Source of the DNA: Chroococcidiopsis thermalis PCC 7203
Lineage (GTDB): Bacteria; Cyanobacteriota; Cyanobacteriia; Cyanobacteriales; Chroococcidiopsidaceae
Direction of reading: 5' to 3'
DNA: 64,000 bases
Assembly: GCF_000317125.1 (NCBI RefSeq)
Contig: NC_019695.1
Span: 3,212,336 to 3,276,335 of the forward strand
Of the stretch, positions 1 through 64,000 are shown in pieces. The translations under genes were made by a program, and so were the position numbers. Every line of letters starts with the position of its first letter. Within the stretch, counting starts at the first letter, position 1. The notes under the pieces were generated by a model. That model was given only the letters and a program-made list of their open reading frames with translations, had not been told where the DNA came from and ran no database searches.

Positions 1-2657
<2,657 letters not shown>

Positions 2658-2895
2658 TTTTTAATAAAAATTTGTTCTTTGATGATTTTGACTGTTCTAG
2701 GCTATGTTTGTTTTTTTTCGCTAGTTTGTATTTATTTTTTTGTGTTTCTCTATTAAGTTACACTAGAAATCAGTCGCAAATCCCCTATATACTTAAAAGT
2801 TCAAAATTCTATATAGTTTAAGATTTTTTTAATTATTTGAGCTTTTCTGAATCAGTTATCAGTGAATAGGGAGTAGGGAGCAGTTATCAGTGTAA

Positions 2896-2915
2896 AGACG
2901 TTACATGTAACGTCT
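2896..2915. repeat. Perfect 20-bp palindrome
   Basis: AGACGTTACATGTAACGTCT is self-complementary, and the flanks (GTA / TAC side) extend the symmetry with one mismatch. It could be a hairpin repeat or an operator. Its position in repeat-filled DNA favours an interspersed repeat. Confidence 0.7.
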
Positions 2916-2930
2916 CTACAAAGTTATCAG

Positions 2931-2979
<49 letters not shown>

Positions 2980-3192
2980 TCCTCACGCACTACGTAGATC
3001 TGACTTTTTCAGACGATTCATGACTTCTCGATTGAGACAATCAAGATGGTGCGGATAACTTCTGACTTTTTCAGGCTGTAAAAAATCAGGGCTTCATTTA
3101 ATTTGAAATTAAGGATGAAATCAAGCTAAACCAGATCGGCGTTAGGATTGTAGCTTTTAGCCTTAAGCCTTCATCTTTTCGATTAATTTCAG

Positions 3193-3576
3193 ATGGAATT
3201 GCGATCCAGTATGGCTGCTATTACCCAAACAGAGATTATTAGGAGTTTGATCGGGTTGTTCGAGGCAATGGATGTAGAGAGTGCCATGACTTATTTTACT
3301 GAAGATGCCCTATGTCGATTTGGCAATCATCCACCTGCGGTTGGGAAAGCCGCGATCGCATCCGTAATCGAAGCAAGTCAGCTCAGTCGGAGCGCCCGAA
3401 CTTCTTTTGAAATCAATGAAATTTGGGAAATTGACGATGCTGTAATTTGCCAAATGGAAACAACTCATATGTGCGATCGTTGTAAAGCGATCGCAATACC
3501 ATGCGCGATCGTGTTTCGCATGGAAGACGATCTCGTTCGCGAAATGCGCATCTACATTGATGCTTCTCCCTTATAG
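3193..3576 (+). CDS. NTF2-like / SnoaL-like protein
   Basis: 127 residues. The fold signature is that of the NTF2/SnoaL superfamily: an N-terminal helix (IIRSLIGLFEAMDVESAMTYF), then TEDALCRFGNHPPAVGKAAI, a central strand region (FEINEIWEIDDAVICQME) and a closing strand pair ending in DDLVREMRIYIDASPL. Members are small alpha+beta-barrel proteins that act as isomerases, cyclases or binding modules, and the substrate here cannot be read from sequence. ATG 3193 is used; ATG 3211 (MAAITQTE) is an alternative, and neither has a clear Shine-Dalgarno. The gene stands alone and is bracketed by 49-bp inverted repeats. Confidence 0.75.
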   Translation: MELRSSMAAITQTEIIRSLIGLFEAMDVESAMTYFTEDALCRFGNHPPAVGKAAIASVIEASQLSRSARTSFEINEIWEIDDAVICQMETTHMCDRCKAIAIPCAIVFRMEDDLVREMRIYIDASPL

Positions 3577-3579
3577 GAA

Positions 3580-3628
<49 letters not shown>

Positions 3629-3637
3629 CCGACTTCT

Positions 3638-3705
3638 GTACGGGCGGGTTTTGACTCCCGAGCTACTGTTTTAATAGTTAATCTATTGACTAAACCCGCC
3701 CCTAC
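3638..3705. repeat. Hairpin element copy 1 (GTACGGGCGGGTTT...AAACCCGCCCCTAC)
   Basis: The 14-bp ends are inverted repeats separated by about 40 unrelated bases. Five more copies with the same ends and spacing occur at 13695, 16139, 37798, 44498 and 55186. This copy overlaps the 3' end of the TPR gene and supplies its last codons (YRRGGFSQ). Confidence 0.85.
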
Positions 3706-4342
3706 GATAACTGATAACTGCTCGTGCGCTCGATCGCTCCCTTTTCGGGTGACTTAGTTCATGCAGAGATTTGAGTTCTGCAAGCAAATTGGTATAAGCA
3801 TCGAGTTTACCGTGTTGCAAATATATTTGAGCAACCGTGCGTAAATCTTCCGCTACACCTACCATATCACCCAATTTATAACGCACGAGACACCGACAAT
3901 GATAAGCACTTGGATCTTCAGGATCGATGCGAATAGCACGGTCAAAATCAGCGATCGCACCGTGATAGTCTTCGAGCTTGGAAAGCGTAAAACCTCGGTT
4001 GTAATAGGCGATCGCCGAATCTGGATTCAGTGATAAAGCGCGATCGAAATCCTTTAATGCATCTTGGCGATCGCCCTTAGCAGCCCGTGCTAAACCGCGA
4101 TTAGCGTATGCCGTAGCATTGTTGGGTTGGAGCAAAATAACCTGAGAAAAATCTGCGATCGCGGCTCGATATTTTCCTACTAACGTTTGATATACCCCTT
4201 GTTTAAATAAGTCTTCTACCGATCGAGATTTAGGTTGATGGTCGTGCATCTCCAAAGTATTCGCTGCTGGCTGAGCCTGAGCGTTTAAAGGAAACAGCAA
4301 AACTGCAAATGTCACGCAGCAGATGAGAATAACTCGATACAT
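3683..4342 (-). CDS. Exported tetratricopeptide-repeat protein
   Basis: 219 residues. A hydrophobic signal peptide (VILICCVTFAVLLFPLNAQAQ) suggests export to the periplasm or lumen. Three or four TPR units follow from about residue 43: GVYQTLVGKYRAAIADFSQ, ATAYANRGLARAAKGDRQDA, SAIAYYNRGFTLSKLEDY and SAYHCRCLVRYKLGDM. TPRs form helical scaffolds for protein interaction, and no catalytic domain is seen. The last residues (AVISYRRGGFSQ) come from TCAGTTA heptamers and a hairpin element, so the original C-terminus has probably been replaced by repeat DNA. Downstream of petJ on the same strand, separated by about 190 bp of repeats. Partner unknown. Confidence 0.85.
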   Translation of the reverse strand: MYRVILICCVTFAVLLFPLNAQAQPAANTLEMHDHQPKSRSVEDLFKQGVYQTLVGKYRAAIADFSQVILLQPNNATAYANRGLARAAKGDRQDALKDFDRALSLNPDSAIAYYNRGFTLSKLEDYHGAIADFDRAIRIDPEDPSAYHCRCLVRYKLGDMVGVAEDLRTVAQIYLQHGKLDAYTNLLAELKSLHELSHPKRERSSARAVISYRRGGFSQ

Positions 4343-4530
4343 AGCTACTAGTGAGGGGAGAGCAGGGGGGCAGAGGAAGCAGGGAGCACAGGGAGCAGAG
4401 GGACAAGGGAGACAAGGGGGACAAGGGAGCGGTCAACCAACAACCAACAACCAACAACCACTAATTACCCATTACCAACTACCAATTCCCCACACCCTGA
4501 TAACTGACAACTGATAACTGACAACTGACT
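4343..4530. repeat. Minisatellite and heptamer cluster
   Basis: The gap between petJ and the TPR gene is almost wholly repeats: a 9-mer GGGACAAGG-type run (about 4390-4432), CAACCAA heptamers, TTACCAA heptamers and TAACTGA heptamers. No terminator is obvious. Confidence 0.75.
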
Positions 4531-4866
4531 TCAGCTCCATCCTTTTTCGGATTTGTCCAGCACGTAAGAGGCGACATCCTCAATCTGCTGGACATTTAAT
4601 TTTCCTTTGAAGGCAGGCATAGCATTTTTACCATTTGTGACTTGGTTGATAATTGCTTCTAGAGAATTCATACTATATTTTTCTAAAGCATCTTTCTGTA
4701 GTGTTTTTGTCGCCATCACCACATTTTTTCCTCCCATATGACAAGCAGCACAGTTGCTATTAAACACTTTGGCTCCGTTGGCTATGTCTGCTGCTAAGGC
4801 TGCATTGGGAAAAGTTAGAGTCCAAATAGCAACAGCCAATAGCAAAGCTAACGCGATCGTTCGCAT
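4531..4866 (-). CDS. petJ: Cytochrome c6 precursor
   Basis: Cytochrome c6 is the soluble lumenal haem carrier that moves electrons from cytochrome b6f to photosystem I, or to terminal oxidase, and replaces plastocyanin when copper is scarce. The product has 111 residues when started at ATG 4866, which is preceded by AAGGAG nine bases upstream; an in-frame start eight codons earlier overlaps that Shine-Dalgarno. A signal peptide ends ...NAALA|AD. The mature protein begins [10 protein letters not shown], with haem site CAACH and the axial-ligand region [10 protein letters not shown], and ends in [10 protein letters not shown]. Length and motifs are typical. It faces the divergent BlaI-like/M56 pair, the arrangement expected for copper control by PetR/PetP. 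Confidence 0.96.
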
Positions 4867-4917
4867 TCTTTCAATCTCCTTCTTTCGCAAATAGGCTCGA
4901 CAGATTAATCCAGCTAA

Positions 4918-4936
4918 GACATCAAACTAGGATGTC
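4918..4936. promoter_or_regulatory. Candidate repressor operator GACATC-N7-GATGTC
   Basis: Six-base arms perfectly complementary around a seven-base spacer, 52 bp upstream of petJ. Dyads of this size suit dimeric winged-helix BlaI proteins. A further half-site GATGTC lies at 5054-5059, nearer the repressor gene. Confidence 0.55.
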
Positions 4937-5056
4937 GAAAAAGGGTGGAGGTCTTCCACCCCAGAATCAAGGACTTTTTAACCTTTCGTATAAGAGCAGG
5001 CTGGAATCGAACACCTAGCTTAGATTGCATTCTGAATGGCAGTCAAAAGACAAGAT

Positions 5057-5088
5057 GTCAAACTTTCACAAAGTCAAACTTTCACAAA
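5057..5088 (+). repeat. Tandem 16-bp direct repeat upstream of the repressor gene
   Basis: GTCAAACTTTCACAAA occurs twice in direct succession and is not part of the heptamer families seen elsewhere. It may be a binding-site array for an activator or overlap a promoter. Confidence 0.6.
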
Positions 5089-5199
5089 AAATGTCGCGAG
5101 AGATAACTCTGACGGTGTAACCTGGAAAGCAGTAACCAGTTGTCAGTTATCAGTTATCAGTAATTTTTGACTTTTACCTTTTGACTTTTGACTTAGCTT

Positions 5200-5619
5200 A
5201 TGTCTCCGCTGCCCAATTACCGTCCCAAACAGCTTTCCCTTGGTCCATTAGAGACAGAGATTCTGAATATCGTCTGGGAACTCGATCGCGTGACTGTCAA
5301 AGACGTACACGATCGCATTCTTGCCGATCCCGATCGAGAGTTAGCCTATACTTCTGTCACCACGGTACTGCGCCGCCTGACGGAAAAAGGCTGGTTAGCT
5401 TGCGATAAACAAGAACGGGTTTTTTATTGGCGACCGTTGGTAACGAAGGAACAAGCGCAAGTTATAGAGGCGCATGAAAAGCTACATCGCTTTCTGGCGG
5501 TTGGCAACCCTGATGTTGTAGCTGCCTTTGCTGATAGTCTCGATCGCACCAGCTTAGAACAGCTCGATGCGATCGCTAAACGCATTCAAGCTGCACGCCA
5601 ACAACGGGAGGAGAAGTAA
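5200..5619 (+). CDS. petR: BlaI/MecI/CopY-family repressor (PetR-like)
   Basis: 139 residues. The winged-helix pattern of BlaI/CopY repressors is clear: LGPLETEILNIVWEL, VTVKDVHDRIL, LAYTSVTTVLRRLTEKGWL and YWRPLVTKEQAQ, then a C-terminal dimerisation helix region. Established knowledge: in Synechocystis the BlaI-like PetR represses petJ and activates petE, and the protease PetP inactivates it when copper is present. Here the gene is divergent from petJ and overlaps the M56 protease gene by one base (TAATG), so the pair is translationally coupled. The symbol rests on family plus context. Other BlaI proteins control beta-lactamase or ATPase genes, but none is nearby. Confidence 0.85.
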   Translation: MSPLPNYRPKQLSLGPLETEILNIVWELDRVTVKDVHDRILADPDRELAYTSVTTVLRRLTEKGWLACDKQERVFYWRPLVTKEQAQVIEAHEKLHRFLAVGNPDVVAAFADSLDRTSLEQLDAIAKRIQAARQQREEK

Positions 5620-6464
5620 TGCATACCATCATGATTTTGGCTGCACTGGCAGTAGCTTGGAACGTGCGACAGAATTGGTCGTCAGCTTCAGGTGATTGGC
5701 AGCAGCGCTGGAAACAAACGCTGTGGTTTTTTCTGTTTCCTCCGTTAATGTTAGCGATCGCCGGAATCTCGGTATTATGCATGGGAACCCAAGGCAAGAT
5801 GCTGGGTTTGTCTGTAGGTTGGTATAGCTACGGACTGACGGTAATCGGTTTTATAGTGGCGATCGCGTTGGGAGTTAAACTGGCATGGCAAGGCTGGCGG
5901 GCTGTGAGTCAGACTCGTACTTATCCCCAAGAGCAAGTAGAGGGAGCATCTTGTCGGATTTTAGCAACTCCCATTTTGTTCAGTGCCTTAGTTGGCTTCT
6001 GGCGACCGGAATTAGTTGTCAGCCAGGGATTGCTATACGTCCTTACCCCAGAACAGTTAGCCGCTGTCATTGCCCACGAACAAGCACATTACCACTACCG
6101 AGATACTTTCTGGTTTTTCTGGCTGGGTTGGATACGGACTTGTACTGGATGGTTGCCTCAGACAGAAGCTTTATGGGAAGAATTGTTACTGTTGCGGGAA
6201 TTGCGGGCAGATAATCGGGCGGCGCAGCAAGTCGATCCGCTGACTTTAGCAGAATCTTTGTTATTAGTCGTGCGTTCTGCGATCGTGCCAATGACGAGTT
6301 TTTGCGCTGCCTTCAGCGCTGCTAGTCAAGCAGAGCGCTTGAGCGAACGCATCAATGCTTTATTGGAACCATCAGCGCCTTCTACCCAACCGCAATTTAA
6401 TTGGTCTTGGTTGTGGTTGTTATTGGCATTCCTACCCCTAATTACTGTCCCGTTTCATTCTTGA
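5619..6464 (+). CDS. petP: M56-family membrane metallopeptidase (BlaR1-like, PetP-like)
   Basis: 281 residues with membrane segments near residues 35-55, 68-90, 118-145 and the extreme C-terminus (SWLWLLLAFLPLITVPF). The zinc-protease motif HEQAH is at residues 153-157, followed by the helix ELLLLRELRADNRAAQQ that carries the downstream ligand region of M56 peptidases. There is no penicillin-binding sensor domain, so it is not an antibiotic sensor. By analogy with Synechocystis PetP it would cleave the adjacent repressor in response to copper. Its start overlaps the repressor stop. Substrate and signal are inferred from context. Confidence 0.82.
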   Translation: MHTIMILAALAVAWNVRQNWSSASGDWQQRWKQTLWFFLFPPLMLAIAGISVLCMGTQGKMLGLSVGWYSYGLTVIGFIVAIALGVKLAWQGWRAVSQTRTYPQEQVEGASCRILATPILFSALVGFWRPELVVSQGLLYVLTPEQLAAVIAHEQAHYHYRDTFWFFWLGWIRTCTGWLPQTEALWEELLLLRELRADNRAAQQVDPLTLAESLLLVVRSAIVPMTSFCAAFSAASQAERLSERINALLEPSAPSTQPQFNWSWLWLLLAFLPLITVPFHS

Positions 6465-6521
6465 GGAGTGGGGAGTAAGGGGAATCGTCAGCCAAAGAGT
6501 TGACTAGAGCATTGCAATGTA

Positions 6522-6854
6522 ATGATAATTCCGAATGCGGAAAACGCAGTCGTCGATATTGGTAAATTACGAGATTATTGCCTAAACTCAAACCATGAAA
6601 ACGGAAAACATAAAGCTCGTCTGTTTTCATCAATACTTGGCATAACTATTGATGATGCGGAAGATTTAAGGCAAATACTACTTGAAGTTGTCAAAACTTA
6701 TGAAGCGCAATTGGGAAGATGCGACGGATTTGGACAACGCTATACTCTTGATTTGTCAGTCGAATGGCAAAATAGAAGTGCAACGATTCGTAGTGGTTGG
6801 ATCGTCGAACATGATTCCGATATTCCAAAGCTAACGACTTGTTATCCTCTGTAA
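6522..6854 (+). CDS. DUF6883-type small protein
   Basis: 110 residues, soluble, no signal or membrane segment. The start MIIPNAENAVVDIGKLRDYCLN, the helix GKHKARLFSSILGITIDDAEDLRQIL and the strand pair TLDLSVEW...ATIRSGWIVE...PKLTTCYPL match the DUF6883 family, small cyanobacterial proteins often paired with a DUF4926 protein, as here. Eighteen bases separate the two genes, so they are probably co-transcribed. A toxin-antitoxin-like role has been suspected for such pairs, but nothing in the sequence proves it. Confidence 0.75.
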   Translation: MIIPNAENAVVDIGKLRDYCLNSNHENGKHKARLFSSILGITIDDAEDLRQILLEVVKTYEAQLGRCDGFGQRYTLDLSVEWQNRSATIRSGWIVEHDSDIPKLTTCYPL

Positions 6855-6872
6855 TACTAGAGGCGATGTAAG

Positions 6873-7121
6873 ATGGCGATAAGTGAAGTCAAGTTGCTCG
6901 ATGTAGTAGCATTGATAGTCGATTTGCCCGAACTTAACTTGTGGCGTGGACAGGTTGGTACAGTGGTTGAAATCCTAGCTGGTGGTAGTGCGTATGAAGT
7001 CGAGTTTAGCGATCGCAACGGACGTACTTACGAATCTTGTGGTTTACGACCAGAGCAAATTATGGTACTGCATTTCAATCCCGCGTCTCCCGATCCTGAA
7101 TCGGAGATGGTGACAGCGTAA
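6873..7121 (+). CDS. DUF4926 domain protein
   Basis: 82 residues. The whole chain fits DUF4926, a small SH3-like beta fold: VKLLDVVALIVDLPELNLWRGQVGTVVEI, then AYEVEFSDRNGRTYESCGLRPEQIMVLHF. Members commonly sit next to DUF6883 or other small accessory proteins. It follows the DUF6883 gene by 18 bp. Function unknown; it may bind and neutralise the partner, which is inference only. Confidence 0.82.
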   Translation: MAISEVKLLDVVALIVDLPELNLWRGQVGTVVEILAGGSAYEVEFSDRNGRTYESCGLRPEQIMVLHFNPASPDPESEMVTA

Positions 7122-7224
7122 GCAGAGTAACACCACAAATCTGAAGAGAAGTTTGGAGACTGTTAGTACGGGAGGGATCGTTAAGATCGCCGCAACTGAT
7201 GCAGACTGAGAGGCAAACTCGTGA

Positions 7225-7620
7225 ATGGAAAATAAACCTTTAAAGATATCTGTGAGAATGGCAACGATTATGGGGTTATTTTTGCCGCTTGCTGAAACTG
7301 TAAGAAGATCGAATCAAATATTTGATTTGACTAGGTTTCTGAGTTGGTTTGATGATTACATTCTGGGAGCTACTCTTTGGATAGCTGTTTATTTGGTCAA
7401 GAAAAAGATAAATAATTCAATTTCATTTTTGATTGCAGCTTGGGGATTTGTATCGGGCGCTCTTTTTCTAAGTTTTTTAGGACAATTTGAGTACTATAGG
7501 ACAACTACAGGCGATCCAGGGATATTTTCGACAAGCTTCGTGGCAATAGCAAAAGGGTTGATATTGGGATATATGTTGACAGGTCTTTACATGGCGATAA
7601 GATCTAATTCGTACAAATAA
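7225..7620 (+). CDS. Small integral membrane protein, unknown function
   Basis: 131 residues with about four hydrophobic segments: residues 12-22, 45-60 (ILGATLWIAVYLV), 68-90 (SISFLIAAWGFVSGALFLSFLG) and 105-125 (VAIAKGLILGYMLTGLYMAI). No recognised family motif and no catalytic residues. It lies in a patch of accessory genes between petP and coaE and is followed directly by a gene remnant. AT-richer than its neighbours, so recent acquisition is possible. Confidence 0.6.
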   Translation: MENKPLKISVRMATIMGLFLPLAETVRRSNQIFDLTRFLSWFDDYILGATLWIAVYLVKKKINNSISFLIAAWGFVSGALFLSFLGQFEYYRTTTGDPGIFSTSFVAIAKGLILGYMLTGLYMAIRSNSYK

Positions 7621-7621
7621 A

Positions 7622-7741
7622 GAATTGTGTGAGTTGTTAGAAAATCCTACATACACAACCAAAGCAATAGAAATTGGACGGATTCTTCAAGTAGAAAATG
7701 GAGTGATTGTTGCGTGTGATGCGATTGAAAAGCAGCTTTAA
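7622..7741 (+). pseudogene. C-terminal remnant of a glycosyltransferase-like gene
   Basis: Forty in-frame codons without a start read ELCELLENPTYTTKAIEIG, RILQVENGVIVACDAIEKQL, then TAA. The pattern (conserved N-P-x-Y, then QxENGVxxACDAIE) resembles the last helix of UGT/MGT-type glycosyltransferases. The rest of the gene is missing; the preceding membrane-protein gene ends two bases before this fragment. It appears to be the scar of a deletion. The family call is from memory of the C-terminal pattern. Confidence 0.5.
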
Positions 7742-7775
7742 GCAGCCTCAATCCTCTGCTTAAACAATAACTTTT

Positions 7776-8390
7776 TCAGGGACAAATAGCTGAATCTACC
7801 TGCTGTTTTAACTCTTCCTGACTAGAAGAATTATCCAAGACAACATCAGCACGCTTGCATTTTTCTGATAGTGGCATTTGACTGTTAATTCGCGCCTGTG
7901 CTTGTTCCAAAGTTAGATTATCTCGCTGCATTAGTCGAGCTATTTGCTGTTGCGGCGAACAGGCAACAACCCAGATTTCTGTAACTAAATCTGTCATTTC
8001 TGCTTCAAATAGCAAAGGGATAACTAATACAACTATAGGAACGGATAATTGATAGATTTCTTGCTCAAAGCGATCGCGCACGTAAGGATGAATTTGTCTT
8101 TCTAACCACTGCTTTTCTGTAGAATTGTTAAAGATAATTCGCGCTAGTTGTTGGCGATCCAGCGTCCCATCAGCCTGCAAAATGTTTTTGCCGTAACGCT
8201 GGGCGATCGCATTTAAAATTGGCGAACCAAGTTGCACTGCTTCTCGCGCATAAATATCTGCATCAAGAACTGGTAAATGATATTCATGTGCTAAGTATTG
8301 AGAAACAGTACTTTTACCAGTGCTAATCCCACCAGTAAGACCGATAATTCTTTTTTGGTAATTGGTAATTGGTAATTGGTAATCAGTCAC
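7776..8390 (-). CDS. coaE: Dephospho-CoA kinase
   Basis: Phosphorylates dephospho-CoA at the 3' ribose hydroxyl, the last step of coenzyme A synthesis in the cytosol. 204 residues. The P-loop GLTGGISTGKSTV is near residues 17-29, followed by the CoA-binding LDADIYAREAV, QRYGKNIL, LARIIFNN, HPYVR and VIPLLFE, all diagnostic. The first 13 residues (MTDYQLPITNYQK) are encoded by TTACCAA heptamers, so either the N-terminus was remodelled by repeat DNA or translation starts at a later non-ATG codon near RIIGLTG. It lies 30 bp downstream of cobA-hemD on the same strand. Confidence 0.94.
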   Translation of the reverse strand: MTDYQLPITNYQKRIIGLTGGISTGKSTVSQYLAHEYHLPVLDADIYAREAVQLGSPILNAIAQRYGKNILQADGTLDRQQLARIIFNNSTEKQWLERQIHPYVRDRFEQEIYQLSVPIVVLVIPLLFEAEMTDLVTEIWVVACSPQQQIARLMQRDNLTLEQAQARINSQMPLSEKCKRADVVLDNSSSQEELKQQVDSAICP

Positions 8391-8420
8391 TAGTTGTTAG
8401 TTGTTGGTTGTCGATCGCTG

Positions 8421-10100
8421 CTAACTGATAATTGCTTGTAACAAACCATCCAAAGTATATTCCTCTGCTTCTATATCAACTCTACCGAGGAGAGAAATAC
8501 AGTCTTTAGAGGTTTGGGGACCAATGGAGGCTATACAAATTCCATCTAAATTAATGTTGTTATATGGTGCTATGAGTTGGCAGAAATTTCTGACTGTTTT
8601 AGAACTAGCAAAAGTAATAATATCCACTTTATGACTCTGTAACGCCTCTAATGCTTCAGGCGCAATTGACTGCGGACAACGAGATTCATAAGCTGCGACT
8701 TCTAACACATCTGCACCTTTGGCAGTAAATTGTTTGACTAAGACTTCTCGTCCTCCAGTTTCAACTCTGGGAAATAAAACTTTTTTACCTGCTAAAGATT
8801 CAGGAAAGTTTTCTACTAAAGAATCGGCAACAAAATCGGGAGGAATGAAATCTGGTTGTAAATATCTTTGTTGAAGACTCTGAGCAGTTTTTTGTCCTAC
8901 TACAGCAATTTTTACCCCAGCTAGCGCCCGCGTATCTTTACCTTTAGCTAGCAGGCGTTCAAAAAAATAATCTACTCCATTTGTAGAAGTCAAAACTAAC
9001 CAATCGAAATCCGATAACTGCGCGATCGCATTATCTAACCCCATCCAACTCGAAGGCGCACCAATCTCTAATGCTGGCATCTCAATAGCTGTCGCACCCA
9101 TTTCTACAAGGCGATCGCAAAATTGACTCGATTGTCCTAGCGATCGGGTGACGAGGATAGTTTTATTAGAAAGTGGTGCGTGGGGAGAGTGGCTAGTGGC
9201 TAGTGGCTGGTGACTAGAATAACTTCCTTGTCCCCCTTGTCTCCCTTGTCCCCCTTGTCCCCCTTGTCTCCCTTGTCCCCCTTGTCCCCCTTGTCTCCCT
9301 TGTCCCCCTTGTCCCCCTTGTCTCCCTTGTCCCCCTTGTCCCCCTTGTCCCCCTTGTCCCCCTTGTCTCTTCTCCTGCGGTTGTAAATACTCGCGCCAGC
9401 CAACGACTTCACCAACCACGATCGCAGCAGGAGAAAGGTTTAAGCCATCGGTTTGAGCTACAACTGTTTCGAGGGTGGCAGTCCAAACTTGCTGTTTTGC
9501 GGTTCCCGCCCAACGCACGATCGCAATTGGCGTGTGGGGCGATCGCCCATGTCTGACTAATTGTTTGACTATTTCTGATAACTGCTGTCCTCCCATCAGA
9601 AACACCAGGGTTCCGATTGATGCTAAACCTTCCCAGTTGACGAGTTCCGGTTCGTGGGCAGTTGTTATGGCAAAACAACGACTCATCACCGGATCGGTGA
9701 GGGGAATTCCTGCTAGGGTGGGTGCGGCTAAGGCTGAAGAAATTCCAGGTATAACCTCAAATGGGCAGCCTGCGGTAACTAATGCCTCAATTTCTGCTGC
9801 GGCTCGTCCAAAAATGAACGGATCGCCGCTTTTGAGCCGAACGATTTGCTGTCCTGTTTGGCAATACTCGACTAATAAGCGATCGATTTCTGCTTGAGGG
9901 GTGCTAGATTGTCCGCCGCGCTTACCGACATCGAGTTTGAGACAATTTGACGGCACTAGTTCTAACAATTGCGGATCGACTAAAGCATCGTAGATCAATA
10001 CTTCTGCTTGGCTCAACAGTTGCAGCGCCCTAACAGTTAGATAATCAATACTTCCTGGTCCCGCACCGACCAGGTAAACTTTACCCGTTGTGTTCATCAT
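8421..10100 (-). CDS. cobA-hemD: Uroporphyrinogen-III C-methyltransferase / uroporphyrinogen-III synthase fusion
   Basis: A bifunctional tetrapyrrole enzyme of 559 residues. Residues 5-245 are SUMT (CobA): VYLVGAGPGSIDYLTVRA, LKSGDPFIFGRAAAE, PGISSALAAPTLAGIPLTD. It adds two methyls to uroporphyrinogen III, giving precorrin-2 for sirohaem and cobalamin. Residues about 320-559 are HemD: ILVTRSLGQSSQF, WLVLTSTNGVDYFF, FPRVETGG, DIITFASSKTVRNF and the end LLQAI. HemD cyclises hydroxymethylbilane to uroporphyrinogen III. Between them, residues 244-291 are a low-complexity GGQ/GRQ repeat encoded by a 9-bp minisatellite. Fusions of these activities are known in bacteria; the repetitive linker is the odd part. 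coaE follows. Confidence 0.95.
   Translation of the reverse strand: MMNTTGKVYLVGAGPGSIDYLTVRALQLLSQAEVLIYDALVDPQLLELVPSNCLKLDVGKRGGQSSTPQAEIDRLLVEYCQTGQQIVRLKSGDPFIFGRAAAEIEALVTAGCPFEVIPGISSALAAPTLAGIPLTDPVMSRCFAITTAHEPELVNWEGLASIGTLVFLMGGQQLSEIVKQLVRHGRSPHTPIAIVRWAGTAKQQVWTATLETVVAQTDGLNLSPAAIVVGEVVGWREYLQPQEKRQGGQGGQGGQGGQGRQGGQGGQGRQGGQGGQGRQGGQGGQGRQGGQGSYSSHQPLATSHSPHAPLSNKTILVTRSLGQSSQFCDRLVEMGATAIEMPALEIGAPSSWMGLDNAIAQLSDFDWLVLTSTNGVDYFFERLLAKGKDTRALAGVKIAVVGQKTAQSLQQRYLQPDFIPPDFVADSLVENFPESLAGKKVLFPRVETGGREVLVKQFTAKGADVLEVAAYESRCPQSIAPEALEALQSHKVDIITFASSKTVRNFCQLIAPYNNINLDGICIASIGPQTSKDCISLLGRVDIEAEEYTLDGLLQAIIS
9226..9368. repeat. 9-bp minisatellite within cobA-hemD
   Basis: About 16 units of CCCCTTGTC with CTCCCTTGTC-type variants. 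Because the unit is three codons, copy-number change keeps the frame; on the minus strand it reads GGQ/GRQ. The same unit occurs at about 4390-4432, 20733-20805, 51613-51655 and 53523-53580. Confidence 0.95.
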
Positions 10101-10161
10101 GCTTCATCATGCAACCCTCAGATTTTATGGTAATTGGTAATGGGTAATTGGTAATAGTGCA

Positions 10162-10794
10162 TTAGTTGGCTCGCGCGATCGCTTGGATCGCTTGCAAGCT
10201 TCCGCCTGCATGGAGAACGCGATTTTGCAACTCGAACCCCGCTTCTTCCAACAACTCAACTAAATCCCCGCGTAACAACTGCCAAGCTGTTTCTGTTTCA
10301 AATAAAAACAGAAAGAGATAGATTCCAGGTACGAATAACCAATTCGTCGGTGGGTGAAAATCAACCAAAGTGAAAATGCCTCCTGGCTTGAGGACGCGAT
10401 GAACTTCGCTCAAAATCTGCCGCAATTCCTCCGCTGTCATTTCATGCATTGCCATGCTGCTATGAACTAGATCGAAACTGCGATCGCTAAAAGGCATCTT
10501 TTGGGCAAAAGCCTCTACATATTTGGCTTGCGGTACATTGTGTTGCGCTCGTTTCAAAGATAAAGGAGACGCATCTAATCCCGTCACCTCTTGAGAATAT
10601 TTCACCAATACCTCAGTTGCTTGACCGCTGCCGCAACAAAGATCCAAAACTTGAGTATTGGGCTGAATTGTTAAGTTTTGCAAAGCTAATTGGCGAAACT
10701 TTCCCTCTCCGCCGACGCTCAACGCCGCTAGTCGAGAAACTGTATCGTAAAACCATTGATAACGATAGCTCCATTCTCGTAATATTGTTGCCAT
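10162..10794 (-). CDS. Class I SAM-dependent methyltransferase
   Basis: 210 residues. The Rossmann SAM site is VLDLCCGSGQATEVL (motif I), followed by VTGLDASPLSL (acidic residue binding the ribose), MPFSDRSFDLVHSSMAMHEM (motif II) and VLKPGGIFTLVDFH (motif III), as in UbiE/Methyltransf_11 enzymes. A hydrophobic stretch (LFVPGIYLFLFLFE) suggests membrane association or a lipid substrate. Divergent from ferrochelatase, with about 114 bp between starts. The substrate is not determined; a quinone or isoprenoid methylation role is only a guess. Confidence 0.85.
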   Translation of the reverse strand: MATILREWSYRYQWFYDTVSRLAALSVGGEGKFRQLALQNLTIQPNTQVLDLCCGSGQATEVLVKYSQEVTGLDASPLSLKRAQHNVPQAKYVEAFAQKMPFSDRSFDLVHSSMAMHEMTAEELRQILSEVHRVLKPGGIFTLVDFHPPTNWLFVPGIYLFLFLFETETAWQLLRGDLVELLEEAGFELQNRVLHAGGSLQAIQAIARAN

Positions 10795-10908
10795 GTTTCA
10801 ATCCTCATAAATATTTGTTGACCGATATTCCGAATAAAGATGTATTGTTAAAAGATGTATTGTTAAAATCAGTAACAAAGCTGAAGAAATTGGGGTAACA
10901 AAACTGCT

Positions 10909-12072
10909 ATGGGTCGAGTGGGAGTACTATTACTTAATCTAGGTGGACCGGATCGACTAGAGGATGTCAGACCGTTTCTATTTAACTTGTTTGCCGACCC
11001 GGAAATCATTCGCCTGCCGTTTCCCTGGCTGCAAAAACCCCTGGCATGGTGGATTTCAACCGTACGCACGAAGCGATCGCAAGAAAACTATAAACAGATA
11101 GGTGGTAGTTCCCCCTTACGACGCATCACTGAAGCCCAAGCACAAGCGCTACAAGCACGACTAGAAGAAAAAGGGCAACCAACTCAAATGTATATTGGGA
11201 TGCGTTACTGGCATCCATTCACCGAAGAAGCGATCGCCCGCATCAAACGCGATGGCATTGACCGTTTGGTGATTTTACCACTCTACCCGCAGTTTTCCAT
11301 CAGCACCAGTGGTTCTAGCTTCCGCTTGCTGCAACAAATGTGGTTAGAAGACCCAAAATTAAACAGCATTGAATATACAGTCATTCCCTCTTGGTACAAG
11401 CAACCAGGCTATCTGCAAGCAATGGCGCAGTTAATTGCTCAAGAGTTAGATGGGTTTTCCAACCCTGATGCAGTGCATGTCTTCTTTAGCGCTCACGGCG
11501 TGCCAAAAAGTTATGTTGAGGAAGCAGGCGACCCCTATCAGCAAGAAATTGAGGAATGTACGGCGCTGATAATGCAGACCCTCAACCGCCCCAATTCATA
11601 CACCTTAGCTTATCAAAGTCGTGTTGGTCCTGTAGAATGGCTGCAACCATATACAGAAGATGCGATTCAAGAATTGGGTCAGCAAGGGGTGCAAGATATG
11701 GTTGTCGTACCGATCAGTTTTGTCTCCGAACACATAGAAACTCTGCAAGAAATTGACATGGAGTATAGAGAAGTTGCAGAGTCAGTAGGCATACATAACT
11801 TTCGTCGCGTCCCAGCGCTTAACACTCACACTCAGTTTATTGATGGGATGGCAGATTTAACCATCGAAGCCTTAAATTCTCCCAGCGTTAAACTGTCTCA
11901 AGTGTCGCAAATGAAAAAGCGGGTCAAAATGTACCCTCAAGAGCGCTGGCAGTGGGGCATGACGACCTCGGCAGAAATTTGGAATGGTAGAATTGCCATG
12001 CTCGGCTTTATCGCTCTGATTATCGAGCTAATCACTGGCAAAGGGCTATTGCACGCAGTCGGGATTTTATAA
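10909..12072 (+). CDS. hemH: Ferrochelatase with C-terminal chlorophyll a/b-binding (HLIP) helix
   Basis: Inserts Fe2+ into protoporphyrin IX to make haem. 387 residues. Ferrochelatase motifs are present: [50 protein letters not shown] (active-site histidine), [11 protein letters not shown] and [14 protein letters not shown]. After a linker, residues about 350-387 form one membrane helix with the chlorophyll-binding motif [12 protein letters not shown], the HLIP/CAB tail typical of cyanobacterial and plastid ferrochelatase. The tail anchors the enzyme to the thylakoid and is linked to balancing haem and chlorophyll synthesis. Confidence 0.97.
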
Positions 12073-12246
12073 ATCAGTTATCACTTAAGAGTGGTAATGG
12101 GTAATTGGTAATTGGTCTGTGTTTAATTGCAAATTGTGGATTGCGAATTCTCACTCGCGTCCACTCTAAATAGTGGCACATTCAAAGTTACGCAAAGTCA
12201 CGCTCTCTGGTTTGATATGGGGCGACCCATTTGGTCTATCAAACCC

Positions 12247-12615
12247 ATGAGCTACGATCCGACTAAGTTAAATCACTCAGAAATACTTTCTCTATTAGCT
12301 TCAGGTGTGCTGGAGTATTTTGGACGCATCAAAGCAGGAGAAAAAGATCCATTTCCCTATCCCGATCCTTTAATTAGGGGATTTAATCAACTGAGTATTG
12401 CCTGTGCTTTGCAAAATGTAGAACGCTCTAAAAGACCCAAAGGCGTTGTAGAGTTTGTAGAGACATGGGGAAAATTGCCATTAACCAAGTGGGCGTTAAA
12501 GTTGGAGGTAGCAGACTATGATTTTGCTGCGGATGACTGTTTGATTAAGCCAGACTTGAGTAAACCAACGCAGTTGTGCAAAGATTTGGCGCGGGGATTG
12601 CGGTTGGTGTCTTAA
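12247..12615 (+). CDS. Conserved hypothetical soluble protein
   Basis: I prefer ATG 12247, giving 122 residues (MSYDPTKLNHSEILSLL...). The frame extends upstream to a TTG at 12127, but that extension overlaps repeat-like DNA and has no domain character; ATG 12217 is another option. Features are a helical N-terminus (ASGVLEYFGRIKAGEKDPFPYPDPL), a central helix (GFNQLSIACALQNVERSKR) and an acidic C-terminus. No recognised family, signal peptide or membrane segment. It lies downstream of hemH and converges with the S4-domain gene. Function unknown. Confidence 0.55.
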   Translation: MSYDPTKLNHSEILSLLASGVLEYFGRIKAGEKDPFPYPDPLIRGFNQLSIACALQNVERSKRPKGVVEFVETWGKLPLTKWALKLEVADYDFAADDCLIKPDLSKPTQLCKDLARGLRLVS

Positions 12616-12641
12616 TGCGATCGCCTAACTTTAATTAAAAC

Positions 12642-12854
12642 TTAAATCTCGTCTAAATTTACATCAAAAGTTTGTTCTGCTACGGTTACGCTGTCACCCG
12701 ATCTTAACTTGCGTCCGCGTCTAGTCTCCAGTATGCCATTAACGAGAACCTCACCTCCCTGAATTATTAGTTTGGCTTGTCCGCCTGTTGCTGCTATGCC
12801 AATTAATTTTAAAAATTGATCGAGTTTAATTGTATTATCACTGTTACTAATCAT
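12642..12854 (-). CDS. Small S4-domain RNA-binding protein
   Basis: 70 residues from ATG 12854 (MISNSDNTIKLDQFL). An earlier TTG at 12872 would overlap the upstream methyltransferase stop. The chain is a single S4 RNA-binding domain: IKLDQFLKLIGIAATGGQAKLIIQGGEVLVNG, then ETRRGRKLRSGDSVTV. It resembles the YaaA/RlbA type of stand-alone S4 proteins, which bind structured RNA such as rRNA. It abuts the methyltransferase gene, so co-transcription is likely. The RNA target is unknown. Confidence 0.85.
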   Translation of the reverse strand: MISNSDNTIKLDQFLKLIGIAATGGQAKLIIQGGEVLVNGILETRRGRKLRSGDSVTVAEQTFDVNLDEI

Positions 12855-12868
12855 GAAAAATCTCAAAC

Positions 12869-13675
12869 TCAACTTTTACGAGCAAAAACAAACAAGCTAT
12901 TAACATCATGCCCAAATCCTTGCTCCGTTGACAAGGCATGGATCTCTGCCATGTATTCTGCTTTAAGCTGCGCTAATTTGTCTGGTGATAGTTGATACAC
13001 CTGGTAGCCGTAAACATTATTAGCATGTGCGTTCCATGCTGTTTCTGCATCTTTGAAGTAGAAACCGAATTGTTGAGTTACAACTTCAATATTTTGAAAA
13101 CCAGTCTGTTGAAGTAAAGCTTGGCACTTTTCAGGAGTACCTAGTAGTTCGTTGGGATTGTTAATTGTAATTCCAAATTGTTGTGCTTTCTCTCTAAATA
13201 AAATAGATGCAGTATGAGCTGTTTCAGCAAAACAGGAAAAAGCTACTATTCCACTTGTGTTTAAAAAACGATACCACTGACGCAGGGAAGAAAAAACATG
13301 TGTGAGATAGGCGATCGCAGCGGAACAAAAAATCACATCAAAGCTATTATCATCAAAATGTAAATCGTCCGCGTCCGCTTCAATCAATTCAATATTTTGT
13401 AATTTTTCTAACTCAACTTTGTGCCGTGCTTGTGCTAGCATTCCCGTGGAAATATCTACTCCCAATACATAACCTGCATCTCCTACGATTTTTGCTGCCG
13501 CGATCGCCACGATTCCCGTACCAGTCGCCACATCCAAAACTCTTTGCCCTGGCTTGAGTTGAGCTAATTCTATTAAAGGTTTGGCAAAACGATGGCGAAA
13601 CTCGTTGTCATAATTAGTTCTAGAATTAAAATCTGTAATAATTTGCTGCTTGTATTCATTCATACGAGTTGTCAT
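12869..13675 (-). CDS. SAM-dependent methyltransferase (UbiE/Methyltransf_11 type)
   Basis: 268 residues. SAM-binding motif I is VLDVATGTGIVAIAAAKIVG, then YVLGVDISTGMLAQA, IEADADDLHFDDNSFDVIFCSAAIAYL and the post-motif region NTSGIVAFSCFAET. Soluble, no signal. The C-terminal half (FYFKDAETAWNAHANNVYGYQVYQL) is the family's substrate cap and does not reveal the substrate. First gene of a two-gene minus-strand unit with the S4 protein. A hairpin element copy lies just upstream. Confidence 0.85.
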   Translation of the reverse strand: MTTRMNEYKQQIITDFNSRTNYDNEFRHRFAKPLIELAQLKPGQRVLDVATGTGIVAIAAAKIVGDAGYVLGVDISTGMLAQARHKVELEKLQNIELIEADADDLHFDDNSFDVIFCSAAIAYLTHVFSSLRQWYRFLNTSGIVAFSCFAETAHTASILFREKAQQFGITINNPNELLGTPEKCQALLQQTGFQNIEVVTQQFGFYFKDAETAWNAHANNVYGYQVYQLSPDKLAQLKAEYMAEIHALSTEQGFGHDVNSLFVFARKS

Positions 13676-13694
13676 TAGTATTTTCCCTACTCCT

Positions 13695-13761
13695 GTACGG
13701 GCAGGTTTAACTGCTGAATATTTTGTTCTATTGTAGCTAGGCTCGCTAAACCTGCCCCTAC
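13695..13761. repeat. Hairpin element copy 2
   Basis: GTACGGGCAGGTTT at one end and AAACCTGCCCCTAC at the other. The base change in one arm (GGCAGG) is matched in the other (CCTGCC), which suggests the stem is selected or mechanistically maintained. Confidence 0.85.
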
Positions 13762-13860
13762 AACTCCCTACTTCCTAATATTTATCCGAAATTACCACAA
13801 TGACATTTGTATAGGTGATTGACAAGAATTTGAGCAGAGGCGATCGCAAGGATAATTAAA

Positions 13861-15501
13861 ATGCCGACGAAAAAATCAAATTTGCTCCCTGCTGTTGTAG
13901 CTATCGGGATTGTAGCAGGAGGTGCAGCAGCTTATTGGTATTTTAAAGGAAACTTTGGTAGTGGAACGAGTCCTTTGGCAAGTGCTAAAGTCGTACCAGA
14001 TGATGCATTGATGGCAGCTTTTATTTCGACAGATCCTAGTGCTTTGGCACAGCTACAGCGATTTGGCACTCCTGAAGCCGAAAAATTAGTTAAAAAAAGC
14101 CTGCAAGACTTCGATCGCCAAGTATTCGCAAAATCTAAGATTAATTACGAACAAGATATAAAACCCTGGTTGGGTAGCGTCACAATTGCCGTGCTACCAC
14201 CTAGTTCTGCTAAACAAGTACAAGCAAAACCATTCTCGTCTCAATCGAATATTTTACTGGTACTAGGAATTAAAAATGGGTTGAGTGCCTGGAACTTTAG
14301 CAAGAAACTAAAAGCCGATAAAACAGTTACGAGTAAAGAATTCGATTACAAAGGACAAAAAATTACTGAATCAACAAGTCAAGGCGAACCAATCTACAGT
14401 AGCATCCTTGATAGTCGTGTCATTCTCGCTCCAGCCAAACAAGCAGTAGAACAAGCGATCGATACTTATAAAGGAGAACCCTCTTTTGCTACCAAAGCAG
14501 GTATAGACAGCACTTTTGCCCAAAGCTTACAACTCAAAAACCCGATCGCGCAAATCTATTTACCCGATTATGCAGGTGCAGTTCAACAATTAACGGCTAC
14601 TAATCCGGCTGGATTACCTCCACAGACTTTAGCACAGTTGCAATCGGTCAAAGCCGTAGTTGCAGGTGTGGGCGTGGATGACATGGGACTTAGGATGAAA
14701 GCGATCGCGCAGCTAAACCCTGATACCATCAACATACAATACCAAAACTCTCCAGGAAAGATTGTCACTCGATTTCCCGTCGATACGCTGGCTTTATTGA
14801 CTGGTGCGGGAATTAGTCGTACTTGGGCGGCGTTTGTCGATCGAACTAGAGATTTACCGGAAGTCAAGCAAGGATTGGACTCTGCAAGGCGATCGTTCAA
14901 AGTAAGTTACAATCTCGATCTAGACCGAGAAGTTTTTGGCTGGATGGACGGAGAATTCGCCATTGGTGCAATTCCATCTAGCCAGGGTGTGTTAGCTTCG
15001 TTGGGATTTGGCGGCGCATTCATGTTTCAAACCAGCGATCGCGCTACGGCTGAATCGACTCTCGGTAAACTGGATGCGATCGCTAAAAGTAACTTTTTAG
15101 CTGTCGTTCCCAGAGATATTAATGGTAAAAGCATTACTGAATGGCAAGTTCCCGCCCAAGGTGCGATTGTCGGTCACGGCTGGTTAGACCGAGATACAAT
15201 GTTTATCGCTGTAGGCGAACCGATTGTAGAGGCGATCGCCAAGCCTTCTGGTAAGTCTCTTGACAGTAGCGAAGTTTTCAAAGCTGCAACTGGTTCTTTA
15301 ATACAACCTAATGCAGGTTACTTCTACTTGGATATGGATAAAACCATGTCGTTACTTGCTAGTAAACCCTTAAGCACTGCGATCGATCCAGAAGCTACTG
15401 CCATTATCAACTCTATTCGCGGCATCGGCATCACCGCCAGCAACCCCGACAAAACCACGAGTCAAATGGAGTTACTCATCGCACTCAAACAGAGAAATTA
15501 G
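13861..15501 (+). CDS. DUF3352 domain protein, membrane-anchored
   Basis: 546 residues. An N-terminal membrane anchor (LLPAVVAIGIVAGGAAAYWYF, about residues 8-28) precedes a large extracytoplasmic domain of the DUF3352 family, common in cyanobacteria. Landmarks are VVPDDALMAAFISTDPSALAQLQRFGTPEA, ILLVLGIKNG, VDTLALLTGAGISRTWAAFV, FGWMDGEFAIGAIP and the end ITASNPDKTTSQMELLIALK. Family function is unknown; the fold appears to be repeated alpha/beta units. Monocistronic, with an upstream HIP1 site and no clear Shine-Dalgarno. Confidence 0.88.
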   Translation: MPTKKSNLLPAVVAIGIVAGGAAAYWYFKGNFGSGTSPLASAKVVPDDALMAAFISTDPSALAQLQRFGTPEAEKLVKKSLQDFDRQVFAKSKINYEQDIKPWLGSVTIAVLPPSSAKQVQAKPFSSQSNILLVLGIKNGLSAWNFSKKLKADKTVTSKEFDYKGQKITESTSQGEPIYSSILDSRVILAPAKQAVEQAIDTYKGEPSFATKAGIDSTFAQSLQLKNPIAQIYLPDYAGAVQQLTATNPAGLPPQTLAQLQSVKAVVAGVGVDDMGLRMKAIAQLNPDTINIQYQNSPGKIVTRFPVDTLALLTGAGISRTWAAFVDRTRDLPEVKQGLDSARRSFKVSYNLDLDREVFGWMDGEFAIGAIPSSQGVLASLGFGGAFMFQTSDRATAESTLGKLDAIAKSNFLAVVPRDINGKSITEWQVPAQGAIVGHGWLDRDTMFIAVGEPIVEAIAKPSGKSLDSSEVFKAATGSLIQPNAGYFYLDMDKTMSLLASKPLSTAIDPEATAIINSIRGIGITASNPDKTTSQMELLIALKQRN

Positions 15502-15698
15502 TGAACAGTTATTAGTTGTCAGTGACTAGTGACTGGTGACTAGATGAAGAATTCAGCCACTAGCCACTAGCCACTCACCACAATAAATTAACTCTTCTTA
15601 CAGTAGGAAGCGGGTTTGCAGATGCTTAGTTAAAATGCAGGTAGTTCCATGCTATCTACCACTTTTATACCTGTTCCCGATCGCCTTAAGACTCTATT

Positions 15699-16139
15699 AT
15701 GAACGCAGGACTTCTAAATAGAATCCCTCTGCTACCTGTTGTTGCCCTCTGGCTAGCATACGCACTATTGGGATGGTATCTCTCTGCCTACCATATCTTT
15801 TGGTTTGTTGGAGCCTGCATAGCAGCTGTAGGATTAGCTTTATCTTGGAAGAGTATTGCTGCTTTAGAGCAAATTATGAAATTTGCTTCCCAAGGATTTC
15901 TATTGATTGTAGCAATGCTTTTGGTGTGCGTGTTGATTGCTTTGGCTGCGGCGCGATCGATTTTAATTCCGATTATTGTCATGCCTTTAGCTATCACATT
16001 CTTGGCAAATGTAGAAATGCGATTTGCTGGTTTTAGTCGATTCAATACTTTTTTATTTTTAGCAGTTGTAGCCGGTTTTGGCTTGGGTTTTGGCGAAATT
16101 ATCGATCTTTTGTTCTTAGCATCCAATCACAAATATTAG
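15699..16139 (+). CDS. Small integral membrane protein, unknown
   Basis: 146 residues, almost entirely hydrophobic, with about five membrane helices: residues 8-28, 30-48, 60-85, 88-108 and 117-140. The stop codon overlaps the first base of hairpin element copy 3. No transporter signature or charged motif is visible. Probably a conserved cyanobacterial membrane protein in the plasma or thylakoid membrane. Function unknown. Confidence 0.7.
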   Translation: MNAGLLNRIPLLPVVALWLAYALLGWYLSAYHIFWFVGACIAAVGLALSWKSIAALEQIMKFASQGFLLIVAMLLVCVLIALAAARSILIPIIVMPLAITFLANVEMRFAGFSRFNTFLFLAVVAGFGLGFGEIIDLLFLASNHKY

Positions 16140-16204
16140 TAGGGGCGGGTTTAGACAACAGATTTTTCTGACAGGAATAGCTATCAGGTAAAACCCGCCC
16201 TTAC
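16139..16204. repeat. Hairpin element copy 3
   Basis: GTAGGGGCGGGTTT ... AAACCCGCCCTTAC. It begins at the last base of the preceding stop codon, so it could act as that gene's transcription terminator or mRNA stabiliser. Confidence 0.85.
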
Positions 16205-16344
16205 AATCCCTGCCAAGGAACACACGCAGACGCATGAGTCGAGTATTTTGTCAAGGAAATTTTTAAAATAATCCGTAAAACCGCGATCGCGGCTGGTAGA
16301 GATCGGTATATCGCGTTGATTTTCCATAGGAAATTTATGCAACT

Positions 16345-16803
16345 ATGCCGTTCCATTATCAGCTATACGATTATTGGTTGCGTTCTACGGGGATTTGGGT
16401 TTCTCCGTTACTAACGCTAAATGTAGATTGGTTGAATGAGTCAGAAATATCGGCGATCGCCCAAATTCACGCTCTAGAACGAGTTGAATTTGGAATTAAA
16501 ATGAGTTGGGAATATCGTAAAAAACTAGACTCAGACTATATGTCTTGGTGTGTCGATACCAAGCATCCCAATGTTGTATTTACAGATAAAAGTATCTCCC
16601 ACAATAGCGCGCCTAGTATATTTAGTTATCAAATGCGAGATCCCAATCGACTAGTTATGTCGGTTGGGAAATATGAAGAAACCATCGTATTAGAAAGCTA
16701 TAACAAACGTTTGCGCGAACATAGGTATGAGGGTAAGCTGATGAGACGGCTTTGGGAAACAAAAGTTGATGCGACAATTGCTCCATTGGCGATGGTTTCA
16801 TAA
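16345..16803 (+). CDS. Conserved hypothetical protein, possibly CpcS/CpeS-like beta-barrel
   Basis: 152 residues, soluble. The pattern YDYWLRSTGIWVSPLLTLNV, FGIKMSWEYRKK, YMSWCVDTKHPNVVF, MSVGKYEETIVLE and REHRYEGKLMRRLWE suggests a single beta-barrel domain. The opening resembles phycobiliprotein lyases of the CpcS/CpeS type (short helix, then W-x-S-x-R/P strands), but key lyase residues cannot be confirmed by eye. It is convergent with fadE across 76 bp. Treat the family suggestion as tentative. Confidence 0.5.
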   Translation: MPFHYQLYDYWLRSTGIWVSPLLTLNVDWLNESEISAIAQIHALERVEFGIKMSWEYRKKLDSDYMSWCVDTKHPNVVFTDKSISHNSAPSIFSYQMRDPNRLVMSVGKYEETIVLESYNKRLREHRYEGKLMRRLWETKVDATIAPLAMVS

Positions 16804-16879
16804 CTTCAGATCGCGTTCTACCTGCTCTAAAACTAGATCGACCGAAACAGTAGATTTTGTTTTTCCCCTTTGCCTCCAG

Positions 16880-19348
16880 CTATTTAGGCAACAAAGCCGC
16901 TCGATCCATCAATTTCAGTTGTTCTTGTCGATCCTCTACTCCTTGTTGGTATTCCAAAAGTGTAAATGTATCTACTTGAATTGCTTCATTACGAGCAATT
17001 TCTGCCGCACGAATTAGCTCAGCCTCTTCTAGAGTAATTATCTCAGCCTCACGTGCTGCTGTAACTAGCTGCTCCGGTTTTCCTGACGGCAGCTGACCTT
17101 CACGACTGGCAGCTTTGATAGTTTTGAATACTGGTTCGGCTTGGGATGACAGGAGAAAAGCATTTTCCAAGCGTCCCAAGGCTTCATTTGGATCTACAGG
17201 AACATAAATACCTGCGGTGAGGCGATCGCGTTGCTGTCCTGGTGTTTGAAGGTTACGAGCAATTTCACTGCCAAGTCGGTCAGATGGTAAAGAACCGATC
17301 GCATTGAGCCGCCACCACCAAATCACAGGTTTTCGGAATAAACTACCGAGAATTGGTATGGGTAGGTTACTGAAAATTCCCTCAAATCCAAGCTGAATTT
17401 GAGCTAAGGCATATTCTACTGCCCAGCGGATAAAGGGTAAATCTTCCTTGCAACCTTCTGCCTCAAATCGGCGCAGAGTAGCTGTTGCCAAATACATCCA
17501 AGAAAGAATATCAGCAAATCGTCCAGTTAGTTTTTCTCGCCGCTTTAACGTGCCACCAAAACAGAAGAGAACTAAATCGGTCAGCCAAGCAAAAGTCGCG
17601 GCTGCCCATTCGAGTTTGCGGTAGTATTTAGCAGTAGCTCCAGTTACAGGCGGACGGGCGAGATAGCCACGAGACAGACTCAGCAGTAAGGCACGGCAAC
17701 CATTACGCATCATGAAACCAACGTGATGCCAAAAGGCGCGATCGAAAGCCGAGACATCCGACTGTTTGAGGGCAATAACTTCTGCAAATACGTAGGGATG
17801 ACAGCGGATCGCTCCTTGACCGAAGATCATCATCGTGCGAGTGAGGATATTCGCGCCTTCAACCGTAATCGAGATCGGAGTAGCAATGTAGATATTTGCG
17901 AGTAGGTTTCTGGGACCGCGACAGATACCAGAACCACCGAGAATATCCATCCCGTCATTGATAATTTGACGCGAGAGTTCCGTCAGGTTGTACTTAGCGA
18001 TCGCCGAAATGACAGCAGGTTGCTCGCCGCGATCGACTGCGCCACAAGTATAAGCCCGAGCGGCATCCATCAAATATGTCAGTCCCCCAATCCGAGCTAG
18101 GGGTTCCTCAATTCCTTCAAACCGACCGATTGGCAAACCAAACTGCTGTCGCACTGTTGCGTGAGCGCCCGTCACTCGCGCTACGAGTTTGGCAACTCCG
18201 GTACAGGTAGCAGGAAAGCTGATGCCCCGACCCGCAGCCAGGCTCTGCATCAACATTTTCCAACCCTGACCCACCTGTTCTACACCACCGATAACTTGGT
18301 CGATGGAGATGATGACATCATGCCCTTCAACCGGAGAATTGTAAAACGGAACTCCCATCGGATCGTGTCGCCGTCCTAAAACCACACCAGGCGTATCCGC
18401 CGGAATTAAAGCGCAAGTAATGCCTACATCCTCTCCTTTTCCCAGCAAATTTTCTGGATCGCGAAGGCGAAACGCCAGACCGATTAAAGTGGCGATCGCG
18501 CCCAGGGTAATGTAGCGTTTGCGGAAATTCAAGCGCAGATATAGTTTTCCATCTTCAGCTGGAAACACGACCCCTTCAGAAGTAATGCTACCCGCATCTG
18601 AGCCAGCCTGGGGTTCGGTCAGGGCAAAACAGGGAATTTCATCTCCCTTGGCTAGTCGGGGCAGATAATAGTCTTTCTGAGCTGGAGTACCATATCGCAG
18701 CAATAGCTTAGCGGGTCCGAGGGAGTTCGTCACTCCCACTGTCGCCGTGTGGGTGAACGATCGCGATGCCAACTTCATCATCACGGCGCTGTAGGCAAAG
18801 TTAGAAAAGCCCAAACCGCCATACTCTTTGGGAATCATCATGCCGAAGAAGCCTTCGTGTCTGAGATATGCCCAGACTTCCGGTGGTAAGTCTTTGCGAC
18901 GGTAAATTTCCCAATCGCTGACCATGCGGCAAACTTGTTCTACTGGTCCGTCAAGAAATGCTTGGAGTTCTGGCGTGACTTGAGGATAGGGTTCGCTGTT
19001 AATTCTGCGAAAATTGGGTTGACCGGAAAAGAACTCACCATCTACCCAAACAGTTCCTGCCTCGATCGCTGCTTGTTCAGTTGCAGAGATGTTTGGTAAG
19101 AGATTGAAAGCTTTAATGGCGGAAACGATCAAAGATGTGACAAGCGATCGCCGTAATATGGGTAAATTTAAGATTGCTGCCACCACACCAAACAGCGACC
19201 ACACCCAAATTGGCGGATTCCACGCTGATAGTACCAGGACAAAATACAGCGACCACAGCCACAAAGGAACGCCAATGTAACCCAGTGCTAAAAATAGGAA
19301 AATTAGCGCGGGAATGACAAAGACTGGATCGAGCAGGTTCATCATCAT
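16880..19348 (-). CDS. fadE: Acyl-CoA dehydrogenase, long FadE type
   Basis: FAD-dependent first oxidation of beta-oxidation, acyl-CoA to trans-2-enoyl-CoA. 822 residues, the length of Escherichia coli FadE rather than of ~380-residue acyl-CoA dehydrogenases. Residues 1-75 hold membrane segments. The dehydrogenase core follows: EVWAYLRHEGFFGMMIPKEYGGLGFS, CFALTEPQAGSDAGS (FAD/substrate loop), LGRRHDPMGVPFYNSP, GRGISFPATCTGVAK and DILGGSGICRGPRN. A C-terminal DUF1974-like helical region ends the protein. Last gene of the minus-strand fad operon, 66 bp after fadA. Three consecutive ATGs at the start leave 1-2 residues uncertain. Confidence 0.95.
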   Translation of the reverse strand: MMMNLLDPVFVIPALIFLFLALGYIGVPLWLWSLYFVLVLSAWNPPIWVWSLFGVVAAILNLPILRRSLVTSLIVSAIKAFNLLPNISATEQAAIEAGTVWVDGEFFSGQPNFRRINSEPYPQVTPELQAFLDGPVEQVCRMVSDWEIYRRKDLPPEVWAYLRHEGFFGMMIPKEYGGLGFSNFAYSAVMMKLASRSFTHTATVGVTNSLGPAKLLLRYGTPAQKDYYLPRLAKGDEIPCFALTEPQAGSDAGSITSEGVVFPAEDGKLYLRLNFRKRYITLGAIATLIGLAFRLRDPENLLGKGEDVGITCALIPADTPGVVLGRRHDPMGVPFYNSPVEGHDVIISIDQVIGGVEQVGQGWKMLMQSLAAGRGISFPATCTGVAKLVARVTGAHATVRQQFGLPIGRFEGIEEPLARIGGLTYLMDAARAYTCGAVDRGEQPAVISAIAKYNLTELSRQIINDGMDILGGSGICRGPRNLLANIYIATPISITVEGANILTRTMMIFGQGAIRCHPYVFAEVIALKQSDVSAFDRAFWHHVGFMMRNGCRALLLSLSRGYLARPPVTGATAKYYRKLEWAAATFAWLTDLVLFCFGGTLKRREKLTGRFADILSWMYLATATLRRFEAEGCKEDLPFIRWAVEYALAQIQLGFEGIFSNLPIPILGSLFRKPVIWWWRLNAIGSLPSDRLGSEIARNLQTPGQQRDRLTAGIYVPVDPNEALGRLENAFLLSSQAEPVFKTIKAASREGQLPSGKPEQLVTAAREAEIITLEEAELIRAAEIARNEAIQVDTFTLLEYQQGVEDRQEQLKLMDRAALLPK

Positions 19349-19414
19349 AATTCGTAATTCGTAATTCGTAATTAAAAGTGGGTTGAAGAATCTGACCTCT
19401 CAGGTCGTCCAGAT

Positions 19415-20599
19415 TTAGGAGGTTGCCAAATTCTCAAACACTGCCGCTGCTCCCATCCCACCACCAACGCACATCGTCACCAGACCGTAACGAATGTTAC
19501 GCCGTTTCATTTCGTGCAGCAGGGTGGCTGTCAGCTTCGCACCCGTGCAACCTAGAGGATGACCGAGGGCGATCGCGCCGCCGTTGACATTGACAATCTC
19601 CTCATTCAAACCGAGCTTGCTAATTACTGCTAAGCTTTGCGCGGCAAAGGCTTCATTCAACTCGATTAACCCGATATCTTCCAAGCTTAAACCCACTTGC
19701 TTCAGCACCTTTGGTACAGCCTCAACTGGTCCAATCCCCATAATTTCTGGGGGAACTCCGGCGACTGCAAACCCTAACATCCGTCCTAGAGGTTTTACAC
19801 CGAGTTTGTTGACCCAGCGCTGACTCATTAACACCGTCGCTGCTGCTCCATCCGAAGTTTGGGATGAGTTCCCAGCTGTAACCGCTCCACCTTGGCGAAA
19901 AACAGGTTGCAACCGCGCCAATGCTTCCAGACTGGTATCGGCGCGAGGACCTTCATCAAGCTGAAAAACTTGCTCCACAACCTGCGGCTTGCCATCAATA
20001 TAGAGAGTTTCGCGCACCGGAAGCGGGATAATTTCTTCAGCAAAACGACCTTGCCTAATTGCAACTAAAGCTTTCTGATGCGATCGCAGCGCAAAAACAT
20101 CTTGTTCCTGGCGAGAAACTCCGTACTGCTGGGCTACGTTCTCAGCCGTAATCCCCATCGTACAGTAGGCTTGTGGAGTCTCCGCCAACACTTCTGGATT
20201 GGGAGCTAGATAGTGTCCCCCCATCGGAATCAAACTCATCGATTCGGCTCCACCCGCCACCATAATTTCTGCTTGTCCCGTGGCGATCGCTTGAGCTGCC
20301 ATCGCGATCGTCTGGAGTCCAGAAGCACAAAAACGGTTGACGGTACAACCTGCCACTGAATCGGGCAAACCCGCCCGCTGAGCAATAACTCGTCCCAAAT
20401 TAAATCCCTGTTCCGCTTCTGGAAACGCACAGCCGATAATGATATCGTCAATATATTCTGGTGCAAGTCCTTCGACGCGAGCGATCGCGCCTTTGACTGC
20501 CACCGCGCCCATGTCATCTGGGCGAACGTGGCGTAACGTACCGCGTGGCGCTTTTCCCACCGCAGTCCGAACGCTGCTAACAATATAGGCTTCTTTCAT
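19415..20599 (-). CDS. fadA: Acetyl-CoA C-acyltransferase (3-ketoacyl-CoA thiolase)
   Basis: Cleaves 3-ketoacyl-CoA to acetyl-CoA plus a shortened acyl-CoA, the last step of each beta-oxidation turn. 394 residues from ATG 20599 ([17 protein letters not shown]). The frame runs on upstream to 20809, but those 70 residues are translated repeats (RGTRGT, NYQLP) and are probably not made. Catalytic Cys91 lies in [10 protein letters not shown], the histidine in [13 protein letters not shown] and the second cysteine in [10 protein letters not shown]. Length and motifs are typical of degradative thiolases. It lies between fadB and fadE, in the order fadN-fadA-fadE known from Bacillus subtilis. Confidence 0.96.
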
Positions 20600-20805
20600 A
20601 GTTGGTAGTTGGTAGTTGGTAGTTGGTAATGGGTAATAGGTAATGGGTAGTTGATAAGAAAGTGGTGCGTGAAGAAGGGGTGTAGGGTGTGGGGTGTAGG
20701 GTGTAGGGTGTGAATGCGTGAATTTTGAATTCTCCCTTGTCCCCCTTATCTCCCTTGTCCCCCTTATCTCCCTTGTCCCCCTTGTCCCCCTTGTCCCCCT
20801 TGTCC
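20600..20805. repeat. Repeat cluster between fadB and fadA
   Basis: TTGGTAG/TTGGTAA heptamers (20603-20640), GGGTGTA-type heptamers (20680-20712) and a CCCCTTGTC-type 9-mer run (20733-20805) fill the whole fadB-fadA gap. One frame stays open through all of it and is continuous with fadA. Confidence 0.85.
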
Positions 20806-23067
20806 TCAATTTCGTAGCGGCTTTTTATGCTTCAACGTGTGAGCAATCCGCTCTTGGGTTTTGGGCTGGCTGAGTAGGGGTAAAAATGCTTCCCGTTCTA
20901 ATTGCAGTAAGTAGTTTTCATCAACTAAAGCAGGTGCGGAAAGTTCCCCGCCAGCCATGACGTAGGCTAAACGGTTGGCTAAATAGCGATCGTATTCGCT
21001 GATGAAGCCGCCTCGGTAAAGAGTATCGGCAGCATAATCCAACATTGCTCTCCCCGGACGACCTAGCACCATAATGGCGTTGCGTTCGGGGGGTGAGGCG
21101 TAACCTGCGCGATCGCTACATAAGACTTCTTCTTTGGCAACTTCTAAACGGCGATCGCCATTCATTAAAATTCTGGCTGTCGGTGGTAGAAATCCTAGTT
21201 CTTGGGCTTCCGCAGCACTATTGGAGACTTTCGCCATGCCAATTGTTTCAAACACTCGCCGCAGGAATGGTTGGATGTGATGGGGTGCTTCTGTGGCAGC
21301 GCGATCGGCTGCCCAAGTCACCGATCGCATAATGCCACCAGCCCCAGGAATTAAACCTACACTCAGTTCCACCAAGCCAATATAAGTTTCTGCTGCTGCC
21401 ACGACTTGCGGACACGCCATGACTAACTCGCAGCCACCACCCAACACGCGCCCCTGAATTGCTGCAACAATTGGTTTGGGGAAGTAATGAATTCGTTGTA
21501 GCAGAGTTTGAAATTTGACAATCAGATCGGCGATCGCCCCTAATCCCGACTGCGCCATCATTGCCATTTCCGCCAGATTTGCCCCACCTGAGAAATGAGC
21601 GCTGCTGTTGCCAATGACCAATCCTCGATAATCGTTCTCTAGCAGATCCAACACCTCAGTCAAACCGTCAACCACTTGCAAACTCAAAGTATTACCCTTC
21701 GAGCGAAACTCATACAAAACCACCCCATCGCCCATGTCTAGCAATGCTGCTTCGGGATTTTGCCATATTAGCGGGAGTCGGGAGTCGAAAATCAAATTTT
21801 CACTTTTGACTTTTGACTTTTGACTTTTGACTTCTGCCCATTCCGGCACGGTCATTCCCGCAGCTTTCATATCTGCCAGCACGGTTTCAAATCCCAATAC
21901 ATCCCAAATTTCAAAAGGACCGAGTTCCCAGCCAAAGCCCCATCGCATTGCTTTGTCAATGTCGGTAGGACTGTCGGCAATTTCGGGAATGCGGCAGGCA
22001 GCATAACTTAATGTTTTAAGGATAGACTCGCGGAAGAAAGCACCCGCACGACTGCGATCGCGATACAATGCCCGCAGGCGATCGCCTAAATCGGGAATCT
22101 TACCAATTGCCTCAATATCACCCAAATTTAGAGGTTTAGCTGGTTCGTAAGCGAGTGTTTCTGGATTTAATGACAGAATTTGTCGGTCTTGCTTTTTGTA
22201 AAAGCCTTGACCCGTTTTCGCTCCTAGCGTCCCCGTCTCTACGAGTTTGCGTAATAGTTCCGGCACGCGGAAGACTTCTCTGCTTTCATCATGGGGAATA
22301 GCTGGATAGAGATTGCTGGCGACATACATCAACGTATCTAGTCCGACTAAATCCGCCGTGCGGAATGTGGCTGATTTTGGTCTACCTGCAATTGTTCCCG
22401 TTAGAGTATCGATTTCCTCAATCGTGTATCCCTGCGTTAACGCCTGCAAACCGAGCATTGTGACATACATCCCAATTCGGTTAGCAATAAAGTTAGGAGT
22501 ATCCTTTGCGACTACGACCCCTTTACCTAAATGTAGCTCTCCGAACCACTTCATTCTTTCTAGTACTTGCGGATCGGTATCAGCTGTCGGAATGATTTCG
22601 AGTAATTTGAGATAGCGGGGCGGATTGAAAAAATGAGTTCCCAAAAACCTTTGACGAAAGGATTCAGAACGTCCTTGGGCGATCGCGTCGATTGGTAAAC
22701 CGCTCGTATTGGTGGATACGATTGTATCCGAGCGAATTACGCTCTCTAGGCGTTCCATCAGCTTTTGCTTAATATCTAGATTTTCTACCACTGCTTCAAT
22801 GACCCAATCGACAGCGGCAACTGAGTCAAAATGCTCGTCAAAATTTCCCACAATGACGCGACGGGCTGTCTTTTCTGTAAAAAATATAGGTGGAGATAGC
22901 TTCAGGGCTTTTTTAAATGATGTTTCAACTAATTCGTTTTTATTGCTCCCCTTGCCAGCGAGATCTAATAAATGTACGGTTAAACCTGCATTGGCGAGGT
23001 GAGCGGCAATCTGGCTTCCCATCACTCCCGCACCAAGAACGGCGGCGGTTCGGAACGGCTTAAACAT
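20806..23067 (-). CDS. fadB: 3-hydroxyacyl-CoA dehydrogenase / enoyl-CoA hydratase
   Basis: A bifunctional beta-oxidation enzyme of 753 residues that hydrates trans-2-enoyl-CoA and oxidises the 3-hydroxyacyl-CoA with NAD. The dehydrogenase half comes first: [21 protein letters not shown] (NAD site, residues 8-28), [37 protein letters not shown]. The hydratase/crotonase half follows from about residue 430: [35 protein letters not shown] and [13 protein letters not shown] with its glutamate. This order is that of Bacillus FadN, opposite to E. coli FadB. A heptamer-encoded linker ([11 protein letters not shown], residues 410-423) joins the halves. 69 bp downstream of fadD. Confidence 0.95.
21797..21836. 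repeat. AAAAGTC heptamer array inside fadB
   Basis: About five heptamers, with a short GGGAGTC pair at 21775-21787 beside them, lie in frame at the junction of the two catalytic domains of FadB and encode a Lys/Ser-rich linker. Confidence 0.9.
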
Positions 23068-23136
23068 AATTTTAAAACCTCAGTTATCAGTTATCAGTGG
23101 TAATTGGTAATGAAGTGATGCGTAGTGTGCGATCGA

Positions 23137-25329
<2,193 letters not shown>

Positions 25330-25909
25330 TTTCGCCAAGAAGAGCTGAAATCTCTTCCCCTCGATAAAGTTTTTCTGTTTTTTTTATGAATTAGCTTTTA
25401 CAGTAAGATGGGCATCGCCCACCCTACACTTACTGAAACTCACTGCTGCGATCGCTAATAATATTTGCGATCGAGTAGCCGATAGTTTTTGATTTAGTTT
25501 TGTTTTTAGAAAACAGAGACAGATGCAGTGTTTGTTTTGGATGCTAGCTTCTCACACCTGAGTTAAATATTCCCCTGTTTCTCCTTTTCAATTAATCTGA
25601 ATCAGCCGCAACATACCTAACTGAAGATGTTAGACTGCCATATCTAACCCTTCAGGGATCGAACGATATGCTACAAGAATTGCCTCGATCTCAGTTTAGC
25701 TTATCGCTTAACAAAGTTGCTATTTTATCTATCTTTAGTAACAAATCAAGCTAAGCAACAGGAATTTTTGCTTACTAACCACTTAGTTGCTAGCCTCTGA
25801 ATTCACTATAAGAGAGTCAAACACATACTTCACTATCCGTTGTTAATTTATAGCAATAAAGAAAATTTTGGTAACATTATTTAATTCTTCCAGACACCAC
25901 TCTCATACC
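25330..25909. other. 580-bp intergenic region upstream of fadD
   Basis: No gene is visible. It should carry the fad operon promoter. A short inverted repeat ATGGGCATCGCCCA lies at about 25408-25421, and the rest is AT-rich. I saw no convincing regulator dyad or riboswitch. Confidence 0.5.
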
Positions 25910-26767
25910 TTATGCTGCTTGACTGTCATCAATTTCCTGCAAATGCTGCTCCAACCAGTTACCAATGTCTACAAGTACTTCTTGATAATTCGTATCGGCA
26001 TAAAGATCGTGATAACTGCCAGGATACTCGTAGCATTTCTTGTCGGGATAAGTGACCCGTTCGCAGAACAGCCAACTACTTTCAGGATGAGTCACTTGGT
26101 CTGCACTGCCATGTAGCAGCAGTAAAGGAATTTGCAGCTCAGAGGCATGATTTTCAATCCAATCCACGGCAGCAAAGAATTCTGTTGCAAGTCTGGCACT
26201 ACCGTATTCGTGACGTAAGGGGTCTTGACTATAAGCAGAAATAACATTCGGATTGCGCGAACTAGCATGATGATTCAAGCCAACCTTAAGACTCAAGCGT
26301 GGATAGACGCGGGAAAAGACTCGCCCGATCGCTAGTTTGAGGCGCGAAACTCCAACTTTCCCCAAGGCTGGTGCAGTGACGATCGCACCCCGCAATCCCT
26401 GCGGCGATCGCAAAGCATAATCCAAAACAATCGCACCTCCTAAACTATGTCCCCAGACAAAACAAGGGCAATTCGGTTCTTGCTGCCAAATTTGCTGCAA
26501 AAAGGCGCTTAAATCTTCTCGAAATTCAGTCCATCTATTAATATGTCCCCTTTGTCCTGGCGAGTGTCCGTGACCTCGTAAATCAAAGGCATAGACTGCA
26601 TAACCTAGAGACACTAAGTACTCTACAGCAGGTAGAAACAGACCGCTATGCGCTCCCAAACCATGTACGATCGCGACCACAGCCCGCGATCGCTCTTGGG
26701 GATGCCAGCTTTGGTAATAAAGGCTTAATCCACCAGCGCCCTTGAAGGTTCCTGCAATGTTTTTCAT
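25910..26767 (-). CDS. Alpha/beta hydrolase, monoacylglycerol-lipase-like
   Basis: 285 residues from ATG 26767, which has GGGGAG and AGG upstream; an earlier TTG at 26782 would overlap the ribosome site. Serine hydrolase motifs are AIVHGLGAHSGLF (oxyanion region), FDLRGHGHSPGQRGH, the nucleophile elbow VWGHSLGG, the acid in LLLLHGSADQVTHPE and the histidine in YPGSYHDLYAD. The pattern RGHGxSxGxRGH is that of monoacylglycerol lipases and lysophospholipases (Hydrolase_4). No signal peptide, so probably cytosolic. Same strand and 580 bp upstream of fadD; it could release fatty acids for the fad operon, which is inference. Confidence 0.88.
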   Translation of the reverse strand: MKNIAGTFKGAGGLSLYYQSWHPQERSRAVVAIVHGLGAHSGLFLPAVEYLVSLGYAVYAFDLRGHGHSPGQRGHINRWTEFREDLSAFLQQIWQQEPNCPCFVWGHSLGGAIVLDYALRSPQGLRGAIVTAPALGKVGVSRLKLAIGRVFSRVYPRLSLKVGLNHHASSRNPNVISAYSQDPLRHEYGSARLATEFFAAVDWIENHASELQIPLLLLHGSADQVTHPESSWLFCERVTYPDKKCYEYPGSYHDLYADTNYQEVLVDIGNWLEQHLQEIDDSQAA

Positions 26768-26913
26768 CCTGATTCTCCCCAAATGTTTTTTGACAACAGG
26801 GTGAACTCAGAAGTCAGAAATTACCATGCATCCATTTTAATTGTATACATCCGATGTAGTAGCTAGCAGTCTATCTTTCTTTAACCGATAGCAGTTTGAG
26901 AAATTCGTTAAAA

Positions 26914-27201
26914 CTAGAGTAAAGCTTTCCACACTTCTTTCACGGATACCCAAATTATCGCGATCGCCCCAATAATCAGCGTGACAATATCAGACCCTAG
27001 CAAATCTTTCAAAGCCTGTAACGTGAAAGCTTTGTACAACAGCTGGCAGCTAGAAATTCCACCTAACACAGCTAGAATTAAGCCGATGAATTCTGCTAGC
27101 TCTAGATCGAATTGCTGCTTACGCCTCCAGCGAACCAACACTACTATTACAACGACTACAGCAGTTAGTCCTGCCCAGATTAATAACGTAGAGCGATCCA
27201 T
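26914..27201 (-). CDS. Small membrane protein, unknown
   Basis: 95 residues with three hydrophobic segments: 6-24 (LIWAGLTAVVVVIVVLVRW), 36-60 (EFIGLILAVLGGISSCQLLYKAF) and 70-90 (SDIVTLIIGAIAIIWVSV). It starts immediately after the stop of the 92-residue gene upstream (TAG then ATG), so the two form a translationally coupled pair. No family recognised. The tight pairing suggests a shared membrane complex; function unknown. Confidence 0.65.
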   Translation of the reverse strand: MDRSTLLIWAGLTAVVVVIVVLVRWRRKQQFDLELAEFIGLILAVLGGISSCQLLYKAFTLQALKDLLGSDIVTLIIGAIAIIWVSVKEVWKALL

Positions 27202-27480
27202 CTAGTTTTCAGCACGACTTGTTTCTTTTGGTACTACGAACAAACCGTATAAAGCACCAAATATTGCTCCAGCAACGGCTCCTGGTAACTGAGCAACTAT
27301 TCCCCCTAGCAATGCACCACCCGATCCAGTAGCAATAGCGCGATCGCCTCGTTGCCAAATTTTTTTCGTTGCAGGAGTTATTTTATCGATCGGTTGCCGT
27401 TCCGTAGTAGCTTTAAACTTGTTAATATCTTTGTCTTGAAGGCGTTTTGTTAATTCAGCATCTTTAATTTCGTCTTCCAT
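27202..27480 (-). CDS. Small glycine-zipper protein, unknown
   Basis: 92 residues. A charged N-terminal half (EDEIKDAELTKRLQDKDINKFK) is followed by a glycine/alanine-rich hydrophobic stretch, GSGGALLGGIVAQLPGAVAG then AIFGALYGLFVV, which looks like a glycine-zipper membrane hairpin. Directly upstream of, and abutting, the 95-residue membrane protein. Function unknown. Confidence 0.65.
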   Translation of the reverse strand: MEDEIKDAELTKRLQDKDINKFKATTERQPIDKITPATKKIWQRGDRAIATGSGGALLGGIVAQLPGAVAGAIFGALYGLFVVPKETSRAEN

Positions 27481-27550
27481 GACATTTTAGTCTTATTACG
27501 TTGGCATTTTCAAGTTAGCATATCATATGCAATTCCAACTGTTCTCCGCC

Positions 27551-28717
27551 TCATTTGAGCTGAGCAATCGCAGTTTGAATGCGGTCGAGCGCTTCGCGAA
27601 TATTTGCCAATGAGTTAGCGTAGGATAACCTTAAATATCCCTCACCAAATCTGCCAAAAGCAGAACCAGAAAGTACGGCAACTCCGGCTTCTGCTAGTAA
27701 GTACTCTGCTAATGCATCACAACTAAGGGGAAGTTGTTTGACATTAGGAAATACATAGAATGCTCCTGTAGGTTTAACGCACTCAATACCCGCGATCGCA
27801 TTCAAACCATCGACAATAAAATCTCTTCGCTGTCTGAATTCGTCCACCATTTGTTCCACAAACTCTTGCGTTCCTGTCAGTGCTTCAATCCCAGCAATTT
27901 GAGTAAACGAACAGGTGCAGGAATTAGAATTGATCGTCAATTGCTCCAGCTTTTGAGCTAATAGTTGGGGAGCCACACCATAACCCAAGCGCCACCCTGT
28001 CATCGCGTAAGTTTTGGAGTAACCATCTAGCAGAATCGTCCGCTCTTTCATTCCAGGCAAACTCATAATGCTGTGGTGTGTTTGTTCGTAAAGGATGCGC
28101 GAGTAGATTTCGTCCGAGAGGATATAAAAATTATGTCGTTCTGCTAAATTGGCGATCGCCTCTAAATCTTCAAGTTGCAGTACGCCTCCAGTAGGATTTT
28201 GGGGAGAATTGAGAATTAATAGTCGCGTGCGGGGAGAAATTGCTTGCTCTAAATCCTCAATCCGAAAGCGAAAGCCAACCTCTTCGCGCAAAGCTAGGGG
28301 AATTGCCTTGCCACCTACAAAGTTAATGACTGATTCGTAAACAGGAAACCCTGGGTTGGGATATATCACCTCATCGCCTGTATCTACCAGCGCTAGAATT
28401 GTGAAAAAAATTATCGGTTTGGCTCCTGGTGTCACTACTACTTCATCGGGATGCACCTCAACGCCTCTTGTGTGTGTCACATATTGAGCGATCGCCTGTC
28501 GCAACTGAGGTAATCCAGCGGCTGGAGCATAGCCAGTGTAGCCGTCTTTCATGGCTTGAAATGCAGCCTGACAGATATTCATCGGTGTCTGGAAGTCTGG
28601 CTGTCCGATTTCTAAATGAATTATGTTACGTCCTTGAGCTTCCAATCGTTGTGCTTTGGCAAGGACTTCAAAAGCAGATTCCGTCCCCAGGCGGCTCATT
28701 CGTTCGGCAAAATTCAT
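27551..28717 (-). CDS. Class I/II pyridoxal-phosphate aminotransferase
   Basis: 388 residues, the usual length of fold-type I aspartate-type aminotransferases. Visible motifs are HLEIGQPDFQTP, GYTGYAPAAGLPQLRQAIA, VVTPGAKPIIFFT, LNSPQNPTGGV (carboxylate/PLP asparagine), LSDEIYSRILYE, the PLP lysine in GYSKTYAMTGWRLGY, and RLSYANS with the substrate-carboxylate arginine. It transfers amino groups between an amino acid and 2-oxoglutarate; aspartate, alanine and aromatic substrates are all possible. Monocistronic on the minus strand. Well-formed and surely real; only the exact substrate is open. Confidence 0.93.
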   Translation of the reverse strand: MNFAERMSRLGTESAFEVLAKAQRLEAQGRNIIHLEIGQPDFQTPMNICQAAFQAMKDGYTGYAPAAGLPQLRQAIAQYVTHTRGVEVHPDEVVVTPGAKPIIFFTILALVDTGDEVIYPNPGFPVYESVINFVGGKAIPLALREEVGFRFRIEDLEQAISPRTRLLILNSPQNPTGGVLQLEDLEAIANLAERHNFYILSDEIYSRILYEQTHHSIMSLPGMKERTILLDGYSKTYAMTGWRLGYGVAPQLLAQKLEQLTINSNSCTCSFTQIAGIEALTGTQEFVEQMVDEFRQRRDFIVDGLNAIAGIECVKPTGAFYVFPNVKQLPLSCDALAEYLLAEAGVAVLSGSAFGRFGEGYLRLSYANSLANIREALDRIQTAIAQLK

Positions 28718-29247
28718 ATTAATTTATTTTCCAAATGACAACTGACAACTGATATAGCAATCCTATTTGATTCATGATGGAGCAGGCTTCTAGCCTGCGG
28801 CAGCTAGAAGCCTACTTTACAAATCATTTAGAACAGCTATAACTGACATTCTTGTATGAATTTTTATTAAAAAAAGAGTTAGTAAGAATAACAGATATCA
28901 GCCAAAAGTTATAGGGATCGACAATAGCCGAAAAATATAACTACAATTAAATCAGGAGACTCGATCGAACGCTAGGTGTCTTCTCTAACAATAGAATGAA
29001 ACCTTAAGTCCTATTTTATAGAGCCTCTTTGCTGACACATACTCTGTTCTATATCTATTGATGAGGCTCCTATAAAGGAATGAAAATACTAGATCGAGTT
29101 TACATTATAAATCTATAAATTTATTGTTAATTTTTGCTGCTATCGGTAGCAGAATTTGGTATGGCATAACCCAATGCTAACTACTAAATTTAGATGTAGC
29201 AGTTTGAATAATACTGCTATCCTCAATTGAACGTGAGGAAGTTTACT
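28718..29247. other. 530-bp divergent intergenic region with hairpins
   Basis: Separates the aminotransferase from the dioxygenase. It holds an inverted repeat AGGCTTCTAG / CTAGAAGCCT (28784-28813), AT-rich DNA, and a second inverted repeat GAGCCTC (29021-29027) / GAGGCTC (29063-29069) about 180 bp before the dioxygenase start. No gene is visible. Confidence 0.6.
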
Positions 29248-29946
29248 ATGCTGAATTTATCAAAACCACAAGAATTCAATTGTCTAGCCAGCTATGTTTT
29301 AGAAATGGTGAACGCTGTTAAGCTAGAGCAATTAAAACCATTTTTCGACTTCTTGCCAGCCGATCCATATTTAGCAGGCAACTATCGCTTTAGAAACCTT
29401 TCTCACTTTCAAATAGCTGGCGATCGCCTGATAAAGTTACCCCACAGACAGCTATTTCAATCGAAAGTATATAACCCAATTTTGGGAGATGTAGTTAGAG
29501 AGTATCCAGAACTTGACGATCGCCTAGTTGCGTCAGTAGATTTTCAAAAAATTGTGTGGGAATTTTTCCAGTTTTGCCAGCTTTGTACTAACTTCAACGA
29601 AGTTGCAGTGCATCAAATTAGAACCACAGCTTCTTCTCAGCAACTCGGCAATCCTGCGCCTGAAGGAATTCATCGCGATGGAGTCGAACTCGTCGGCATT
29701 TTCTCTGTGAATAGAACCGGAATTGAAGGGGGAGAAACGCACCTTTATCCAGAAAAAGATGGTCGTCCCGCTTTTAGCAAAATTCTCAATCCTGGCGAAT
29801 TTTTAGTCTTTAGAGATAGTCAATACTTCCACTACACCTCGCCTGTCAAAGCAACTACATCTGAACTAGGGGTGAGAGATGTTTTCGTACTGACTTGTCC
29901 TGGATTATTTCCACCAGAGTCGGGAGTCGGGAGCAGTGACCAGTGA
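29248..29946 (+). CDS. 2-oxoglutarate/Fe(II)-dependent dioxygenase family protein
   Basis: 232 residues from ATG 29248, chosen because GAGGAAG lies six bases upstream; a TTG at 29227 is weaker. The jelly-roll iron site is visible: His142-x-Asp144 in GIHRDGVELVG and distal His195 in DSQYFHYTSPV, with GGETHLYPEKDGRPAF between and GVRDVFVLT at the end. This matches the 2OG-Fe dioxygenase group that includes free amino-acid hydroxylases such as the L-isoleucine 4-hydroxylase IDO. First gene of a plus-strand cluster with threonine-dehydrogenase-like and KBL-like enzymes. The substrate is inferred to be an amino acid; not proven. Confidence 0.82.
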   Translation: MLNLSKPQEFNCLASYVLEMVNAVKLEQLKPFFDFLPADPYLAGNYRFRNLSHFQIAGDRLIKLPHRQLFQSKVYNPILGDVVREYPELDDRLVASVDFQKIVWEFFQFCQLCTNFNEVAVHQIRTTASSQQLGNPAPEGIHRDGVELVGIFSVNRTGIEGGETHLYPEKDGRPAFSKILNPGEFLVFRDSQYFHYTSPVKATTSELGVRDVFVLTCPGLFPPESGVGSSDQ

Positions 29947-30127
29947 CCAGTGACCAGTGACCAGTATCTCCCTCAGCCTCCTCAGCTCTCTTTTCACGTA
30001 CCACGCACCACACCCTGCTCCTGAGCGCACCACGCACCACTTTCTCACCAACAACCAACAACCAACAACCAATTACCAATTACCAATTACCAATTACCAA
30101 TTACCAATTACCACTGGTAACTGTCAT
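29935..30127. repeat. Heptamer cluster between dioxygenase and dehydrogenase genes
   Basis: GACCAGT-type heptamers (29937-29965), CAACCAA heptamers (30046-30075) and TTACCAA heptamers (30072-30116). An open frame runs through them into the next gene, encoding NYQLPIT, but the dehydrogenase fold starts only at ATG 30128. Confidence 0.85.
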
Positions 30128-31246
30128 ATGATGAACAATATTTTAGTCACTGGCTCTAGAGGTCAACTGGGAAGCGACCTTGTTGTTGCCCTACAAAGAC
30201 GCTATGGGACAACACACGTCATGGAAAGCGGGCGATCGCCACGCTCAGAGGAAAGCAAGTTATTTCCTTATAAAGTGCTGGATGTCACAGACGGTCGGCG
30301 GTTGGAAAAAATTGTCAAACGGCATCAAATCGATACAATCTACCACTTAGCAGGACTACTCTCAGCCAAAGGCGAACGGGAACCCGATCGCTGTTGGGAC
30401 ATCAATATTAACGGGCTAAAAAATGTTTTGGAAGTAGCCAAATCAGAGCGACTCAAAGTCTTTTATCCTAGTTCTATTGCCGTATTTGGAGCGCACACGC
30501 CGAAGTTAGACACGCCTCAGATGACCGTGACAGATCCATCTACGATGTATGGAATTACAAAGGTGACGGGCGAACTACTTTGTCAGTACTACGCGCAACG
30601 GTTTGGCGTGGACGTGCGTTCTTTGCGATTACCAGGCATTATTGGCATTATTAGCTACAATGCTCCACCAGGAGGCGGGACAACGGACTTTGCCGTAGAA
30701 ATCTTCTATGCTGCCCTCCAACAGAGAACTTACACCTGTTTCCTTCGCCCAGAGACTCGCTTGCCCATGATGTACGCAGCAGATGCGGTCAGAGCTATTC
30801 TGGAACTGATGGAAGCAGATTTATCAGCCATCAAAGTCCGTACTAGCTACAATGTGGCAGCAGTCAGCTTCTCGGTAGCAGAACTCGTAGCTGAAATCCA
30901 AAAGCACTTACCTGAGTTTGCCTGCGAATACAAACCCGATTTCCGGCAAGCGATCGCGGATTCTTGGGTTTGTACAGTTGACGACTCTAAAGCACGAGCC
31001 GATTGGGGTTGGCACCATACCTATGACTTATCTGCGATCGTCAGCGATATGTTGGCGAAGCTGGAGTCATTAAAAAGGGAGCAGGGAGCAAGGAAGAGGG
31101 CTGAGGGAGCTGAGGAGGCTGAGGGAGCTGAGGGAGAAAGTACTACAAACTCTACACCCCACACCCCGTACCCTATCTCCGATCGCACCACGCACTACGC
31201 ACCACTTATTCCCGACTCCCGACTCCCGACTCCCAAAATTTGGTGA
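30128..31246 (+). CDS. NAD-dependent epimerase/dehydratase family, L-threonine 3-dehydrogenase-like
   Basis: 373 residues from ATG 30128 (a second ATG follows). Short-chain-type Rossmann domain: [16 protein letters not shown] (NAD site), [14 protein letters not shown], catalytic Tyr141-x3-Lys145 in [13 protein letters not shown], then [20 protein letters not shown], the signature of SDR-type threonine dehydrogenases. It would oxidise L-threonine, or a hydroxylated relative, to an unstable 2-amino-3-ketoacid for the KBL-like enzyme 7 bp downstream. The last 55 or so residues ([14 protein letters not shown]...[10 protein letters not shown]) are translated 9-mer and heptamer repeats and were probably added by repeat insertion. 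Confidence 0.87.
31075..31237. repeat. Repeat array forming the 3' end of the dehydrogenase gene
   Basis: GGAGCTGAG-type 9-mers (31095-31140), then ACCACGC-type units and three GACTCCC heptamers (31209-31237) are translated as the dehydrogenase C-terminus. Confidence 0.8.
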
Positions 31247-31253
31247 TGTAGCC

Positions 31254-32444
31254 ATGTTGACCACAACGGCGGCTTCTGTTTTTCAATCCCTGCTCGATGA
31301 AATTCATCAATCCGGTCTGCGCAAAGAAGAACGAGCGATCGCATCCCCTCAAGATGCTAAAATCCAACTTCAAGATGGTCGGATGGTACTGAACTTCTGC
31401 GCTAATAATTACCTAGGATTAGCTAACCATCCTGACATTATTGCCGCAGCCCAGGAAGGAATTGCTAAATATGGTTTTGGCTTGTCATCGGTGCGCTTTA
31501 TCTGTGGCACGCAAACCATACATAAAGAGCTGGAAGCAAAGATTTCTGCATTTCTCGGTACTGAAGATACTATTCTGTACGGTTCCTGTTTTGATGCCAA
31601 TGCCGGACTATTTGAAACACTACTTGATGAAGAGTGTGCGGTCATTAGCGATGCACTCAACCACGCTAGTATTATTGACGGAATTCGGCTGTGTAAAGCT
31701 AAACGCTATCGGTTTGCCCATAGCAATATGGAAGAATTAGAGCAAACGCTGCGAGCTACCCAATCGCTGAAAATCCGCTTAATTGCCACGGATGGGGTCT
31801 TCAGCATGGATGGCGATATCGCTAAGCTAGACCAAATCTGCAATTTAGCCGAACAGTATGATGCGCTGGTCATGGTAGATGATAGTCATGCTACTGGGAT
31901 TTTGGGAGCAACAGGACGCGGCTCGATCGAACATCGTGGTGTCATAGGTCGTACAGATATCATCACCAGTACGTTAGGAAAAGCCCTGGGTGGAGCTTCT
32001 GGAGGTTTTACATCCGGTCGTAAAGTCATTATCGACTTGCTGAGGCAGCGATCGCGCCCCTATTTATTTTCCAACACCCTTGCTCCGGCGATCGCCTACA
32101 CCAGTATTAAAGTATTGGATTTACTCAACCAAACCTCAGAATTACGCGAAAGACTGCTGGAGAACGCCAGCTACTTTCGGACTTCCATCGGCGATCGCGG
32201 TTTTGAAATTAAACCTGGGATTCACCCGATCGTACCAATTATGCTGTACGACGCGAAACTCGCACAAGCTATGGCGCGAGATCTGCTCGATGAGGGGATT
32301 TATGTCATTAGTTTTAGCTATCCTGTAGTTCCCCAAGGTCATGCCCGAATTCGGGTTCAAGTTTCCGCCACTCACACGCAAGAACAATTAGAGCAATGTG
32401 TAGAGGCGTTTGCTCGCGTGGGGAAAAAGTATGGGGTTGTTTAA
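31254..32444 (+). CDS. kbl: Glycine C-acetyltransferase (2-amino-3-ketobutyrate CoA ligase)
   Basis: 396 residues, the usual length for alpha-oxoamine synthases. PLP-enzyme motifs are [42 protein letters not shown]-type [32 protein letters not shown] and the PLP-binding Lys243 in [10 protein letters not shown]. It cleaves 2-amino-3-ketobutyrate with CoA to glycine and acetyl-CoA; together with the dehydrogenase just upstream this is the TDH-KBL route of threonine breakdown. Seven bases separate the two genes. An alternative in this context is cleavage of a modified 2-amino-3-ketoacid made from a hydroxylated amino acid. Confidence 0.93.
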
Positions 32445-32525
32445 CAGTGACCAGTTACCAGTTACCAGTTACTAGTTACTAGTTCCAGTAGGATTTGTTT
32501 TCAAATCTCACCCTGCAAATCTATG

Positions 32526-32577
32526 TTAGTGTTTTGACTTTTGACTTCTGACTTTTGACTTTTGACTTTTGACTGCT
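32526..32577. repeat. AAAAGTC/GACTTTT heptamer array
   Basis: About six to seven copies of the GACTTTT heptamer with minor variants, just before the next gene. GACCAGTTACCAGTTAC-type heptamers lie at 32446-32480. Confidence 0.85.
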
Positions 32578-32607
32578 GCCTTCTGCCTATTGAAGAGGAA
32601 AATTACT

Positions 32608-33918
32608 ATGATCGAGAACCTGCGAGAAAGACTAAAAATTCCAACGGCAAGGCTAGAAGCGATTAACGATATTCTAGTCGAGCCAAATATGGAGGCGATC
32701 GCCAATTTCCTCAATGTCCTGTCTAAATATGGGACTCCAGAAGAGATTAATGCTAAGGCAAAACAAGCTGCGTCTCTGACCGCATTGCTAGAGCGCGTTC
32801 GTCAAACTCGACCCGAATATTTAACCGATCTACAATGGCTGCAACAGCAAGCAGATGAGGGGGCATTTGTCAGCATTGCCGATTATCGACAGAATGTAAT
32901 AGGAAACAAGGCAAAGAGTTTGACTTTTGACGACAAATATGCAGTGACGCTAGAAATTAGTGCCTGTCAATATTTTCCTTGGATAATTGCCGCAGCTCGA
33001 CGAGCGATCGCCCAACAATCCCTCATGCCGGGACGTTTCATTCAAGTCCGCCAGATGAAGGAACAAGAAACCGATGGTGACTTGCCCGCCATTGCCGCAG
33101 CTATGCAAATTATTGGCGCGAGTTTCGTCGTCACTCTCGATACCAAGGGAACTGATGGCTCGAACGTCCATCTCGGCGGAGCGGAAACGATCGCGGGTTA
33201 CTTTGGTGGTGTTGGACAGCCCAACGATCGCGCTTTGCAATGGCTGAACGAATACTTGTACTACTACACTAACTACGGGATTCGCCAAGTTCTCAATCTC
33301 AATCCTGGGACAGTGCTACTAGGCTATCTCCTTCATCGTCTCGGCGTTGATATCGAGTTCAAGATCTCTGTATTTATGGGCAACGACAATCCCTACGCAG
33401 CTTTGTGGACTTTACTTGGAGCAAAGTTATTTTCCAGAGATGATGGTAGCTCTCCATTAATTGGATTCAATTGGAGTAACTCGGTCAATAACAAAACGAT
33501 TGAAATTACCAGCCAGTTTCGCCAGGCTTTGGACTTCGAGCAGCAGGTTCGCTTCGAGCATCACATCACTGAAACTTGGAAAGGCATCGTGCGACAGCCT
33601 TATAACCGCAGAGACGAGTTGATGGAGCTGGCTTCTTGCGTGCCGAATATTTCAGCCAAGCATGAGGGAGGCGATCCAGAAGTTGAGCAGATGCGGCAGC
33701 ACCCATCGGATATTTTCGATTATTTCCGTGACAAGCAGGAGATTATTGCCTCTGGAGATTGGGAACATCTCACCCAGAATTTTCTGGACAAGTTTGATGC
33801 CTTGAATAAAACGGCACAAGCTCTTACAGAACAGGGTCTATCCGTTCTAGCAGCTGGAAATCTCCACCCGCTAGAACGCAAACATTTGTCAACTTTACAA
33901 GTTACGACTTACGACTAA
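32608..33918 (+). CDS. Unrecognised 437-residue protein in the dioxygenase-TDH-KBL cluster
   Basis: 437 residues from ATG 32608, which has GAGGAAA nine bases upstream (the frame extends to 32569 through repeats). I do not recognise the family. Residues 1-100 are helical (MIENLRERLKIPTARLEAIN). The middle has alternating strands and helices (GRFIQVRQMKEQ, IIGASFVVTLDTKGTDGSNV, GIRQVLNLNPGTVLLGYLLHRLG, IEFKISVFMGNDNPYAAL, SPLIGFNWSNSV) that could be a TIM-barrel-like enzyme. The region FRQALDFEQQVRFEHHITE and the acidic C-terminus are helical. No signal or membrane segment. Co-directional with kbl, so a role in the same pathway is likely but unproven. Confidence 0.7.
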   Translation: MIENLRERLKIPTARLEAINDILVEPNMEAIANFLNVLSKYGTPEEINAKAKQAASLTALLERVRQTRPEYLTDLQWLQQQADEGAFVSIADYRQNVIGNKAKSLTFDDKYAVTLEISACQYFPWIIAAARRAIAQQSLMPGRFIQVRQMKEQETDGDLPAIAAAMQIIGASFVVTLDTKGTDGSNVHLGGAETIAGYFGGVGQPNDRALQWLNEYLYYYTNYGIRQVLNLNPGTVLLGYLLHRLGVDIEFKISVFMGNDNPYAALWTLLGAKLFSRDDGSSPLIGFNWSNSVNNKTIEITSQFRQALDFEQQVRFEHHITETWKGIVRQPYNRRDELMELASCVPNISAKHEGGDPEVEQMRQHPSDIFDYFRDKQEIIASGDWEHLTQNFLDKFDALNKTAQALTEQGLSVLAAGNLHPLERKHLSTLQVTTYD

Positions 33919-33927
33919 TAACTCCCA

Positions 33928-34605
33928 TTACCGATTTCGAGACAAGACAAAATCCTCATCTAGCGTCAGGTCTAAATCTCGATTGGGATTGACGACAACC
34001 ACTTCCACTTCTTTACGCTTGCGACCTCTAAGGAGCGTTTCTCCCAACACTCCAGCTCCCGCGCCTCCTAAGATTGCACCTAAATCGATATCTCCAAAAA
34101 TTTCAGATGCTACGGCTCCGACTGCTGCGCCAACAACAGCACCGCGAACGAAGTCGGGGTTGGTTTTGCGATCGATTGTCTGCTTTCTTCTCACTACAGC
34201 TGATGTTGCCTCAATCGGATATTTTCGTTTTTGACTACCAATGACGACTGATTCAGCCACGAATTGCGAACCACCATCAGCAGGTCTGAGTCTACCGTTA
34301 ATTTGGCTACCTGCGGGAATCACGACATTTCCGCGCTCCGAGCGGACGCTGGTTGCTGTAGTTAGCGTCAGTCTGACTGATTCTTTAGGCGTAACCAGCA
34401 CTCTATCTGACTTTTTGTATCGCACCGGAATGACCGTACCAACTGGTACGATTGACTGAGGTGATTGCGCAATTAAGAGTTTACTAGAGTTCGATTGGGG
34501 TGCTGCAACCGGAGTCGCCGCGATCGCAGGTACTATTGTGGCAGAAGTCATTCCCAGTGCCATCACCGCCGCAACTTTGGCTTGCCAGGAATTAGAAATG
34601 AACAT
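33928..34605 (-). CDS. Exported glycine-zipper protein, paralogue 1
   Basis: 225 residues. A signal peptide (VAAVMALGMTSATIVPAIA) is followed by a beta-rich domain (VPVGTVIPVRYKKSDRVLVTPKE, IPAGSQINGRLRPADGGSQF) and a glycine-zipper stretch, GAVVGAAVGAVASEIFG then GAILGGAGAGVLGETLL, then a basic/acidic tail. It is clearly paralogous to the protein at 37881-38654, and both have AGGAGAAAG ribosome sites. Convergent with the preceding gene, only 9 bp apart. Likely periplasmic or outer-membrane associated; function unknown. Confidence 0.8.
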   Translation of the reverse strand: MFISNSWQAKVAAVMALGMTSATIVPAIAATPVAAPQSNSSKLLIAQSPQSIVPVGTVIPVRYKKSDRVLVTPKESVRLTLTTATSVRSERGNVVIPAGSQINGRLRPADGGSQFVAESVVIGSQKRKYPIEATSAVVRRKQTIDRKTNPDFVRGAVVGAAVGAVASEIFGDIDLGAILGGAGAGVLGETLLRGRKRKEVEVVVVNPNRDLDLTLDEDFVLSRNR

Positions 34606-35158
34606 ATAAAGTCTTTCTCCTAAATTATCGAATTAGAGATTTTACATCTTAATGACGTAAAACCAAATAAATTGTTCTTTAAGTTTATGCTCCTTAATGG
34701 TTAACCTGTAGAAGTTGCAGACACAATTCTTAATTTTACGCTCTGATGCTTCTCTTTTAGTTTATTCAATTTTTGATTTAATTTTATTGATGTACATTAT
34801 TTCACCAACACGATTTTTGTTGAATTCTATCTTAGTGTAGAAGTCAAATTATGGTAATTTTACTAACTTCTTCCCTTGAGTTATAAGCGTTAGCAATACT
34901 TCTCAATCTAAAAGTCGAGCGCAACGCAATTCCCTTTAGATTAATACAATTCGGGCATTCTTACGCTCAGAACTATACTGGTTTGCTACAGGTGTTAATT
35001 GGCAGGAAGCTTCTCGCTGCTCCCTTATACCATTTTGATCTGACTGCGCCACGGAAGATCCCCCCAACCCCCCTTGTTAAGGGGGGCTATGAGCGACCGA
35101 TTTAGTGCAAAGATAAATAGAATTGGTATTAGTTTGCAAACACGCCCTAATTATCTCG
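34606..35158. other. 553-bp intergenic region
   Basis: AT-rich upstream DNA of the glycine-zipper gene. An interspersed hairpin (ATCCCCCCAACCCCCCTTG ... AAGGGGGGCT) lies at about 35057-35087. No gene seen. Confidence 0.55.
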
Positions 35159-35962
35159 TCACGAGCTGCTTTTGGCGAGATGCTGATTTTTTAAATTAGT
35201 GGGCTTACCGATTACTTTTTCAATAGTGCTTTTTTCAGAGAGTCCAAAATAATTGAGTAATTCTCTAATATTTTCAATATTATTAAGCGATTCTACATCA
35301 ACTTGAAAATATTTTATATTTGGAAATTTTTCTTGATAAGATATACTTAGGGCATTTGTTTCATCTACATACCATCTCAAGCATTCTTTTTCATATTTGT
35401 CAATCAAATTTTCAATTTGACGAAACTGAATATTCAACAAACTATATAATTTTTTGCTCAATAAAAGACGTTTTAATAAACAGAACAATTCGTAAGTTAC
35501 TTTGGGAGAAATAAGCCAGTTTGGTGGCTCAATACAATAATTTTTGATATCTGGCGTTAGTACCCACGTTTGTCCCGCGATCGCGAGAGGACTACAGTTA
35601 ATTCGGAGCAAACTATCGACAATTTGAGCTGGATTTCTTCTAAGAATTAGAACTCCTATCTCTTCTTGAGGAATATACTTAGGAAGAAACCATCCAAATC
35701 CTTTGATGAAACAATGATTGGTTTCTATATAACAATCTGACTCTTTTTTAACTTGTTGAATTTTCTCAACTTTCTTAGCTGTAAGTTCCTGCATTAATTC
35801 AGGTTTGCCAAAAAAGTAATCTCTCATTACTTTTCCATGACCAATAGGTTGGGCTTCGTGCCAAACTTGGCAATTTTCAATATGCTTAAAAATCTCATGT
35901 AAATAGTGAGAGCCTGAACGACCTGTATTGATACAAAATAAATATTTAACTTTAGGCTTCAT
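35159..35962 (-). CDS. Sulfotransferase-like protein
   Basis: 268 residues from ATG 35962. The N-terminal motif YLFCINTGRSGSHYLHEIF matches the 5'-phosphosulfate-binding loop of PAPS-dependent sulfotransferases, and the region VLILRRNPAQIVDSLL matches the 3'-phosphate-binding RxxxxxxxS motif. A C-terminal SYQEKFPNIKYFQVDVESL region fits the family's closing strand. It would transfer sulfate from PAPS to an acceptor such as a polysaccharide or lipid. The APS-kinase gene lies 294 bp upstream on the same strand, consistent with local PAPS supply. AT-richer than its neighbours, suggesting acquisition. Acceptor unknown. Confidence 0.78.
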   Translation of the reverse strand: MKPKVKYLFCINTGRSGSHYLHEIFKHIENCQVWHEAQPIGHGKVMRDYFFGKPELMQELTAKKVEKIQQVKKESDCYIETNHCFIKGFGWFLPKYIPQEEIGVLILRRNPAQIVDSLLRINCSPLAIAGQTWVLTPDIKNYCIEPPNWLISPKVTYELFCLLKRLLLSKKLYSLLNIQFRQIENLIDKYEKECLRWYVDETNALSISYQEKFPNIKYFQVDVESLNNIENIRELLNYFGLSEKSTIEKVIGKPTNLKNQHLAKSSS

Positions 35963-36256
35963 GATTATATGATATGACAAAAGCACTGCTATACTTTTAA
36001 ACTAAAATCGTAATTATTGGTGAACAAATCGTCTTTTTTCTGCTTTAACTCTCCGGAAAAATAAGCTTTTTTTCAACAAGCAATCGTGTTTTATCTGCAC
36101 AAACAGTATTGGTATCAATAGCTAAAACTATTACCATGTGAACTAATTAAACTTTTTGCCTACTGACTCGAATCGAGCTAAATCAGTTGTTGTAAGATAA
36201 TCCCTTGTTGCCCAAGCTAATACCGTAGAGAGTCCTTTTTGAAAGAGAAATAGGTA

Positions 36257-36814
36257 TTAGATGGAATACTCTAGTTGGGGTTCGAGAGGAACATAATCTA
36301 GCCTCTCTAGTTCTGCAATCACTCTAGCAATACTTTCTTGGATACTTTCTTGTGAGGTATAACAAATAATATCTGGATTGAGAGGTTCTTCATATAGATC
36401 GTCAATTCCTGTAAAAGATTTTATTTCTCCTGCTCGTGCCATAGCATAAAGTCCTTTGACATCGCGTACTTCACAAACATTAAGTGGTGCATTTACATAG
36501 ACCTCTATAAAGTTTTCTGTAGTTCTCCGTAGTTCATTCCTGACAGCTCGATAAGGACTAATTGCAGCTACAATCACTACTACGCCATTACGACTGAGCA
36601 AATTAGCCACAAATCCAATACGACGAATATTAGTTTCACGGTCTTCTTTACTAAAGCCCAAATCTTTTGAAAGTTTTGTTCTGATGATATCACCATCTAA
36701 AACTTCAACTAAGCAACTACGTTTCTTAAGTGCGTACTCTACCCCTTGAGCGATTGTAGTTTTGCCTGCACCGCTAAGTCCTGTTAACCATAAGATTAAA
36801 CCTTGCTTTTTCAT
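36257..36814 (-). CDS. cysC: Adenylylsulfate (APS) kinase
   Basis: Phosphorylates APS to PAPS, the universal sulfate donor. 185 residues from ATG 36814, which is preceded by GGAG; an ATG at 36826 overlaps that site. Motifs are LILWLTGLSGAGKTTIAQ (P-loop), LDGDIIRTKLSKDLGFSKEDRETNIRRIG (APS-binding lid), VVIVAAISPYRAVRNELR, EVYVNAPLNVCEVRDVKGLYAMARAGEIKSFTGIDDLYEEP. All are canonical for CysC. Upstream of and co-directional with the sulfotransferase gene, so the pair may make and use PAPS. Confidence 0.95.
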   Translation of the reverse strand: MKKQGLILWLTGLSGAGKTTIAQGVEYALKKRSCLVEVLDGDIIRTKLSKDLGFSKEDRETNIRRIGFVANLLSRNGVVVIVAAISPYRAVRNELRRTTENFIEVYVNAPLNVCEVRDVKGLYAMARAGEIKSFTGIDDLYEEPLNPDIICYTSQESIQESIARVIAELERLDYVPLEPQLEYSI

Positions 36815-37330
36815 GCTTATCTCCATGCTGATTTTGACTAAATAAAGCTATTGAGAGTTTTCAACACTTTTTCTCTCCGAGTGAATACTAGAATAGCGGT
36901 AATACCACTATTTGACGTTCATCTCTGCTTGTTTACTATACTCTTCTAATAGATAAGATTTGTCGATTGGGAAAAATTCAGTAATACTGTCAGCAAGGTA
37001 TTGTCGATTTTCTTTTAAAAAAGAAATTATGCGGAGTACAGCATTTCAAGTGACTAGTATTCTCAGCCACAAACACGATCGAAAGACTCGATCGTGAATG
37101 GCAAACAAGTCAGCTCCAGACATGGTAGCTTAAGTGACAAGTAGGGTAAGTTTATTATTAGTGGCGATCGCCGCAATTTCTCTGTTTGTCGGTGGCGTTG
37201 GGAGGATGAATATCATCCTAGTTTCTGTCAACTTTACAGGCATCAGTCTCTTTAAGCGCGATCGCTTTAGCTGTTGGAGTTTCCGGTAGTATAGATTTAC
37301 AATGAGGCGTACAGATAGAGTAGTTTCATC
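36815..37330. other. 516-bp intergenic region
   Basis: Divergent gap between cysC and the GNAT gene. AT-rich with two HIP1-like GCGATCGC-type sites (GGCGATCGCC near 37163 and GCGCGATCGC near 37256). No gene or clear regulatory dyad seen. Confidence 0.5.
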
Positions 37331-37801
37331 ATGTCAGTTGCTCTTGATAGTAGCGGTGTTCATATTCGCCCAGCTACTACGCAAGATGTTGAGGCGATCG
37401 CGATTTTGTCTGACCAACTCGGCTATCCTGTTTCGACTATTGCCATAGAGCAGCGCCTGTACCAAATTTTGTCAGATAGCAATCATATTATCTACGTAGC
37501 CACAGGTTTAGACGATCGAGCGATCGCTTGGATTCACGCTTACACTTATCACTCGCTGCTGACAGATTTTCATGCTGAAATTGGCGGCTTAGTTGTAGCG
37601 CCAAGCGATCGCGGTACTGGTATCGGTAGAAAATTGCTCCACCAAGTTGAAAGCTGGGCAAAGATACGCAGATGTCAAAGTATATTAGTTCGATCTAATA
37701 TTGTCCGTTCAGCAGCTCATCATTTCTACCAAAAATGCGGCTACAGCCAAGTCAAAACATCTTTGGTATTCCACAAAGTTTTGTTATATGACGATCTGTA
37801 G
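37331..37801 (+). CDS. GNAT-family N-acetyltransferase
   Basis: 156 residues. The GNAT fold is shown by VHIRPATTQDVEAIAILSDQLGY, a central strand pair (HIIYVATGLDDRAIAWIHAY), the acetyl-CoA loop IGGLVVAPSDRGTGIGRKLLHQVESWA (V-x-x-x-x-R-G-x-G-x-G/R) and RSNIVRSAAHHFYQKCGYSQV. Substrate unknown; amine or protein acetylation is typical. Monocistronic. A hairpin element copy begins at its stop codon. Confidence 0.9.
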   Translation: MSVALDSSGVHIRPATTQDVEAIAILSDQLGYPVSTIAIEQRLYQILSDSNHIIYVATGLDDRAIAWIHAYTYHSLLTDFHAEIGGLVVAPSDRGTGIGRKLLHQVESWAKIRRCQSILVRSNIVRSAAHHFYQKCGYSQVKTSLVFHKVLLYDDL

Positions 37802-37862
37802 GGGTGGGTTCACCCAAAGTCTCTATTTTCACACCGAGATCTTGCTAAACCCACCTTTGCCA
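37798..37862. repeat. Hairpin element copy 4 (degenerate)
   Basis: GTAGGGGTGGGTTC at one end and AAACCCACC at the other. As in copy 2, a change in one arm (GTGGG) is matched in the other (CCCAC). The outer end is degraded. It overlaps the GNAT stop codon. Confidence 0.75.
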
Positions 37863-37880
37863 AAACGTACAGCAACAAGT

Positions 37881-38654
37881 TTAATTATCTTCACGCCTGC
37901 GATAATCAGAGTCCCTGTTGCGACGATAATCAGAATCGCGGTAATCATCATTTCCAGAACGTGAGGCAACAAAATCTTCCTCTAATCTCAAATCTAAGTC
38001 TGTATCTGGTCTGATGACAACAACTTCAACTTCTTTTTGCTTGCGACCTCTCAATAAGACTTCTCCCAATACACCTACACCCGCACCAGCCAAGACTTCA
38101 CCTAGATCGATTCCACCAAAAATTTCACCCAAAACCGCACCAGCAGCAGCCCCAATCACCGCGCCTCTAAGGATATCGGGATTTGATTTTTCATCAATGA
38201 TTTCCGTGTCGGTAATCTCCCGCGACGTTGCTTCAATTGGATAACCGCGATCGCGACCTTCTAAAATTAAATTTTGCGCAACAAATTGAGTTCCGCGATC
38301 GGTTGGTCTGAGTTCGCCTTCAATCCGACTACCAGCGGGAATTGCGATTCTACCGCTTTCAGACTCGACATCTTCAGCCACAGTCAATGTTATGTCCGCT
38401 GTTTCTTCTGGAGAGACAATAATTTTTTTGCCTCTGTCGTAAGTTACTGGAATTATCGTTCCTCTGGGGACAATACCACCAGAAGATCCGCGATACTCAT
38501 CGTCGCGAGAGTCAGGAAAGAGTTGTGCAATTTCAAAAGAAGGGGAATTGGCGATCGCTGGAGTAGAAATCAAAAGCGGTACAAACGCTGTTGCGGTCAT
38601 TCCCATCGCCATTAAAAAAGCAGTTTTTGACTGCCAGCGATTGAACAATAGCAT
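37881..38654 (-). CDS. Exported glycine-zipper protein, paralogue 2
   Basis: 257 residues. Signal peptide (TAFLMAMGMTATAFVPLLIS), then VPRGTIIPVTYDRGKKIIVSPEE, IPAGSRIEGELRPTDRGTQF, YPIEATSREI and the glycine zipper GAVIGAAAGAVLGEIFG then LAGAGVGVLGEVLLRGRK. It is collinear with the protein at 33928-34605, so the two are duplicates. This copy has a longer charged tail (DDYRDSDYRRNRDSDYRR). It follows an AGGAGAAAG ribosome site. Function unknown; envelope location is likely. Confidence 0.8.
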   Translation of the reverse strand: MLLFNRWQSKTAFLMAMGMTATAFVPLLISTPAIANSPSFEIAQLFPDSRDDEYRGSSGGIVPRGTIIPVTYDRGKKIIVSPEETADITLTVAEDVESESGRIAIPAGSRIEGELRPTDRGTQFVAQNLILEGRDRGYPIEATSREITDTEIIDEKSNPDILRGAVIGAAAGAVLGEIFGGIDLGEVLAGAGVGVLGEVLLRGRKQKEVEVVVIRPDTDLDLRLEEDFVASRSGNDDYRDSDYRRNRDSDYRRREDN

Positions 38655-38733
38655 TGACTTTCTCCTATAAAGTAGACTCAGGTTATAAGTTATGAAGAAA
38701 AGATCGCTCTATTGTTCCCGTGACCTCCCATTT

Positions 38734-39387
38734 TCAAAAAATTCCAGCTTGCCGCGCTGCTACCATGTATCGAAAAATGTATTCTATCAACTCAACATAA
38801 TTACGCGCTGAGGTGAGGGAATCTGCCCAGACAGTCACGCCATGATTGCGGATTAACAAAGCCGGGACTTGAGGTAATTGAGTACTGAAGCGATCGCTAA
38901 TTTCTGCGGCAATTTGAGGAACTTCTAAGTGATTTTCAAATATGGGAATTGCCACCTGGGGGTTTTCTTCCCATACACCCAAGCCTTTAACCATTTCCAG
39001 GGGTGGTAGCAGCAAATTTAGTTTCTCAGTAAAATGAGAAACTAAATTTGCTTCAATTGAGTGAACGTGATAGCAAGCTTGAGCCGCTGGAAACAAGCTA
39101 TAAATTACTTGATGAATTATCGTTTCTGCCGAAGGTTTAATATTAGCAGATGCTCTTTCTAAAATCTCACCAGTGAGGGTAACGCGCACGAAATCGCTAG
39201 TTGATAGTTCTCCTTTTGCCTTCCCACTTGCCGTAATCCAAAAACTATCATCAGGAAGACGAGCAGAAAGATTTCCCGCCGTTCCTACCATCCAATCTTG
39301 ACGGTAGAAATAACGAGCAGCATCGCTCAATTCAAAACGCGGATCGGTAGTTTTGCTATTAGTTACTGAAGGTTGATAATTAAGCAT
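38734..39387 (-). CDS. mtnB: Methylthioribulose-1-phosphate dehydratase
   Basis: Dehydrates methylthioribulose 1-phosphate in the methionine salvage pathway. 217 residues of the class II aldolase/adducin fold: FYRQDWMVGTAGNLSARL, FWITASGKAKGELSTSDF, SAETIIHQVIYSLFPAAQACYHVHSIEANLVSHF (zinc HxH), MVKGLGVWEENPQVAIPIFENH and LIRNHGVTVWADSL with a third zinc histidine. Length and motifs fit MtnB. It lies 26 bp downstream of mtnD, last gene of a four-gene minus-strand unit. Confidence 0.94.
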   Translation of the reverse strand: MLNYQPSVTNSKTTDPRFELSDAARYFYRQDWMVGTAGNLSARLPDDSFWITASGKAKGELSTSDFVRVTLTGEILERASANIKPSAETIIHQVIYSLFPAAQACYHVHSIEANLVSHFTEKLNLLLPPLEMVKGLGVWEENPQVAIPIFENHLEVPQIAAEISDRFSTQLPQVPALLIRNHGVTVWADSLTSARNYVELIEYIFRYMVAARQAGIF

Positions 39388-39413
39388 GAATCAGAGGTAA
39401 TAAATATAATGAA

Positions 39414-39968
39414 TTACGCGATCGCGCTTTGACGAAACCGAATCTCTTTGCCCGTGTATTGAGGAACCCAACCTGTTGTATCGATAAAATATCGTACAGC
39501 TTTAACTCGCCTTGCAGGTGTTAAATAAAACCAGTGTTCTGTTCCGGCGGGGACATTGATATATTCTTCTGGTTGTACTGTTAATTCTACTTGGCTACCA
39601 TCGGGACGCACGAAACCAAATATTGCCTCGCCATCGACAATATATCTTACTTCATCATCGGCGTGGGTGTGGATGCGATCGAATTTTGTTAGCATCTCAT
39701 CTAAATTTGGAATCCCAGGATGCAACGCAATTAAATCACGAGATTGATAGCCAGATGTTTGTTCGAGTTGCTCGAAATAGCGATCTAAAGCTACGAGAAC
39801 TTCTTCTTTTTCCTCGGAATTTAAACTTTCTTGTGCTAGCAATTGCCGCAATTGCGAATCTTCTCCTACACTCCAGTAATTGAGTTGGATATTTAGGGAA
39901 GACAATTCGCGGCTAATATCAGCGAGTTGGTTGTAGATTGTACCATCTTCTAGTTTAAGAAGCGCCAT
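39414..39968 (-). CDS. mtnD: Acireductone dioxygenase
   Basis: Oxidises the acireductone of methionine salvage; the Fe form yields the methionine precursor KMTB, the Ni form yields CO, formate and methylthiopropionate. 184 residues from ATG 39968 (MALLKLEDG); 20 residues upstream are probably untranslated. The cupin metal site is HTHADDEVRYIVDG (His-x-His-x4-Glu) and GTEHWFYLTPARRVKAVRYF carries the last histidine. Neighbours mtnB and the methanethiol-oxidase-like gene place it in methylated-sulfur recycling. Confidence 0.95.
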   Translation of the reverse strand: MALLKLEDGTIYNQLADISRELSSLNIQLNYWSVGEDSQLRQLLAQESLNSEEKEEVLVALDRYFEQLEQTSGYQSRDLIALHPGIPNLDEMLTKFDRIHTHADDEVRYIVDGEAIFGFVRPDGSQVELTVQPEEYINVPAGTEHWFYLTPARRVKAVRYFIDTTGWVPQYTGKEIRFRQSAIA

Positions 39969-40044
39969 AGGGAGTGAGTAGTGAGTAGTGAAAATGCAAA
40001 TAACAAACGATCGATTACCAATTACCAATTACCGATTACCAATG

Positions 40045-40380
40045 TCAACTGATAACTGTTCGCTGATAACTGATAAAAGGGTTTACATACAATTCTTTTT
40101 GACATTCTACGCCGACTTCAAACTTACAATCAGAACGGGGAGTGGCAATGCATAACAAAACGTAACCTTTTGCGGCTTGCTGGGGTTTGAGGGCGATCGC
40201 CTTTGTCTGTTCTACTTCACCTGATAAAATCCTGGCAGCACAAGTAATACAAGCCCCATAACGACAGCCTACGGGTAATTTTACTCCAGCCGCTTCTACC
40301 GCATCCAAAATATATTTGTCTGCTGCTACGTTAAGAGTAAAATTATTTCTGTTAACCAGTTCGATTTGATAGGTTTTCAT
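40045..40380 (-). CDS. 2Fe-2S plant-type ferredoxin
   Basis: 111 residues. The cluster ligands are CRYGACITC (C-x4-C-x2-C) and the distal cysteine in GYVLLCIATP, within the beta-grasp fold starting YQIELVNRNNFTLNV. The spacing is that of plant-type [2Fe-2S] ferredoxins. It is encoded between the methanethiol-oxidase-like gene (36 bp upstream) and mtnD (76 bp downstream), so it may supply or take electrons for one of these steps. The C-terminus (VNPFISYQRTVIS) contains translated TCAGTTA heptamers. Confidence 0.9.
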   Translation of the reverse strand: MKTYQIELVNRNNFTLNVAADKYILDAVEAAGVKLPVGCRYGACITCAARILSGEVEQTKAIALKPQQAAKGYVLLCIATPRSDCKFEVGVECQKELYVNPFISYQRTVIS

Positions 40381-40416
40381 TCGACCAAAAAACCTGCCCC
40401 TATGATTCTCTTAACT

Positions 40417-41772
40417 CTAAATCCAAATATCTGAAGTACAATCGCCACCAGGATATCGCATTTCGTGGGCGCGGGCTGCGCCGTTTGGTTCTTGACCAAA
40501 ATCTATGTAAAAGTTTTCATTAATTTTCAATCCTCCCTTTTCCGTGTCGCAATCAATTTGCAACATGTAAGAGCCATTTTTGGCTAAGTCTGGATAAAAT
40601 TGATTATCCCAAGTACTGAATAGAGAGTTAGTGACATACAACCGCTTACCATCTAAACTTAATTGCAGCATTTGAGGACCACCTTGCAATTTCTGCCCCT
40701 TAACTTCGCCACCTTTTCCTAATAAACCACCACACCAAACTTGCCCAGTCAATTTAGGTTGAGAAGGATTGCTAATGTCATACTGACGAATATCTCCATG
40801 CAACCAGTTGGAAAAATAGAGATAGCGATCGTCCATTGACAGCAAAATATCGGTAATCAAAGAAGGCACGGGAATTTCCCAGCCTTGAACCTCGACGGAT
40901 GGAACATCAATAACTTTCTCAACTGCCCATTGTCCGTTAGATTTGTGCCAGTGCCAAATATTACTACTTAAGGCTGCACCAACATAGCCGTGCGTACTCT
41001 CTGGGTTGTGGTGAAAACGCACTTCTAAAGGAATTAAACCTTCTGTACCTAAGTCAAAACTTTGAATAATTTCGTGTTTTTTCCAGTCCCAAAAATGCAA
41101 TTGCTGACCGTAATTTCCGGCTGCGACATCGTTGAGGTCAAAGCCTGGATAATACGTTTTGGGTGCGCCCCATTCGCTACTTACCATGATGTTATGGCGC
41201 GGCTGATACCAAAAGTCATAATTAAACTTCATTGCCGTAGCTTGTTGTTCCCAACGTCCGACAATATCAAAGTTTTCATCGAGTAACAAAAAGCCGCCAG
41301 GTGCATTCCCTTGACTATCACCTAACATCGAAATCATCACATGACCATCTGCTAGACAATGGACTGTATGAGGGGCTGTTAAATTTGTTTTCGCTTTGAT
41401 TTCTTCTGGTTCGATGACTTTATAAATTTGAGGCGATCGCGTTTCTTTTGTATCTACAATATAAATCCGGCTCGATCGCTGTCCAGGTACGATCGTAAAA
41501 CGACGAGATTTACTCGCGTCACCGTGACACGAACTACATGCATTCCAACCAAAATGATGTAACTCATCGCCTAAATAAGGCATCGGTAAGCGATGAATTA
41601 CCTGAGAATATGTCGGAGAGTCAGGATCGACATCAATCGTCGCTAAATAATCTGGTGCTTCAATTCCCGTACCCGTATAAAGGGCGATCGCATATAATGT
41701 TTTTTCTCTTTCTGCTTGCATCGCCGCTTGGGGAGATGCATAGCCAGGACCGCAGCAAGTATGATTGGTCAT
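40417..41772 (-). CDS. Selenium-binding protein 56 / methanethiol oxidase family protein
   Basis: 451 residues, the usual size of SBP56 proteins. Family landmarks are [81 protein letters not shown] and the end [17 protein letters not shown]. Bacterial members include methanethiol oxidase, which converts CH3SH to formaldehyde, H2S and H2O2. Conserved Cys and His are present. First gene of the unit with ferredoxin, mtnD and mtnB; the context supports a role in methylated-sulfur metabolism. Whether this protein oxidises methanethiol is inferred from family. Confidence 0.9.
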
Positions 41773-42130
41773 TGGTCATTTGTCGTTGGTCATTGGTTAA
41801 GTGCGGATACGACATGTCATATCTCTACAGTTAACCGTCTACTAATAACAAAACTAGCATTGATTGCTAGGAATACCGTACTATGTTTGTATTTCTTACA
41901 GATGGCTGAGATCCAGCAGTTTTAAATCAATTGTCAAATTACTGTTCATCTGACTGTGACGCGCTAACAGCACTTGAACGAATGACAACCTTCACGAGTA
42001 GTTCACAACTCAAATAGAAGTTTCACATACAATACTTAACAATCTGACTGAGTTTACTTCACAGTTTGTAACTTTTATTGACAGAACGTAGGGAGCGTGG
42101 TTTAGGATGTAGTTAACCAGATTAAATAAG
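41773..42130. other. Divergent intergenic region
   Basis: 358 bp between the methanethiol-oxidase-like gene and the riboswitch. Short CATTGGT-type heptamers lie next to the former (41765-41795); the rest is AT-rich and must hold the promoters of both units. No gene seen. Confidence 0.5.
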
Positions 42131-42255
42131 TCAGCCTAATCCAATCATAATTGGAGCGGAGGAACCGAATTTTGGGGCTTATCTCTGAGATAAACAGAGA
42201 GGGACATCTCTCAGTCCTAGCCCGTCAGCTAACTTCGTAGGCGTTGAGAGGAGAC
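42131..42255 (+). ncRNA. Cyclic di-AMP riboswitch (ydaO/yuaA class)
   Basis: The 5' leader of the glycosyltransferase gene contains the conserved ydaO elements in order: GCCTAATCC (42134-42142), GGAGCGGAGGAACCGAA, TTTTGGGGCTTATC, a variable stem (CTCTGAG...), then CCCGTCAGCTAAC, TTCGTAGGCGTTGAGAGGAG. These line up with the crystallised Thermoanaerobacter aptamer (GGAGGAACCG, TTTTTGGGG, GACAGCTAACTCCGGAGGC). The class senses c-di-AMP, commonly turning off osmolyte or potassium-transport genes. About 147 nt separate it from the start codon, room for an expression platform. Confidence 0.88.
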
Positions 42256-42401
42256 TGTAAAGATCGAAGATTTCTAGATCCCATTCAGTGTCCTTGGCTG
42301 GTTTAAACCCGCTACGTTTTACCTGTACTTGGTGCTAAGGAATTGATTCCTGATGGCAGCCAGAGGCAGGAAAGCTAGCCATAAGGAGAAGTAAACCAAC
42401 A

Positions 42402-43667
42402 ATGTTAGAAAAACAGAATCGCATTGCTTTAATTTCTGTTGATGGCGATCCAGCGATTGAGATTGGGCAAGAAGAGGCTGGAGGTCAAAACGTTTACGTG
42501 CGCCAAGTCGGTCTTGCCCTTGCCCAGCAGGGATGGAAAGTCGATATGTTTACTCGCCGTAGCAGTAAAGAACAAGCGGCGATCGTGCAACACAATGCTA
42601 ATTGTCGCACGATTCGGTTACCAGCGGGAGCGCCAGAATTTATCGGACGGGACGAACTATTCAGTTATTTACCGGAGTACGTCAAAGCTTTCCAAGCTTT
42701 TCAACAACAACATGGATTTCGTTACTCGCTCGTCCACACTAACTACTGGCTATCTGCTTGGGTGGGAATGCGATTGAAGCAACTGCAACCTTTGAGTCAG
42801 ATACATACATATCACTCGTTGGGTGCAGTTAAGTACAGAAATATTGACGAGATTCCAGCGATCGCAACTAAACGGTTAGCAGTAGAAAAAGCTTGTTTGG
42901 AAACAGCGGAACGGATAGTAGCCACCAGTCCTCAAGAACAAGAACACATGCGATCGCTTGTTTCAACCACAGGACAAATTGATATTATCCCCTGCGGTAC
43001 GGATATAGACAGATTTGGGGCAATCGAACGCGAAGCAGCGCGGCAGCAGTTAGGAATTGCAGCAAATGAAAAAGTCGTGTTGTATGTCGGTCGATTTGAC
43101 AAACGTAAAGGGATTGAAACCTTAGTGCGATCGGTGGCAAGATTGCACGCAGCAGGTCGGACTAACTTGAAATTAATTATCGGTGGTGGCAGCCAACCCG
43201 GTCGCTGTGACGGCAGAGAACGCGATCGCATTGAAGGAATTGTTGGAGAGTTAGGTTTAGATACGATAACTGTTTTTCCAGGTCGCTTGGACGATCGAAT
43301 TTTGCCAGTCTACTACGCAGCTGCCAATGTTAGTGTCGTCCCCAGTCACTACGAACCTTTTGGTTTGGTAGCAATTGAAGCGATGGCAAGCCGAATTCCC
43401 GTGGTTGCTAGCGATGTCGGCGGTTTGCAATTTACCGTAGTTCCAGAAGAGACGGGATTACTCGCACCTGCTAAAGATGACGTTGCGTTTGCCCAAGCGA
43501 TCGATCGCATCTTAGCCGATTCTAGCTGGGCAAGAAAGTTAGGGGAACGAGGTCGGCAACGGGTAGAAAATCATTTTAGCTGGCAAGGTGTAGCAATCGA
43601 ATTAGGACATTTGTATACCACATTGAATTCAGCCACGGTTGAGACGAGTAGAGCGATCGCAGCTTAG
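42402..43667 (+). CDS. GT4-family glycosyltransferase, sucrose-phosphate-synthase/sucrose-synthase-like
   Basis: 421 residues with AAGGAG upstream of ATG 42402. Two Rossmann domains of a GT-B retaining glycosyltransferase: IALISVDGDPAIEIGQEEAGGQNVYVRQVGLALAQQGW (the GGQNVYV donor loop shared with sucrose enzymes and MshA), YSLVHTNYWLSAWVG, DIIPCGTDIDRF, VVLYVGRFDKRKGIETL and the E-x7-E motif in VPSHYEPFGLVAIEAMASRIPVVAS. It probably makes sucrose phosphate or another glucoside. Control by a c-di-AMP riboswitch fits a compatible-solute role under osmotic or drying stress. The exact acceptor is not proven. Confidence 0.85.
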   Translation: MLEKQNRIALISVDGDPAIEIGQEEAGGQNVYVRQVGLALAQQGWKVDMFTRRSSKEQAAIVQHNANCRTIRLPAGAPEFIGRDELFSYLPEYVKAFQAFQQQHGFRYSLVHTNYWLSAWVGMRLKQLQPLSQIHTYHSLGAVKYRNIDEIPAIATKRLAVEKACLETAERIVATSPQEQEHMRSLVSTTGQIDIIPCGTDIDRFGAIEREAARQQLGIAANEKVVLYVGRFDKRKGIETLVRSVARLHAAGRTNLKLIIGGGSQPGRCDGRERDRIEGIVGELGLDTITVFPGRLDDRILPVYYAAANVSVVPSHYEPFGLVAIEAMASRIPVVASDVGGLQFTVVPEETGLLAPAKDDVAFAQAIDRILADSSWARKLGERGRQRVENHFSWQGVAIELGHLYTTLNSATVETSRAIAA

Positions 43668-43710
43668 CAATAGTAAACGTTGGATAGCAAACTGCACAAG
43701 GAGAAATACC

Positions 43711-43923
43711 ATGTTAAGGATTGGGGATTTCGTGCAACACAAGCAAGCAGATCTGACTGGTGTTGTCATCGGTTACGGACATCAGATAATTGATGACATT
43801 TATTTGCCAACATTAGTGGTACATTTAGATCGAAGCAAAAGTTTCAGCCGCAAAGGTATTATGGAAGATCTATCTTCCAAGTGGTTGCCTGTGGAAACAA
43901 AAATGCATACTCATGCCGCTTAG
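43711..43923 (+). CDS. Small conserved hypothetical protein
   Basis: 70 residues from ATG 43711, preceded by AAGGAG; the longer frame to 43639 overlaps the glycosyltransferase gene. It is a single small beta domain (MLRIGDFVQHKQADLTGVVIGYG, TLVVHLDRSKSFSRKGIMEDLSSKWLPV), reminiscent of SH3-like folds. No family recognised. Only 43 bp after the glycosyltransferase and upstream of a terminator, so it probably belongs to the riboswitch-controlled transcript. Confidence 0.7.
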   Translation: MLRIGDFVQHKQADLTGVVIGYGHQIIDDIYLPTLVVHLDRSKSFSRKGIMEDLSSKWLPVETKMHTHAA

Positions 43924-43997
43924 AGCTGAAAATTAGATTTTTGTTTCTGAGATTTTCGTGTCTGTTGTATTTTCCTGAGTTGTGAAGTGTAGGACTA

Positions 43998-44032
43998 CCT
44001 GAGTCTGAATTGTCAGATTCAGGTTTTTTTTT
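43998..44032 (+). terminator. Intrinsic terminator
   Basis: An 11-bp stem CCTGAGTCTGA / TCAGATTCAGG (one G-T pair) with loop ATTG, followed by nine T. It ends the glycosyltransferase transcript. Because the complementary strand lacks a leading T-run on the other side, it acts mainly on plus-strand transcripts. Confidence 0.92.
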
Positions 44033-44034
44033 GC

Positions 44035-44481
44035 TCATACTGGATCGCACCGGATTTCTACCATAAATCCATCTGGATCGTAGCAGTAAACGCCTCTACC
44101 TGTAGGGCGACTGACAGGACCGTGGGCGATCGCAATTTGATTATCTTTCAATACTTCCACGGCGCGATCGAACAATTGCGGATCGATATCGAAGGCAAGA
44201 TGATAGGCACGAGTAAAACTCCGTTCGGGATCGGGATCTGGTGGTGTTAACTCCGGTTCCCAGAATAAATCTAAAACCGTTCCATCTGGAGTGACAAAGT
44301 TAGCGACTTTGCCTTGCGCTACCAAATCGATTAGAGTAGAGGGGATTTCATCGCCTGTCAGTTCGTGCAATCCCAGAATATGACAGTAAAAGTGGCGCGA
44401 TGCTTGCATGTCTTTGACATTTAAGGCGATGTGGTGGACTCGCCGCAGGTTGCCAGGTGCAAGGGTACTGGGAATAGTCAT
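44035..44481 (-). CDS. VOC-superfamily (glyoxalase/bleomycin-resistance/dioxygenase) protein
   Basis: 148 residues. The paired beta-alpha-beta-beta-beta fold is visible: RVHHIALNVKDMQASRHFYCHILGLHEL, FVTPDGTVLDLFWEPEL, RAYHLAFDIDPQLFDRAVEVLKDNQI and GRGVYCYDPDGFMVEIRCDPV. Metal-ligand positions (His in HHIAL, Glu in LFWEPE, His in YHLAFD, Glu in MVEIR) are present, as in glyoxalase I and ring-cleaving dioxygenases. The substrate is not apparent. Monocistronic; a hairpin element copy lies just upstream. Confidence 0.87.
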   Translation of the reverse strand: MTIPSTLAPGNLRRVHHIALNVKDMQASRHFYCHILGLHELTGDEIPSTLIDLVAQGKVANFVTPDGTVLDLFWEPELTPPDPDPERSFTRAYHLAFDIDPQLFDRAVEVLKDNQIAIAHGPVSRPTGRGVYCYDPDGFMVEIRCDPV

Positions 44482-44497
44482 GATGAAGTCAGTCCTC

Positions 44498-44563
44498 GTA
44501 GGGGCGGGTTTTTGAAGATCCCTATACTAGGATAAATAGTTTTGCGGTTAAACCCGCCCGTAC
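44498..44563. repeat. Hairpin element copy 5
   Basis: GTAGGGGCGGGTTT ... AAACCCGCCCGTAC between the VOC gene start and the EamA gene stop. Confidence 0.85.
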
Positions 44564-44576
44564 AGAAATGGTGAAA

Positions 44577-45482
44577 TTAGTTGGTTGACTTCGTTTTTTG
44601 CAGAGAGTTAACATTGAAAGCCAAAGCAGAAACAATCAGTAACATACCTACAGATTCCGTAAGTCCTGGTCGTTCTCCCAGTTGCAGCCAAGCCGTTAAT
44701 ACTCCCACTACAGGATTCATTAACACACCCAATCCTGCCGTACTTGCAGATAGATGATTTAATATATACAGCCAAAGCAACATTGCGATCGCCGTACCTG
44801 GGATAACGTTGTAAATCAACGCTACGACAAACTCGTTAGACCAAACAATCGGTTCAGAGGGAATGAAGAGAACGACAAACAGTAGCGGCACAGCACCGAA
44901 AAGAGTTTGCCAAGCTGTCAGCGATAACAGATCTAAATTATGTTGTTGTTGCAATTTCTTGGCGACAATGACCCCACCAGCCCAGCATATCCCCGCAAGA
45001 ATGGCTAATACCTTACTAAAAACCGTCCCATCAAGCTGCTGAGGTTCTAAAATCAGTAGCAAACCAGCAAAACTAAGGGCGATCGCAATCCATTGTATTG
45101 TTCTGACTCGCTCTTTTAACAGCACCCAGGCTAGAATTAGCGTCCAGAAAGGCATTGTGTAAACCAAAACTGCCGTTTTTCCGGCTCCACCACTAACTAA
45201 AGCCCAAGTTGCTAACCCATACAATCCACTCGTCTGCAACAACCCCAGCAGAAAAGTACCCCCAACTGCTTGAGGTAACAACGGTTTTTTCAACCACGCC
45301 ATCACGAGAAATAAACTCAAGGCTCCGAGAACTATCCGCAAAGTTGCGAATGTAAACGGTGGTGAATATTCCACTGCTACTTTCATTTGTACCCAGTTAT
45401 AACCCCAAATCAGAGCTAGGGCAAACAGAGCTAAAATCGCACTGTGGGTAGATGACTGAAATAGAGATTTAAGCCTCTGCAA
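44577..45482 (-). CDS. EamA/DMT-superfamily transporter
   Basis: 301 residues with ten membrane helices in two five-helix EamA halves: ALFALALIWGYNWVQMKVAVEYSPPFTFATLRI (conserved Pro-F-x-AxxR), LLQTSGLYGLATWALVSGGAGKTAVLVYTMPFWTLILAWVLL, then ICWAGGVIVAKKL and NVIPGTAIAMLLWLYILNHLSASTAGLGVLMNPVVGVLTAW. Such proteins export amino acids or other metabolites across the plasma membrane. It appears to start at TTG 45482, as no ATG precedes the first helix. Substrate unknown. Confidence 0.88.
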   Translation of the reverse strand: MQRLKSLFQSSTHSAILALFALALIWGYNWVQMKVAVEYSPPFTFATLRIVLGALSLFLVMAWLKKPLLPQAVGGTFLLGLLQTSGLYGLATWALVSGGAGKTAVLVYTMPFWTLILAWVLLKERVRTIQWIAIALSFAGLLLILEPQQLDGTVFSKVLAILAGICWAGGVIVAKKLQQQHNLDLLSLTAWQTLFGAVPLLFVVLFIPSEPIVWSNEFVVALIYNVIPGTAIAMLLWLYILNHLSASTAGLGVLMNPVVGVLTAWLQLGERPGLTESVGMLLIVSALAFNVNSLQKTKSTN

Positions 45483-45569
45483 AAGTCTTCAAGAGGATTC
45501 TATCGAGTTTACTCTGCCAGTGTAACAAGGTGAAATCCAATAGGAAACTTGACAATAGAACTCCCAAAC

Positions 45570-47291
45570 TCAACCAGTCCGCAAACCGATTTCAGCTACA
45601 TCTAAACCGATTTCAGCTACATCTACTACAACTGCTTGTTTCAGGGCATCAGTTCGATCCAGAAATAGGTTATCGTATGGGACTAAATTGAGAATGCCAA
45701 GACTCTCTAAAAGATGCTTGACTTTACCAACTGCCCCCACGATAAATACTTGAGAACCTTTTGCCTGAGAATCTTTAATGGCAGCTTCGATTACCAGTGC
45801 CGCAGTTTCATCTAGATAAGGAACATCGCTCAGATCCATCACTAAGGTATCGCAACGCTTGATAGATAAATGTTCGCGGGCGATCGTTTTTGCCACTCCA
45901 AACAGCATTGGTCCCCCCATGTAAAACAAAGAAACTCGCCCATCAGCTAAATTGAGCAACTCTTTCTCTTCTAAATTGAGCGGGACGGAATCATCTGCAC
46001 CACAAACTGCTTTGATTCTTTGAGCTTGTAAATGGCTCAATTGCTCAATTGTCAGCAAGTTAGCAATAAACATTCCTACCCCAGCCGCAACCATCAGATC
46101 GAGGAAAACTGTCATCAGCAGTACGCCATACATGATTAAGGTTGATTTCCAAGAAACCTTATGCGCTCGTTTCAAGAAATTCCAATCGAGCATTTCAATT
46201 CCAACCGCGAAAGCAATTCCAGCTAAGACTGCCATTGGAATGTTTTCCGCCAAGTCAGCCAGCCATAACACTACGACCAACATCAGCACCGCACGGATCA
46301 AACCAGCCAAAGCAGTTCTTGCCCCAACTTGAACGTTAATTACCGTTCCCATCGTCGCACCAGAACCAGGCAGTCCACCGCACAAACCAGCAACTAGATT
46401 TCCTACTCCCTGACCGACTAACTCCCGGTCTTCCTGAGTCTGGGTACGGGTCATACTGTCAGCAATGACTGAAGTGAGCAAGGCATCAATAGAACCCAAC
46501 ATCCCTAGCATGGCTGCATCAACGAACATCTGTACGGTTTGAGCCGGAGTAAAAGTAGGTAGATACAGGGTCGGTAGTCCTGATGGAATCTCGCCAATCC
46601 TTCTCAAATCCATGTTTTGCAGCAAGGTGAAGGAAATAATTGTGCCGATGACTAATGCTGCTAGTTGTGGGGGTATAAAGTGCTTGATTCTATGCGGCAA
46701 GAAAAAAATAACTACCATTGTCAGAGCTGCTAGACCAGTTTCGGCAGGGTTGAGGTTTGATAGCATCTGGGGTAGATTTTGTAACGTTCCTATCAAACCT
46801 CCTTTAGGAGCTTCATGTCCTAGAAATGGCGGAATTTGCAAAATAATTAGAATTGCACCAATTCCAGACATAAAACCTGAAACGACGCTGTAGGGCATGA
46901 GAATAATATATTTACCCAAACGGAAGACACCAAAGAGAATTTGAAAAACTCCCGATAGCATCACTACCGTAAATGCCATTGCCATACCATTCTCAGGATT
47001 CCTAGCAATCATTGCGCTAATAATTGCCGTCATAAATACGGTTGTCGGTCCGGTTGGTTCGGAAATTTGTGTGGGTGTGCCACCAAACAGAGAAGCAAAA
47101 AAGCCAACACAAATTGAGCCATAAAGCCCTGCAACTGGTCCCAAACCAGATGCAACCCCGAACGCCAAAGCTATTGGTAATGAAACAATTGCATTGGTGA
47201 CTCCACCAAAAATGTCACCGCGTAAATTTCTGAAATGAATCTTATTTGTTAGCTGTAATTTTCTGAACCGAATCTTATTTGTTAGCTGCAT
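45570..47291 (-). CDS. bicA: SulP-family bicarbonate transporter BicA
   Basis: 573 residues. Closely resembles cyanobacterial BicA, the low-affinity, high-flux Na+-dependent bicarbonate transporter of the CO2-concentrating mechanism: TNKIHFRNLRGDIFGGVTNAIVSLPIALAFGVASG, GGTPTQISEPTGPTTVFMTA, SGFMSGIGAILIILQ, LRRIGEIPSGLP, SIDALLTSVIADSMTRTQ. About 12-14 membrane helices precede a cytoplasmic STAS domain (ISLFYMGGPMLFGVAKTIARE, DLSDVPYLDETAALVIE). Both ends carry recent tandem duplications: TNKI-x-FR twice at the N-terminus and DVAEIGL twice at the C-terminus. Other SulP anions remain possible. Confidence 0.9.
   Translation of the reverse strand: MQLTNKIRFRKLQLTNKIHFRNLRGDIFGGVTNAIVSLPIALAFGVASGLGPVAGLYGSICVGFFASLFGGTPTQISEPTGPTTVFMTAIISAMIARNPENGMAMAFTVVMLSGVFQILFGVFRLGKYIILMPYSVVSGFMSGIGAILIILQIPPFLGHEAPKGGLIGTLQNLPQMLSNLNPAETGLAALTMVVIFFLPHRIKHFIPPQLAALVIGTIISFTLLQNMDLRRIGEIPSGLPTLYLPTFTPAQTVQMFVDAAMLGMLGSIDALLTSVIADSMTRTQTQEDRELVGQGVGNLVAGLCGGLPGSGATMGTVINVQVGARTALAGLIRAVLMLVVVLWLADLAENIPMAVLAGIAFAVGIEMLDWNFLKRAHKVSWKSTLIMYGVLLMTVFLDLMVAAGVGMFIANLLTIEQLSHLQAQRIKAVCGADDSVPLNLEEKELLNLADGRVSLFYMGGPMLFGVAKTIAREHLSIKRCDTLVMDLSDVPYLDETAALVIEAAIKDSQAKGSQVFIVGAVGKVKHLLESLGILNLVPYDNLFLDRTDALKQAVVVDVAEIGLDVAEIGLRTG
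45583..45624. repeat. Perfect 21-bp tandem duplication at the 3' end of bicA
   Basis: Two identical 21-bp units (AAACCGATTTCAGC... to ...ACATCT), encoding DVAEIGL twice near the C-terminus. Confidence 0.95.
47228..47288. repeat. 33-bp-spaced duplication at the 5' end of bicA
   Basis: Two 28-bp blocks (47228-47255 and 47261-47288) differ at two positions and are spaced 33 bp apart, so the frame is kept. They encode QLTNKIRFRK and QLTNKIHFRN; the second matches the normal BicA start. Confidence 0.9.
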
Positions 47292-47852
47292 TGGTTGTTC
47301 ATCCCTTCAGAAAAAGACTATTGATGTCATTCTTTATGGGAAATAAGTCGCTAATATGATTCCTATTTATTGACTGTATGGATTCTACTTCTAGAGCTAG
47401 AGGAATGACACTCTTATCATTCCTTGTATCATCAAGTAATAAGCTAACAAAACGAATTTATATTTCTTTAATCTTCCAATTTTTTCTAATAGCAACGTTG
47501 CTTTTTAGCAACATACAAATAAGTTTTTAAAATAGATTTCATTCAGAAATAGTATTGAATTTTAGTAAGGTCAAAAGTCAAAATCTAAAAGTCAAAATTA
47601 TTTTTACACGGGAATAAAGCTTATGGCAGAAGGTAGAGCCAGAGGGCAGAAGGAAAGCCTTTTCACAGAGAGGTGACAAGCTGCTTCGATCTCCACTTAT
47701 GCTTCGAGTGCAATATACAATATATTATTTCCGATGCAATTGAGACAATTTACTCGATTTATCTTATCCGTATCGCTCTATACTAAATTAAGTGCGAAAG
47801 TATGATTTTGTTTCGCGCAAAGATGCAAAGAAGATCGCTAAAAGTATGTCTC
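47292..47852. other. 561-bp intergenic region upstream of bicA
   Basis: AT-rich. It holds a palindrome AGCAACGTTGCT (47491-47502) that overlaps a small hairpin GTTGC/GCAAC (47497-47512), and AAAAGTC heptamers near 47570-47600. It should contain the bicA promoter. No gene seen. Confidence 0.5.
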
Positions 47853-48929
47853 TTAAGTATCTAATTTTCCACCACGAACTCCATGAATTTTTAAGGCATC
47901 GCTGAGGGTGGGACAATAGTTAGGTAAGCCGAAGCTGCTAGGATTGATAATATTTTTATAAGTAAAATAGCGATATTGCAAACAAAATCTATCCCAGTCT
48001 GCCATTTGAATGCGGAATAAAACTATAAATAAATTGGTCAAGGATAGATATAGAGGAATGCGAAAATAAATCTTTTTATTGAGATATTTACAAATTTCTT
48101 CTATAACCTGGTTAGCGGTTAATAGCTCTTGTCCGAGAACGTAGTGAGTTAGTAATTGGTAATGGGTAGTTGGTAGTTGGTAGTTGGTAGTTGGTAGTTG
48201 GATGGTACGTGGTACGTGGGGTGTGGGGTGTAGTGTTTTTTCTCCCTCAGCTCCCTCAGCATCATAAGCTCCCTCAGCTCTCTTCTCCCTGCTCCCTTTC
48301 ATCAAATATTTCACGACTTGAGCAACATCTCGTCCGTGAATAAAATGGAAGCTGCCTTCTGTTTTGAAGAAACGGGCGATGTTAATCCACTTGGCAACAT
48401 CGGGTAAGCCAGCAGATAGGTGAGAGTATGGTTTCTGGGCATCGCCTCCCAGGACTAAAGTGGGAAATAGAACGGTAATTTTAGGGGCGATCGCTAATTC
48501 TGGTAATCTACTTAAAGTTTCATATTTAGAACGAATATAATCTATGCCAAGTGTTCCTGCTTCTTTTAACAAGTTATTTTGACGATCCAAAACGCTAGCT
48601 GTAGAAAAGTAAATGACCTGCTGACATTTTTCTGGATCGAGTAAATTTAATAGTTGAATTGTTTTATTAACGTTAATTTCAAAAGTATCTTCGCCACCCC
48701 AAACAGTAGCTACTAATACAGCAATATCAATTGTTTTCAGTAAATCAGCAAACTGTTCGATATTAGCTAAATCGCCCTGTAATACTTTTACACCAGGGCG
48801 AGTAATATCTACTTGTAGTTTCTGAGGATTTCTAACTAGTAAATATAGTTCGTAGTCAGTTTCTTGAATTAAAATTTCAGAAATATAGTGACCGATACAA
48901 CCGCTAGCGCCAGTGACTAAAATTCTCAT
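47853..48929 (-). CDS. NAD-dependent epimerase/dehydratase-like protein with repeat insertion
   Basis: 358 residues. Rossmann start ILVTGASGCIGHYISEILI (NAD site), LQGDLANIEQF, DIAVLVATVWGGED, VIYFSTASVLDRQNN, YIRSKYETL (Y-x3-K-like) and VLFPTLVLGGDAQKPYSHL, as in extended short-chain dehydrogenases. Residues about 210-261 (KGSREKRAEGAYDAEGAEGE ... [15 protein letters not shown]) are translated 9-mer and heptamer repeats inserted in frame just before VLGQELLTANQVIEEICKYL. The Rossmann core is intact, but the insertion splits the substrate domain, so activity is uncertain. Monocistronic. Confidence 0.8.
   Translation of the reverse strand: MRILVTGASGCIGHYISEILIQETDYELYLLVRNPQKLQVDITRPGVKVLQGDLANIEQFADLLKTIDIAVLVATVWGGEDTFEINVNKTIQLLNLLDPEKCQQVIYFSTASVLDRQNNLLKEAGTLGIDYIRSKYETLSRLPELAIAPKITVLFPTLVLGGDAQKPYSHLSAGLPDVAKWINIARFFKTEGSFHFIHGRDVAQVVKYLMKGSREKRAEGAYDAEGAEGEKTLHPTPHVPRTIQLPTTNYQLPTTHYQLLTHYVLGQELLTANQVIEEICKYLNKKIYFRIPLYLSLTNLFIVLFRIQMADWDRFCLQYRYFTYKNIINPSSFGLPNYCPTLSDALKIHGVRGGKLDT
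48146..48300. repeat. Repeat array inserted in frame in the epimerase gene
   Basis: TTGGTAG heptamers (48150-48200), TGGTACG/GGGTGTG units and CTCCCTCAG 9-mers (48243-48290), all within an open frame. Confidence 0.9.
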
Positions 48930-49008
48930 AGTTAGTGGCTGGTGGCTAGTGGCTGGTGGCTTGACCTAAAGTGTGTTAAATTATACATATATTTTTTACT
49001 ATACTGAA

Positions 49009-49395
49009 ATGAGCCTTCATAGTTATCAAGATCTCAAAGTTTGGCAATTTGGGATAGATTTAGCTGTTCTAGTTTATCAGTTGACTCAAGCTTTTCCGAA
49101 ACAAGAAACATATGGTTTGTCATCTTAGATACAACGTGCAGTTGTATCTGTTACTTCTAATATTGCAGAAGGTGCAGCAAGAGATTCAACCAAAGAGTTT
49201 TTACACTTTTTATCAATTACACTTGGTTCTTTAGCAGAACTGGAAACTCAATTAATTTTGGCGCAACGGTTGTCATATGTAAGCGAACAAGATTTACAAA
49301 TTCTTTTATCAAGAACTTCTGAGATAGGTAGGATGGTTAGAGGTTTGCAAAAATCTTTAAAAGCAAAACTCTATCCACCAGTCACTAGCCACTAG
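49009..49395 (+). pseudogene. Four-helix-bundle (S23/avd-like) protein gene with a premature stop
   Basis: 129 codons from ATG 49009 read MSLHSYQDLKVWQFGIDLAV, LVYQLTQAFPKQETYGLSS, a TAG stop at 49126-49128, then IQRAVVSVTSNIAEGAA and a helical remainder ending before TAG 49395. The pattern DLKVWQ...FPxxExYGLSSQIRRAxVSxxxNIAEG is diagnostic of the four-helix-bundle family (23S rRNA intervening-sequence proteins; related to avd of retroelements). The stop sits at the glutamine of SSQIRRA, so one C-to-T change (CAG to TAG) explains it. The last residues (PVTSH) come from CACTAGC heptamers. Inactive unless the stop is read through. Confidence 0.88.
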
Positions 49396-49398
49396 CCA

Positions 49399-50445
49399 CT
49401 AATATCTAATCTGTTTAGCAGTTTCAAAGAAGAATCTTACATTATCCTCTGGAGTGTCGGGTAAGACACCATGACCCAGATTGAGAATATGCCCTCTCGT
49501 ACCTGCTTTTTTCACCGTATCGTAAATGCGATCGCGAATAAATTCATGAGAACCAAATAACACCCCAGGATCGAGATTTCCTTGCACGCCAATTTGATTT
49601 CCCAGTCTCGCCCGTGCGTCTGCCATGTCTACAGTCCAGTCTACGCTGATTAGGTCTGCACCACTGCGCGCCATTCTTTCTAATAAACCTGCACTTTCAG
49701 CTACCAAAAGAATCAGGGGTGTATCGGGATGGGTTTGTTTAACTTGTTGAAATACTCGCTGTTGATAGGGTAAAGCGAAAGTTTCGTAATCTTGAGGTGA
49801 AAGTTGACCCGCCCAAGAATCGAACATTTGTACGACTTGAGCGCCGCAGTCAATTTGGTAGCGAACGTAAATGGCGATCGCATCTGCTAGTTTTTCTAGT
49901 AGCTGGTGCAATACTGTCGGGTTAGAAAATGCCATTCCCTTAATAATGGAATAGGTCTTAGAACCTTTTCCTTCAACTGCATAGGCTGCAAGCGTCCACG
50001 GCGCACCGACAAAGCCTAAAACTGTAGCTTTATTCCCGACTTCGGCTCGAAGTGCCTGTAATATTTCTTTAATAAAAGGTAAGGATTCTGCTGGTTCTAA
50101 CTGGCGCAAAGATTCAATTTGCGCTTGAGTCCGAATCGGCGAGTGAATGATTGGTCCCTTGCCTTCCGCAATGTCCATATCAATTCCCAAACCAGGCAAC
50201 GGCGTGACAATATCGGAAAATAAAATTACGCCATCTGGTTGAAAAGCTCTCCAGGGTTGCAAAGAAACCTCAATCGCTACTTCGGGAATTTCAGAACGCT
50301 CCCGAAATGATGGGTACTTCTCGCGTAAATCTCGATACGCCTTCATATAGCGACCTGCCTGCCGCATCATCCATACTGGCGGGCGGTCTACTTCTTCTCC
50401 ACGAGCAGCCCGTAGCAAGTGGGGAACCTGGGTTGCAACAACCAT
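49399..50445 (-). CDS. hemE: Uroporphyrinogen decarboxylase
   Basis: Decarboxylates uroporphyrinogen III to coproporphyrinogen III for haem and chlorophyll. 348 residues of typical length. Signature motifs: [99 protein letters not shown] and [14 protein letters not shown]. Unambiguous. Monocistronic, converging on the four-helix-bundle pseudogene. Confidence 0.98.
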
Positions 50446-51197
50446 TCTTGCGCCTTGTAATCTTTCTGCAATTCTTTAGCGTATCATCGATCGTCATGCG
50501 ATTTTTACACGAGCCTGTCAGAAATAGGAGAAAAGTTGCTAATTTCCTACTCCCATCTGTATTTGTACTTATCGTGAGTTGCTTCTATCGCTTGCTATCA
50601 ACAAACTTGAAGCTTGACATAGCTGACACGGTATAGCGTCGAGTTACTTTTTCGTAGAGTAGCATTAACCGCCACGCGCAGCACAAGTTAATAGCAGATT
50701 GGATGCGATCGCTATACAAAAACCTTGTTATAATTTACAAAAATATAATTTGTTTAATTTAAGTTAAACGATTTAATTAATCTTGATGTTGTCGATATTG
50801 TCGAGCTTTTGTAACATAGAAGATGAGCTATCTTTAGTTAGGTAAGTATTTTTTGTTACCGTCGATCGCACAAACACAACTATATATTTGTATTTGCTGG
50901 ATATATTAAGTAAAAATTAATGCAGTCCAGTTAATAAGCTCTGGCGATCGCCAAAATAAATAATTTGCTAGCGTCATAAAATTAGTTGACAAGCAAAAAG
51001 CAAGAACCAGCAATTAAGAATCAAAAGAATTGCCCTACCTCCGAAAATATACTTCTTTAGATAGATCGGACAAATAGACAAGCAAAACTCTCAGTAGAGA
51101 TACTGAACTCTATTATTCGCTATACCTGTAAATATAGTATCCGTGGTCTTGCTACTAAAGAAGACAGTATTTTTGAATGCCGCTCGAGGGAAGAAAT
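50446..51197. other. 752-bp divergent intergenic region
   Basis: Between hemE and the 129-residue membrane protein. AT-rich in 50720-50900; several short plus-strand frames do not look coding. Contains a GCGATCGC-type site near 50944. No RNA gene recognised. Confidence 0.5.
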
Positions 51198-51587
51198 ATG
51201 GATAATAAGGCTGACTTTTTAAAACAGCACGTAGCGCAAACACAAATTGTACGGGAAGTCAAACTGAGCGAACAAACTGTAAATGAAACAAAATCACCTC
51301 AGTTTAATACTTCCGATCTGCTCATGCTTTTAGGTCCGATTGGCTTTATTATGGGCTGGACAATTTTGTTTTTAATGCTATCTAAAATTGGAGTTGCGGC
51401 GCGAGATGAACTCTTGTTTACAATCAAGCGCTTTCAAAAAGTACCCTGTCGAAACTGTCAATACTTTACCAACAATCCTTATCTCAAATGTGCTGTCAAT
51501 CCTTGTGCCGTTTTAACAGAAGAAGCACTGAAATGCTCTGACTATAGACCAGCAGAAAAGGTTGAAGAATTAGACGACGAAGATTAG
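51198..51587 (+). CDS. Single-pass membrane protein with a cysteine-rich C-terminal domain
   Basis: 129 residues from ATG 51198 (MDNKADFLKQ), which follows GAGGGAAG. One membrane helix (LLMLLGPIGFIMGWTILFLML, about residues 43-63), then a cytoplasmic tail with five cysteines in the pattern VPCRNCQYFTNNPYLKCAVNPCAVLTEEALKCSDY. The spacing C-x2-C ... C-x4-C ... C could bind a metal or iron-sulfur cluster. The pattern is familiar from cyanobacterial hypothetical proteins. Function unknown. Confidence 0.7.
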   Translation: MDNKADFLKQHVAQTQIVREVKLSEQTVNETKSPQFNTSDLLMLLGPIGFIMGWTILFLMLSKIGVAARDELLFTIKRFQKVPCRNCQYFTNNPYLKCAVNPCAVLTEEALKCSDYRPAEKVEELDDED

Positions 51588-51612
51588 CGTAAAAGACTGA
51601 GAGGAGAAAATA

Positions 51613-51720
51613 GAAGGAACAAGGGAGACAAGGGGGACAAGGGAGACAAGGAAGCAGAGGAGAATAAATAACTCTTAAATCTTCATTTTTAACTTTTAAC
51701 TTTTAGCTTTTGACTTTTAA
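51613..51720. repeat. Minisatellite and heptamer cluster
   Basis: GGGACAAGG-type 9-mers (51613-51655) followed by TTTTAAC/TTTTGAC heptamers (51685-51720), between two convergent genes. Confidence 0.8.
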
Positions 51721-51725
51721 TTTAG

Positions 51726-52115
51726 TTAATATTTGCCATAATCGCGTTGCAAATCGAATAGGACTTTCTCGGCATACCACTGAATAGTTCTACCAGGATT
51801 CCGGTCTTTCGCTGCACTGAGAAGTCTATTTGCGGCTTGGCGATCGCCATGTAACAGTAGCAAGAGTTTTTTTTGTAGCGGGCGGGAAACCTGTTCTATC
51901 CTAATGGCACTATCGCTATCTCCACTTTCTTCGCTATCATGTGGTTTTTGGCGACGAGGCGATGAAAATGGGGTGGTTTTGCTTTTGCCATGCTTTCTTG
52001 GCTGCACCCACCTGAGTCGGCGGCGAGATTGTTGAGAACGATAATAAGCAAACATGAATCCGAATATGAGTGCAAATACAATTACTACTCCTAGTAATAC
52101 AAAAAGTCTCTGCAT
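51726..52115 (-). CDS. Single-pass membrane protein, unknown
   Basis: 129 residues. N-terminal membrane helix (LFVLLGVVIVFALIFGFMFAYY, residues 4-25), a basic serine-rich linker (RRRLRWVQPRKHGKSKTTPFSS) and a conserved C-terminal helical region LQKKLLLLLHGDRQAANRLLSAAKDRNPGRTIQWYAEKVLFDLQRDYG. The C-terminal pattern looks conserved, but I cannot name a family. Convergent with the cysteine-rich membrane protein and divergent from the first MFS gene. Confidence 0.65.
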   Translation of the reverse strand: MQRLFVLLGVVIVFALIFGFMFAYYRSQQSRRRLRWVQPRKHGKSKTTPFSSPRRQKPHDSEESGDSDSAIRIEQVSRPLQKKLLLLLHGDRQAANRLLSAAKDRNPGRTIQWYAEKVLFDLQRDYGKY

Positions 52116-52244
52116 AGATATGACACTAATAGTAAGTAACTTGAATTGGTGCTGCGAGTAGACAACTATGAATCTTCTGTATTTATAGTTCCCAATCTGT
52201 TACAAAATTTACTTTCATATGACGTATCAATACTTAAAGCTTCA

Positions 52245-53585
52245 ATGAATTTTTTTCAGAAAAATAACTTTTCGTCTCTGTTGCCGTCGCTGAACTCTCA
52301 AGTTTGGATTTTGGCAAGCGGTCGCTTCCTATCAAATGTAGGTACGGGGTTTACCCTGTTTTACGCGCCAATTTTTTTCGTCAACCAAGTCGGCTTATCT
52401 GCCACTGCTGTCGGCTGGGCGTTGGGTAGTGCTTCTATTTCTGGAGTTGTGGGACGAATTTTGGGGGGAGCATTTTCAGATTCACAGTTTTGGGGTCGTC
52501 GTCGCACTCTCTTACTATCAGCAGCGATCGCGGCGATCGCCTGTTTTGTCCTCGCCATTACTCCAGATTTCACCACTTTAGTTATCGGCAACTTACTCCT
52601 GGGACTGGGACAAGGTTTGTATTGGCCCGCAACTGAAGCTGTTGTTGCCGATGTAACATCCACCGACCAACGCCGCGAAGCTTATGCCGTGACTCGCTTA
52701 GCCGACAATCTCGGTCTAGGGATGGGAATTGTATTTGGTGGCGTTTTGATTGGGACAACAGGAGCTTATCGAGCGCTATTTATTTTAGATGGGTTATCGT
52801 TTCTAATTTTCTTAGCCGTCGTCTATTTTGCGATCGCCGAAACTCGACCGCAGGAGAATCAAACTGGAGCGTTTGCGCCTGGGAGTTGGCAAATAGCCTT
52901 GAGCGATCGCAGCTTATTAGTGTTTGCGATCGTCAATATTATTTTTACAACTTACATCGCCCAGCTACACAGCACCCTACCCCTTTATCTGAAAAATTTT
53001 GTTCCAGTTAGCAGTGGAGGTCAAGGATTTACTGAAACTACAATCAGCATTTTATTCGGCTGGCATATGGCTATGGCGATCGTGACTCAGTTACCTGTGG
53101 CACGCGCTTTAAAACGTTTTACTCATCCTCAAGCTTTAACAATCTCTGCCTTGATGTGGACTTTAGGCTTTTTCTGTATTTGGATAACAGGAACAGTTGC
53201 TAGTGGTCAAATCACTTGGGCAATTTTAGCTTTAAGTCTACTGGCGATCGCCACTGTTGCTTACACTCCCTCTGCATCCGCATTGATTACCGACCTCGCA
53301 CCTCCAGCTCAAATTGGTATCTACTTTTCCATCAACTCTCTATGCTGGGCAGGCGGGTATTTCATCGGACCGCCCTTGGGTGGTTGGGCATTAGACCAGT
53401 CAGCCGCGATCGCAGATAGTTTTTGGTTGGGTTCAGCCCTTAGCGTGGCGATCGTCGTGGGAATTTTACAGTATTTACGCCGCTTATTAGGGAGCAGGGA
53501 GCAGGAACGAGCTGGGAGCAGTGGGGGGACAAGGAGGACAAGGAAGACAAGAAAGACAAGAAAGACAAGGGGGACAGGGGAGTAA
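52245..53585 (+). CDS. Major facilitator superfamily transporter, paralogue 1
   Basis: 446 residues from ATG 52245 (MNFFQKNNF). Twelve membrane helices; the loop 2-3 motif (GGAFSDSQFWGRRRTLLLS) is the MFS signature G-x3-D-x5-GRR, repeated in the tandem paralogue downstream. Helix 4-5: LLLGLGQGLYWPATEAVVADVTSTDQRREAYA. Drug or sugar efflux type; substrate unknown. The C-terminal tail (SSGGTRRTRKTRKTRKTRGTGE-like, about 30 residues) is translated 9-mer minisatellite. About 45 percent of positions appear shared by eye with the next gene. Confidence 0.9.
   Translation: MNFFQKNNFSSLLPSLNSQVWILASGRFLSNVGTGFTLFYAPIFFVNQVGLSATAVGWALGSASISGVVGRILGGAFSDSQFWGRRRTLLLSAAIAAIACFVLAITPDFTTLVIGNLLLGLGQGLYWPATEAVVADVTSTDQRREAYAVTRLADNLGLGMGIVFGGVLIGTTGAYRALFILDGLSFLIFLAVVYFAIAETRPQENQTGAFAPGSWQIALSDRSLLVFAIVNIIFTTYIAQLHSTLPLYLKNFVPVSSGGQGFTETTISILFGWHMAMAIVTQLPVARALKRFTHPQALTISALMWTLGFFCIWITGTVASGQITWAILALSLLAIATVAYTPSASALITDLAPPAQIGIYFSINSLCWAGGYFIGPPLGGWALDQSAAIADSFWLGSALSVAIVVGILQYLRRLLGSREQERAGSSGGTRRTRKTRKTRKTRGTGE
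53523..53580. repeat. 9-mer minisatellite at the 3' end of MFS gene 1
   Basis: About six units of GGACAAGGA/GACAAGAAA type encode a basic Thr/Arg/Lys tail. Confidence 0.9.
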
Positions 53586-53831
53586 TTCTGGTTCCACCAG
53601 CCACCAGTCACTAGCCACTCTTTACTGATAACAGATAATTACAATCAGGGGAAATACGCAAGGCAAAAGTTAATTTGGAAGAATAAAATTAATTGCCTTC
53701 CAGTTAAGTCTTGAAGAGGCTGCGATCGCAGCCGATTGATGTATTTGTGAAAGACAAATGCAAAAATTTTTCATGCCTAGATCGGTAGGTATTTGTTTAC
53801 CTGTCCGCAGCTTTGCTGTTTTTCGTCAGAA

Positions 53832-55106
53832 ATGAAGTTTATAATTAAGTATCAATTTACTTCCTGGTTGCCACAGCTTAATTCACAAGTTTGGATACTG
53901 GGAATTGGTCGTTGTATTTCCCAACTAGGTATCGGTTTTACCTTATTTTATACAACCATATTTTTTGTCAATCAGTTAGGATTTTCTGCCACTAGTGTTG
54001 GTTTAGCTTTAGGCAGCGCATCAGTTGCAGGCATATTGGGTCGGTTGGTGGCAAGTTCTTTATGCGACTCGTCCGTATGCGGTCGCCGTCGAACTCTATT
54101 ACTTTCCGCCACGTTAAGCGCGATCGCCGCAGCCATCTTAGCCGCAACCAATAGCTTTGCACTCTTAGTTATCGGGAACTTACTGTTGGGGTTTGGACAG
54201 GGTTTGTACTGGCCCACTATTGATACTGTCATCACCGATTTAATTTCTCCCTCACAATGCCAAGACACTTTTGCCGTGATGCGAGTCATGGACTATGTAG
54301 GCTTAGGTGTAGGAATTCTTCTAGGTGGGGAAATAGTCGGTTTAACAGGCGCATATAGAGCGTTGTTTTTGTGCAACGCTGTAGGATTTGTTGTTTTCTT
54401 CATGCTGGTCTATACAAAAGTTACAGAAACTTACCAACCGCAGAAATCAAGTTCTCGAATTAAAGGCAATTGGTCAGCAGCCTTGAGCGATCGCTGTCTT
54501 TTGGTCTACGCGATCGCTAATACGATGGCGGTTGTATATGCCTCGCAGTTTCAAGCCGTGCTACCTCTGTACTGGAAAAACTTCGCCGTCGCAGATAGTA
54601 CGGTCGAGCAAGGATTTTCAGTCACCACAATTAGCATCCTGTTTGGCTGGCACGTACTTTTAGCGATTGTTTGTCAATTACCAATTACCCGTGCTTTGAA
54701 GCGCTGGAGTCCCCCTCATGCAATGATCTTTTCTACCTTAATGTGGGCATTAGGTTTTGTTGTCATTTGGGTAACAGGTATAGCGCCATCGGTTCGCCTC
54801 GGCTGGGCGATCTTAGCAACAGAAATTTTTGCGATCGCTGCTGTATCCCTAACTCCTGCTGCGGTATCGATCGTCAACAGCTTAGCTCCCCCCTCACAAC
54901 GCAGCGTTTATTTCGCGATCAACTCCCTCTGTGGTTCGCTCGGCTACATCATCGGTCCTCCTTTAGGAACATGGGTATTAGATCGATCGCCTCAGATGGC
55001 AGATAGATATTGGTTGTTTTTAGCTGCGAGTACAGTATTCACGATCGGCATTTTGCAATACCTGCATCGTTTGTTGCAACAACGAACAGTTGTCAGTTAT
55101 CAGTAA
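53832..55106 (+). CDS. Major facilitator superfamily transporter, paralogue 2
   Basis: 424 residues from ATG 53832 (MKFIIKYQFTSWLPQLNSQVWILG). Twelve helices, MFS loop motif SSLCDSSVCGRRRTLLLS and helix-5 segment LLLGFGQGLYWPTIDTVITDL. Collinear with the preceding transporter in the first segment (LNSQVWIL-x-x-GR), the FGWH-x-x-x-AI-x-x-QLP region and the end (SINSLC/AINSLC, GPPLG), so the two arose by tandem duplication. It lacks the repeat tail. Substrate unknown. Confidence 0.9.
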   Translation: MKFIIKYQFTSWLPQLNSQVWILGIGRCISQLGIGFTLFYTTIFFVNQLGFSATSVGLALGSASVAGILGRLVASSLCDSSVCGRRRTLLLSATLSAIAAAILAATNSFALLVIGNLLLGFGQGLYWPTIDTVITDLISPSQCQDTFAVMRVMDYVGLGVGILLGGEIVGLTGAYRALFLCNAVGFVVFFMLVYTKVTETYQPQKSSSRIKGNWSAALSDRCLLVYAIANTMAVVYASQFQAVLPLYWKNFAVADSTVEQGFSVTTISILFGWHVLLAIVCQLPITRALKRWSPPHAMIFSTLMWALGFVVIWVTGIAPSVRLGWAILATEIFAIAAVSLTPAAVSIVNSLAPPSQRSVYFAINSLCGSLGYIIGPPLGTWVLDRSPQMADRYWLFLAASTVFTIGILQYLHRLLQQRTVVSYQ

Positions 55107-55185
55107 CTAGTAGCTGGTGACTAGTGGCTAGATTTTCTCCCTCAGTTCCCGATCGCTTTGCGATTCTCTCTTCTCCCCGACTCTT

Positions 55186-55253
55186 GTACGGGTGGGTTTT
55201 GAACCAAGATATATTGCCTCATCTGCGCGATCTTTCACTAAACCCGCCCCTAC
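55186..55253. repeat. Hairpin element copy 6
   Basis: GTACGGGTGGGTTT ... AAACCCGCCCCTAC, just upstream of the comF-like gene. Confidence 0.85.
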
Positions 55254-55276
55254 GACTCCCTACTCCCTGCTCCCTC

Positions 55277-55936
55277 ATGTGGACTGATGTAATTAGCATA
55301 TTTCTCAAGTCAAATTGCCCTTTATGTCAGCGTCCGACTGGGAAAGTATTCTGTGTTGATTGCACCAGACAACTACAGCACTGTCAACTAAGCGATCGCC
55401 ATGTCCGTTCTACAACAGAAATCCCAGTATTTGCTTGGGGAATCTATGGAGGAGCGCTCAAACGGGCGATCGCGGCTCTAAAGTACGAGAAAAAATCTCA
55501 AATCGCTCAACCGTTAGGGTTCTGGCTGGCTGATGCTTGGTTAAATCTCCCATCGACTTCAAGCCAGCCAATTGTCATTCCAATTCCACTGCACGCAACC
55601 AAGTTAAGGGATCGCGGTTTCAACCAAGCGGAGTTATTAGCGCGGAGTTTTTGTCAGATGACGGGGCTAAAATTGCGATCGCAGGGATTGGAGCGCGCGC
55701 GCCAAACTGTACGCCAGTTTGAATTACCTGCAAACGAGCGAGAGCAAAATTTAGTTGGAGCCTTTCACCTCGGGTCGGATTTTCGTCACCGTCGCCCTGT
55801 ACGTCCAGTTTTGATCTTAGACGATATCTATACAACTGGCGCAACAGCTCGCTCAGCCGCTCAGACTTTGCGTCAAGAGGGGATTCAAGTTTTTGGAGTC
55901 GTGGCGATCGCTGCTACCTTGAAAGGAAAGGGCTAA
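55277..55936 (+). CDS. comF: ComF-family phosphoribosyltransferase-like protein
   Basis: 220 residues from ATG 55277; the longer frame from 55124 runs through repeat and hairpin DNA. An N-terminal zinc-ribbon-like CPLCQRPTGKVFCVDC is followed by the type I phosphoribosyltransferase fold: IPIPLHATKLRDRGFNQAELLARSF, ARQTVRQFELPANEREQNLVGAF and the PRPP loop PVLILDDIYTTGATARSAAQTL. ComF proteins support DNA uptake in competent bacteria, and homologues are required for natural transformation in cyanobacteria. Convergent with tatC. Confidence 0.9.
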   Translation: MWTDVISIFLKSNCPLCQRPTGKVFCVDCTRQLQHCQLSDRHVRSTTEIPVFAWGIYGGALKRAIAALKYEKKSQIAQPLGFWLADAWLNLPSTSSQPIVIPIPLHATKLRDRGFNQAELLARSFCQMTGLKLRSQGLERARQTVRQFELPANEREQNLVGAFHLGSDFRHRRPVRPVLILDDIYTTGATARSAAQTLRQEGIQVFGVVAIAATLKGKG

Positions 55937-55948
55937 AAATCAAAAATC

Positions 55949-56749
55949 TTATTTGCCCAAAACTTTAACTATACCAATACCACCAAAGTAGAGCGCCAGC
56001 ACCGCACCCGCGAGCAGAGATTGAGTTATCGGATCGGTAGAGGGTGTTAATACTGCACCTAACACGACTGCACCTAACAAGACGAAGCGCCACCCTGACA
56101 GCATTTTGGCAGAAGATACGATACCCAATATACCGAGTAAGGCTTGGATAATGGGAATTTGAAACGCTAAACCGATGCTGAACATGAACAGCAAGACAAA
56201 TTCAAAGTAGCGATCGATCGACCATAGTTGTTCTACTACATCTGCTCCGTAGCTGATAAAGAAATTTAATGCAGCTGGAATCAGTACCAGGTAAGCAAAG
56301 GCTAATCCGGCTCCAAACAGCACGGTAGAACCTAAAACAATTGGTGCAATTAAGCGGCGTTCGCGGCGTGTCAATCCTGGTAAAATAAACTGGACGATCT
56401 GGTAGAGGATGAATGGACTGGCTACAAGTAAACCGCTGTAGCCTGCAACTTTGATTGAAACAAAAAAGTATTCGCCTGGAGCCAGTTGTAGAAACTTAAC
56501 TCCCTGTGCTGGCACTTCTAATAATCTAACAATCGGTTTGACGGCTATGAAACAGCCAATAACCCCTACGACTACAGCAATTAGGGCATAGAAAATCCGC
56601 TGTCGCAACTCCTCTAGATGCTCGAACAGGGACATTTCCACTTCGTCAGGCAGTTCGTTCAGATAAGAATCTTGCTCTTGAACCGCTGGCTCGATGTCAT
56701 TATTTACATCTGCCTGAGATGCAGTGTCAACTTCAGAGGGTGGTGTCAT
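55949..56749 (-). CDS. tatC: Sec-independent protein translocase TatC
   Basis: Core subunit of the twin-arginine translocase, which binds signal peptides of folded proteins at the plasma and thylakoid membranes. 266 residues. Six membrane helices; landmarks are [20 protein letters not shown] (the conserved HLxELRxR), [42 protein letters not shown] (conserved Phe and Glu), FGIGLAFQ-type [15 protein letters not shown] and [24 protein letters not shown] (conserved DP). Acidic N-terminal extension of about 40 residues. Unambiguous. Confidence 0.97.
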
Positions 56750-56851
56750 TACTCAAGCCATTTCCATATCTGATGAATATTGTATCTGTAATGAAGGGAG
56801 CAGGGAGTAGGGAGTAGGGAGTAGTGAGATTTTGATTTTTAACTTAACTTG

Positions 56852-57451
56852 TCATCCCTCATTCTTGATTTGAACCATCGCTCTAATTGCTGCTTCAATT
56901 CGTTGCCAGCCTGTAGGTGAGGTTAGATCTATACCCAGAAATGATGGGTATGTGCGCGATCGCAATGTTAAATAGACGATTCCCGCAATTAAAACTGCGC
57001 CGATCGCTGGAAGATCGCGATTTTGGGATGTAGGGTAGTTTTGCCTTAAATAATCCAAGCAGGCGATCGCTGTTTGTTCTCTGATTTGTGCTAGTTCTTC
57101 CGTTAACTCGTTTCCTTCTAACAGCTCCCAACGTAAGATTTCTTGCGTAATTGGACGCTCTTGTAAGTCTTGTGACAGTTGCAATAGCATTCTTACCATT
57201 TCTTCGTCCCAAGAATCTGCTGCTACGCCATTATCGATCAGTTCTTCGGCATTAATCCAATAATCTCCTTCTTTACCAAATGTCCGCAGTAGCTCTGGCA
57301 AGCTGCCAAAATATCGGTAAATTAACACTTTATCGACTTGTGCTTCGCGGGCGATCGCATTGATGCCTAATTGTCTAAACCCTGATGCTGATAGTAATTT
57401 GCCCACTGCTGCTAGAATTCTAGCTTTTGTCTCCTCTTTATCCCGCGTCAT
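56852..57451 (-). CDS. TetR-family transcriptional regulator
   Basis: 199 residues. The N-terminal helix-turn-helix is clear: KEETKARILAAVGKLLSASGFRQLGINAIAREAQVDKVLIYRYFGSLPELLRTF. The helical ligand-binding C-terminus (EEMVRMLLQLSQDLQERPITQEILRWELL) has no named type. Such proteins repress neighbouring genes; here the divergent thioesterase gene starts about 180 bp away, an obvious candidate target. The acyl-CoA link is speculative. Confidence 0.9.
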   Translation of the reverse strand: MTRDKEETKARILAAVGKLLSASGFRQLGINAIAREAQVDKVLIYRYFGSLPELLRTFGKEGDYWINAEELIDNGVAADSWDEEMVRMLLQLSQDLQERPITQEILRWELLEGNELTEELAQIREQTAIACLDYLRQNYPTSQNRDLPAIGAVLIAGIVYLTLRSRTYPSFLGIDLTSPTGWQRIEAAIRAMVQIKNEG

Positions 57452-57633
57452 CGAAACATCGTACTATTGTCACTGACTGGTGACTATGATACCTTGTCAC
57501 TATCTGGTGACTTAAGTAAAGTTTGGTCGCGCAAAGACAAGGACACTTCCGTGCGGGGGTTCCCCCCGTTGAGGAAAGTGTCCGTGCAGAGGCGCAAAGT
57601 GTTTTTCGTAGAATAGGCGTGAAGTATAAGAAA
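57452..57633. promoter_or_regulatory. Divergent TetR-thioesterase intergenic region with a large hairpin
   Basis: Contains GTCACTGACTGGTGACT and ATCTGGTGACTT direct repeats (57467-57514) near the TetR start, candidate operator sequence, and a strong hairpin at 57541-57583 (GGACACTT / AAGTGTCC enclosing GCGGGGG / CCCCCCG). Confidence 0.5.
57541..57583. repeat. GC-rich nested hairpin
   Basis: Outer arms GGACACTT and AAGTGTCC, inner arms CGGGGG and CCCCCG around TT. A related GGAACCCCCCGC sequence occurs near 60949, so this may be an interspersed element. Confidence 0.65.
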
Positions 57634-58083
57634 ATGAAGAAGATTTGTTTAGATTTAGAGATTTATACCTATCAGATCGATTTTGTCGGTCATGTGAATA
57701 ATTCTGTTTATCAGCAGTGGATGGAAATCGGAAGGACTAAGTTGTTAGAAGCGGTAGGAATGCCAATTCACGCGATCGCAGAACGCGGTTTTGTGCCTAT
57801 ATTAGTTCAGACAAATATTAATTACAAAAATCCTCTTTATTTGGGCGATCGCGTGCGCTTAGAGTTATGGCTTTCCGAACTCAGAGCTGCATCTGCCATA
57901 CTAGATTTTCGCTTTTTTAATGGTGATAATACGTTGGTAGCAGAAGCACAGCAAAAAGGACTATTCATCGATCGAGAAACTAAGCGTCCGCGTCGATTGC
58001 AAACGGAGGAGCGAGAATTATTTAGTCCTTATGTAATTTCTGAATTTAGCGCTAATTCCAATCGAGAAACAGCAAAAGTGTAG
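57634..58083 (+). CDS. Acyl-CoA thioesterase, HotDog fold (4-hydroxybenzoyl-CoA thioesterase type)
   Basis: 150 residues from ATG 57634 (MKKICLDLEIYTYQID); the frame extends 111 bp upstream through the hairpin. The YbgC/4HBT motif is YQIDFVGHVNNSVYQQWMEIGRTKLLEAVG with the expected Asp-x3-His-x-N-N pattern, then FVPILVQTNINYKNPLYLGDRVRLELWL and LVAEAQQKGLFIDRETKRPRRL. It hydrolyses acyl-CoA thioesters, perhaps 1,4-dihydroxy-2-naphthoyl-CoA for phylloquinone or other acyl-CoAs. Divergent from a TetR gene. Confidence 0.88.
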   Translation: MKKICLDLEIYTYQIDFVGHVNNSVYQQWMEIGRTKLLEAVGMPIHAIAERGFVPILVQTNINYKNPLYLGDRVRLELWLSELRAASAILDFRFFNGDNTLVAEAQQKGLFIDRETKRPRRLQTEERELFSPYVISEFSANSNRETAKV

Positions 58084-58085
58084 CT

Positions 58086-58312
58086 TTATTTAGCTTCTGG
58101 TGAAACCTTGACTTCTGCACTAGTTTGAGTTAAGTTGCCAGCACTGTCTCTAGCGGTATAAGTAATCGTATAAATTCTCGGTTGTCCGTTTTTAGATTTT
58201 GCTCTTAGAAAAACCCGTCCATCTGAATTAATTTCAATATCTTCTGAGGTTAAGCGATCGCTTAGAGCAAATTTATCGTTGAACCTATTTTCACTACAAC
58301 AGTAATTTCACC
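58086..58312 (-). pseudogene. C-terminal remnant of an Ig-like-domain protein gene, frameshifted
   Basis: In the minus frame ending at TAA 58086 the DNA reads RFNDKFALSDRLTSEDIEIN, SDGRVFLRAKSKNGQPRIYTI, TYTARDSAGNLTQTSAEVKV, then SPEAK. The YTARDSAGNLTQTSAEVKV pattern is that of bacterial Ig-like / HYR-type repeats of surface proteins. Upstream the frame breaks; another frame gives GEITVVVKIGST, which continues the domain, indicating a one- or two-base indel near 58290. No start codon or signal remains. The rest of the gene is lost. Confidence 0.65.
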
Positions 58313-58473
58313 AGATTACTTTCTGGTGTGCGATCGCAATTGGCGTATAATAGATAAGGTTAATGTTTTGCTAAATTGCGTAAACATTTACATCTATTAT
58401 CAAATATTTTGAAAAGTTAAATTTAAGATTTAAGCTCGGTAAGTCCTCTTTTTTAAGGAGGATTTAGGAGGAT

Positions 58474-60666
58474 CTAATTACTTGCTACATCAATTGACAT
58501 CGACGGATGCACGTCAGAATATTTAGCAACTAATCGAGAAACTTGTGGGTTGTATAATCGCAGATAATTCCAATAATTCCCAAATACTTGACGCACGTAT
58601 CCTTGAGTTTCGCCAAAAGGAATTGATTCGACAAATTCATCAGGATCTTGAGTATTGAAACGCTTCAGCCATTTTTCTACGTTGCTCCAACCAGCATTGT
58701 AACTCGCGATCGCCAACAATGAATAATTATCAAACCGATTGTGGGTGTAATCCATATACCAGGTTCCTAGTTGGATATTATCCTGGGGATTTTCTAAATT
58801 GTACTCAGATACATTAATTTTTTCTGCTATGTATTGAGCTGTACCAGGCATTACTTGCATTAATCCTACTGCTCCAGCTACAGAACGAATTGTCGGTTCA
58901 AAACGTGATTCTTGACGAATTAAAGCCGTGACTAAAAGCGGATTGAGCTGATGTTGTTGCGCCCAAGTTTGAATTAATGGTAAGTAAGGAAAAGGATAAC
59001 GTGCTTGCCAATAGCCTAGCTGTTTACTCAAATTTTGATATTCTGCTTTTTCTAAGGGAATATCTCTGTCTTCTAAAGTGGAAATTTCATTAATACCAAT
59101 TAAGTTTTCTCCCTTCGCCAAATACATTAAACCATCGGTAAATTGTTCGGCTACAGTTGGTTTTTCTGGATTGCTGTATTCTACCTGCCATAAAGCTATA
59201 GCATCAGCATCTTGCCCTAATTGATAAAGCTCTTTTAAAGCAGGAGAACCAGCAAGCGGAAGGACACGTTGAGGCAATGAAAAATCGGGGTTTATCTGAC
59301 GTACAGTTGTAAAATCACCAACATCTAAACCCAAAAGTGTAGCCGATCGCCACGCATAATAAGACTGGGGAAACTTACTCAAAACATATTCAAAAGCAGT
59401 TTTAGCAGCTTCACTTTTGCCTAATTTCTCTGCCCATTTCCCGATCCAAAAAGCCGATCTAGGTGCGAGAATATGTTCGGAATTGCGCTGAGGAATAGCT
59501 TCTGCCCATCTCGTTGCGGCTTGATAATCTTTTTTTGCAGCTTTTTCTTGTGCGACTTGCCAGCGATATTCCGCTGCGGCATCTGAATCGCCATATTTAT
59601 CTAATAATAATTGTCGGACTTTGGCAGCAGATTGCTTACTATTCAGATTGTCGAGTAAATTTGCTTTTGTTACCAATGCTTCCCCTGCTTGTTTGGGAAA
59701 ACGATTGACAATCCAATCTAAATATGAAATAGCTTCTTTCGGTTTGGATATCCGCGCCAATCGCATCAGCGCCATTCCAGATTCTTCTGCGTTGGGATAA
59801 GCAGCTACTAGTTGTTTGTAAACAGAAATAGCTTCTGTTTGTTTGGTACTCAATTGCAATCCTCTGCCCCAGCGATAAACGTTGCGGGGGGTACGAGGCG
59901 ATTTAGCGTAGGCGACAGCAGCTTTACCATATTCCCGATTCTCCCAGTAAGCTTGGGCGACTGTTTGCCAATGTTGGGGTTTGAGTTGCGCCGCCGACTG
60001 ACTGACTAAGCGATCTAAAACAGGGACGATCTCCGGCTTCTGGTAGTCATATTGCGCCAGAAGTAACTGCAATCGCGGCTGCTGAGGATTTTTTTGGAGT
60101 AGCAAACGGGCAATATCTAAACTGCGGGGATGGCTGGGAAATAGGGCGATCGCTTCTTGCCAATATTGCGGTTCGTTTTTCCCCAGCACGAACAAGGCTT
60201 CTGCTGCTACCGGACTTTTAGAATGGCGCTGGAGTAAGTCTTGCCAAGCGGCTTGAGTTCTTACCTTATCTCCCGTCAAAGAATACGCTTGGGCGCGTTT
60301 GAGGGCGATATGAGCCGCTAGTTCGGGATAATCTTTTTCTAAATCTTGCAAAACCGCGATCGCTTTGTCGCCTTGCCGTTGTATGATAAGGTCGCTCGCT
60401 ATAAGGTAACGGGCGCGGCTGCGCTCGCGAGAGCTAGATTGTTGGGCGATCGCTTGTAATCGTCCTGCTCTCTCGTTGGGAGAAAGAGAAACTAGGGATA
60501 AAACTCCTGATTTTGGAATATCTAAGCCGTTTTTTCCTTGCGGTCTCAGCAGAGCAATTCCGTTCTCTCGATAGTTATTGTAGTTAGCAACTATCAGCGG
60601 TACACCCAGTAGAGCAATAAATAAGCATACCCCAGCGGCAAAAGCATAAGATCGTCGCTGCAACAT
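58474..60666 (-). CDS. Soluble lytic transglycosylase, Slt70-like
   Basis: Cleaves peptidoglycan glycan strands to anhydro-muropeptides in the periplasm. 730 residues. An N-terminal membrane anchor or signal (YAFAAGVCLFIALLGVPLIVAN, residues 7-28) is followed by a long superhelical region of TPR-like repeats (ELAAHIALKRAQAYSLTGDKVRTQ, EYGKAAVAYAKS, AEESGMALMRLARI). The C-terminal SLT domain holds the catalytic glutamate in ALIRQESRFEPTIRS, then GAVGLMQVMPGTAQYIA, NPQDNIQLGTWYM and IASYNAGWSNVEKWL. The domain order matches Slt70. Confidence 0.94.
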   Translation of the reverse strand: MLQRRSYAFAAGVCLFIALLGVPLIVANYNNYRENGIALLRPQGKNGLDIPKSGVLSLVSLSPNERAGRLQAIAQQSSSRERSRARYLIASDLIIQRQGDKAIAVLQDLEKDYPELAAHIALKRAQAYSLTGDKVRTQAAWQDLLQRHSKSPVAAEALFVLGKNEPQYWQEAIALFPSHPRSLDIARLLLQKNPQQPRLQLLLAQYDYQKPEIVPVLDRLVSQSAAQLKPQHWQTVAQAYWENREYGKAAVAYAKSPRTPRNVYRWGRGLQLSTKQTEAISVYKQLVAAYPNAEESGMALMRLARISKPKEAISYLDWIVNRFPKQAGEALVTKANLLDNLNSKQSAAKVRQLLLDKYGDSDAAAEYRWQVAQEKAAKKDYQAATRWAEAIPQRNSEHILAPRSAFWIGKWAEKLGKSEAAKTAFEYVLSKFPQSYYAWRSATLLGLDVGDFTTVRQINPDFSLPQRVLPLAGSPALKELYQLGQDADAIALWQVEYSNPEKPTVAEQFTDGLMYLAKGENLIGINEISTLEDRDIPLEKAEYQNLSKQLGYWQARYPFPYLPLIQTWAQQHQLNPLLVTALIRQESRFEPTIRSVAGAVGLMQVMPGTAQYIAEKINVSEYNLENPQDNIQLGTWYMDYTHNRFDNYSLLAIASYNAGWSNVEKWLKRFNTQDPDEFVESIPFGETQGYVRQVFGNYWNYLRLYNPQVSRLVAKYSDVHPSMSIDVASN

Positions 60667-61062
60667 AAAGATTAAGTTTAGTTAACCTGAACTTTAGATT
60701 AAATCTCTGCCAATCTAGCATTCCCAATTGGCAACTGGCTGCTGCGATCGCTTTTAATTTTTCTGAAAAACAGGAAGTCGGGAGTCGGGAGCAGGGAGTA
60801 GGACAAGGGGGAACTCGCTCTTCCCCGCGACCGAAGGGAGTGGGGATTAGGGGGCGAAGGGGGACAAGGAGGACAAGGGAGCAATTCAAAATTCACGCAT
60901 TCAAAATTCCCCGCACCCTACACCCTACAACGCTAGTTGCTTCAGGGCGCGGAACCCCCCGCACCGCACTGGCTCCCCCACACCCCTTCTTCATGCACTA
61001 CTTACTACTCGCTCCTGTGTGTCTGCTGTGTGACGTGGAGTTAGAATCAGTGTTGGCATCAA
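60667..61062. other. 396-bp repeat-rich intergenic region
   Basis: GGGAGTC/GGGAGCA heptamers (60780-60800), a GACAAGGAG-type 9-mer (60858-60882), CACCCTA repeats (60911-60930) and a GC-rich segment related to the hairpin at 57541. Small plus-strand frames here are repeat shadows. Confidence 0.6.
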
Positions 61063-61797
61063 TTACAGCTTGACTAAAACCCCAGGTTCTTTTTGGATCG
61101 GAACCACGTTTAATATATCGGTCTGAGAGCAGTATTTTAGATCTTCGTGACAGTCTAGGCGTAACAACCGCTTACCGTGACTGGCTTGGTGCATTAGCTC
61201 TAATAACTTATCTTGCCATTGGGTAAATAGCGCAGTCGCGCAGATGACTTCATCGTTACCCGCTATTTCTTCGATTGGTAAGCTAGTCTTCTCCCATAAA
61301 CTATGGGCGATCGCTCCCGCACAAACTGTATCCTCTAATGAAAAACTGCCTTCCCAACCCGAACCGACAATCCAGACTGTTTCTGGTTGTTTTTCTAATA
61401 CGTACTTTACTACTGCTGCCCGATTGATCAAAGCTGCTGCCATTACAGTTGGAGCATTCTCGATCTTTTGTAGGGCGCGAGTCCCATTTGTTGTACTAAT
61501 AAATAATCGTCTACCTTCAACTCTTTCTGGGGTGCAGTCGAGGGGAGAATTGCCCATGTCAAAGCCTGCAACTTTTCCCCCGCCTCGTTCTCCTGCCCGC
61601 AGTCGTTTTTCTGGCGACCATTTATCGCTGACGTGCATGAGTTGTTCTAGATCGCTAAATACTTGAACGGCTTCGCCACCAGCGGCTAGGACAGTTGCTA
61701 TAGTAGACGTGGCTCTGAGTACGTCTACGGCGATCGCACAATCTGGGTTGCAGTCTCCAGGTACTAGTTCTGGAGTGTGATAGACGTATAGCTTCAC
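61063..61797 (-). CDS. comB: 2-phosphosulfolactate phosphatase family protein
   Basis: 244 residues, starting at GTG 61797. ComB family motifs: [70 protein letters not shown] and [23 protein letters not shown]. In archaea ComB dephosphorylates 2-phosphosulfolactate in coenzyme M synthesis. Cyanobacteria widely carry it without making coenzyme M, so the in vivo substrate is uncertain. Monocistronic. Confidence 0.93.
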
Positions 61798-62019
61798 GGG
61801 GGAGCGCCCTATAATTTTAAATTTAATTCAAACTTCCGCAATCTTACCAAAGATTGTTTAACAATTATCTTTGATTTTGGTGCTTGCTAAGTTTGAATGA
61901 GAAAGGCGATCGCGAACGGTTTATGCTGTGCAAGTACTATTTCTAGCTTTTCCTTTCAATTGCAATACGTGGTGTCTTTTGTACTATTCAGAAATTCAAA
62001 TACTTACGATTATAAATTT

Positions 62020-62373
62020 CTATAGATCGAGAGAACTTAAGATAGTTCCATGCAGCATGTCTCTAGAAGGATGCCACAGATATTCTTTAAGATTGATTTT
62101 TCCGGCTGAGTTGAATTTTATTCCTTCTTGCTCTAGCAACGTTTTTTGTAAGTAGTCTGCACCATGTCGCAGAGGTGAATAGGAGATTTCGCCTTTTGCA
62201 TTAATCACTCGCTGCCAGGGAATATCAGAGTTTTTATCCACGCGATAAAGAGCATAGCCGACTAGACGAGCTTTACCATAGAGATTTGCTAAGTCTGCTA
62301 TTTGTCCGTAGGTGGCTACTTTTCCTCTAGGAATTTGGCGCACTATGTTGTAGATGGTATTGTAGGTAGACAT
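62020..62373 (-). CDS. Alkyltransferase-like (ATL) / MGMT-fold DNA base-flipping protein
   Basis: 117 residues. The DNA-binding domain of O6-alkylguanine transferases is complete: YNIVRQIPRGKVATYGQIADLANLYGKARLVGYAL, DIPWQRVINAKGEISYSP, GADYLQKTLLEQEGIKFN. The catalytic PCHRV is replaced by PWQRV, the tryptophan form of alkyltransferase-like proteins, so it cannot accept alkyl groups but can flip damaged O6-alkylguanines and mark them for nucleotide-excision repair. No N-terminal Ada domain. Monocistronic. Confidence 0.9.
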   Translation of the reverse strand: MSTYNTIYNIVRQIPRGKVATYGQIADLANLYGKARLVGYALYRVDKNSDIPWQRVINAKGEISYSPLRHGADYLQKTLLEQEGIKFNSAGKINLKEYLWHPSRDMLHGTILSSLDL

Positions 62374-62384
62374 TTGGCAGTTAT

Positions 62385-62510
62385 CAGTTACCAGTTATCA
62401 GGGTGTGGGGTGTGGGGTGTAGTGAGTGGTGAATTTTGAATTTTCTTGCTCCCTCAGCTCTCTTTTTCCCCTGATCTCCAGCCACTAGCCACTAGCCACC
62501 AGTCACTGTT
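62385..62510. repeat. Heptamer cluster between GH5-like and ATL genes
   Basis: CAGTTAT/CCAGTTA heptamers, GGGTGTG heptamers (62401-62420) and CCACTAG heptamers (62480-62500). Confidence 0.75.
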
Positions 62511-63878
62511 TCATCGTGGAAATACGTCAATAATTTGATTCAGGTTCATGGCGTAAAATTCATCGCGGTGTGTTATCCCTGCTAATTCCCACAAAAATAC
62601 GCCTTTTGCTCCCAATTGAAAAGCCTGTTCTGCCCAGTTTCGATAAATTGGAATTCGTTCTTTTTGTAATACAGTAGCTGGGAGAGGAGAACGATCTGTT
62701 TCTGACTGACAGCGACACCAGCCCATTTCTCCTAAATACCAAGGTTTATTACCAAATACAGTAGCGCGAGATTTTATCCATTCTTCTCCCATTTTTACGT
62801 AACTTTCGGGAGTCTGGGGGCGATCTGATTGTAGTAAATAATCCCAACCACGGCGATCGCGGAATCGTCTACCACACTCGTTAGGTTTGTTAAATTCTAC
62901 TGCTTCATGGGTATACATGTGGATGCTTCCCATTGTCAAAGTACTATTTGGCGCAAACAGATTAGTTTTTAGATCGATTCCTTCATAATACTGGCTTTCG
63001 TTTTTGAGATAATTTAATTGCAAGTCTATAGGAGAATTCAACCAACCCTCTTCACCTGTAGTAATATTAACTTTTGGCAAACTCCTTTTCACAAAACTAG
63101 CTTGACGATTTAACCACTGAGCCACTATTTGATGAGAATATAAATTGTTCTCAATCTTTTGATTCTCCATACTGTAGCGATTCTTACCCCGTGGTTCGTT
63201 CATAATATCGAGAATTGCCACTTGAGAATATTTTCGACAAACTTGAAGTACGGGTTGAATGTGAGTTTGAAATAATTTTTCAATTGCTGGGCTTGTATAA
63301 AAATCAAGGCTATATTTCAAATAATATTCTTCATCTTTGCGGTTGCAATAAGCGTCGAACCATTCTTCTCGCTCGATTTTGCTTACCCATTCTAAATATC
63401 TAAGAATACCACCGTACTCGATCCAATAGTTAGCCAAAACAGGCACGATATAGAATTCCATTTCGGCTAATGACTGCATCATTGCGTCTAAAACATCTAG
63501 CACTCGACGATCCATTTGTTGAGCCGTCGTCCACAGCATGGCATCAAAATGAAACGGTCGATTGACTCCCTTTTTTACAGTTTGTCTTTTGTCTGAGGGA
63601 TAGTTATTACCAGCAAGAAACCGAATTGCATTAATTTTACTGCGATCGCGTAATCTCGCTAATCCCAGTTCGTCTTGCAGGTATTTGCGGATGGTTTGAC
63701 GTAGATTAGCTTGAGGATTTTCCTTTGCTTTCCGATAGCTTTCTGTCAAAAGATAGAAAGCATTAATTCCATAAAAAGGTTCGGAAGCTGCACTATTAGC
63801 AGGTAGTAAATGAGTGGCGATCGCTCCCATCGCTGCATACGATCCAGCTTGAATTAATTGCCTTCTAGTTAGATTCAT
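62511..63878 (-). CDS. Glycoside hydrolase, GH5/cellulase-like, with twin-arginine-like signal
   Basis: 455 residues from ATG 63878; an in-frame TTG at 63896 lies in heptamer DNA. The start MNLTRRQLIQAGSYAAMGAIA is a Tat-type signal (twin arginine, then a hydrophobic stretch), so export by the Tat system encoded at 55949 is plausible. Then GINAFYLLTESYRKAKENP, INAIRFLAGNNYPSD, LDVLDAMMQSLAEMEFYIVPVLANYW, the acid/base motif VAILDIMNEPRGKNRY, TGEEGWL and the nucleophile motif WYLGEMGWCR. This fits GH5-clan endo-glycanases (mannanase or cellulase type). Substrate unknown. Confidence 0.85.
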   Translation of the reverse strand: MNLTRRQLIQAGSYAAMGAIATHLLPANSAASEPFYGINAFYLLTESYRKAKENPQANLRQTIRKYLQDELGLARLRDRSKINAIRFLAGNNYPSDKRQTVKKGVNRPFHFDAMLWTTAQQMDRRVLDVLDAMMQSLAEMEFYIVPVLANYWIEYGGILRYLEWVSKIEREEWFDAYCNRKDEEYYLKYSLDFYTSPAIEKLFQTHIQPVLQVCRKYSQVAILDIMNEPRGKNRYSMENQKIENNLYSHQIVAQWLNRQASFVKRSLPKVNITTGEEGWLNSPIDLQLNYLKNESQYYEGIDLKTNLFAPNSTLTMGSIHMYTHEAVEFNKPNECGRRFRDRRGWDYLLQSDRPQTPESYVKMGEEWIKSRATVFGNKPWYLGEMGWCRCQSETDRSPLPATVLQKERIPIYRNWAEQAFQLGAKGVFLWELAGITHRDEFYAMNLNQIIDVFPR

Positions 63879-64000
63879 ATGAAAGTTAAAAGTCAAAAGC
63901 TAAAAGTTAAAATAAACTGAGTTAGAGTATCGGGTTAACTAGCTTAATTTCATAAGCGATCGCTCCACCAAAATTAATTTAACCGTTTGTTGCATCAATA
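63879..64000. other. Window edge, no gene
   Basis: AAAAGTC/AAAAGCT heptamers (63885-63915) then unremarkable sequence with one GCGATCGC site at about 63957. No coding frame that I can support. Confidence 0.5.

Follow-up and report, generated by a model that had tools for sequence, protein, structure and literature searches.

The window analyzed here, a stretch of 64,000 nucleotides from the cyanobacterium Chroococcidiopsis thermalis PCC 7203 (contig NC_019695.1), contains a cluster of genes for fatty acid beta-oxidation. On the minus strand these occur in the order fadD-like, fadB, fadA, and long fadE, with all four open reading frames (ORFs) co-directional (Table 1). The first-pass annotation had described four co-directional beta-oxidation genes, and both the minus-strand ORFs and the family domain matches bear this out. 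Its pairing of a fadB-fadA-fadE order with a long FadE likewise agrees with the domain matches and coordinates. The start of fadA lies at 20599 (MKEAY...); the ORF from 20809 is a read-through of 206 bases of tandem repeats. Seven-base tandem repeats also lie inside coding sequence, at 21797-21833 (the FadB linker between halves) and at 23139-23171 (the FadD end). Elsewhere in the window, a c-di-AMP riboswitch (RF00379, 84.7 bits) is found at 42123-42258, just 5' of a glycosyltransferase-like gene at 42402.

Table 1. Features of the beta-oxidation locus, in window coordinates.
Feature	Coordinates	Strand	Remarks
fadD-like AMP-binding gene	23137..25329	-	730 aa; PF00501 and PF23562 matches
fadB/fadN-type gene	20806..23067	-	753 aa; PF02737, PF00725 and PF00378 matches
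Short tandem repeats, fadB-fadA gap	20600..20805	-	7-, 9- and 18-base units
fadA, acetyl-CoA C-acyltransferase	19415..20599	-	394 aa; TIGR01930 467.5 bits, above cut-off
Long fadE acyl-CoA dehydrogenase	16880..19348	-	822 aa; NF007000 1044 bits, above cut-off
Monoacylglycerol-lipase-like alpha/beta hydrolase	25910..26767	-	PF12146 7.9e-72

FadB comprises 3HCDH_N, 3HCDH, and ECH_1 domains with the dehydrogenase half first, and matches the model NF052272 (Staph_FadB) over its full length with 658 bits, below the cut-off of 999. Its active-site positions are filled (Ser122, His145, Glu157, and Asn196; Glu547 and Glu567) by residues that are invariant in the FadB alignment. FadA contains the Thiolase_N and Thiolase_C domains and the Cys-His-Cys set (Cys91, His347, and Cys377). 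FadE combines acyl-CoA dehydrogenase domains with ACDH_C (PF09317, 1.2e-99), and its Glu497, invariant in the FadE alignment, aligns with the ACAD9 site. We take these residues of FadE, FadA, and FadB to be the active sites. The structure model of FadE (pLDDT 86.8) shows three helices (residues 8-61), a core resembling VLCAD, and a C-terminal region of helical structure, with mouse ACADVL as best fold match (8ca1, 1.9e-21).

The operon resembles the Bacillus fadNAE and Staphylococcus FadB-type operons, where a dehydrogenase-first bifunctional enzyme, a thiolase, and an acyl-CoA dehydrogenase follow in the same order. In contrast to Bacillus fadNAE, the cyanobacterial FadE is of the long type (1044 bits with NF007000 versus 98.4 bits, under a cut-off of 600, with the Bacillus-type model NF058590), a fadD-like gene leads the operon, and no electron-transferring flavoprotein (ETF) was found.

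Distribution among cyanobacteria

The view that model cyanobacteria lack beta-oxidation, repeated in the first-pass annotation, agrees with passages of three papers that state its absence from cyanobacteria (PMC7133116; PMC7379126; PMC6123915). A passage on Synechococcus elongatus mentions recycling via beta-oxidation (PMC3750487). In Chlorogloeopsis fritschii PCC 9212, UYEDRAFT_05553-05556 are described as beta-oxidation genes that rise approximately 10-fold after 48 h in far-red light and 15- to 70-fold in rfpBC mutants, which the authors relate to loss of membranes and use of membrane fatty acids (PMC6424891). These four consecutively numbered genes resemble the window operon, the likeness being one of description only. 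The presence of the operon is therefore not new, being known for one strain. Unlike the present analysis, the relevant passages of that account do not treat ligase motifs, the lipase, or ETF. Neither the conserved module nor the degenerate ligase, lipase link, or absence of ETF was found in a search of open-access papers, among which most subscription journals are not represented.

The operon is not unique to the host and is patchy among cyanobacteria. Of 386 genomes in the phylum, PF09317 was detected in 10, including 6 from the window's class; a FadB search (E<=1e-50) matched 8 of the 386, and within the class the same 6. In the window's order FadE occurs in 27 of 330 genomes. Two peptide patterns scanned against named genomes, with the best 80 matches of a capped list considered, added at least 10 further cyanobacterial loci (L034-L042 and L044). 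After five loci were dropped as duplicates, their contigs being equal in length to those of others, the set numbered 35 distinct cyanobacterial loci; class and phylum names for some relatives are our reading of kinship terms. The first-pass annotation had proposed a survey of cyanobacterial genomes for the same gene order, and the order fadD-fadB-fadA-fadE, in one direction, is kept in 29 of the 35. Among the other six, five reach contig ends and one (G511) has its genes apart with fadB elsewhere; FadB is present in all six of these genomes. The operon is a scattered yet conserved cyanobacterial module. One genome from another class of the phylum (G047, locus L032) has adjacent FadB (44%) and FadA (59%) with no long FadE, and a short acyl-CoA dehydrogenase-like match follows them.

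The FadD-like protein and its possible partners

By family and descent the window FadD belongs with the FadD-type ligases of the ANL superfamily (PF00501, 1e-63, 215.9 bits). Its P-loop at 208-217 reads IPGATGKPQG where TSGTTGxPKG is expected, Leu544 replaces the motif A8 Arg, and Glu661 replaces the motif A10 Lys. These three elements presumably serve ATP binding and adenylation, and with all of them replaced the operon encodes no ATP-dependent ligase recognizable by motif. The statement that catalytic motifs are intact in all four proteins thus holds for FadE, FadA, and FadB and fails for FadD. Likewise, the beta-oxidation gene set is present as claimed, but since FadD is without ATP-handling residues, the operon does not establish every step to acetyl-CoA.

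The same losses recur when 29 cyanobacterial FadD proteins are aligned with 4 from the outgroup. Scored as [ST][ST]G[STE][ST]GxP[KR]G, which we take to be the canonical motif of the superfamily, the P-loop is found in 0/29 cyanobacterial copies versus 4/4 outgroup copies, and at least one acidic residue stands among its first seven places in 22/29. The A8 Arg is kept in 0/28 (L213 stops before the motif) versus 4/4, and the A10 Lys in 9/29 versus 4/4, with 3 of the 20 lacking copies being gaps. Seven of the nine copies that keep the Lys belong to family f11 (Xenococcaceae, judged by two named members); the loop in these nine is mostly milder, e.g., IAGETGQPKG, and some may therefore still be ligases. 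Two copies (L199 and L200) carry 34 and 33 additional residues within the P-loop. Other parts of the protein are retained, including the motif A5 Glu (26/29), the motif A7 Asp (28/28), and a well-conserved stretch, FKLSTGKYV, with its first Lys and Gly present in 28/28. The window FadD has the tail CPAYAQSL at 707, and a CPxxAQSL-like tail ends 15/29 cyanobacterial copies. Six pairwise comparisons give FadD a dN/dS of 0.08-0.22, with synonymous sites near saturation in three of them, indicating that the protein is maintained by selection and is still used. As judged from its sequence, FadD is a protein that has lost its ATP-handling residues yet stays under purifying selection.

One explanation is that FadD has become a pseudoenzyme, either a scaffold or an acyl/CoA sensor, and that a normal ligase performs the activation in trans. 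This is possible, if rather unlikely, and partly overlaps the lipid-recycling explanation given below. A normal long-chain acyl-CoA ligase is indeed encoded elsewhere in the host (L217; NF004837, 503.9 bits, above cut-off), and the dN/dS of FadD is the highest of the compared genes in 4/6 pairs. The conservation of the FKLSTGKYV stretch argues against a pseudoenzyme, as does the distribution of L217 relatives (E<=1e-90), which were tested as a normal ligase tracking the operon. They occur in 6/32 carrier entries, which represent 31 distinct genomes, and in 7/25 non-carriers; no tracking is seen, and L217 is therefore not the usual partner of the operon.

It is more doubtful that the operon is an ordinary complete one, in which FadD would be an ATP-dependent ligase with unusual motifs and FadE would use an unrecognized ETF-like carrier. 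The FadD fold with its motifs A5 and A7, the first place of FadD in the gene order, its low dN/dS, and the nine copies with the A10 Lys are all in keeping with such a ligase. They are opposed by the uniform absence of the canonical P-loop, the frequent acidic residues within it, and the missing A8 Arg and, in 20/29 copies, A10 Lys. The host itself offers a further contrast: 25 of its 30 AMP-binding loci (some sharing one long frame) have the canonical loop, and the operon FadD is among the five without it.

A related protein with a normal loop is the cyanobacterial acyl-ACP synthetase Aas, a name given here on the basis of motif and distribution. Aas and FadD are both AMP-binding and are both matched by PF23562. 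Unlike the operon FadD, Aas has a normal or near-normal P-loop in 11/12 loci inspected and carries GR in motif A8 in all 5 loci where the motif was displayed. In the FadD tree it forms its own clade of six rows, apart from the operon FadD.

The lipase-like gene, which the first-pass annotation does not mention, lies 580 bases upstream of fadD and encodes a Ser-Asp-His triad (Ser108, Asp223, and His253). The best PDB match of its product is a monoacylglycerol lipase (6qe2, 5e-46); by family and triad it is monoacylglycerol-lipase-like, with the substrate putative. A lipase-like gene is same-strand adjacent or fused in 17/35 loci (8 upstream, 2 as fusions with FadD, and 7 just downstream of fadE), with gaps of <=530 bases between open frames where the genes adjoin. 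In L044 the lipase-like gene is 2.7 kb distant from the operon. The two fusions, L027:14145-17207 and L037:3354-6320, are single frames encoding lipase-like and FadD-like parts and are the strongest sign that both proteins work together. The structure model of the L037 fusion, in which the lipase half has a pLDDT mostly <50, is too poor to place the halves. There is no adjoining lipase-like gene in 18/35 loci, part of which are short of flank, and none was found in the flanks of four outgroup loci (L046, L055, L071, and L104). In Adonisia turfae (L041:1074-3548) a frame of 825 aa has its lipase-like domain at the C-terminal end, while the N-terminal portion of the frame resembles a second hydrolase, as judged by eye.

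A further candidate function is suggested by the combination of a dropped ATP site with retained acyl- and CoA-side motifs. FadD could be an ATP-free acyl-CoA-forming transferase whose acyl donor is either the acyl-enzyme of a neighboring or fused lipase or the acyl-ACP that Aas produces. We regard this as speculative and would not expect it to hold. If degenerate FadD does still make acyl-CoA, its chemistry would be unlike that familiar from its family.

Proposed electron exit and physiological role

Acyl-CoA dehydrogenases of this long type are encoded in carriers for which no ETF could be detected. The PF01012 profile matched 0/35 carriers (0/16 and 0/19 in two sets) and PF00766 matched 0/16, with each profile matching 10/14 control genomes. 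Many of the carriers are drafts: 2 of the 19 are <90% complete and completeness is given for 6 of the 16, while four carriers, including the host, are assembled in <=3 contigs. The same searches gave no ETF in one Halopseudomonas genome where it would be expected, a warning that absence calls can fail. Across the phylum PF01012 occurs in 181/386 genomes, and within the window's class it was detected in just two, G177 and G332, both non-carriers. ETF is present in 3/4 of the outgroup genomes with a comparable operon, G397 being without it; life without ETF is therefore not general to the FadE line. Three non-cyanobacterial genomes with long FadE (G407, G408, and G397) gave no ETF by two models (PF01012 and PF00766).

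The failure to detect ETF in any of the 35 carriers makes it probable that membrane-anchored cyanobacterial FadE works without this partner. The maximum of N-terminal hydropathy, over 19 residues, is >=2.16 in 33/35 cyanobacterial FadE proteins, the other two (L206 and L216) being cut. Given these hydrophobic N-terminal helices and the lack of a detected ETF, we favor direct reduction of plastoquinone as the electron exit, with oxygen as its rival. A parallel is provided by E. coli FadE, likewise long, which shares the ACDH_C domain and, in the passages available, is described as having no identified ETF partner and as possibly reducing quinone directly (PMC11495604). According to passages of a second account, no ETF is known to be needed for growth of E. 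coli on fatty acids, three sets of ETF homologs are named in that organism, and the additional C-terminal domain of FadE might substitute for ETF, an unproven idea (PMC9329746). The cyanobacterial fadE gene, unlike that of E. coli, shares an operon with fadB and fadA. With no ETF detected in any of them, the 35 carriers offer a natural test of whether the long FadE family can function without this protein.

The reading that we favor, at a probability of roughly 0.6, is that the genes form a catabolic lipid-recycling operon with non-ATP-driven entry and a quinone-linked FadE. Fatty acids released from membrane lipids would enter the pathway, and their CoA thioesters would be formed by a route other than the usual ATP-dependent chemistry of an operon-encoded FadD. 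The acyl-CoA might come from a different ligase, in some carriers, or from acyl transfer with acyl-ACP or the lipase as donor. FadE, FadB, and FadA would then shorten the acyl-CoA to acetyl-CoA, while FadE, held to the membrane by its N-terminal helices, would give electrons directly to plastoquinone with some leaking to oxygen. Its likely use is to burn or recycle fatty acids of the membranes under conditions that limit photosynthesis, and not to support growth on external fat. Should both an ATP-free FadD and an ETF-free FadE prove correct, cyanobacterial beta-oxidation would have a non-textbook entry and exit.

Operation in the reverse or a biosynthetic direction, as in chain elongation or the trimming of special lipids, is improbable. 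A photoautotroph without detected isocitrate lyase would not be expected to grow on acetyl-CoA, which is in accord with biosynthesis; isocitrate lyase gave 0 matches in the host genome, which speaks against a glyoxylate shunt there, and among 16 cyanobacterial carriers two strong matches occur only in G334, with weak ones in G391 and G395. Pointing the other way are the lipase-like neighbor, a gene set typical of catabolic operons, and the induction in far-red light in Chlorogloeopsis, which coincides with signs of membrane loss in the passages describing it (PMC6424891). The lipid-recycling reading gains its interest from the finding that many lineages have a module that is conserved and under selection, although papers still deny beta-oxidation to cyanobacteria. 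With such a module, the burning of fat may play a part in membrane turnover, in acclimation to far-red light, and in survival in the dark.

Origin of the operon

Trees were built with a quick method, with SH-aLRT as the only support for FadE. Among the 63 rows of the FadE tree, the 35 cyanobacterial ones belong to a single clade (100*). Its sister group comprises Rhodothermota/Balneolota, Planctomycetota, and Bdellovibrionota, together with a single row of Lentisphaerales and two that bear the label Pseudomonadota (L049 and L067). The 29 cyanobacterial rows likewise form one clade in the FadB tree (100*) and in the FadD tree (99*), the program warning in both of long branches meeting. Of the protein trees proposed at the outset, those of FadE, FadB, and FadD thus each yield a single cyanobacterial clade, from rows that include no Bacillus sequence. 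In length, as the first-pass annotation noted, and in its ACDH_C domain FadE is like the proteobacterial enzyme, but by descent it is not close to the four proteobacterial FadE rows, which sit apart from the cyanobacterial proteins (E. coli is absent from the tree). It is with these four that FadE of the deep lineage f30 groups, outside the cyanobacterial clade. A Bacillus or proteobacterial origin is unsupported by the scan (two peptide patterns, best 80 matches of a capped list) and by the trees, which are without a Bacillus row and place the rows L049 and L067 in the sister group.

The closest counterparts of the operon are in Rhodothermota/Bacteroidota-type MAGs (L046, L055, L071, and L104), which have the four genes in the same order and direction. 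Their FadD proteins are the nearest outgroup and, unlike the cyanobacterial copies, combine a P-loop of normal sequence with the A8 Arg and the A10 Lys. The plain reading of these sequences is a single old shared origin, or one whole-operon transfer, followed by mainly descent and many losses; an ancient gain of the operon is likely. The FadE clade mostly follows cyanobacterial families. A Leptolyngbya row falls together with those of f9, which makes it likely that the operon has at times moved between cyanobacteria.

That the operon was recently acquired from a heterotroph, or represents contamination, is very improbable: the patchy spread (PF09317 in few genomes of the phylum) and the GC of the five genes (0.47-0.53, slightly above the 0.43-0.47 of eight other window genes) would suit it, but the window sits on a 6.3-Mb contig, FadE is at 94% identity in both same-genus genomes that matched, GC3 of the five genes (0.41-0.48) overlaps that of other window genes (0.35-0.46), and the single cyanobacterial clade largely tracks families. 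Recent gain was rejected on the strength of conservation at the genus level and the single clade; the composition matches that of the neighbors only approximately. In one carrier (G481) FadD is truncated (L213:5597-7018) and the FadE match holds one internal TAA; the operon may be decaying there.
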